A stretch of 34,897 nucleotides of DNA, taken from assembly GCA_030648495.1 (NCBI GenBank), contig JAUSHV010000030.1:1-34897 (forward strand). Direction: 5' to 3'. Below are positions 1 to 34,897 of this stretch, piece by piece. The position numbers and the translations under genes are program-made. Source of the DNA: a bacterium (lineage in GTDB: Bacteria; Patescibacteriota; Minisyncoccia; UBA11713; 2-01-FULL-45-33). Every line of letters begins with the position of its first letter. Position 1 is the first letter of the stretch. The notes under the pieces are model-generated. The model searched no databases. It was not told the origin of the DNA and saw nothing but the letters and a program-made list of their open reading frames with translations.

Positions 1-186
1 TCCAAAAAAGGCAGATATTTCTTTGGTTGCTCCAAATGGCCTAAGTGTGATTTCGTCGCCTGGGCGCTCCCCGGATCTCCCGAAGATATAAAACAAAAAG
101 AAAGGGCGGCTGCTAAAGCCGCAGCCGCAGAAAATTCTGGAGAAAAAGAAAAAGCCCCCGAAGAGGCTTTCAATACGCCGATGTAG
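1..186 (+). CDS. topA: DNA topoisomerase I, C-terminal zinc-finger end (partial, 5' truncated by window)
   Basis: Frame 1 reads SKKGRYFFGCSKWPKCDFVAWALPGSPEDIKQK...TPM*; 'GRYFFGCSKWPKCDF' is the topoisomerase C-terminal Zn-finger motif; the K/A/E-rich tail is typical. Confidence 0.85.
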   Translation, partial: SKKGRYFFGCSKWPKCDFVAWALPGSPEDIKQKERAAAKAAAAENSGEKEKAPEEAFNTPM

Positions 187-1228
187 GCGTACGGTGATGA
201 GGTTGTTTGGAATCTCTGCCGGAAATCCATTCGATTAGATCGAGAGGAAGTATGGTCCAATAAGCAGGATGGTCGAGAAACAAGCCTTCATTTAATCTTT
301 CTAAAATTTCATAGTTGGTTACGGTGTCCGCGGCGCGAATAGCAATTTCATCAAGGCTATGCCTATGAATAACAGCCCCTGAATCAACTTTAGCAGCCAA
401 TTTGGAATTATATACCAAAACGCCTTGATGCCTTTTGGCTTTGGGTATTTCGTAATCTGCAATCGCGGCAATTTGCCCGATATTTGAAAGTTCTTTAAGA
501 GTGCTTCCTTCTTTTTTGGCACGACCTTGATAAAGTACTGGAGCGAGTTTGGCTAGTTTATAGAAACGGAAAATATATGCTTCATCTAATGGTGGAAAAT
601 AAGTATTCATCACCGAAACATCTCCGCCAAAGGACGTCGGGAAACGATGCACTAACAAAGTCACTAGCCTTGCGGCGTCCCACCCGGCCTCTTCATAGAT
701 ATTAATCGGGTCTCCTGCAAACTTAGTTTTTAAAACATCAATGAGCTCTCTGATATTCCAAAAGCGCCATTCCAAAAAAGGGATGTCCGTCACTCCGCAA
801 AAAAATTTCCGTGCGGTTTCCAAATTTTCAAAATGAGGTTCAAGCAGCTCCGCAGTAATCGGCAATTCCCCAAAAGCCCGTAGAAAACATCTGTCCATTG
901 CAAAAGCGCCTGAAAAATTTTTGCCTCCCGGATTTTCAACTTCGAATTTTTTTGGAAATTCCGGAAGCCAATAAGCAAAATTGATTGCTCCGGTCACAAT
1001 TACCCACCTTGCAAAAGCCGTATCAGATGCCGGATAAAGCCCGGGAATAGTCCAATGCTCTATTTTTTTGCCTTGCAATTTCAACCACAAAACATATTTA
1101 TTCAGCGCTTCGTCTGAAATATGCACCCTTGAAGCGAGGGTTTCGGGCCATTTTTTTTGAAGTTTACGCCAATTCTTGACCACTTCCTGATCGCACGGCA
1201 AATAATTTGTTAGCATCAAAATTCTCAA
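170..1228 (-). CDS. Queuosine-5'-phosphate N-glycosylase/queuosine salvage protein (Qng1/DUF2419-like)
   Basis: Blocks resembling the eukaryotic Qng1 (C9orf64) family as remembered: 'WVIVTGAINFAYW', 'PITAELLEPHFENLETARKFFCGVTDIPFLEWR', 'FYKLAKL', 'IAAIADYEIPKAKRHQGVLVYNSKL', 'HSLDEIAIRAADTVTNYEIL'. 3' end overlaps topA tail-to-tail. Confidence 0.75.
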   Translation of the reverse strand: MRILMLTNYLPCDQEVVKNWRKLQKKWPETLASRVHISDEALNKYVLWLKLQGKKIEHWTIPGLYPASDTAFARWVIVTGAINFAYWLPEFPKKFEVENPGGKNFSGAFAMDRCFLRAFGELPITAELLEPHFENLETARKFFCGVTDIPFLEWRFWNIRELIDVLKTKFAGDPINIYEEAGWDAARLVTLLVHRFPTSFGGDVSVMNTYFPPLDEAYIFRFYKLAKLAPVLYQGRAKKEGSTLKELSNIGQIAAIADYEIPKAKRHQGVLVYNSKLAAKVDSGAVIHRHSLDEIAIRAADTVTNYEILERLNEGLFLDHPAYWTILPLDLIEWISGRDSKQPHHRTPTSAY

Positions 1229-1259
1229 ATCTAGCTATAGATTAACAAATACCATGTCA

Positions 1260-1288
1260 TTGTCAATTGATAATTCGCGCGCTAAAAT
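1260..1288 (+). promoter_or_regulatory. Putative sigma70-type promoter of rel
   Basis: TTGTCA (1260-1265) - 17 bp - TAAAAT (1283-1288), predicted TSS within a few nt of the ATG at 1298. Confidence 0.5.
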
Positions 1289-1297
1289 ATTATTACA

Positions 1298-3010
1298 ATG
1301 TCTTGGGAAGAATATGAAAAAAAACTTACCGAACTCGGCTATAAAGAAGCTGCGGTAGAAAAAATAAAACCTGTTTTTCTATTTGCCGGGAAAACACATG
1401 AACATGAAAAAAGGGAGTCGGGAGAGCCATATTTCATCCATCCCATAGCCGTATCTTTGAGCATTGCTCATCTAAAGCTTGATGCGGATACAATATCGGC
1501 CGCACTTCTGCATGACGTTGTAGAAAACCAAGGAGTAAAAATAGAAACGATAAAAAAACAATTCGGGCCTGAAGTGGCTTTTTTAGTTGAAGGAGTTACC
1601 AAGGTAGACAAGGTCCGCTACCGCGGTGTAGAGCGCGCGATAGAATCATTAAGAAAAATGTTCCTGGCTTTGGCAGAGGACATCCGCGTCGTCATCATCA
1701 AACTCATGGACAGAAAACACAATATGGAAACGCTTGGGCCTTTGCCGCCTGACAAACAAAAAAGGATTGCTCTCGAAACCCTGGAACTCTATGCTCCCTT
1801 GGCCGACCGTCTGGGAATGTGGGAGATAAAAGCAAAATTGGAAGATCTGGCGTTCCCATACATTTATCCTGATGAATACAAATGGCTGCAAGACCAGATT
1901 AAAGAAAGAAAAGCGGTGGGCGAAGAATATTTAAAAACATTAAAACCCATAATCGAAGACGCGTTAAAAAAAGAAGGTATCGAAAAAATGCGTATTGTTT
2001 ACCGCGCCAAAAATCTTCTTTCAATCTGGAGAAAGCTTCTCCGGAACGAAATGAATTTCGACCGCATCATGGACCTGATCGCCATGCGGATTATCGTGGA
2101 TTCGGTGGAAGAGTGCTACAAAGCTCTGGGTATTTTGCATAAAGTGTGGAAACCTGTTCCGGGCCATATAAAAGATTTCATCGCGCTTCCAAAGCCAAAC
2201 GGCTACCAAAGCTTGCATACTTATGTCTTCGGCCCGGGGAAAAAAATTGTAAGCTTCCATATAAGAACGGAGGCTATGAATGAAGAAGCCGAACATGGCA
2301 TCGCTGCGCACTGGTTCTATGAAGCAGGCGGGAAAAAAGCGATCACCAAAAAGATGGACGAACAAAAATTCGCATGGGTCCGCCAGCTGCAGGAATGGCA
2401 GAAGGAACATGCTGACGGAGGAAGCGCCGAAACTTTATCGGCGCTCAAAATTGATTTTTTTAAGAACAGGATATTTGTTTTCACCCCAAAGGGCGATGTA
2501 ATAGACCTTCCTGAAGGAGCCACGCCAATCGATTTTGCCTACCATGTACATTCGGAAATCGGAAACAAAATGTCCGGAGCCAAAATTAATAATAAAATGG
2601 TCCAGTTTTCGCATAAGCTCGCCTCCGGAGACACGGTCGAAATATTGACTCAAAAAAACAAAAAACCGACCAAAGATTGGCTGGAATTCGCAAAGACATC
2701 TTTAGCCAAAGGGCATATCAGGTCTTTTTTAAGAAAAGAAGGAATTCTAGAGGTGCCGGCCAAGAAAAAAGAGAAATTCGAAGCCGTAATGACAGTAAAA
2801 GATCGGTTAGGGCTTCTCCGCGACATCACAACTGTGTTTTCTAATTTGAATATTAACATTGTCGGGACAAAATCAGGCGCTCTTACCCGCGAACATCACC
2901 GCATTACAATCGGCTTTTTACCAAACAAAAAAATATCTCACACAAAAATCCTCACCTCGCTCAAGCAAATCAAGAATGTTGAAAGCGTGGCGATTAAAGA
3001 GATAAAATAG
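1298..3010 (+). CDS. rel: RelA/SpoT-family (p)ppGpp synthetase/hydrolase (HD, synthetase, TGS, ACT)
   Basis: HD region 'AALLHDVVEN', 'DRKHNMETL', 'YAPLADRLGMWEIKAKLEDLAF'; synthetase 'DLIAMRIIV', 'GHIKDFIALPKPNGYQSLHT', 'AEHGIAAHWFYE'; TGS 'VFTPKGDVIDLPEGATPIDFAYHVHSEIGNKMSGAKIN'; C-terminal ACT. Confidence 0.95.
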   Translation: MSWEEYEKKLTELGYKEAAVEKIKPVFLFAGKTHEHEKRESGEPYFIHPIAVSLSIAHLKLDADTISAALLHDVVENQGVKIETIKKQFGPEVAFLVEGVTKVDKVRYRGVERAIESLRKMFLALAEDIRVVIIKLMDRKHNMETLGPLPPDKQKRIALETLELYAPLADRLGMWEIKAKLEDLAFPYIYPDEYKWLQDQIKERKAVGEEYLKTLKPIIEDALKKEGIEKMRIVYRAKNLLSIWRKLLRNEMNFDRIMDLIAMRIIVDSVEECYKALGILHKVWKPVPGHIKDFIALPKPNGYQSLHTYVFGPGKKIVSFHIRTEAMNEEAEHGIAAHWFYEAGGKKAITKKMDEQKFAWVRQLQEWQKEHADGGSAETLSALKIDFFKNRIFVFTPKGDVIDLPEGATPIDFAYHVHSEIGNKMSGAKINNKMVQFSHKLASGDTVEILTQKNKKPTKDWLEFAKTSLAKGHIRSFLRKEGILEVPAKKKEKFEAVMTVKDRLGLLRDITTVFSNLNINIVGTKSGALTREHHRITIGFLPNKKISHTKILTSLKQIKNVESVAIKEIK

Positions 3011-3020
3011 AAGCGTTTTT

Positions 3021-3878
3021 TTACGCGATAGAAATTTGCGTCGGGAGAATTTTGTCGGAGATAGATTTTAGTTCCTCTTCGGAAAAAAATTCAATGGAGA
3101 TTTTGCCTGAGTTGCCTTTGGCTTTGCGCTCAATGTGAACGCGCGTGCCCAAAGCATTCTCCAATTTTTGCTGGAGATTCCGCGTATCCGGGTCAAGCGC
3201 CGCGCGCGCGCGCTCAACAGCTATGCTCCTCGCCGCCCTTTCAGCTTCCCTGACCGAAAGATTACTCGTTAAAATATTCGAATAAAGCTGTTTTTGATCT
3301 TCGGGATGGTCGGTAAGCATCAATAATGGCCGCGTATGCCCTTCTGAAATTTTACCTTCGGCCACGGCCTGCTGCATATCTCCCGGCAAAGTAAGAAGAC
3401 GTAGAGTATTCGCAACTACTTCCCTGCTTTTGCCTATTTTCTCCGCAACTTCGCGTTGAAGCATCCCGAACTCGTCAATCAATTTTTTAAACGCCCGCGC
3501 TTTTTCCATTGGGTTCAAATCCTCTCGCTGAAGATTTTCAACAAGTGCCAATTCCAGTTTCACTTTATTTGAAGTGTCATCGCGGATGATGACCGGAATT
3601 TGTGCGAGCCCAATCAGCTTCGCGGCGCGGAGCCTCCTCTCGCCCGCCAAGAGTTCGTATTCAACGGCTAACCTTGACCCCGCATCGGAGCCTATTTTTT
3701 CTTTTCTCGTCACTACAATAGGTTGTAAAACACCGTATTCCCTGATGGATTCAGCGAGGTCTTTTAGCGCGCCTTCCTCAAATTCCCGTCTTGGCTGATA
3801 AGGGTTGGGCACTATCCTGTCCAGCTCTATCCAAAATACGGATTCTTTTCGTTTTTCTTGTATATTTTGTTGGTCCAT
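3021..3878 (-). CDS. parB: ParB/Spo0J-family chromosome partitioning protein
   Basis: 'IVPNPYQPRREFEEGALKDLAESIREYGVLQPIVV', 'YELLAGERRLRAAKLIG', 'ALVENLQREDLNPMEKARAF', 'EGHTRPLL'. Start placed at MDQQNIQEKRK (ATG 3876-3878); the longer ORF reads through the tRNA. Confidence 0.95.
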   Translation of the reverse strand: MDQQNIQEKRKESVFWIELDRIVPNPYQPRREFEEGALKDLAESIREYGVLQPIVVTRKEKIGSDAGSRLAVEYELLAGERRLRAAKLIGLAQIPVIIRDDTSNKVKLELALVENLQREDLNPMEKARAFKKLIDEFGMLQREVAEKIGKSREVVANTLRLLTLPGDMQQAVAEGKISEGHTRPLLMLTDHPEDQKQLYSNILTSNLSVREAERAARSIAVERARAALDPDTRNLQQKLENALGTRVHIERKAKGNSGKISIEFFSEEELKSISDKILPTQISIA

Positions 3879-3895
3879 AATTTTAATAATACCAG

Positions 3896-3976
3896 TGCCC
3901 GAGGTGGGAGTCGAACCCACATGCCTTGCGGCACACGATTTTGAGTCGTGCGCGTCTGCCATTCCGCCACTCGGGC
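3896..3976 (-). tRNA. tRNA-Leu(CAA)
   Basis: Reverse complement GCCCGAGTGGCGGAATGGCAGACGCGCACGACTCAAAATCGTGTGCCGCAAGGCATGTGGGTTCGACTCCCACCTCGGGCA: acceptor GCCCGAG/CTCGGGC, T-arm GTGGGTTCGACTCCCAC, anticodon loop CTCAAAA, class II variable arm. CCA not encoded. Confidence 0.95.
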
Positions 3977-3994
3977 AAATTATCCTCTGGGCTT

Positions 3995-4525
3995 TTACTT
4001 ATATTGTAGCTTTTTAAATAAAACTTCAAGTAGCCAGGCTGAAAAGATACCCACCACCGCTCCTACAAAAATATCCGACGGCCAATGGACGCCTGCAGCA
4101 ACACGGGCCAATCCCATCGAAACCGCCGCCAAAAAAAACAATATACTTGTTTTGGGGTAGTAATAGTAAACGGCAAAAGCCACCGCGAAAGAAAAGGCAG
4201 CGTGTCCCGATGGCATTGCTCCGCCGGTGCTTTCGCTTATCAATTGATGAACGCCCTGCAAAACAGCGAATGGACGAGCCCGGTCCCATATTAAAACTAT
4301 AATCGGCTTAAAAATAAATCTCGCTAAAATTCCTGCGGAGAAAGCATGTACAATGACCCATTTCACGCGCGTTTGATTTTTATCGAACACAAAGAATGCG
4401 AAAACCGCTACTATCATTACATAGAGCAGATATTCGGCTTTAAAAATTATCCCCCAGTCATAAAAATCATTTATCCCCGCCCACGAATTGAGCCAGCGGA
4501 AAATTGAAAGGTCAATTTGATACAT
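3995..4525 (-). CDS. PAP2-family membrane phosphatase (undecaprenyl-diphosphatase BcrC-like)
   Basis: PAP2 motifs 'DRARPF', 'AMPSGHAAFSF', 'RVAAGVHWPSDIFVGAVVG', multiple TM segments. Confidence 0.9.
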   Translation of the reverse strand: MYQIDLSIFRWLNSWAGINDFYDWGIIFKAEYLLYVMIVAVFAFFVFDKNQTRVKWVIVHAFSAGILARFIFKPIIVLIWDRARPFAVLQGVHQLISESTGGAMPSGHAAFSFAVAFAVYYYYPKTSILFFLAAVSMGLARVAAGVHWPSDIFVGAVVGIFSAWLLEVLFKKLQYK

Positions 4526-4543
4526 AGCTATATCTTACCCCAC

Positions 4544-4572
4544 TTGACACTAAAAACAAACGGTGCTAGGGT
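4544..4572 (+). promoter_or_regulatory. Putative sigma70-type promoter
   Basis: TTGACA (4544-4549) - 17 bp - TAGGGT (4567-4572), followed by SD 'cagggaggaa' and ATG at 4604. Confidence 0.55.
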
Positions 4573-4603
4573 GGTGGGAGAAGCAAAAAACAGGGAGGAA
4601 TAT

Positions 4604-4993
4604 ATGGGAGTAAGAATAGCCGATTATCCAGAAACGCCCAAAAATTCAGATAAAATAATGAAGGTGGCAAGATACCACGATCACGAAACAGTAGAAGAGG
4701 TAAATGTGTCGGAGTTGGCAAAGAACATATTGACCGCCGGTAGCAATGTCGCTGGGCGATACGCCTACGTAAAAGATTTCCCGCGCTTCGAATGTTCTAT
4801 CGGGATTCCTGACTTTGTAACGTTGGAAAAAAATATTACGGACTACTTCAGCAAGTATAATGCTGATTGCCTCAAAAGATTTGCCAAAAGAGAAACCGAG
4901 CATACTGCGGAGCGCGTAAAAAACTTAGCCGAAAAACTTGGAATTGCAGTCGAAGAAAGCAAACCAATCAGCGGCGTGCCAATGCTGGAATAA
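4604..4993 (+). CDS. Hypothetical protein (~129 aa)
   Basis: SD AGGGAGGAA 5 nt upstream of ATG 4604; promoter upstream and intrinsic terminator downstream. No recognised family. Confidence 0.7.
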   Translation: MGVRIADYPETPKNSDKIMKVARYHDHETVEEVNVSELAKNILTAGSNVAGRYAYVKDFPRFECSIGIPDFVTLEKNITDYFSKYNADCLKRFAKRETEHTAERVKNLAEKLGIAVEESKPISGVPMLE

Positions 4994-5001
4994 ATTATCA
5001 T

Positions 5002-5033
5002 CCTCGGACTTGTGTCCGAGGGTTTTATTTTTT
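5002..5033 (+). terminator. Intrinsic terminator
   Basis: CCTCGGAC-TTGT-GTCCGAGG perfect 8-bp stem followed by GTTTTATTTTTT. Confidence 0.85.
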
Positions 5034-5843
5034 CGTCAACTCCACCAAATTTTTAAAAAGCATGGCGACGGTAAGAGGACCGACGCCGCCGGGGACGGGA
5101 GTAAAGAGTGATGCTTTTTCAGAAATTTTTGGATCCATGTCGCCGACAACTTTGCTTTTTGATTCTGAAGTTCCGCAATCTATTGCAATAACTCCTTCTT
5201 TTACCATTTCCATTTTTATAAAATTCGGTTTGCCAACGCCTGAAATTAAAATATCGCAGTTTAGTGTATATGCCTTAGAATCAAGAGTATTTTCGTCTAT
5301 AACAGTTACGGCAGCACCTTGATTTATAAGCCATGCCGCAACCGGCTTCCCAACTAAACGCCCTGCTCCCAAAACCACTGCGCGTTTCCCACGCGGTTCC
5401 ACAGAATTTTTTTCTAATATTAACTTAACCGCTCCGACAATCGGAGGCAAAATTTTAGAACGCCCGGATGTAAAAAGCCCGATACTTTTTGAAGAAAGTG
5501 TGTCCGGGTCTTTTTCCGGAATTATCGCATCCAAAATATATTGGGTGTTAATTTGTTTTGGCAGAGGCAACTGGACTATAACTCCCGTATTTTCTTTAAC
5601 ATGAATTACCTCTGAAATTTTTTCGCGCAGCTTGGTCGTGGAAATTTCCTCCGACAATTTATAAACTCTTACATCAATTCCGACTGCGCTGCCGAACTTC
5701 TTTTTTTGCTCCAAAAATTTTTCGGTAACCGGGTCGTTGCCCACTTGAATAACCGCTAACCTGATCTTTTTATCAAATTTTAAAACCTCGCTCGCAAGCG
5801 AGGCCTTTATTTCTTCCGCCAATTTTTTGCCATCAACGATCAT
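5025..5843 (-). CDS. folD: Bifunctional methylenetetrahydrofolate dehydrogenase/cyclohydrolase FolD
   Basis: 'TGVIVQLPLPKQIN', 'GAGRLVGKPVAAWLINQGAAVTVID', 'TPVPGGVGPLTVAMLFKNLVE'. 4-bp overlap with glyA. Confidence 0.92.
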   Translation of the reverse strand: MIVDGKKLAEEIKASLASEVLKFDKKIRLAVIQVGNDPVTEKFLEQKKKFGSAVGIDVRVYKLSEEISTTKLREKISEVIHVKENTGVIVQLPLPKQINTQYILDAIIPEKDPDTLSSKSIGLFTSGRSKILPPIVGAVKLILEKNSVEPRGKRAVVLGAGRLVGKPVAAWLINQGAAVTVIDENTLDSKAYTLNCDILISGVGKPNFIKMEMVKEGVIAIDCGTSESKSKVVGDMDPKISEKASLFTPVPGGVGPLTVAMLFKNLVELTKK

Positions 5844-7000
5844 GATTTTGTTAAAATCCTATCGATCCTTTCCGCAATCTTCACCATATCTTTTTCTTTC
5901 ATTCCTTGGGTTGTAACCGCGGCCGTGCCGACACGGATGCCCGATGGGTCGAATGGGGAGCGTGTATCGTATGGAATAGTATTTTTATTTACTATGATTC
6001 CTTTTTTCTCCAAAAGTTCTTCCGCTGCCTTTCCGGAAATCTCGCGCGCCCAGGTATCCATTAAAAACAAATGCGAGTCTGTGCCGCCGGAAATTATCCT
6101 CCAACCCAATTTGTTAAGTTCCTTTGACAAAGCTCTCGCATTTTTCACAATCTGTTTTGCATATTTTTTGAATGCGGGACTTGTCGCTTCTTTTAGAGCT
6201 ACTGCAACAGCCGCAATTTGATTTACATGCGGACCGCCCTGCAAGCCGGGAAAAACGGCTTTATCGATGGCTTGAGACAATTCTTTTTTTGAAAATATTA
6301 TCGCGCTCCTTGGCCCCCGCAGAGTTTTATGAGTAGTTGTCGTGACGATATCCGCATATGGAAACGGGGAGGGATATGCGCCTCCGGCAACAAGGCCGGC
6401 GAAATGAGACATATCAATCATTAAAAGCGCCTCAACTTCGTCCGCAATTTTTCTTAATTTTTTAAAATCAATAATGCGCGAGTAGGCCGTGAATCCGGCA
6501 ACGATTAATTTTGGTTTTTCTCGCTTAGCTATTTTTCTAATTTCATCGTAATTTAACAACTCCGTTTTTTTATCTACTCCGAAATGAATCCATTTCCAAA
6601 GCTTGCCGGTCGCGCTCACAGAGTGTCCGTGTGTTAGGTGTCCTCCCATCGGAAGCGACATGCCCATTATTTTTGCCCTAAGCGGCACCAGTGCCAGATA
6701 AACCGCGAGGTTTGCGGGAGAACCGGAATAGGGCTGGACATTAACTCCCCACTTTGCAGAAGATAATCTAAAAAGTTTTAATGCCCGCCCTTTCGCCAAA
6801 TTTTCAACTTTATCTACTATTTCATTTCCGCCATAATATCTCTTGCCCGGGTAACCCTCAGCATATTTATTTGTAAAAACCGAACCAAGCACCTTCAAAA
6901 CATCCTCCGAAACATAATTTTCCGACGCGATTAAATTAATCACGTCCTTTTGCCGCCTCTCTTCCAGCTTTATTAACCGCCCAATTTCTTTGTCTCGCAT
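5840..7000 (-). CDS. glyA: Serine hydroxymethyltransferase
   Basis: 'INLIASENYVSEDVL', 'NKYAEGYPGKRYYGGNEIVD', 'VTTTTHKTLRGPRSAIIFSKK' (PLP lysine), 'GLQGGPHVNQIAAVAVALKEA'. Confidence 0.97.
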   Translation of the reverse strand: MRDKEIGRLIKLEERRQKDVINLIASENYVSEDVLKVLGSVFTNKYAEGYPGKRYYGGNEIVDKVENLAKGRALKLFRLSSAKWGVNVQPYSGSPANLAVYLALVPLRAKIMGMSLPMGGHLTHGHSVSATGKLWKWIHFGVDKKTELLNYDEIRKIAKREKPKLIVAGFTAYSRIIDFKKLRKIADEVEALLMIDMSHFAGLVAGGAYPSPFPYADIVTTTTHKTLRGPRSAIIFSKKELSQAIDKAVFPGLQGGPHVNQIAAVAVALKEATSPAFKKYAKQIVKNARALSKELNKLGWRIISGGTDSHLFLMDTWAREISGKAAEELLEKKGIIVNKNTIPYDTRSPFDPSGIRVGTAAVTTQGMKEKDMVKIAERIDRILTKS

Positions 7001-7007
7001 TTTCGTA

Positions 7008-7976
7008 TTATAGCAACGAAATTAACACTTTAGCGAGTTTTTGGCGGGGATTGTGACGGATGAATGGCCCGTCGTCCAAAAGGTCGGCAAAAATATATTT
7101 TGAACTATTATTGTTAGAAACCGAGCTTCTAACAATTGGGGGGTCGATAAATTCCGCCTTTTCTTTTTTGTATCTTTTAAGCACTTTTGCGTGTGGTTTT
7201 CTATTGTTGAAAACGGCATAATCTAAACCGCCGTGCCCTAAATATTTTTCTATCTCGCCTATAAAATCCTCCGCTTTAAAATCATGCGTCTCTCCGAATT
7301 TAGTCATAAGATTACAAACATAAACTTTTTTTGCCTTTGATTTTTTTAACGCCTCCGGAACCCCTTTAACCAAAAGGTTTGGTATGAGGCTGGTATATAA
7401 ATCGCCGGGTCCTATGATGACCAAATCTGCTTCCAAAATCGCATTCTTTGCAGCGGCGTTAATTTTGGCAGAGGGGCTTAGCCAAACTTTTTCTATTTTT
7501 GCGCGCAATTTGGTTTTAGGAATATCTATATTTGTCTCGCCTTTTATTATTTTGCCGTCTGAAAGTTTTGCATTGAGCCTTACGTTGTCCAAAGTAACCG
7601 GCAATACTCTGCCGCGGACATTGAGTACGCGCGAAGCTTCAAGCACCGCGGAGGCAAAATCTCCTTTAATTTTTTCTAATGCGCTTAAAAAAATATTTCC
7701 GAAACTGTATCCGGCCAGTCCACCGCTTTCAAATCTATAATTGAAAAGTTTGCGCAATGTTTCGCTTTCCTGGGAAAGCGCGACTAAAGCCCGCCGCACA
7801 TCTCCGGGCGGCAAAACGCCATATTGGTCGCGCAAAATGCCTGTTGACCCGCCGTCATCAGCCATTGAAACGATAGCAGTAAGATCCAAGGGGTAACCCT
7901 TTAGAGCCGAGAGCACCATAAAAGTCCCCGTACCCCCGCCGATTACCACCACTTTCTTTTTTTTGGATTGCGACAT
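7008..7976 (-). CDS. yvcK: YvcK/CofD-like gluconeogenesis factor
   Basis: 'VVVIGGGTGTFMVLSALKGYPLDLTAIVSMADDGGSTGILRDQYGVLPPGDVRRALVALS', 'VIIGPGDLYTSLIPNLLVKGV'. Confidence 0.95.
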   Translation of the reverse strand: MSQSKKKKVVVIGGGTGTFMVLSALKGYPLDLTAIVSMADDGGSTGILRDQYGVLPPGDVRRALVALSQESETLRKLFNYRFESGGLAGYSFGNIFLSALEKIKGDFASAVLEASRVLNVRGRVLPVTLDNVRLNAKLSDGKIIKGETNIDIPKTKLRAKIEKVWLSPSAKINAAAKNAILEADLVIIGPGDLYTSLIPNLLVKGVPEALKKSKAKKVYVCNLMTKFGETHDFKAEDFIGEIEKYLGHGGLDYAVFNNRKPHAKVLKRYKKEKAEFIDPPIVRSSVSNNNSSKYIFADLLDDGPFIRHNPRQKLAKVLISLL

Positions 7977-8015
7977 ATAACTATATTAGAACGACTTTGA
8001 AAAAGAAGGAGTAAC

Positions 8016-9002
8016 ATGCGAAGAAGTTCAAGCTACCACGATACTAGTTGGGCGGAGCTGTATAAATTTGGCGTAAAGTTCGCCTATCCTGAAAAGCCTG
8101 ACCGGTATAATATCGACGATTCTGTCCGGTTTGGCGAGGGCGTTATTATCTGGCCTGATGTGATTTTGGACGGAAACATTACCATCGGTAAAAATTCCGA
8201 AATAGGCAAAGGCGCCGTCATCATCGGGACAATATACATCGGCAACAATGTTAAGATTAAAGACTATATTAAAATAACCGGTGAAGGATATATTGGAGAC
8301 AACTCCGAAATCGGACACGACATCCATAACCCAAAAATCGGCACGAATTGCAAAATTGGCGACGCCGTAATCATTGACTCGATAATTTCCGACAACTGCG
8401 AGATAGGCACGCGAGGACACGCTGTAATTGAAAGATCGTTTCTCGGAACAGGTGTGAAAGCGAAGCACTCTTGCGGAATCAGAGATGCTTACATCGATTA
8501 TGACGTCAACATCAGCGAATTTGTTACCATCGCAAATCTTGCCGCGGGGAAAAAAAGCAGGACGAAAATCGGCAGCCGGACAATGATAGGCGTTGCGGTA
8601 AGAATTATGGGCGGCTCCGAAATAGGAGAAGAATGTTATATCGCCGACGGCGCGAGAGTGGATGGCACTCTTGCTCCGCGCACTTATTTCAATCCGGGCC
8701 GAGCATTAAAGAATACGCAATTCTGCGCTAGGCAAAGCAATTGCTCCTGGTATTTGGCAGGAATGTATCTTGTGCTGAAACGGGCAATTGGTCCGAAAGA
8801 GAGAATCTCTTTTCATGTAAAAGCATTTCAAAAATGCTGGCAAGACGGCGATGCGCTTAAAGAATGGTTAAAAACGCCAATTTTGCATTTGGGTGGCAGA
8901 ACGCCGCTTGAAGCTTTACAAACCGACGGCGAAAAAAACTTTGATTGTATCCTCGGTGAATGCAAATGCTCGAAACCGGAAGAAAAACCAGCACAAAAAT
9001 AG
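8016..9002 (+). CDS. Left-handed beta-helix hexapeptide-repeat transferase-like protein with a DUF2384-like C-terminal motif
   Basis: Many I/V-G-x-x hexads ('ITIGKNSEIGKGAVIIGTIYIGNNVKI...'); C-terminus 'AFQKCWQDGDALKEWLKTPILHLGGRTPLEALQTDGEKNFDCIL'. SD AAGGAG upstream of ATG. Confidence 0.85.
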   Translation: MRRSSSYHDTSWAELYKFGVKFAYPEKPDRYNIDDSVRFGEGVIIWPDVILDGNITIGKNSEIGKGAVIIGTIYIGNNVKIKDYIKITGEGYIGDNSEIGHDIHNPKIGTNCKIGDAVIIDSIISDNCEIGTRGHAVIERSFLGTGVKAKHSCGIRDAYIDYDVNISEFVTIANLAAGKKSRTKIGSRTMIGVAVRIMGGSEIGEECYIADGARVDGTLAPRTYFNPGRALKNTQFCARQSNCSWYLAGMYLVLKRAIGPKERISFHVKAFQKCWQDGDALKEWLKTPILHLGGRTPLEALQTDGEKNFDCILGECKCSKPEEKPAQK

Positions 9003-9035
9003 TGATTGTGCGATGTACCCGCCGCACCATATTGA

Positions 9036-9063
9036 CCAATCTCTTCGGAGATTGGTTTTTTTG
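9036..9063 (+). terminator. Intrinsic terminator with UUCG tetraloop
   Basis: CCAATCTC-TTCG-GAGATTGG followed by TTTTTTT. Confidence 0.9.
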
Positions 9064-9068
9064 CCTAC

Positions 9069-9091
9069 TGACATAAACTCGGTTTAGGTCA
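9069..9091. repeat. 23-bp palindrome copy 1
   Basis: TGACATAAAC-TCG-GTTTAGGTCA; 22/23 identical to 9533-9555. Confidence 0.8.
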
Positions 9092-9125
9092 TTTTGGGCT
9101 AATCCCATTCTACATTTTGTTACTG

Positions 9126-9148
9126 ACTTGGACACCGAGTGTCCAAGT
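9126..9148. repeat. Perfect 10-bp inverted repeat with CGA loop
   Basis: ACTTGGACAC-CGA-GTGTCCAAGT. Confidence 0.8.
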
Positions 9149-9180
9149 GCTCAAGATTTTTATAATCTGTGCTAATTTTT

Positions 9181-9202
9181 GGAGCCTGCCACGCTCCTTT
9201 TT
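9181..9202 (+). terminator. Short putative intrinsic terminator
   Basis: GGAGC-CTGCCAC-GCTCC followed by TTTTT. Confidence 0.5.
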
Positions 9203-9222
9203 GCGGGATCAAGTTTTTGGAC

Positions 9223-9252
9223 TTGACAGATTGTGGCTTAATATGCTATACT
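9223..9252 (+). promoter_or_regulatory. Strong putative sigma70 promoter
   Basis: TTGACA (9223-9228) - 18 bp - TATACT (9247-9252), with ATATGC just upstream of the -10. Confidence 0.65.
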
Positions 9253-9276
9253 TAAAAACAGAAAGTGAGGTGTCCT

Positions 9277-9456
9277 ATGGATTTTGTAAAGGGAATGTCA
9301 TTAGTTCTTTTCATTTTGGGCGGGGCGCTAAGCGTTCTTGTGTCTATCAAGAACAATCAATTCATGCTCGCCGCAACTATCATTGTTGTAATGTTTGCAG
9401 TAGTCTTACTGATTTGCGATTGGGATAAGGTTTCTGCAAAATTACGCCGACATTAA
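9277..9456 (+). CDS. Small (59 aa) two-TM membrane protein
   Basis: MDFVKGMSLVLFILGGALSVLVSIKNNQFMLAATIIVVMFAVVLLICDWDKVSAKLRRH; own promoter, GAGG SD and terminator. Confidence 0.7.
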   Translation: MDFVKGMSLVLFILGGALSVLVSIKNNQFMLAATIIVVMFAVVLLICDWDKVSAKLRRH

Positions 9457-9476
9457 TTGCCTGCACAACTCCCACC

Positions 9477-9510
9477 GGGACCATTTCGTATGGTCCCCTT
9501 TTCTTTTTTC
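9477..9510 (+). terminator. Intrinsic terminator
   Basis: GGGACCAT-TTCGT-ATGGTCCC followed by CTTTTCTTTTTT. Confidence 0.85.
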
Positions 9511-9532
9511 CAAAAATTAGCATCGATTCTCA

Positions 9533-9555
9533 TGACCTAAACTCGGTTTAGGTCA
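9533..9555. repeat. 23-bp palindrome copy 2
   Basis: TGACCTAAAC-TCG-GTTTAGGTCA, perfect 10-bp arms. Confidence 0.85.
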
Positions 9556-9564
9556 ATGGACTTT

Positions 9565-10260
9565 TTATATCTCTTTTATTTGGCGGGCGCGTAAAACATC
9601 TTCTGCTTTTTTGATGTCTTCCGGATATCCGATGGGAAGCCAAAAGTCTGCTTTCACCGCGAACATTTCATAGTCGCGCACCATCTGCGAGAGCGAATCC
9701 GTTATATAGTATTCGCCGTTGGGATGCTGTTTGGCGGGATAATTGAAAATTTTTGAATCAAGCACCTTAACCCCTGTGGAAGCAAGGTTGGATGGCGGCA
9801 CGATAGGTTTTTCAATAAGATCCAAAACTTTCCCATTGTCATCAGCCGTGATAACTCCGAATTTGCGGGGGTCTTCAACTTCTTTGACCATTATAGATAA
9901 CGGGTGCGCCAAACATTTTTTAATATCTTCTTTTGATTGAAGGTCGTCGGCATAAAGCATCAAAAAACGTTCATCGTGCAGAAACCGACGCACAAGCCAC
10001 AAAGCGTGCGCGGTACCCAATTTTTTGGGCTGATGCACATAAGTTATTTTTTTCCCGCCGAACGACTCGCTAAAATAATTCCTTATCTGGTCCTCCAAAT
10101 ATCCTACAACCATTATTACCTCGTCTATCTCATCAGGCAACGCATCAAAAATGTGATGCAAAAGCGGTCGGCCCAAAATCTCTATCATCGGCTTTGGACG
10201 CGACACAGTTAAGGGACGCATCCTCAAACCTTCTCCCGCGGCCAATATTACAGCTTTCAT
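9565..10260 (-). CDS. Sugar-nucleotide nucleotidyltransferase (NTP_transferase family)
   Basis: 'MKAVILAAGEGLRMRPLTVSRPKPMIEILGRPLLHHIFDAL' nucleotidyltransferase signature. Start reassigned to ATG at 10260. Confidence 0.92.
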   Translation of the reverse strand: MKAVILAAGEGLRMRPLTVSRPKPMIEILGRPLLHHIFDALPDEIDEVIMVVGYLEDQIRNYFSESFGGKKITYVHQPKKLGTAHALWLVRRFLHDERFLMLYADDLQSKEDIKKCLAHPLSIMVKEVEDPRKFGVITADDNGKVLDLIEKPIVPPSNLASTGVKVLDSKIFNYPAKQHPNGEYYITDSLSQMVRDYEMFAVKADFWLPIGYPEDIKKAEDVLRARQIKEI

Positions 10261-10264
10261 ATTA

Positions 10265-10693
10265 TTATTTTTTAACCAGCAAAGAATTAGCTTTTTTAAT
10301 AGTATTTTTATTATTCTCATGCTTCAAAATTTTAAGCGCTTCGCGGTATGTAAACCAGCCATAGCCGTCGTGCTCCTCTGAAACGGCGACTTCTTGCTTC
10401 CTGCTTTGCGCAAGATAAAATATGACAATTTTAAAAATCCGTTTTTTATCCCTGAAAAAAAAGAATCTGTCCGTAACCCGGAACTGATCTTTTAAAACCA
10501 AATCGTTTTTACCCAAGCCTGTCTCTTCTTTAACTTCACGAAACGCCGCATCCATTCCTCTTTCGCTTTGTTCGAGCTTCCCTTTTGGAAAATTCCAATA
10601 TCCTCCGCCATGGTACATCAGCAGATATTTAATACCTTCTCTGGTATTTCTATATATAACTAATCCGGCTGAAATCTCCCTATCTGCTGTCAT
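10265..10693 (-). CDS. NUDIX hydrolase
   Basis: Nudix box 'GKLEQSERGMDAAFREVKEETGLG'. Confidence 0.92.
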   Translation of the reverse strand: MTADREISAGLVIYRNTREGIKYLLMYHGGGYWNFPKGKLEQSERGMDAAFREVKEETGLGKNDLVLKDQFRVTDRFFFFRDKKRIFKIVIFYLAQSRKQEVAVSEEHDGYGWFTYREALKILKHENNKNTIKKANSLLVKK

Positions 10694-11645
10694 TTTTTTG
10701 TTTTTTCCACTCTACTTTTAATTTTTGATTTACTGCATCATACAAAGCACTTTCGAAACCGCCTTTATTCTCCGGATTCGAGTATAAATTTTTCATTTCG
10801 TCAAAGCTAAATAGTGCACCAACTTCCCGCAACATCTTCAATTGTTCCAAGGAGTCATCTGATTTCTTTTTAAAATCCTTACTAAAATATTTCCCAACTA
10901 ACGTTTCGAACATTGCTCTCAAAACCAATTCGTCGCCTACCTTTTTATCGAACATATGTCGCCTAAGGGCCTCACTACGCGAATCGAAGACTATGGGCGT
11001 GTCGCCAAATTCTCTTTTAACATCATAGGCTTTTTTATCCAATTCGTGAAATAATCCTGTATGAAAAGCGCCTAAAGACAATAATAATTTCAACTGCTTT
11101 TTATTTTGAAGTTCCGGATATTTTTCAACAACTTCCCGCATTTTTGGTTCTAATTGCAATATCATGTATTCCTCTCGTTTTTTTTCGAAAACAGCTTCTT
11201 TTAGTAAAAAATCTTTAGTGTACTCCAAATCTTCTTCAAAGTTTTGTAATTTTGGTTTGAATAAAATTTCTCTATATTCTTTTATAAGATCGTGGTCGAG
11301 CGGCACATCCACAAAAACCACCGGTTTATGAGAACCGTAAATAATTTCAAATCTCTTGAGATGATATCCATACATTTTCGAATCATCTAGATGCAGCTCT
11401 ATTACGGCTTCGGCAGGGGTTTTCCTGCCATCCGAAACCGCCTGATAAGTTTCTAAAACTTTGAGGGAAGTACCAATCCATTCTGGGACATAAATATCCG
11501 CTTCCAAAAATTTTTCCTGTAATTCGCCTATATCCTTGGCATTACCGTGCGCCGAATAATAAATCTCAATAGACAACGGCGGTAGCTCGCGATTTTCTGG
11601 TTTCTTAGTATCCGATTCTAATTGTATACCTGCCTCTTCTTTCAT
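10680..11645 (-). CDS. Hypothetical protein (321 aa)
   Basis: Long ORF, 14-bp overlap with the NUDIX gene; no confident family. 'LLLSLGAFHTGLFHEL' is only weakly suggestive of a TraB/Tiki-like GxxH motif. Confidence 0.75.
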   Translation of the reverse strand: MKEEAGIQLESDTKKPENRELPPLSIEIYYSAHGNAKDIGELQEKFLEADIYVPEWIGTSLKVLETYQAVSDGRKTPAEAVIELHLDDSKMYGYHLKRFEIIYGSHKPVVFVDVPLDHDLIKEYREILFKPKLQNFEEDLEYTKDFLLKEAVFEKKREEYMILQLEPKMREVVEKYPELQNKKQLKLLLSLGAFHTGLFHELDKKAYDVKREFGDTPIVFDSRSEALRRHMFDKKVGDELVLRAMFETLVGKYFSKDFKKKSDDSLEQLKMLREVGALFSFDEMKNLYSNPENKGGFESALYDAVNQKLKVEWKKQKNDSR

Positions 11646-11652
11646 ACTTATA

Positions 11653-13503
11653 TTATTCCACAGTTACGGATTTAGCCAAATTACGCGGCTTATCCACATC
11701 TAAACCAAGTAAATCGGCGGTGTGATACGCGAAAAGCTGGAGTGGAATTACGGAAAGTAGGGGGGAGAGCGCCTCAAGTGTCTCTGGGATAAAAACAACA
11801 TCATCCGCGAGCTTCTTAATTTTTTCATCTCCTTCGGTCGCCACAGCAATAATTTTTCCGCCTCTCGCGCGGATCTCCTCTATGTTTGATATGGTTTTTT
11901 CATAAACCGCGTCTTTGGGAACAAGCGCGAAGACCGGAAAATTTTCATCAATCAATGCGATCGGTCCGTGTTTCATCTCTCCAGCCGCATAACCCTCGGC
12001 ATGCTTATAAGAAATCTCTTTAAGTTTAAGTGCGCCTTCCATGGCTACCGGAAATTGATATTTTCTGCCAAAATAAATAAAGTTTTTATATTTTAAATAT
12101 TTTTTAGCAAGTTTTTTTATTTCTTTATCCTTTTTTAAAATTTGTTCCATCTTGCCCGGCATTAATTTAAGTTCCGGAAGAATCTTATTCACTAACGTCT
12201 CCGGTAAAGTGCCTCGATTACCGGCAAAATAAAGCGCTATCAATGAAAGCGCGCCGACTTGGGAAATAAAAGCTTTGGTTGAAGCAACTCCGATTTCTGG
12301 TCCTGCGTGATTATAAACCCCGGCGTCCGATTCCCGCGCAATTGTTGAACCAACCGTGTTTACGATGCCCAAGGTCAATGCCCCGCGCTTTTTTGCCTCT
12401 CTTAAGGCCTGCAAGGTATCGGCCGTCTCCCCGGATTGAGAAATTAAAATCACGGCGTCTCCCTCTCCTATAGCCGGGTTTCCGTAACGGAATTCCGAGG
12501 CGTGCTCAACCGAGGCTGGTATTTTCGCAAACTCTTCAAAATAATATTTGCCGATGAGCCCGGAATAATAAGAGGTTCCGCAGGCTGTTATTATAATTCT
12601 TTTGATATTTTTTAATTTTTTCTCGAGATCTTTTAGGCCCCCGAGTTTAACTTTTCCGATATCCGACAAAATTCTTCCGCGCAAAACATTTCTCAAAGCT
12701 TCGGGCCCTTCAAAAATTTCTTTTTGCATAAAATGCTTATAGCCGCCTTTCTGGGCACTTTCCAAGTCCCAATCAATTTTATCTATCGATTTATTGAGAA
12801 TTTTTTTTGAAAAATTATATATTTTCAAATCCTCCGGCGTGAGAACCGCCATTTCATTGTCATGTAAATAAACAACATTTTTTGTGTGTTCCACTATTGC
12901 CGAGGCATCGGAAGCAATCAGATATTCCTTTTCTCCCAATCCTAAAATAATCGGCGAGCCTCGGCGGGCGACAACGATTTTCCCCGGATCGTTTTTAGAA
13001 ATAAGAGCAAGTCCAAAAGTGCCGATAACGTGCCTTAGCGCTTCAGGCAAAGCGTCTTCAAGAACGACCTTCCCATTCCCCATTGTAAGCTCGCGCTCAA
13101 CCAAATGCACCAAAACTTCGGTGTCCGTCTCCGACCTGAAAACATGTCCCTCACGGGTCAGGGCCTCTTTCAGCTCTGCATAATTTTCTACAATACCGTT
13201 ATGTACCAAAAATATATTTTCAGCGCAATCGGCGTGAGGATGCGAATTTTTATCCGAAGGTTTGCCGTGCGTCGCCCAACGGGTATGTCCAATCGCCGTG
13301 TGGCTCTCCCAAGATTTCTCTGAAAGCCTTGTTTCTAGCGCGGCGACGCGGCCTGTGGTTTTTTCCCAAAGAATTTTGCCGCTCCCTTGATCCCACAAAG
13401 CTACGCCGGCAGAATCATAGCCGCGATACTCCAGCCTTTTTAAACCCTCAAGCACAATTGGCAAGGCGCTTTTTTTGCCGATATATCCCACGATTCCGCA
13501 CAT
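11653..13503 (-). CDS. glmS: Glutamine--fructose-6-phosphate aminotransferase (isomerizing)
   Basis: 'MCGIVGYIGKKSALPIVLEGLKRLEYRGYDSAGVA' (catalytic Cys2), SIS domains 'TACGTSYYSG', 'SQSGETADTLQALREAKKRGA', C-terminus 'DKPRNLAKSVTVE'. Start set at ATG 13503. Confidence 0.98.
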   Translation of the reverse strand: MCGIVGYIGKKSALPIVLEGLKRLEYRGYDSAGVALWDQGSGKILWEKTTGRVAALETRLSEKSWESHTAIGHTRWATHGKPSDKNSHPHADCAENIFLVHNGIVENYAELKEALTREGHVFRSETDTEVLVHLVERELTMGNGKVVLEDALPEALRHVIGTFGLALISKNDPGKIVVARRGSPIILGLGEKEYLIASDASAIVEHTKNVVYLHDNEMAVLTPEDLKIYNFSKKILNKSIDKIDWDLESAQKGGYKHFMQKEIFEGPEALRNVLRGRILSDIGKVKLGGLKDLEKKLKNIKRIIITACGTSYYSGLIGKYYFEEFAKIPASVEHASEFRYGNPAIGEGDAVILISQSGETADTLQALREAKKRGALTLGIVNTVGSTIARESDAGVYNHAGPEIGVASTKAFISQVGALSLIALYFAGNRGTLPETLVNKILPELKLMPGKMEQILKKDKEIKKLAKKYLKYKNFIYFGRKYQFPVAMEGALKLKEISYKHAEGYAAGEMKHGPIALIDENFPVFALVPKDAVYEKTISNIEEIRARGGKIIAVATEGDEKIKKLADDVVFIPETLEALSPLLSVIPLQLFAYHTADLLGLDVDKPRNLAKSVTVE

Positions 13504-13517
13504 ATTATAATTGTAAA

Positions 13518-13547
13518 ACAAAAAAGCCGGCGTTATGTAACGTCGGC
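13518..13547 (-). terminator. Intrinsic terminator
   Basis: Minus strand GCCGACGTTA-CA-TAACGCCGGC (one G-U pair) followed by TTTTTTG. Confidence 0.8.
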
Positions 13548-13548
13548 A

Positions 13549-14250
13549 TTATTGAATAACAGCTAGAGAAAGCTGGGATAAAACCTCGCGCGCATAAGCC
13601 GGGGCATCGGTAAAAATACCATCCAGGTCCCACTGCCAAGCTAAATAAATATCTTCAAATTTATTCACGGTAAAAGCATAAACTGAAAATCCACGCGTTC
13701 TAAAATACATTACATCTTCCAAAGAAAGTCCTTCGAATTGCAAATGCACGCTTTTTGCTCCTAAATATTTTGCGCAAAAGGCGACAAACCATCGCGGAAT
13801 TTTAATTTTGTTTTGATCCCACAAAAGCCCAATTCGCAGCCGCTTATTGCGCCTTCGGAACTTAAAAAGCTCTAACCACTTAAAAGATGAAAATATAATA
13901 TGGTCGCGGAATCTCAATTCTCGTGTCATATCTAAAACTTTTTTTATGAGCCAGCTTTCTTTTATTTCAAGATACAAATCCAATTTTTCTCCAAGAAACA
14001 TTTCCGTATCCGAAAGCGGCAGATAAGCTCCTTGAATTTTTATTTGAAGAAAATCTTCAAAGGCAAGAGTATTTTCGCACTGTTCTTTTTTCTTTATTGC
14101 GTCATGTGAAAGAGCCAGGCGTCCGCAAAACCTACACCCTCTTAAATCGGTTTCTACCGCGTCCGCGCCAACTTCGGCAGCCGCCTCAAATGCCGCGCGA
14201 GTATTTTCTGTTTCAGCGAGCGACGCTCCGCGATGAGCGATTATGAGCAC
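13549..14250 (-). CDS. Glycerophosphodiester phosphodiesterase family protein
   Basis: 'VLIIAHRGASLAETENTRAAFEAAAEVGADAVETDLRG', 'LYLEIKE', 'WDLDGIFTDAP'. GTG start inferred, 10-bp overlap with the upstream pgsA-like gene. Confidence 0.88.
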   Translation of the reverse strand: MLIIAHRGASLAETENTRAAFEAAAEVGADAVETDLRGCRFCGRLALSHDAIKKKEQCENTLAFEDFLQIKIQGAYLPLSDTEMFLGEKLDLYLEIKESWLIKKVLDMTRELRFRDHIIFSSFKWLELFKFRRRNKRLRIGLLWDQNKIKIPRWFVAFCAKYLGAKSVHLQFEGLSLEDVMYFRTRGFSVYAFTVNKFEDIYLAWQWDLDGIFTDAPAYAREVLSQLSLAVIQ

Positions 14251-14795
14251 ATTGAGCCTTTCTGACACTTCTGCCCAAAAACATCGTATGCGTATTTTAA
14301 GAGAGACGCCGCGGCCAAAAACAAAATAGGGAGAAACATCATTAAACCTAAAATATTCCATTCGGCGCCCGCCAGAAGAAATGAAATCCCGGCATATTCA
14401 GCCACAACTTTTGCTTTGCCCAATATATTCGCCGAAATATCCCTTTTTGCGGAAAGCCTCAATAAGACCATCAGTATTTCACGAATTGTCAGCAACATCG
14501 GCGCAAACAAAGATATGTCCCCAGCCCAATAAAACATCCAGAAAATCGGCAAAACTAAAAATTGGTCAGCCAAGGGATCCAAAGCCATTCCCCAGCTCGA
14601 GCCTGTATTTTGGCGCCGCGCAATAAAACCATCCAAAAAATCCGTAAAAACAAAAAAGAGGAATACCAGCCATGCAAATCCAAAACCGTTTTTATAAAGC
14701 CAAATTGTAATCAGTGCCCCAAATAAAAGACGAAATAGACTTATTGCGTTCGGCAAAGTCCAAAATTTTTCGCTGATTATCATTGCGCGCCTCAA
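14241..14795 (-). CDS. pgsA: CDP-alcohol phosphatidyltransferase (PgsA-like)
   Basis: Full motif D(x2)DG(x2)AR(x8)G(x3)D(x3)D: 'DFLDGFIARRQNTGSSWGMALDPLAD'. Confidence 0.9.
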   Translation of the reverse strand: MRRAMIISEKFWTLPNAISLFRLLFGALITIWLYKNGFGFAWLVFLFFVFTDFLDGFIARRQNTGSSWGMALDPLADQFLVLPIFWMFYWAGDISLFAPMLLTIREILMVLLRLSAKRDISANILGKAKVVAEYAGISFLLAGAEWNILGLMMFLPILFLAAASLLKYAYDVFGQKCQKGSMCS

Positions 14796-14825
14796 AGAAA
14801 TTCTCTAAGAAACTTAGCACACCTT

Positions 14826-14853
14826 AATAAAAAAAGCGAGGCTATTGAGCCCC
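14826..14853 (-). terminator. Intrinsic terminator
   Basis: Minus strand GGGGCT-CAAT-AGCCTC-GC followed by TTTTTTT. Confidence 0.75.
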
Positions 14854-14855
14854 AC

Positions 14856-14990
14856 TTACTTATTAAGTCTCCACCAGGATTTCTGATATTCGTTGTTCAA
14901 AAACAAAAATCTATACGTGACCCTCATACATGCGTACCCAAATAAACTTACCGCTATAATCAGCAAGCCAAATAAAAACATTGAATCCAT
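14856..14990 (-). CDS. Small (44 aa) single-TM protein, absent from ORF track
   Basis: Minus-strand ATG at 14990: MDSMFLFGLLIIAVSLFGYACMRVTYRFLFLNNEYQKSWWRLNK*; AAGGAA SD upstream; terminator directly downstream. Confidence 0.6.
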   Translation of the reverse strand: MDSMFLFGLLIIAVSLFGYACMRVTYRFLFLNNEYQKSWWRLNK

Positions 14991-14999
14991 GTTAATTCC

Positions 15000-17900
15000 T
15001 TAAACCACAAAATTTATTAGTCTCTTCGGGACGAAGATGACTTTTCGTGGTTTTTTATTATCTAGCGCAAGCTTAACTTTTTCGCGTTCCAAAGTCAAGC
15101 GCTCGGCTTCAGCCTGCGAAATATTTATCGGCACTTCAAATTTGTCGCGCATTTTGCCATTTACTTGGACAATGAGTTCAAATGTATCTTCTTCAAGTAA
15201 TTTTGGATCAAATTCCGGCCACTTCTCCAAATGAATGGATTTCCAGCCCGAGGCTGGTCCGCCTTGGGCGGATTTACTCCTCATCTTATTCCAAATTTCT
15301 TCTGTGAGATGTGGGGCAAACGGAGAAAGTAATTTTAGAAAAATAGAAAAAACACCATCCACCTTCGCCCCCTCCCCCTTCTCCATATCACTCAACAAAA
15401 TCATCAACGCCGAAATCGCCGTATTAAATTTAAAATCCTCAATATTTTCCGAAACTTGTTTGATGGTTTTGTTAGTGGCTCGCACAAGTCTCGCGCTTTC
15501 AGTTGTCTCGGCACCAAAATTTGCAAGGACACGCATATCCCGCTGCTGCGGGATTGCTCTGCTCGCGCCGTCGCGCTGCGCAAGGTCTTGCAAATCTTGT
15601 GCCTTCGCCAAACTTTTTTTCGCGCTCGCTTCTGCCAAATTCCAAACCCTATCCAAAAACCGCTTAATCCCCAAAATACCGTGCGGGTCCCACGGATATG
15701 AGCCAACTTCGCCGTAGGGACCGATAAACGCCAAGTACATCCGCACCGTATCGCTCCCAAATTTTTTGATATATTCGTCGGGGTCAATCACATTGCCCTT
15801 GGATTTCGACATTTTCTGCCCATCAGGCCCTAAAATTATTCCACGGTTTCTTCTTTCTCTATACGGCTCATCGCCTAATTCTTTGGGAATTAATCCCAAA
15901 TCAAACATTGCCTTATACCAAAAGCGTGAATACAAAAGGTGCATTGTTGTGTGCTCCGCGCCACCGGAATAAAGATTAACCGGCATCCACGCTTTTATTT
16001 TCGCCTCATCGGCAAACGCATCTGCGTTTTTTGGATCGCAATACCTCAAAAAATACCAAGAAGAATCCACAAAAGTATCTAGCGTATCGGTTTCGCGCTT
16101 CGCCGGACCACCGCATTCCGGGCATTTTACTTTCAACCACTTTTCCGCTTTAGCCAAAGGAGATTTCCCTTCGCCAGTCGGCAAATAATCTTTTATTTCC
16201 GGCAAGACCACGGGCAAATCTTTATCTTGCACCGCTTGGACCCCGCATTTAGGGCAATGAATTACCGGTATCGGCACTCCCCAATAGCGCTGCCTTGAAA
16301 CAACCCAGTCGCGAAGCTTGTATTGTGTTTTTATTTTTCCCCCGACAAATTTTGTAATTTCATTTTTTGCTTTTGCAGAATCCATTCCATCAAAACTTCC
16401 TGAATTTATAAGCTCGCCGGCACCTTCCCAGCATTCCGCCTCAATTGCAATTGAAGCCGGTGCTCCCGAGGCAATAGAATCGGCATTTTGTAAAAAATGC
16501 TGTAAAACCGGATTGATAACTTTTCTAATTGGCAATGCAAATTTTTTCGCGAATTCGAAATCGCGCTCGTCGTGCGCTGGGACGGCCATAATTGCGCCAG
16601 TTCCGTAGCCGCCCAAAACATAGTCTGCTACCCAGACTGGAATCTCCTCGCCGTTCGCCGGATTAATTGCCTTAATACCTTTTAGCTCCACACCGGTTTT
16701 TTCTTTGGCCCCTTGTTGGCGCTCGAGCTGGGTTTTTGATTTTGCTTTTTTTAAGTATTCGTCGATTTCTTTTTTGTTTTCAAATAAAGATTTTTCATTG
16801 CCCATTGCAATAAATGGGTGCTCCGGAGCAAACACTAAATAAGTCGCTCCAAACAAAGTGTCCGGGCGCGTAGTAAAAACTTTTATACTTGGCGTGAAAA
16901 GTTTTTTAATACCTTCGATAATTGGCAAAAGCTCTTTCATTTCCTCGTCTTCTGATTGTTCCAGAACATATTTGCCGGTAGCTCTAGACATGTAAAGCGG
17001 GCGCAAAGGTAAACTTGGATCCATTGCTCCGTGCGGCTTATCCGTAAGAATAACCGGTCGCCGAGCTTCAACATGGATTGCAAATTTTTCTGAGGTTACC
17101 AGGCATAATGAATTTCTCCATTCGGCGTCCACCTTTCCTCCGCGCTCAGCTGCAATTTTTTTATAATATTCAAGCATTAACGCACCAATCTCCTCAACGC
17201 TCAAAGATTTTTCGTCTTTACCATTTAATGCGTTTCTTTTTACCATCATGGGGTCAATTTCTGCGCCATCAATGAAAAAACCGCTGTCGTCGGCCAAAAC
17301 CGATAGTTTAGTTTTTCCAGCCAAAGCCCGTGCTTTTTTCTCCGAATTTTCAGCTAAAGTTTTTCCGTCCTCCAAAACATCAAAATCTTTAATGCCAATT
17401 TCTTTAGGTGACTTAAGTTTTATCGCGAGGCCGGCAGCTTTAAAGAGCTTCTGCATGCGCTTGAGCTTTCCTTGATTATTTGAAGCAAAAACAACCTCTC
17501 CTGAATAAGTTGGGGTGCCTGTAATTTCAAACTCAATTTCCGCTCCTTCCGATTTTCCAATCCAATTTCTCTGCGCTTCTTTTATTTCTTCTTTCCAATT
17601 TAATTTTGCGAGCCCGGAAAGAAGCCGTTCGGCATAATCCGTAATTTTAAGCATCCATTGCTTCATTTCTCGCTGAACTACTTCCGAACCGCACCGCTCG
17701 CACTTGCCTCCGACAACTTGTTCATTTGCGAGCACCGTTTTGTCTTTCGGACACCAATTTACCGCCGTGACGGCTTGGTAAGCCAAACCTTTTTTTAAAA
17801 ATTGTAAAAATATCCATTGCGTCCATTTGTAATATTCCGGGTCAGCTGTAATCACTTCGCGGCTCCAATCAAAAGAAGCGCCCATTGAGCGCAATTGTTT

Positions 17901-18239
17901 TCTCATATAATCAATATTTTCATAGGTCCATTTTTTCGGATTTATCCCGCGCTTAATCGCAGCGTTTTCAGCCGGCAGACCAAACGCGTCAAAACCAATC
18001 GGGAAAAGAACATTTTTTCCTTCCATTCTTTTTTTACGCGCAAAAATATCGGGTATTGGAAAAGCGTACCAATGCCCGGCATGAATATTTCCGGACGGAT
18101 AAGGAAACTCTATTAAAGTATAAAAATTTCCGGCCCTAGGCCGGCCAGCCTTGGGCTGGTCTTTCACTTCATAAATCTTAGATCGCTCCCATTCTTTCTG
18201 CCATTTCTTCTCTATTTTTTTGTGGTCAAAGCTAGGCAT
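15000..18239 (-). CDS. leuS: Leucyl-tRNA synthetase with inserted Ham1/RdgB-like domain
   Basis: 'FPYPSGNIHAGHW' (HxGH), 'NWIGKSEGAEIEFEI', 'VFTTRPDTLFGATYLVFAPEHP', 'GQKMSKSKGNVIDPDEYIKKFGSD' (KMSKS). Inserted block 'GEVVFASNNQGKLKRMQ...ENSEKKARALAGKTKLSVLADDSGFFIDG'. 1079 aa, uninterrupted. Confidence 0.97.
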   Translation of the reverse strand: MPSFDHKKIEKKWQKEWERSKIYEVKDQPKAGRPRAGNFYTLIEFPYPSGNIHAGHWYAFPIPDIFARKKRMEGKNVLFPIGFDAFGLPAENAAIKRGINPKKWTYENIDYMRKQLRSMGASFDWSREVITADPEYYKWTQWIFLQFLKKGLAYQAVTAVNWCPKDKTVLANEQVVGGKCERCGSEVVQREMKQWMLKITDYAERLLSGLAKLNWKEEIKEAQRNWIGKSEGAEIEFEITGTPTYSGEVVFASNNQGKLKRMQKLFKAAGLAIKLKSPKEIGIKDFDVLEDGKTLAENSEKKARALAGKTKLSVLADDSGFFIDGAEIDPMMVKRNALNGKDEKSLSVEEIGALMLEYYKKIAAERGGKVDAEWRNSLCLVTSEKFAIHVEARRPVILTDKPHGAMDPSLPLRPLYMSRATGKYVLEQSEDEEMKELLPIIEGIKKLFTPSIKVFTTRPDTLFGATYLVFAPEHPFIAMGNEKSLFENKKEIDEYLKKAKSKTQLERQQGAKEKTGVELKGIKAINPANGEEIPVWVADYVLGGYGTGAIMAVPAHDERDFEFAKKFALPIRKVINPVLQHFLQNADSIASGAPASIAIEAECWEGAGELINSGSFDGMDSAKAKNEITKFVGGKIKTQYKLRDWVVSRQRYWGVPIPVIHCPKCGVQAVQDKDLPVVLPEIKDYLPTGEGKSPLAKAEKWLKVKCPECGGPAKRETDTLDTFVDSSWYFLRYCDPKNADAFADEAKIKAWMPVNLYSGGAEHTTMHLLYSRFWYKAMFDLGLIPKELGDEPYRERRNRGIILGPDGQKMSKSKGNVIDPDEYIKKFGSDTVRMYLAFIGPYGEVGSYPWDPHGILGIKRFLDRVWNLAEASAKKSLAKAQDLQDLAQRDGASRAIPQQRDMRVLANFGAETTESARLVRATNKTIKQVSENIEDFKFNTAISALMILLSDMEKGEGAKVDGVFSIFLKLLSPFAPHLTEEIWNKMRSKSAQGGPASGWKSIHLEKWPEFDPKLLEEDTFELIVQVNGKMRDKFEVPINISQAEAERLTLEREKVKLALDNKKPRKVIFVPKRLINFVV
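15243..15272 (-). repeat. Tandem-hairpin palindromic element (copy 2) inside leuS
   Basis: CCAGCC-CGA-GGCTGG immediately followed by TCCGCC-TTG-GGCGGA (plus strand); 30 bp = 10 codons. Confidence 0.85.
18130..18159 (-). repeat. Tandem-hairpin palindromic element (copy 1) inside leuS
   Basis: CCGGCC-CTA-GGCCGG immediately followed by CCAGCC-TTG-GGCTGG (plus strand); 30 bp = 10 codons. Confidence 0.85.
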
Positions 18240-18254
18240 AAAACTTTTTAATCT

Positions 18255-19319
18255 TTAAATTTTTAAATTATCCAACTCCTCTTTAGAGAACGCGGCCAAC
18301 CCTTCTGTGACTTTTATAAAAATAGCTAATTTTTCTTCCCGTGACATGTACTGTTCGGGTCCTCCGCTTGGTTTTCCCTCTTTAAGCCAATGCTTAAAAT
18401 ACTCTCCAAAATTCCCCAATTCGGCTATTCTTACCATAACAATATCCTCAACTTGTTTTTTTATATAACTTTCAAAATCTCCTAATTTTTGTTTAGCCTC
18501 AACCATAGAGGCTTCTTTTTTTCTATATTGTGGGCCGTGCCCATGCAACATAGTTGTAAACTGAATACCTACATTGCGTTTGTTTTCTACAAATTCTTTT
18601 CTTGACATATCTTCAGATTCCAAAGCAATTCCGCGTCGCTTTCTCAAAAAAAGCTTAAAGTCATATTTGAGCACGGTATCTTCCAAGGCATTGGCTTTTT
18701 CCACTCTCATCCCCAATTCCTGGTTATTGTATTCCAGTCTTGTCAAAAATTCTGTAATCATTTTTTCGGCCAATACTCCCCCTATTCCAGCCCTTAATTT
18801 CACCGGATTTCTTAGTTCTTTGGTCCTTTTTTCAAGATACTCAACGGGCATGCCCGTAACGTTATGTGCGACTTTGTATGTACTAACAAGCTCGTTGTCA
18901 TAAATTTGCCCTACTTTATTTTTAACTTCATTCACTAACAAAGTTTTAATTATTTTTCTCCGTAAATCTTTAGGAAAATCACCATCCACCCTATATTTGA
19001 CTCCCCAGGCATAATCGCCAATTAAATCTCCTAGAGTAATATCCTTTTTACTGCCTCCCTCATCTTCCACGAATAAATCGCTTGAAGCTTTATTATAATA
19101 AACCGTCCTTCTTTCTCTGTCTTTATCAATTGAAAGATCCTTGCCTGCATCTAAAGCAGAAAAATCTGTATGGAGCTCCGCCATAACTTTTCTTTTTTCC
19201 AATTCAAAATGCTGTGAGGCAGCCCCTAAATCTTTTTCTTCTATTGCAATGCCGCCTTCAAGCCCATGCTCCGGCAAAATTTTTGATTCTCCTATTTCTG
19301 GCCGGCGCGGAGCTTCCAT
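18255..19319 (-). CDS. Hypothetical protein (~354 aa)
   Basis: Long ORF; start placed at MEAPRRPEIG because the longer start overlaps a good divergent promoter. Confidence 0.75.
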   Translation of the reverse strand: MEAPRRPEIGESKILPEHGLEGGIAIEEKDLGAASQHFELEKRKVMAELHTDFSALDAGKDLSIDKDRERRTVYYNKASSDLFVEDEGGSKKDITLGDLIGDYAWGVKYRVDGDFPKDLRRKIIKTLLVNEVKNKVGQIYDNELVSTYKVAHNVTGMPVEYLEKRTKELRNPVKLRAGIGGVLAEKMITEFLTRLEYNNQELGMRVEKANALEDTVLKYDFKLFLRKRRGIALESEDMSRKEFVENKRNVGIQFTTMLHGHGPQYRKKEASMVEAKQKLGDFESYIKKQVEDIVMVRIAELGNFGEYFKHWLKEGKPSGGPEQYMSREEKLAIFIKVTEGLAAFSKEELDNLKI

Positions 19320-19339
19320 AGAGCTAATTTTAATACATC

Positions 19340-19367
19340 TTGACACATATTTCTATAGAGCTATATT
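19340..19367 (+). promoter_or_regulatory. Putative promoter of the 74-aa/ALDH operon
   Basis: TTGACA (19340-19345) - 16 bp - TATATT (19362-19367). Confidence 0.6.
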
Positions 19368-19399
19368 GAAGCCAGATTTAGCTTGAAAAGGAGAAAAAA

Positions 19400-19624
19400 A
19401 TGCGAAAAGGAATGGGAGTAATCAACGAGATTTTGAATCAGGTTGGGGGACTCCTCGCTAAGGATAAATTTCATCATCTTCACGAACCGACCAAAAAAGA
19501 GATTGTGGATGGTATCGAAAAAATCTTGGAAAAAAATCTTTTGGAGAGAAATTTGCTTCACAATCCGGCTAATCTTCTTGAACAAATGTCCCGGGTCAGC
19601 CAAGGCTGGGACGGCGAGTATTAA
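19400..19624 (+). CDS. Hypothetical protein (74 aa)
   Basis: SD AAAGGAG upstream; followed by TAAGGAGGAAAAATG linking to the ALDH gene. Confidence 0.7.
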   Translation: MRKGMGVINEILNQVGGLLAKDKFHHLHEPTKKEIVDGIEKILEKNLLERNLLHNPANLLEQMSRVSQGWDGEY

Positions 19625-19633
19625 GGAGGAAAA

Positions 19634-21235
19634 ATGAAAAGAAACCTAGGAGAAACAAAAGCTAAGGCCGATCATATTATTAATGGCATTAGTGTTTTTT
19701 ATGGAAAAACCGCATTCGAAGTCTACAATCCATCAAATGGAAAAGTCCTTGGTCTTTCTTCGAGTCTATATGAACCAAACCTAGACTACATCGAAGTTGC
19801 TGGGCGTGAAGCACAAAAATGCTGGTTCTATGATGTTGAAGAGCAGGAAAAAGAAACTGTTTTCCGCGCAATAATCAAAAAAATCGAGGAACACCGAGGG
19901 GAGCTTGTGCGGACAATGATCTTGGAAGGCGGAAAACTCTGGCGCTGGGCCGATGCTGAAGTACAAGAAACAATAGATACTTTGTGGCACTACCATGGAG
20001 AGATTTCGCGAAACCACACACATGACGGTTTTGTGCACTGCCAGCTGAAAGACAAAAACGCCTACTCCGTTCGAGTCCCATATGGATTGATTTACGGAAT
20101 TACTCCGTGGAATTTTCCGTTAGCAATTCCTTTCTGGAAAATCTGTGGAGCTCTTGCGGGCGGCAACGCCATTGTTATTAAAGCGGCGGAGCAAACACCA
20201 TTTATCGCATACTATGCCGTAAAACTTGTTTTGGAAGCAATAAAAGAAGTTATTACTGATTCAAGGCAAGTAAAACTCCGTGGATTAGTACAACTTGTAC
20301 AAGGGCTTGGCGAAACGTCAGGCAAACTGCTTTTGGAAAATCTTAACTACGACAAAGTTGCCTTTACCGGTGGAGCTGAAACCGGAAAAATTATTGCTGC
20401 GACCTCTGGTGCGATCCTTAAGCCTTGCCATTTGGAACTCGGCGGACATGCGGCGATGGTTGTACTCGATGATTTTGATATAGACCTTGCAGTAGCAGAA
20501 GCCATCAATGCCAATCTCGGAGACTCAGGCCAACGTTGCGTTTCCGCACGAGCTGTCTTTGTTCAAGAAAATAAGTACAACGAATTTTTTGTTAAATACT
20601 GGGAACGGGCAAAAATGCGCAAGATGGGTAATCCAATGAATTTCGAAACTGAAATGGGACCCCTAATCAGCAAAGAGCAGCTTCTGCACGTAGATAATCA
20701 GATTGAAAAAACCAAAAAAGTCGTAGGAAGAAATCACTGTTATGTGGGAGGAAGAGGCAGGTTAGAAGAAGATTTAAGCAATGGTTATTATTATTCACCA
20801 GTAATTTTCCTAGAAGTTCCATACGGAGTAACCGCTATGGATGAAGAAATTTTTGGTCCTGTGATTGTAATCAATCCATTGCCGGGCAAAAACCGCGAAG
20901 AAGCCTTTTGGAATGGCGTGGAACTGGTTAACAAATCAGCCTATGGGCTTTCCAACGCCTTGCTTACTAACGACAGGCGTCTTTCTTCCCGAGCACCATG
21001 GTATTTTAAAACAGGGCTTTTGTATATTGGAAGAGGCACAACCGGAGCGGAACTCAACAAATATTTTGGCGGAGTAAAAGCTTCTGGATGGGGCAAGGAA
21101 GGCAAAGGACTAGAAGATTGGACGCAAGTCGTACAAGTTTATGACGACTACCACGGCAAAGCCCGTATGGCCCAAGCCGGAGCTGATAAAAAAACAAAAC
21201 GGTTAATTACAAACTCAAGATCTCCTTTAGAATAA
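19634..21235 (+). CDS. Aldehyde dehydrogenase family protein
   Basis: 'YGITPWNFPLAIPFWKICGALAGGNAIVIKAAEQTP', 'VAFTGGAETGKII', 'LELGGHAAMVVLDDFD', catalytic 'GQRCVSARAVFV', 'EEIFGPVIVI'. Confidence 0.96.
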   Translation: MKRNLGETKAKADHIINGISVFYGKTAFEVYNPSNGKVLGLSSSLYEPNLDYIEVAGREAQKCWFYDVEEQEKETVFRAIIKKIEEHRGELVRTMILEGGKLWRWADAEVQETIDTLWHYHGEISRNHTHDGFVHCQLKDKNAYSVRVPYGLIYGITPWNFPLAIPFWKICGALAGGNAIVIKAAEQTPFIAYYAVKLVLEAIKEVITDSRQVKLRGLVQLVQGLGETSGKLLLENLNYDKVAFTGGAETGKIIAATSGAILKPCHLELGGHAAMVVLDDFDIDLAVAEAINANLGDSGQRCVSARAVFVQENKYNEFFVKYWERAKMRKMGNPMNFETEMGPLISKEQLLHVDNQIEKTKKVVGRNHCYVGGRGRLEEDLSNGYYYSPVIFLEVPYGVTAMDEEIFGPVIVINPLPGKNREEAFWNGVELVNKSAYGLSNALLTNDRRLSSRAPWYFKTGLLYIGRGTTGAELNKYFGGVKASGWGKEGKGLEDWTQVVQVYDDYHGKARMAQAGADKKTKRLITNSRSPLE

Positions 21236-21244
21236 TAGTTTTTT

Positions 21245-21278
21245 AAATACGTATTTAAATACGTATTTTTTATTTTAA
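21245..21278 (+). terminator. Palindromic putative terminator after ALDH
   Basis: AAATACGTATTTAAATACGTATTT, a 24-bp perfect palindrome, followed by TTTATTTT. Confidence 0.6.
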
Positions 21279-22082
21279 CCCGAAAACCTTTATCGCGTTT
21301 TCTGTTGTAATCCGCGCGACTTCTTCAAAATCTTTGCCTAAAATCCTTCCGATTTTTTTGGCGACTTCCTCAACATACAAAGGTTCGTTGCGCTTGCCAC
21401 GATATGCTTGCGGGGCGACATATGGCGCGTCTGTCTCCAAAACAATTCTTTCCAATGGAATATATTTTACTAATTTTTCATAAGCTCTCGCGAAAGTAAG
21501 GGCCCCGCCGAAAGAAAATAAAAATCCCAAATCCATCAATTCTTTGGCGTCTTCCACGGTTCCGGAAAAAAAATGGATGACGCCAGGGTTATCCAAAAGC
21601 TTATTTTTCTCCTCTTTAAAAATAGATATCAAATCGGCAAAAGCTTTTCCGCTCGACTCCCCTTCCTGCAACTTTCCATGGTCGCGACAATGAATCATCA
21701 GCGGTTTTTTAATTTCAAAAGAAAGTTCAATTTGTTTTTTAAAAACCTCCGCTTGTTGCGCTTTTGTCTCCTCCGTCAAATGATAATAATCCAATCCGCA
21801 CTCGCCTATGGCTACGACTTTGGAGTCCTCAGCTAATTTTTTATAATATTCGTAATCAAAAAAACTTTCCTCGATGGAAACGGGATGAAGCCCCACGGTC
21901 GCAAATATGCCCTCGTAATCATGTGTGGTTTTTATTGCATCCGTTGAAGTATCTTTTTGAACACCAACATTAATCATCCAAATTCCAGCGTCCAGCGCGC
22001 GACGGATGACAGCGTCGCGGTCTTTTCCATATGCGGCGAAATGCGTATGAGTATGAACGTCAATTAATTTTGGTGTATTCAT
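21270..22082 (-). CDS. tatD: TatD-family metal-dependent hydrolase
   Basis: 'LIDVHTHTHFAAYGKDRDAV', 'VGLHPVSIEE', 'IGECGLDYYHL', 'MIHCRDH', 'VLETDAPYVAPQAYRGKRNEP'. Confidence 0.95.
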   Translation of the reverse strand: MNTPKLIDVHTHTHFAAYGKDRDAVIRRALDAGIWMINVGVQKDTSTDAIKTTHDYEGIFATVGLHPVSIEESFFDYEYYKKLAEDSKVVAIGECGLDYYHLTEETKAQQAEVFKKQIELSFEIKKPLMIHCRDHGKLQEGESSGKAFADLISIFKEEKNKLLDNPGVIHFFSGTVEDAKELMDLGFLFSFGGALTFARAYEKLVKYIPLERIVLETDAPYVAPQAYRGKRNEPLYVEEVAKKIGRILGKDFEEVARITTENAIKVFGLK

Positions 22083-22090
22083 TTTTTTTC

Positions 22091-22186
22091 AGTAAAATTA
22101 TGCAGCTTCTTCGCTTTCCTCGCCTCGCTGCTGCTCGCTCAGGGTTGCCTGCTGGCAAAACCCGCTCAGAATCTCATAATTTTACT
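22091..22186. repeat. 96-bp element bounded by perfect 12-bp inverted repeats
   Basis: AGTAAAATTATG (22091-22102) ... CATAATTTTACT (22175-22186) around a GC-rich core in the metG-tatD gap. Confidence 0.7.
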
Positions 22187-23753
22187 TCTTCGTTAACCTC
22201 GGAAATAAATGCGGGACTTCTTTTGCTATGAACTTCGTCCATGGTTCTTCTGAAGCCGGGTCCACGCCTAAAGCAACGAGGATTTTGTCCGCAGTCTCCG
22301 GCAAAAACGGCTTTAACATCCATGCCGCGGAGGCTAAAGAATAAGCCAGATGCCAAAGAATTATTTTTACATCTTCAGGCTTATCTTTCATCTTGTAAGG
22401 CTGATAATTTTCAATATATTCATCAAGCCGGTGTAAGAACGCAAAAACTATTTCGCTAGCCGAAGAAATCTCATATTTTTCCATCTCTTTTTTATAGGCT
22501 GGCCAGATAAAGCTATCTGCAAGATGCGAAGGAGAAATTTCTTCAAAAGACGCTTCACCTTCAGGAGTCCCCAAAAAATCTAAATTTTTTCTTATCGGGA
22601 AACGCTGAAGAGAAACATCGTCCGGCTTTGTAATTTCCGGAAAAACAGACATCATCTTTGCCACACGCGCTACGACATTGCCTAGGCCGTTGACCAAAGA
22701 GCCTTCATAAACTCTTTCAAGATTTTCCTCTGTGTAATCGCCGTCGGCAAAAGTGGATATTTCATGAGTTAAATAATATCTAACCGCTTCTTTTCCATAT
22801 TTTTCGAGTAACGGCAAAGGGTCGACGACATTGCCAGTTGATTTCGACATCTTCTCCCCTTTTATGTTTATAAATCCGTGGATGAAAATGACTTGCGGCA
22901 AAGACAACCCGGCAGACATCAGCATTGCCGGCCAAAAAATAGTATGAAATTTGGATATATCTTTCCCGACCATATGAACATCCGCCGACCACCACATAGA
23001 GAACCGCTCCGCATTTCCACGCGGTTCACCGTAGCCAAGAGCAGAAATATAACTTGAAAGGGCATCGCACCACACATACATTGTTTGGGTTGTATCTTCA
23101 GGAACTGGGACGCCCCAAGAAATATCTTTTGAAGGCCTAGAGAAGCTAATATCGCCGATGTCATGTAGCATATTTAAAGTCTCTGTTTTCCGCCAGCCAG
23201 GCAAAATCCGGAATTCATCAGTTTCTATTTTTTTCCTAAGAATATCTTTGTATTTTGTAAGTTTAAAAAAATAATTTTCTTCCTCAATCTGTTCCGGGGC
23301 TTTCTTGTGGTCAACACATATTCCGCCTTTTAAGTCTTTGTCCGTCACAAAGGCTTCGTGTCCCACGCAGTAAAGCCCTTTATAGCGGCTTTTATAAATA
23401 TCTCCTGCTTGATTCAATTTTTGCCATAGCAACCGGGCGCCCGGCCAATGGCGTTTTTGATCAGTTGTTCTGATAAAATCATCATTAGAAATATTTAATT
23501 TCAACAATAGATCTTGAAAAAGTTTTGATTTTTCATCAACAAATTTTTTTGGAGTCTTCCCGGCGGCTTCCGCGGCACGCATGACTTTCGCACCGTGTTC
23601 GTCGGTGCCTGAAAGAAAAAAAACATCTTTCCCGCGGAGCCTTTGGTGCCTGGCAATAACATCCGCCTGCACGGATTCAAGAGCATGCCCCAAATGCGGC
23701 GCGGCATTGAGATAAGGAATGGAAGTGGTTATATAAAATTTTTCTTTTGCCAT
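22182..23753 (-). CDS. metG: Methionyl-tRNA synthetase
   Basis: 'FYITTSIPYLNAAPHLGHALESVQADVIAR', 'FLSGTDEHGAKV', 'MSKSTGNVVDPLPLLEKYGKEAVRYYL'. Start placed at MAKEKFYI (ATG 23753). Confidence 0.97.
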   Translation of the reverse strand: MAKEKFYITTSIPYLNAAPHLGHALESVQADVIARHQRLRGKDVFFLSGTDEHGAKVMRAAEAAGKTPKKFVDEKSKLFQDLLLKLNISNDDFIRTTDQKRHWPGARLLWQKLNQAGDIYKSRYKGLYCVGHEAFVTDKDLKGGICVDHKKAPEQIEEENYFFKLTKYKDILRKKIETDEFRILPGWRKTETLNMLHDIGDISFSRPSKDISWGVPVPEDTTQTMYVWCDALSSYISALGYGEPRGNAERFSMWWSADVHMVGKDISKFHTIFWPAMLMSAGLSLPQVIFIHGFINIKGEKMSKSTGNVVDPLPLLEKYGKEAVRYYLTHEISTFADGDYTEENLERVYEGSLVNGLGNVVARVAKMMSVFPEITKPDDVSLQRFPIRKNLDFLGTPEGEASFEEISPSHLADSFIWPAYKKEMEKYEISSASEIVFAFLHRLDEYIENYQPYKMKDKPEDVKIILWHLAYSLASAAWMLKPFLPETADKILVALGVDPASEEPWTKFIAKEVPHLFPRLTKK

Positions 23754-23754
23754 T

Positions 23755-24798
23755 TTAGAGTTTCGGTTGTTTACGCAAGGCAACGTCATTTAAATATTCA
23801 ACCAAGACGGCGGCAACCGGCACCGAAAGAATTACTCCGACAACTCCTCCAAGCTCCGCCCCGACAACAATGGAAATGATCGCGAGTAGGGGCGGAACAC
23901 CCACGGTTTTTCTAACAACCAAAGGATATATCAAATGATTCTCGAACTGCTGGACTAAAACATAAAGAAGCAGGACCAACAAACCCAAAAGCGGACTTTG
24001 TATCCAGGCAATGGCAACCGCCGGTAAAGCGGCCATTATTGGCCCGAATACGGGGATTATCTCAAATACTGCGGTAAGGATTGCAAGCAAGATTGCGTAC
24101 TTAACGTCCAAAATGGTAAGCCCTAAAAATACGATGACTCCGACGAGCACGCCAAGAAGTATCTGTCCCTGAAGCCATCGGCCTATTTTTCTTTGGGAAC
24201 GCTGCCAGAGGTCCAAAATATATTCTTCATGTTTCAAGGGCGTAACAATGCGCAAAAAATTCTCTATCCCATGTTCCTGCACTGAAAGATAAAATGAGAT
24301 GACTATTAAAAGAATGAAAGATATGACTCCACCAAAAAATGACGCGCTCACGGAAAAAACACCGCGAGAAAACGTCGATACTTGGGATTCCAACGAGGTT
24401 GCGATGCCTTTAATTATATCGTTGAACGCCAATGGAGCGCCGGGGAAAAACGTATATATCGGGCCCTTTGGTCCCAAAGTGTCTTCTATATAATTCGGCA
24501 AACCGTTAATAAATCCGATAATATCTCCCAAGAGTGGCGGGATAACCAGATAAATTATCATTGAAAAAAACGCGAAAGCGCCAAGATAAATAAAAATGAC
24601 GCCCAAAACCCGTGGTATGCCAAAACGCTTAAACCAATGGTTCAACGGTTCAATGGAAGACGCGATGACAATAGAGATTAAAATAACCACCACTATATCT
24701 CGCAGCAGCCAGGTCACCCACAACAAAATTACCAAAAATGCCGCTTTCAGCATTGTTGAAAAGGAAATTTCTATTAGTTGTTGTTCTCTTCCCGGCAT
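23755..24798 (-). CDS. AI-2E transporter family (PerM/YdiK-like) permease
   Basis: 'GRWLQGQILLGVLVGVIVFLGLTILDVKYAILLAILTAVFEIIPVFGPIMAALPAVAIA', multi-TM profile. Confidence 0.92.
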   Translation of the reverse strand: MPGREQQLIEISFSTMLKAAFLVILLWVTWLLRDIVVVILISIVIASSIEPLNHWFKRFGIPRVLGVIFIYLGAFAFFSMIIYLVIPPLLGDIIGFINGLPNYIEDTLGPKGPIYTFFPGAPLAFNDIIKGIATSLESQVSTFSRGVFSVSASFFGGVISFILLIVISFYLSVQEHGIENFLRIVTPLKHEEYILDLWQRSQRKIGRWLQGQILLGVLVGVIVFLGLTILDVKYAILLAILTAVFEIIPVFGPIMAALPAVAIAWIQSPLLGLLVLLLYVLVQQFENHLIYPLVVRKTVGVPPLLAIISIVVGAELGGVVGVILSVPVAAVLVEYLNDVALRKQPKL

Positions 24799-26064
24799 TT
24801 AAATTTGCTTTAATATTTTTAAAAAACCTGCGTTCGACTGTTCCCTACCGACTACTGCGAGTGCTGAGCGCGAGGGTTGAAAAAGTTCCCGTGCTAATAA
24901 TTTTATTTCTGAAGAAGAAACGCCGTCCAATTTTCTCAAATTTTCTTCCGGAGTCATGATTTTCTTACCGAAAATCACCTGCTCACCGAAATAAGATGCG
25001 AGAGAGCTCGAACTCTCAAGCGATATTTTGGTGGATCCACGAATATAATCTTTAGCTCTCTTCAATTCTACAGCAGTAACGCCGTCGGTTTTAATCTTTT
25101 GAAGCTCGTGCACAATAACATCCAGCGCAGTTTCAGTTTTGTCATGCGGAACCCCGGCACTTATCTCAAAGTATCCGCTACCGGCATAAAGCGTTGAGCC
25201 GGCGCCGATATAATACGCAAGCCCCAGCTTTTCACGGACTTCCGTAAAAAGCCTTGAAGAAACATTCCCGCCCAAAACTACGCCGATCATGGAGAGAACG
25301 AACCGCTTCGGATGATACATATTATAACCCTCCAACCCCAAAACCAAATTTGAGCTTTCAACTTCTTTATTTTCCACAAGCACTTTTGCGCCAGTACCCA
25401 AGCTTTTTGTCGGCGCTCCCGACCTTGCCTTTCCCTTTTTTAAAGTTTTAAATTCATGTTCTATCTTTTTTTCGGCGTCTGGCGGGTATGCGCCGGCGAC
25501 CACGACAACGGCGTTAGAAGCAACATATTGCGAATAAAAATAATCCAGGAAGTCTTTGCGCTTGAAAGAATTTACCGTCTTCTCATCTCCGGCTATTTCC
25601 CAGCCGGCCGGCTGATCGCCCCAAAGAAGCTGTTCAAAGATATTCGCGGTTCTCGAAACCGGGTCGTCGTTCCGCATTCTTATTTCCTGTATTACAACGC
25701 CTTTTTCCTTTTCTATTTCCTCGGCTGAAAGTAAAGGCCCGGTTAAAATATCTGAAACAATGTCCAAACTTTTATCAAAATATTCTTTTGCAGCTTTTAC
25801 ATAATAGCCGGTTATTTCTTTAGACGTGAAAGCATTATGCTGGGCGCCGATAGAGTCCAATTCCCTGTGTACTTGCCCGGGCTCGGGGCGGTCTTTGGTG
25901 CCTTTAAAAAACATATGTTCCAAAAAATGTGATATGCCGTTTATTCTTTTTGTCTCATATTGCGAACCGGTGCCGACTAAAACAAGAAGCGTAAAAATTT
26001 CCGTATTCTTCATCGGAATCGTCAGAATTTTCAATCCTGAAGATAATTTTTTGAGCTTATACAT
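24799..26064 (-). CDS. M16-family (pitrilysin/insulinase) zinc peptidase
   Basis: HxxEH motif 'NGISHFLEHMFFKGTKDR'; downstream Glu region 'EIEKEKGVVIQEIRMRNDDP'. Confidence 0.95.
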   Translation of the reverse strand: MYKLKKLSSGLKILTIPMKNTEIFTLLVLVGTGSQYETKRINGISHFLEHMFFKGTKDRPEPGQVHRELDSIGAQHNAFTSKEITGYYVKAAKEYFDKSLDIVSDILTGPLLSAEEIEKEKGVVIQEIRMRNDDPVSRTANIFEQLLWGDQPAGWEIAGDEKTVNSFKRKDFLDYFYSQYVASNAVVVVAGAYPPDAEKKIEHEFKTLKKGKARSGAPTKSLGTGAKVLVENKEVESSNLVLGLEGYNMYHPKRFVLSMIGVVLGGNVSSRLFTEVREKLGLAYYIGAGSTLYAGSGYFEISAGVPHDKTETALDVIVHELQKIKTDGVTAVELKRAKDYIRGSTKISLESSSSLASYFGEQVIFGKKIMTPEENLRKLDGVSSSEIKLLARELFQPSRSALAVVGREQSNAGFLKILKQI

Positions 26065-26120
26065 TTAAACTCACTTTAACACTATTTATTTAAAATAAAA
26101 AGGACCAAAGATAGACAAAA

Positions 26121-26142
26121 ACAACCCGTATGTGCGGGCTGT
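26121..26142 (-). terminator. Putative terminator (hairpin with flanking A/T runs)
   Basis: ACAACCCG-TATGTG-CGGGCTGT (one mismatch) flanked by AAAA and TTTTGTTTT; lies at the 3' end of the AIPR gene. Confidence 0.6.
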
Positions 26143-26164
26143 TTTTGTTTTGTCGAATAATACT

Positions 26165-27385
26165 TTAGAGGTGTCTCCTGAGAACAACATTTTCGACTAT
26201 TGCGTAACATAAACGCCAAGTTGCCGCATCTTTCCCTAGAGCGTTAGGATTCTTCAGCGATAAGGCTTGTTCTCCGACAACCGTAATCAAGTCTTCTTCA
26301 AGGTCAGCAAGCATCTTGAACGGATCATCTTTCCAGACGCACTTTTCTTTCTCAACGCGAACAAGGTTACGGAAGCTTGCAAGAATCGGATAAATGAAAC
26401 CGCTCGGGATACGAAAGTCCGACTCTTCATTTGTGAAAATGAGCTCTTCCTTCGGGCCCCGCTCTACTTTATCTACGCCCTTTAGTTTTCCGAACTTGCC
26501 GCCTTTTTCTCCGTCGGCACCTTTCTTGCTCTTGTTATAGACGACTGGTAGCCGAAGATAGATGCGGTCTCGCAACTCAAGTATCTCTGGTAGCAGCGAG
26601 ATATACTTTTCAAGCCGGAAATTGTTTTCCTTCTTATTATTCTCTTTAAAGTAATCTACAACTGCAGCCCGAGAAGAGTAGGCTTTTATCGGATGTGTTT
26701 TTTCGTTGTAACCCTCTGCGTCAAAACATATCAGGTACGATAGAATTTCCTTAATATCGATATCCTTTGGCGTATCACCCAATGCTTCTTCATATTGTTT
26801 GTAAAAGATACGCGGGGCATATGATTTGTCCTTGAGTACAGCTTTGATTTTGTCGAAGCTCCCGAGAAGTTCAAGTGTGCTTTGTTCTTGAACGGGGGTC
26901 GAGTTGTTCCTGGCTTCTATAATAGGTACTACTTCCTCTCTCGTCTTGAATCCCTCAAGACACTCGATTGTTACAAATGCATCTATTTCCTTGCGTTCCT
27001 CTTCTGACAGGCCATCGACATGATTCCTAATCACCCGATATGAGTGACCGCCATCCGCCAAACCATTCATGGCCGGATCAGAAAACTGAAGTTCAACTGT
27101 ATTAGATTTATTGTCAAATCTAACTTCGTCAGCGAGGACGAGAAGTCCACGATTTTTGAAATAAAAGTCTGAGGGCTTATCTCTCAAGCTGTCGCGTATT
27201 TCCTTTGGAACGCGGATCAACTCTTTGGGATCACGAATATTAAGCGCACGCCACTCATTGAGCTCGGCGGGCACATCCGCGACATTTACCACTAGATAGT
27301 ACTTGCCTTTCCCTTTTTCGTCAGCAGGGGTAGGCTGTTTACGAAACGAATAAACGGGGAATTTAATGATTGTTGCTTTGGACAT
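26165..27385 (-). CDS. AIPR-like (abortive infection phage resistance) protein
   Basis: 'FYFKNRGLLVLADEVRFDNKSNTVELQFSDPAMNGLADGGHSYRVI' and 'IEARNNSTPVQEQSTLELLGSF' resemble the AIPR family core (NRG..., xGxxDGGHT..., R.N.....Q). Start set at MSKATIIKFP. Confidence 0.7.
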   Translation of the reverse strand: MSKATIIKFPVYSFRKQPTPADEKGKGKYYLVVNVADVPAELNEWRALNIRDPKELIRVPKEIRDSLRDKPSDFYFKNRGLLVLADEVRFDNKSNTVELQFSDPAMNGLADGGHSYRVIRNHVDGLSEEERKEIDAFVTIECLEGFKTREEVVPIIEARNNSTPVQEQSTLELLGSFDKIKAVLKDKSYAPRIFYKQYEEALGDTPKDIDIKEILSYLICFDAEGYNEKTHPIKAYSSRAAVVDYFKENNKKENNFRLEKYISLLPEILELRDRIYLRLPVVYNKSKKGADGEKGGKFGKLKGVDKVERGPKEELIFTNEESDFRIPSGFIYPILASFRNLVRVEKEKCVWKDDPFKMLADLEEDLITVVGEQALSLKNPNALGKDAATWRLCYAIVENVVLRRHL

Positions 27386-27423
27386 TTTAGCTTTTGTTAG
27401 TTGCGAATAATTTTGCGGCAAAT

Positions 27424-27576
27424 AAAAAGCCGCGAATCCGCGGTCTCACAAAAGCTCACGTCTATAGCCATGAAGCTCTCGCTTGACGGTGCCCAGAACT
27501 TTCGCCATTTCTAGCTATGCCCTACGACTACTGTAGCCGAAGCTACCAGCAACTGACTCTTGCGGAGAAGATCAAT
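27424..27576 (-). ncRNA. Putative structured leader RNA/small RNA upstream of AIPR-like gene
   Basis: Promoter TTGCAT-16-TAGAGT with extended TGC (27583-27610, minus), GTAGC-TTCG-GCTAC hairpin, further stems, and terminal CCGCG-GATT-CGCGG-CTTTTTATTT terminator (27424-27443). No known family recognised. Confidence 0.5.
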
Positions 27577-27644
27577 AAATCCACTCTAGCAGATTAAAAA
27601 AATAATGCAAGCCCTAAGCAGGCGCCCGCCATCCACAAGCCTCA

Positions 27645-27673
27645 TTGACTTTTAATGTCAGATTTGATATATT
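27645..27673 (+). promoter_or_regulatory. Putative promoter of short plus-strand RNA
   Basis: TTGACT (27645-27650) - 17 bp - TATATT (27668-27673). Confidence 0.6.
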
Positions 27674-27679
27674 AGCTAT

Positions 27680-27736
27680 ATCACCAACGGAAAAGATCAC
27701 CCTATAAGGTTTCGTCCTTATGGGGCCTTTTCTTTT
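27680..27736 (+). ncRNA. Putative ~55-60-nt small RNA ending in an intrinsic terminator
   Basis: Starts just after the promoter; ends CCCTATAAGG-TTTCGT-CCTTATGGGG followed by CCTTTTCTTTTT. No start codon/ORF inside. Confidence 0.45.
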
Positions 27737-27747
27737 TAGGTTCAAAA

Positions 27748-28173
27748 CTATTTACTATCAACAATATAGGCGGATAAAAAGGTTTCTATTGCGCTTATGG
27801 TTGCGTCTTTTATTTTTGGGTTGCTTTCGGCTACCCATTTTGCAAAGTTATAAAGCTCCTGATTATCCACCTTAAGCCATTTCTTGTTCAAAGATAGAAA
27901 ATAAAACAAAGTTGTCATGGCAATGCGCTTGTTGCCGTTCTGAAAAGGATGGTTTTTGATCATCAAGTAGAAAAGGATTGAGGATTTTTTTATTAATCCT
28001 GGATAGAGTTGTTTGCCTGCGTATGTCTGGAATGGCGCGGCAATGGATCGCTCGAGCGTATTTGTAAAGCGCGTACTGAAATCCGGAATGGGTTCAGACC
28101 ATTGCATGGTTTCCCTGGCTAATCTATGAGCCACATACTCAATATCCTTAATGCCTACTCGTTCTATGACCAT
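27748..28173 (-). CDS. doc: Doc/Fic-family toxin (death-on-curing)
   Basis: Doc-type Fic motif 'HPFQNGNKRIA'. Confidence 0.9.
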   Translation of the reverse strand: MVIERVGIKDIEYVAHRLARETMQWSEPIPDFSTRFTNTLERSIAAPFQTYAGKQLYPGLIKKSSILFYLMIKNHPFQNGNKRIAMTTLFYFLSLNKKWLKVDNQELYNFAKWVAESNPKIKDATISAIETFLSAYIVDSK

Positions 28174-28176
28174 AAA

Positions 28177-28458
28177 TTATTCTTTACCGAGAAGACGCAA
28201 GGTTTCCCCATATTCCTTAACTACTCTTTCGACCGCTTGCTTAATCTCCTTTTTTTTATTTTTCGTTAAAATTCTTGGGCCACCCTTATGCATAAGGTCA
28301 TTTACATATTCCGTTGAAATAGCGTAAGAACGCCCGATCTTGATAGCCGGGACTTGTCCTTTTTTTATACGCTTAAAAACTGCCACATGGCTTATGCCAA
28401 GCATCTTTGCCAACTCTGTTACAGATACATATATAGCCTTTTTCCCTTTATTTTCCAT
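28177..28458 (-). CDS. Excisionase/MerR-like HTH protein, probable antitoxin of the Doc toxin
   Basis: 'VSVTELAKMLGISHVAVFKRIKKGQVPAIKIGRSYAISTEYVNDLM' excisionase-type HTH; 3-bp gap to doc. Confidence 0.85.
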   Translation of the reverse strand: MENKGKKAIYVSVTELAKMLGISHVAVFKRIKKGQVPAIKIGRSYAISTEYVNDLMHKGGPRILTKNKKKEIKQAVERVVKEYGETLRLLGKE

Positions 28459-28486
28459 AATAAACCCTTATTAACCGCTAATATTG

Positions 28487-28517
28487 ATAGGTTAACAAGT
28501 ATTAACCTATTAGTCAA
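28487..28517 (-). promoter_or_regulatory. Promoter/operator of the toxin-antitoxin operon
   Basis: Perfect IR ATAGGTTAA-N6-TTAACCTAT overlapping TTGACT(-35, minus)-17-TAACCT. Confidence 0.65.
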
Positions 28518-28535
28518 ATGACGTTAATAGAAACC

Positions 28536-30284
28536 CTAAACCAGCCCAACCTGGAGTTCGTAGAGGTTACGATAGATGCCGGCGGGTTTTTGCATCAGCT
28601 CGTCGTGGTTTCCGGTTTCGACAATCGCTCCCTTGTCTAATACGATAATCTTGTCTGCTTCACGCACAGTGCTTAGGCGATGCGCGATTACAAATGTAGT
28701 CCGTCCTTTCATAAGCTCCGCCAAAGACTCCTGGATATATTTTTCTGATTTTGAATCCAAGGCTGAAGTCGGCTCGTCCAAAATTAAAATCCGTGGATTT
28801 CTCAAAAAAGCGCGCGCCAAAGCAACGCGCTGTTTTTGGCCCATTGAGAGCTTAATGCCCCGTTCGCCTACCATCTGGTTGTATTTTTTAGGAAAAGCGC
28901 CAATAAATTCATCGGCATGGGCAAATTTTGCCGCCTCCGAGATATCTTCTTCCGAAGCACCGAAACTTCCGTATTTTATATTATTTTTAATCGTATCGTT
29001 GAAAAGCAAAATTTCCTGAGAGACCATCGCAATATTTGAACGTAAAAATTTAAGGTCCAAATTTTTTATATTATGCCCGTCAATAAAAATCTTCCCGCTC
29101 TGCGCCCAAAAATACCCGGACATAAGATCTATCAGCGTGCTTTTGCCTACTCCCGATTCGCCTACCAAAGCAATCTTTTGGCCCAATCCCGCTTTAAAAG
29201 AAATATTATTTAAAATATTTCCCTGCTTTTTTGAGTAATAAAAATTTACGCCCCTAAATTCAACCTCTCCTTTTATGTCAGAGAGCAAAATGGCGCTCTC
29301 CGGAAAATATTTTTCTTCCGGTAAAGATAAGATTTTTTCTGCTCTTTCTAAGGCCACAACGCCGTTTTGGATTGTTCTCCAGTTGTTTCCCAATACGACA
29401 AATGGCCCGAAAAACATCGCAGCGTATCCGTTGAACATAACGAGTTGACCGATAGTCATCTGCCCTTTTTGGATGAAAGAGACCGAAAAAATAAAAACAA
29501 TGAGCTGAACTAAAACCACGAGTGCTTTTTGCGAAAAATCGAGCTTGCTCCAGAGTTTTTGCATGCTATACCAGATTTTAAAAGCCCTTGTAACAAAGTT
29601 CCTGTATAATTTTTTCTGTTCGTATTTTTCTGCCGTGGCCTGTTTGACTGATTGCACATTGAGTACCGCGTCATACGCGTCACCATAGGCAATGTTGTAA
29701 GCCCTGTGCATTGTGAAAGACATGTCCGCTATTTTTGGAGCAGTTTTAAATAAAACGAAACAATATACCGCAACTCCGGCTAAGAGTGCGAGCGCCAAAA
29801 CCGGCTGTATATAGAAAGCGAAACAAAGGGCAAAAATAATACTTAAAAACTGGGGAAGAAGATTGATGACAACATTGCCTACAATATTAACAAGCCAATT
29901 TGAAGCGCGAGATATGCGGTTCGCAACCTCCCCCATCTTGTGCGTTTTATGGAAAGACATCGGAAGAAGAAGTAGCTTTCCGTGCCCTTGCGTAAGATAC
30001 TCGCTTTCCAAAAGCCCTTCAATCTCTTCACGCATCAGGAATGATCTCCAGTCCATTATGCTTCCTGCGGAGCGGATAATTAGCCACACACCGATAAAAT
30101 AATATACCTGTTGGGTTTGTATTGTGTCCACGATTTTACCCGCTAAAAAAGGCACTGCTGCGTTGGAAAACGCGGAGACAACGGATAGAGCGCTCAAGAC
30201 AAAAACAGCCCTTTTGTGGGGCCGTAAGTATTTAAGGATTATCCGCCACCCCTCAATTAAATTTTCCTTCTTCAACTTCGCCAC
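28536..30284 (-). CDS. ABC exporter, fused permease/ATPase (MsbA/MdlB type)
   Basis: Walker A 'GESGVGKST', signature 'LSMGQKQRVALARA', Walker B 'ILILDEPTSALD', N-terminal six-TM domain. Confidence 0.97.
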   Translation of the reverse strand: MAKLKKENLIEGWRIILKYLRPHKRAVFVLSALSVVSAFSNAAVPFLAGKIVDTIQTQQVYYFIGVWLIIRSAGSIMDWRSFLMREEIEGLLESEYLTQGHGKLLLLPMSFHKTHKMGEVANRISRASNWLVNIVGNVVINLLPQFLSIIFALCFAFYIQPVLALALLAGVAVYCFVLFKTAPKIADMSFTMHRAYNIAYGDAYDAVLNVQSVKQATAEKYEQKKLYRNFVTRAFKIWYSMQKLWSKLDFSQKALVVLVQLIVFIFSVSFIQKGQMTIGQLVMFNGYAAMFFGPFVVLGNNWRTIQNGVVALERAEKILSLPEEKYFPESAILLSDIKGEVEFRGVNFYYSKKQGNILNNISFKAGLGQKIALVGESGVGKSTLIDLMSGYFWAQSGKIFIDGHNIKNLDLKFLRSNIAMVSQEILLFNDTIKNNIKYGSFGASEEDISEAAKFAHADEFIGAFPKKYNQMVGERGIKLSMGQKQRVALARAFLRNPRILILDEPTSALDSKSEKYIQESLAELMKGRTTFVIAHRLSTVREADKIIVLDKGAIVETGNHDELMQKPAGIYRNLYELQVGLV

Positions 30285-30290
30285 AACTTA

Positions 30291-31640
30291 TTATAACATG
30301 GCTTTGAAATATTCGCTAAGTTCCGAAATATTTTTCCGTTCCTGTTTTCCGGTATCGCGGTCGCGGACTGTAACGGTGTCTTTGAGTTCAGGTTTTTCGC
30401 CCAACGTGTCAAAATCTATCGTTACGCACCAAGGCGTGCCGATTTCGTCTTGGCGGCGATAGCGTTTGCCGATATTGCCGTTGTCGTCGAACATCATCTG
30501 TGGGATTTTTTTCTTGAGCGTGGTATAAATTTCTTTTGCTTTCGCAACTAAATCGGGCTTGTTTTTCAAAAGTGGAAACACCGCAACTTTTATTGGCGCG
30601 ATTTTGGGATTTAATTTTAGAAATATTCTTGATTCACCTCCAAGCTCATCCTCCGAATACGCTTCAAGCAAAACAAACAAAACCGCGCGATCTACCCCAC
30701 CGGAACATTCAATATCCCAAGGAATATATCTCTCTTTTGTTTCTTCATCAAAATAAGAAAGATCTTCTTTTGAATATTCCGAATGTCTTTTCAAATCCCA
30801 ATCGCCCCTGTGGTGAATCCCCCATGCCTCAAGCCACCCGCCAAACGGCGTATTGTATTCAATATCCCAGGCGTCTTTGGCATAGTGCGCCCGCTCGTCC
30901 GGAGCGTGTTGGCGCAAGCGCAAACTTTCTTTTTTAAAACCGAGACCCAAATACCAATTAAACGCGAAATTTTTCCAATATTCAAAAGTTTCCGTGCCGG
31001 TTTTCTCATCCGGCTTTATATAATATTGAAGCTCCATTTGCTCAAATTCGCGCTGACGAAAAAGAAAGTCGCGCGGGGTAATTTCGTTTCTAAAGGCTTT
31101 CCCGATTTGTCCGATGCCAAACGGTAATTTCGGATGCATAGAATCCAAAACGTTTTTAAAATTCACATGCACTCCTTGGGTAATCTCGCCCCTCAAATAA
31201 ACTTGTGAAGCGGTCGCCTCCGAAGCTCCGAGCTTTGTCTCAACAAGCAAATTGAACACGCTCGGCAGAGACCACCCCATTTTTTCCTTTTCTTTTTTGT
31301 GTGTGTTTTCGTGTTCTGCAATCGCTTCCGGCTGGTCCGCCCGCGCTCTTTCATGGCAAATTTTGCATTCAACCAAAGGATCAGTAAAAAGTTCGGTATG
31401 TCCCGAAGCCTCCCAAACACGCGCGGGCATCAAAATCGCGGCGCTCATCCCATACACATCTTCACGCTCGGCAATAAATTTATCCCAAAAGTATTGTTTG
31501 ATATTGTGCCTCAACTCCACGCCCATTGGGCCGTAATCATAAATCCCCGAAAGCCCTCCGTAAATCTCGCTCCCGGGAAAAATAAACCCCCGCCTCTTAG
31601 CCAGGCTCACAATTTTCTCTAGTTTTTCTGTATCTTTCAT
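30291..31640 (-). CDS. glyS: Glycyl-tRNA synthetase (dimeric type)
   Basis: 'KRRGFIFPGSEIYGGLSGIYDYGPMGVELRHNIKQYFWDKFI', 'GIGQIGKAFRNEITPRDFLFRQREFEQMELQYY', 'WDIECSGGVDRAVL'. Confidence 0.97.
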   Translation of the reverse strand: MKDTEKLEKIVSLAKRRGFIFPGSEIYGGLSGIYDYGPMGVELRHNIKQYFWDKFIAEREDVYGMSAAILMPARVWEASGHTELFTDPLVECKICHERARADQPEAIAEHENTHKKEKEKMGWSLPSVFNLLVETKLGASEATASQVYLRGEITQGVHVNFKNVLDSMHPKLPFGIGQIGKAFRNEITPRDFLFRQREFEQMELQYYIKPDEKTGTETFEYWKNFAFNWYLGLGFKKESLRLRQHAPDERAHYAKDAWDIEYNTPFGGWLEAWGIHHRGDWDLKRHSEYSKEDLSYFDEETKERYIPWDIECSGGVDRAVLFVLLEAYSEDELGGESRIFLKLNPKIAPIKVAVFPLLKNKPDLVAKAKEIYTTLKKKIPQMMFDDNGNIGKRYRRQDEIGTPWCVTIDFDTLGEKPELKDTVTVRDRDTGKQERKNISELSEYFKAML

Positions 31641-31648
31641 ATTTATGT

Positions 31649-33556
31649 TTACGGCGCGACTTTCTTCTGCTGGAATCCGGCGCGTGGATCATCTTGTAAA
31701 TCAATGGTCTTCTTGGGCGCTAATGACGAAAGGTCAACTCCTGTGAAATTATCTTTTCCGGTAACTTTTGCGTCGGTGACTAAAATAGGCGCTGTGCCGA
31801 CTTGGTCCTCACCAGGCACCAGACCAACATGGAACGAAATTTGCATGGCCGGTGTCAAAAATCCGGTTCCCGCGGGGACCCTGCCCAGTTTCCACTGAAG
31901 CTCTCCTGTATTCTGGTCATAAGTCAGATTGGAATTTGCAGGAACAAATATATTTTTAAAATTTATATAAGGCGGCAAAGAAGAAGTTACCACAACATTA
32001 TCTACATCATTGACCATATTCGCAAGAGACCAGGTGATGGTATATGTAGTTTCAGACCCGACGCGCGGCGGCATCGGACCGGTATTCGGAATCGGAGCAT
32101 CAAAATAAAGTGCGCGCACGGAAAGTTGTAATTTAGAAGAAACTTTAATATCCATCATATCTTTTCCTCCCGTGTCCACCCCTTCAAAACCGGCGATAAT
32201 ACTATTGCTTTTGAAAGTCGGGCCGAGCGTAATGACCGGTCGTTGATCGTCTGGCTCCAACGGAAAACTGCTTTTTGTTTTAAAATCAAATTGTACTTTC
32301 CCCGAAGCGCCCGGCGGGATGCTTTTGAAATCCGGATTGCTTCCCGCATTCCAGACCAAGCTTTTTGTCGCATCCCTGAAAAAACCATTGTCCACCCGAA
32401 GCGAGCGCATATCTACAGACAAACTATCCATCCTCATTTCCAAGATTGCGTCATTGATTGAAACCGGAAGATTATTTTTCCAACTTATTTCAAATGGGAT
32501 CTGGTCTCCGGGAAAAGTAATATAAGTTTTTTGCCCTTTTGCCAAAATTGATATAGCCAAAAATGGAGAATGCAGCACTACCGAAGCAACCGTACTGTCG
32601 TATGCCGAAATGGTTATGTTGTCCGGAAGCATCACGCCCAGTAAGACCTGAAAATTTTGCGGTTCAAGCTCCGAACCGGAAATTTTTCCTTTGATTTTGA
32701 TAACTCCGTCCTGAGCCGGTTTTAAAGATCCAATGTACCAACCGAGAGTTTTTTGGCTCCCAAATCTTTTACTGTTATCTGCAAGGGGCGCGGGGTTTGC
32801 GGAGTCATATTGAAAGCCCTCCGGCATCAAAAGCTGTATGGATAAATTATTCAAATCCTTGTCTGACTGCGAATTGTAGCGAATCTCAAATTCCATCGTT
32901 TGTCCGATACGCAAATTCTCCGGAATATCTAAAGCAATGGTCACCGGGGAGCGCGCGATATTTAAAGTAAATGAGGCATCTTTGCCGAATGTCGCGGAGG
33001 AACCTTTGGGGCGGTACTCCAAAACTGCCGTAACTTGTTTCGAGCTTCCGCGCGCGCCAAAAACATAGGCATTGTAAGTTTGTGTAACCGATTCGCCCGG
33101 ATTAATAGTATTTAGATTCTGGCGGTTTCTGAAAACTCCTTCGGGCTTTTGCCCCAATAGCGGAGTTGACCCTTCGGGATAATTAAATACCAAGACCGCC
33201 TCTTCTATCGCGATGTTGTTTGCGTTTGTGACCCGCACCTGCCAGCTTATGCGGTCGCCGCTTCTAATCTCTTTGTCACCGACTATTTCCACTTTTACCG
33301 CCTGGATATTTAAAAAAGCATTAAATCCATAAAATTGGAAAAATAAAAAAATTCCGCCGCCGAACACTAACATAAAAATACCGAGCCACAAGAGCGCTTT
33401 TTTGCGTTTTAACGAATCAAGCAACGGTTCCGGCTCTTTTTGCCAAGCAACCCTATGCTCTTCGCGGTCTCTAGCAAGGTCGGGGGGGATCTTCCGTTCA
33501 TCAAAACCCTCCCCTTGCTTGTAAAGCCTTTTTCCTAGTTCTTCAAGATCGGCCAT
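31649..33556 (-). CDS. Single-TM protein with repeated DUF11/CARDB-like extracytoplasmic beta-sandwich domains
   Basis: N-terminal TM 'ALLWLGIFMLVFGGGIFLFFQF', then repeated 'GDRISWQVRVTNANNIAIEEAVLVFNYPEG', 'VGSETTYTITWSLANMVNDVDNVVVTSSLPP'. Confidence 0.8.
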   Translation of the reverse strand: MADLEELGKRLYKQGEGFDERKIPPDLARDREEHRVAWQKEPEPLLDSLKRKKALLWLGIFMLVFGGGIFLFFQFYGFNAFLNIQAVKVEIVGDKEIRSGDRISWQVRVTNANNIAIEEAVLVFNYPEGSTPLLGQKPEGVFRNRQNLNTINPGESVTQTYNAYVFGARGSSKQVTAVLEYRPKGSSATFGKDASFTLNIARSPVTIALDIPENLRIGQTMEFEIRYNSQSDKDLNNLSIQLLMPEGFQYDSANPAPLADNSKRFGSQKTLGWYIGSLKPAQDGVIKIKGKISGSELEPQNFQVLLGVMLPDNITISAYDSTVASVVLHSPFLAISILAKGQKTYITFPGDQIPFEISWKNNLPVSINDAILEMRMDSLSVDMRSLRVDNGFFRDATKSLVWNAGSNPDFKSIPPGASGKVQFDFKTKSSFPLEPDDQRPVITLGPTFKSNSIIAGFEGVDTGGKDMMDIKVSSKLQLSVRALYFDAPIPNTGPMPPRVGSETTYTITWSLANMVNDVDNVVVTSSLPPYINFKNIFVPANSNLTYDQNTGELQWKLGRVPAGTGFLTPAMQISFHVGLVPGEDQVGTAPILVTDAKVTGKDNFTGVDLSSLAPKKTIDLQDDPRAGFQQKKVAP

Positions 33557-33557
33557 A

Positions 33558-33690
33558 CCAGGTAGTAGAATTTCGCATTTTTAATAATTTAGCTTCATAC
33601 AACATAGCTTTATTATAACCTAAAATAAGCTACTTGCCACGCTTAACGTAATACTGTCGCCGAGCGACGATGCGAAATTTCACTACCTGG
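33558..33690. repeat. 133-bp element bounded by 21-bp imperfect inverted repeats
   Basis: CCAGGTAGTAGAATTTCGCAT (33558-33578) vs reverse complement of ATGCGAAATTTCACTACCTGG (33670-33690): 19/21 matches. Confidence 0.8.
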
Positions 33691-33696
33691 CATAAT

Positions 33697-33972
33697 TCAA
33701 TTAGAATTTTTCTTAAAATAAAAATATTCTTTAACGCGCCTTTTTATAAGCCTGGCGCCCTGATTTGTTTTTAAATATTTTTCTCTTCTTTTAGCATCAT
33801 CCTCATTCAGACAAGCTTCATAATAAATCACGCGCCACGGCCGATAAGGCTTAGTTGAAGTATTGAGGCCGTTATTATGCTCTCTTAGCCGTTTTACTAA
33901 ATCGGTTGTATATCCAATATATAAATTGTCGTTTTCGATGCTTTCCAGTAAATATACGTAGTAATATTTCAT
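33697..33972 (-). CDS. GIY-YIG nuclease superfamily small protein
   Basis: 'YYVYLLESIENDNLYIGYTTDLVKRLREHNNG' and 'YEACLNEDDAKRREKYLKT'. Confidence 0.95.
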   Translation of the reverse strand: MKYYYVYLLESIENDNLYIGYTTDLVKRLREHNNGLNTSTKPYRPWRVIYYEACLNEDDAKRREKYLKTNQGARLIKRRVKEYFYFKKNSN

Positions 33973-34472
33973 ATATCTGCGAGTTTTAAAACTTTATTTA
34001 CGAACTCTGTTTTACCCTCAATATACCCAGATGTGCCGTCCACACTCTTATTTAATAGCGACTCTTTTAGGATTTCGTATTCTTTCGCAATTTCCGGATG
34101 CTCTATCAAATAATCTCTGAATAGTATTTGCCTTCTCCGGAATGAAACGGTAGGAATAGTTATTGAAAGATGATAAGCATCATTCTTTTCAAAAAAATAT
34201 CTTTCCGAAGATGATTTTTGCTGATAATAAACATATCCGATGTCGGAAAGCCTTTGTATCAAGTCTTCTATTTTATCAAAAGAATCCACCATTGCCGCGA
34301 TATCGATTATCGGCTTAGCTTTCATATTCGGAATCGAAGTACTGCCTATATGCTGAATATCTGTCACCGCTCCGACTAAAACTTCGCGAATTTTCTCCGA
34401 TTCAATTTTGTACAAAATCTGCCAATTTTTTGAATAAGGCTCTAATTTGTTCATTGTTTTAATTGAGGCCAA
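33969..34472 (-). CDS. GrpB/UPF0157 nucleotidyltransferase-like protein
   Basis: 'IQHIGSTSIPNMKAKPIIDIAAMVDSFD', 'FRDYLIEHPEIAKEYEILKESL'. Confidence 0.9.
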   Translation of the reverse strand: MASIKTMNKLEPYSKNWQILYKIESEKIREVLVGAVTDIQHIGSTSIPNMKAKPIIDIAAMVDSFDKIEDLIQRLSDIGYVYYQQKSSSERYFFEKNDAYHLSITIPTVSFRRRQILFRDYLIEHPEIAKEYEILKESLLNKSVDGTSGYIEGKTEFVNKVLKLADI

Positions 34473-34897
34473 AGCTTTACTATTTTTTCCTCGTGTTCAG
34501 GGGGCAAAGAGTCGCCGTGGCCTTCGTGTTTGAAAATTTCACGAAGAAATTTTACGGCGTTTTCTTCGTTTGGGTTAGGTTTTCCAAAAAATCGCAGGGC
34601 GATGGAAAAAAGCTCTTCGTCTTTAGAGCCCGGCAAGATAATTTTATCCAAGGTCTGTAAAATTCGCCCTGCGACGGAAATATGTTCAGAATCTAAAAAC
34701 CAATCATCATATCTGCTCAATATTTCGGCATCAGTCAGTGTTGGAAGCCGTTCCCCGTTCTTCACAAAAGAAACCCTGATATGGTTCAAGATATCAATAT
34801 GAGCGTTGAGCTTTGAAGTAGTCTTCCTTGCGCCTTTTGCCAAAATGTCTATTTTTCCAAAATCACGGCTCAAAATCCTTACCAAAAAATCCGCCTC
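34451..34897 (-). CDS. recO: DNA repair protein RecO (partial, 5' end beyond window)
   Basis: Reading frame open to window edge: 'EADFLVRILSRDFGKIDILAKGARKTTSKLNAHIDILNHIRVSFVKNGERLPTLTDAEIL' matches the RecO N-terminal OB fold. Confidence 0.85.
   Translation of the reverse strand, partial: EADFLVRILSRDFGKIDILAKGARKTTSKLNAHIDILNHIRVSFVKNGERLPTLTDAEILSRYDDWFLDSEHISVAGRILQTLDKIILPGSKDEELFSIALRFFGKPNPNEENAVKFLREIFKHEGHGDSLPPEHEEKIVKLWPQLKQ

What the first reader, a model, noticed from the sequence alone, without database searches (positions are those of the whole stretch)
8016..9002. Hexapeptide beta-helix protein ending in a DUF2384 (MbcA/ParS/Xre toxin-binding)-like domain
Seen: after the beta-helix, the C-terminus reads 'AFQKCWQDGDALKEWLKTPILHLGGRTPLEALQTDGEKNFDCILGEC'. 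Knowledge: DUF2384/PF09722 domains, normally the C-terminal part of Xre/ParS/MbcA antitoxins binding RES-type toxins, have the pattern 'fgd.ekAl.WLrtPnpaLGGrtPlelL.te.G...v..lL'. Fusion to an acyl/nucleotidyltransferase-type beta-helix is unexpected and no RES toxin is visible nearby. Inference: the domain may have been repurposed as an interaction module.
Basis: partly seen in the sequence, partly recalled or inferred. Interest (0 to 1): 0.6.

Follow-up and report, generated by a model that had tools for sequence, protein, structure and literature searches.

The report
Sugar enzyme carrying an antitoxin domain
A cell-wall-sugar enzyme subunit of a tiny uncultured bacterium really does end in the toxin-gripping domain of bacterial antitoxins, with no matching toxin in the genome, so the domain has probably been reused to dock the enzyme onto something else, most likely its pathway partners.

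Summary
The 328-aa ORF 8016-9002(+) is a left-handed beta-helix followed by a true Xre/MbcA/ParS (PF09722, DUF2384) domain: it passes Pfam's gathering score (27.7 vs 24.5 bits), and an AlphaFold model of residues 241-328 (pLDDT 88) has as its 13 best PDB matches only Xre, MbcA, ParS, NatR and VPA0769 antitoxins. No RES toxin is found in this genome or, above cut-off, in 23 related ones. The beta-helix is the acetyltransferase half of GlmU: the neighbouring gene is a single-domain nucleotidyltransferase (the other half), and the cluster also holds GlmS and the UDP-GlcNAc-binding GlmR/YvcK. The organism is a Patescibacterium near Ca. Giovannonibacteria. The fusion is conserved in five genomes of its family and recurs in three genomes of two other families, again beside GlmS and/or GlmR; 16 relatives have the same split enzyme without the tail. 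Catalytic His151 and Asn165/Asn174/Lys180 are kept, but the GlmU Glu349 and Tyr366 positions have changed. Most likely it is a split, diverged GlmU acetyltransferase whose antitoxin-derived tail is a docking module. The tail's identity is well shown; its partner and the enzyme's activity are inferred.

The parts
8016..9002 (+). Fusion protein, 328 aa: GlmU-C-like left-handed beta-helix plus Xre/MbcA/ParS (PF09722) tail
8112..8675 (+). Left-handed beta-helix, residues ~33-220, aligned to GlmU profile TIGR01173 positions 241-425
8466..8468 (+). His151, equivalent of the catalytic His363 of E. coli GlmU; invariant in all 24 stand-alone relatives
8508..8555 (+). Asn165, Asn174, Lys180 = E. coli GlmU Asn377, Asn386, Lys392 (conserved); nearby, the Glu349 position is Val137 and the Tyr366 position is Gly154 (not conserved)
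8745..8960 (+). C-terminal domain, residues 244-315: short hairpin plus helices 260-273, 278-285, 297-312; Xre/MbcA/ParS fold
8844..8927 (+). Core PF09722 match, residues 277-304 (LKEWLKTPILHLGGRTPLEAL)
8946..8969 (+). C311-x4-C316-x-C318 at the end of the last helix; C-x4-C-x-[CH] in three of four family relatives, no known role
9565..10320 (-). Single-domain sugar nucleotidyltransferase, best profile Arch_glmU (TIGR03992) N-terminal half: probable uridylyltransferase half of the split GlmU
7008..7976 (-). GlmR/YvcK, UDP-GlcNAc-binding protein (TIGR01826, over cut-off)
11653..13506 (-). GlmS (TIGR01135, over cut-off)
10265..10693 (-). NUDIX hydrolase between the nucleotidyltransferase and GlmS; also next to the nucleotidyltransferase in G001 and G002

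Best explanation
It is the acetyltransferase subunit of a split GlmU. In most bacteria one GlmU chain acetylates glucosamine-1-phosphate with a C-terminal beta-helix and then makes UDP-GlcNAc with an N-terminal nucleotidyltransferase domain. Here the two halves are separate genes in one cluster with GlmS and GlmR. The beta-helix would form a trimer whose active sites (His151, Asn174, Lys180) bind acetyl-CoA and the sugar phosphate. The C-terminal antitoxin-fold domain, three copies per trimer, no longer neutralises a toxin; it acts as a docking module that restores the lost physical link to pathway partners: the nucleotidyltransferase, GlmR or GlmS. Shown here: tail homology and predicted fold, GlmU-type beta-helix, absence of RES, gene cluster, recurrence of the fusion. 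Inferred: trimer, acetyltransferase activity, and docking to a pathway partner.
For: Tail: PF09722 over cut-off, hhalign to true DUF2384 proteins, all top PDB fold matches are DUF2384 antitoxins and the top two viral ones are named Xre antitoxins. GlmU origin: TIGR01173 is the best NCBIfam match (73.2 bits, positions 241-425) and E. coli GlmU the best PDB fold match (low TM because the monomeric helix model bends). The only GlmU-like pieces of the genome are this ORF and the neighbouring NTase, apart from a third, weaker NTase on C55. His/Asn/Asn/Lys conserved. GlmS and GlmR pass their curated cut-offs; MurA, a consumer of UDP-GlcNAc, and a phosphohexomutase are present. GlmR lies beside the stand-alone beta-helix in 19 of 24 genomes, GlmR or GlmS in 20. 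In G201, another family, GlmS, NTase, tailed beta-helix and GlmR also lie within about 10 kb. No RES over cut-off in any of 24 genomes. GlmR of Listeria is itself an accessory uridyltransferase (PMC10128056) and Bacillus GlmR interacts with GlmS (PMC7525490, abstract), so physical contacts inside this pathway are known.
Against: No partner of the tail was shown. The Glu349 and Tyr366 positions of GlmU are changed in this protein, and the tailed proteins as a group keep them less often than the untailed ones (not corrected for relatedness), so activity may be altered or lost. Sixteen relatives do without the tail, so it is not needed for a split GlmU in general. In G008 the NTase is beside GlmS and not beside the beta-helix.
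Confidence: 0.48

Rival explanations
1. Same origin, but the tail works inside the trimer: it packs against its own or a neighbouring beta-helix, replacing the C-terminal arm of GlmU that helps bind acetyl-CoA, and has no outside partner.
For: The tail follows the beta-helix directly, with a conserved WYLxGxYL hairpin; the end of the PF09722 profile (positions 36-51), the last helix that meets the toxin in antitoxins, is not matched.
Against: Untailed relatives need no such domain; a whole toxin-binding fold is kept with high model confidence.
Confidence: 0.2
2. The beta-helix is no longer a GlcN-1-P acetyltransferase but another acyltransferase or a non-catalytic regulator of the UDP-GlcNAc pathway, tethered by the tail.
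For: The Glu349 and Tyr366 positions are Val137 and Gly154, and YDG is LAA in this protein; all five family members have Gly at the Tyr366 position.
Against: His, both Asn and Lys are kept; no other GlmU-C-like protein was found in the genome, which has GlmS and MurA.
Confidence: 0.2
3. The protein is an antitoxin, perhaps an orphan one: its tail neutralises a RES-type NAD-degrading toxin from this cell or a partner cell.
For: The tail has the antitoxin fold.
Against: No RES match in this genome at E<=10, none over cut-off in 24 genomes; no HTH; constant setting in a sugar-nucleotide cluster.
Confidence: 0.06
4. The PF09722 match is convergence on a GxTPLxxL motif that also occurs in ankyrin repeats and transposase ends.
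For: Weak PF09722 hits in other genomes include transposases (L038, L040); a tail profile also hits designed ankyrin repeats.
Against: Fold search gives DUF2384 antitoxins, no ankyrin; ParS and Xre pass as single stretches, the ankyrins do not; WLxTP precedes the motif.
Confidence: 0.04

Closest known systems
Xre/MbcA/ParS/NatR antitoxins (PF09722, DUF2384) of RES toxin-antitoxin systems
   Same: Core sequence motif and predicted fold of the C-terminal domain
   Different: Joined to a beta-helix enzyme instead of an HTH; no RES toxin; end of the profile unmatched
GlmU (bifunctional GlcN-1-P acetyltransferase / GlcNAc-1-P uridylyltransferase; TIGR01173, TIGR03992)
   Same: Beta-helix aligned to the acetyltransferase half, catalytic His and Asn/Asn/Lys kept, in a UDP-GlcNAc gene cluster
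   Different: Split into two genes; Glu349 and Tyr366 positions changed; extra C-terminal domain
Stand-alone GlmU-C-like beta-helix proteins of other Patescibacteria (L007-L013, L021, L059-L066)
   Same: Same half enzyme, mostly beside GlmR and/or GlmS
   Different: No antitoxin tail; more typical active-site residues

Membership tests
PF09722 Xre/MbcA/ParS toxin-binding domain | Profile score over the curated cut-off | tested here: met
   27.7 vs 24.5 bits
PF09722 Xre/MbcA/ParS toxin-binding domain | Antitoxin-domain fold | tested here: met
   Predicted model pLDDT 88; top 13 PDB fold matches are all family antitoxins, TM up to 0.50, rmsd 2.0-3.1 A for the better ones; single E-values weak
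Xre-RES type toxin-antitoxin system | RES-domain toxin encoded nearby or in the genome | tested here: not met
   No PF08808 match at E<=10; genome 96% complete
Xre-RES type toxin-antitoxin system | N-terminal HTH on the antitoxin | tested here: not met
   N-terminal part is a hexapeptide beta-helix; not every antitoxin of the family need have an HTH, so not decisive alone
Xre-RES type toxin-antitoxin system | C-terminal helix that enters the toxin active site (PMC11535050) | tested here: inconclusive
   Last helix predicted (297-312) but profile positions 36-51 not matched
GlmU acetyltransferase half | Beta-helix aligned to the GlmU C-terminal half | tested here: met
   TIGR01173 positions 241-425, 73.2 bits, best NCBIfam match
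GlmU acetyltransferase half | Catalytic His363 and Asn377, Asn386, Lys392 | tested here: met
   His151, Asn165, Asn174, Lys180
GlmU acetyltransferase half | Glu349 and Tyr366 | tested here: not met
   Val137 and Gly154
GlmU (bifunctional equivalog) | Equivalog score with both domains on one chain | tested here: not met
   73.2 vs 366.85 bits; the NTase half is a separate gene
GlmU acetyltransferase half | GlcN-1-P acetyltransferase activity, trimer | not testable with these tools
   Needs biochemistry

The most novel reading that the evidence does not exclude
A toxin-antitoxin recognition domain has been recruited, and kept or regained in at least three Patescibacteria families, to hold a split cell-wall precursor enzyme together as a UDP-GlcNAc metabolon, with GlmR and/or the separate nucleotidyltransferase as the docked uridylyltransferase.
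Probability: 0.25. Interest if true: 0.72.

Novelty: new variant of a known kind. Interest (0 to 1): 0.52.

Why it matters
It would show how a toxin-binding antitoxin domain can leave the toxin-antitoxin world and become a scaffold part of an essential pathway. It also points to a route to UDP-GlcNAc in reduced Patescibacteria that is split into separate genes and clustered with GlmR, which would make the disputed role of GlmR (GlmS activator or uridyltransferase) testable in a natural setting.

Tried and rejected
Chance motif: rejected by fold search and profile comparison, although the same GxTPLxxL motif does give weak hits in transposases and ankyrins. RES partner: none; the single weak hit in G008 (13.7 bits, a 28-residue piece with a stop) is below the cut-off. 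One origin or several for the tail: a beta-helix tree keeps family f1 apart from the rest (99/97) but leaves the f27 and f66 tails unresolved, so neither is claimed. The full-length fold search is of little use beyond naming GlmU, since the monomeric helix model bends (TM 0.2-0.3). A first residue table was off by one repeat for a few rows and was redone (use 66). Literature: no paper in the held library has DUF2384 together with hexapeptide, or any two of split GlmU, glucosamine-1-phosphate acetyltransferase and candidate phyla radiation. The repeat-like C-terminal piece of L004 has no Pfam match on its own.

Full report
What is there. The ORF 8016-9002(+) encodes 328 aa with an ATG start. 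Pfam finds hexapeptide repeats (4.4e-18) and, at residues 277-304, PF09722 Xre_MbcA_ParS_C (2.6e-6, 27.7 bits, gathering score 24.5, profile positions 8-35 of 51; the last 71 aa alone 2.4e-7). The window lies on contig C14 of a 0.82 Mb genome, 96% complete, in 64 contigs. Its close relatives are Candidatus Giovannonibacteria: the three related loci in the named genome collection carry that name.

Is the tail a real antitoxin domain? Three tests beyond the single Pfam hit agree. (i) A profile of eight tails against a profile of eight small DUF2384 proteins from other Patescibacteria: hhalign probability 94%, P 1e-7, over the WLxTP...GGRTPLE...G region. Some of those eight were themselves found by PF09722, so this is a check on consistency rather than a blind test. 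(ii) AlphaFold on the tail alignment gives a confident model (pLDDT 88, pTM 0.76; hairpin plus three helices), and the full-length model gives the same elements with pLDDT 93-95 in residues 261-310. Foldseek against the PDB ranks VPA0769, P. putida Xre, M. tuberculosis MbcA, ParS and P. aeruginosa NatR in places 1-13, and nothing sensible after that. No single E-value is below 0.1, for about 55 aligned residues, but thirteen of thirteen from one small family is not chance. The viral library also puts annotated Xre antitoxins first. (iii) PF09722 is the top Pfam family for the tails of L003, L004, L005, L026 and L031, at 23.0-25.6 bits; the tails of L006 and L057 are too diverged to score. A motif-only explanation was considered because GxTPLxxL also occurs in transposases and ankyrins; the fold result speaks against it.

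What the beta-helix is. Its best NCBIfam family is GlmU (TIGR01173, 73.2 bits, positions 241-425, the acetyltransferase half; the cut-off of 366.85 is not met, as half of the model is absent). The PDB fold search names E. coli GlmU first (low TM-scores). The genome holds three TIGR01173 matches: the N-terminal half in the neighbouring ORF 9565-10320(-), the C-terminal half in this ORF, and a weaker third nucleotidyltransferase on C55. The neighbour is a single-domain NTase closest to Arch_glmU (197 bits, positions 2-227). Aligned to E. coli GlmU, His151, Asn165, Asn174 and Lys180 stand at His363, Asn377, Asn386 and Lys392, while Glu349 is Val137, Tyr366 is Gly154 and the YDG triplet is LAA (E. 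coli numbering from my own knowledge of GlmU). E348 and H362 of the Staphylococcus and Streptococcus enzymes (E. coli 349 and 363) are called key catalytic residues (PMC11947611). So the protein keeps the base but not its acidic partner.

Neighbourhood. In order: GlmR/YvcK (7008-7976-), this ORF (+), NTase (9565-10320-), NUDIX (10265-10693-), a 321-aa ORF without any family (10680-11645-), GlmS (11653-13506-). MurA and a phosphohexomutase are elsewhere in the genome, so UDP-GlcNAc is presumably needed. Of 24 genomes with a stand-alone GlmU-C-like beta-helix, 19 have GlmR beside it and 20 have GlmR or GlmS. No Arch_glmU match over the cut-off was found in these genomes. GlmS is over cut-off in 22 of the 24; G001 and G031 are the exceptions. 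Three of the five family members without the beta-helix also lack GlmS (G003, G007, G009).

Distribution of the fusion. In family f1: G000, G001, G002, G004, G008. In f27: G201 and, diverged, G241. In f66: G257. These came out of PF09722 scans of 384 genomes of the class and a beta-helix profile search. A sample of 380 genomes across the phylum gave six further PF09722 matches and no further fusion among those I could read; two loci (L076, L080) were not resolved by my script. G201 repeats the whole set GlmS, NTase, tailed beta-helix, GlmR within about 10 kb. In G201 the gene ends at a TGA inside the domain; reading on gives a better PF09722 score (26.3 vs 24.4 bits), which may be a young truncation or a sequence error. 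Whether the tail arose once or several times is not resolved.

No toxin. PF08808 (RES) has no match in this genome at E<=10 and no match over cut-off in 24 genomes. With a 96% complete genome one missed gene is possible, but hardly in all eight tailed genomes.

Mechanism. In toxin-antitoxin systems the domain holds the RES toxin and its last helix extends into the toxin's active site (NatR-NatT, PMC11535050). Here the last part of the profile is not matched, which fits a domain that keeps the gripping fold but not the plug. GlmU normally has both activities on one chain. Where the chain is split, something else may hold the parts together. Bacillus GlmR is reported to interact with GlmS (PMC7525490), and Listeria GlmR makes UDP-GlcNAc from GlcNAc-1-P and UTP without acetyltransferase activity (PMC10128056). 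I therefore propose that the tail docks the acetyltransferase trimer to the NTase, GlmR or GlmS. This last step is inference; intramolecular packing and a changed enzyme function remain open.

Novelty. Both domains are known. The combination, its conservation and its recurrence in split-GlmU clusters are, as far as the held libraries show, undescribed; subscription papers, preprints and domain-architecture databases were not searched.

Noticed in passing
L007-L013, L021, L059-L066 (Patescibacteria loci): Stand-alone GlmU-C-like beta-helix genes lie beside GlmR/YvcK in 19 of 24 genomes, a split UDP-GlcNAc pathway cluster that seems general in part of the class.
   Followed up: partly
L004:1267-1476 (-): In G008 the tail is followed by a second stretch that looks like a diverged repeat of it (HLWMATSFSNGIFAGFTPLEILKMEGE), without a Pfam match of its own.
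   Followed up: partly
window 8946-8969 and L003, L005, L006: C-x4-C-x-[CH] at the end of the tail in four of five family members, a possible metal or redox site.
   Followed up: no
L026:1522-1524 (-): In G201 the tailed gene ends at a TGA inside the PF09722 domain, with the rest of the domain readable behind it.
   Followed up: partly
10680-11645 (-): 321-aa ORF without Pfam or NCBIfam match, between NUDIX and GlmS; in the close relative L073 GlmS directly follows NUDIX, so it looks like an insertion.
   Followed up: partly
4610-4990 (+): 127-aa ORF region without a significant family match.
   Followed up: no
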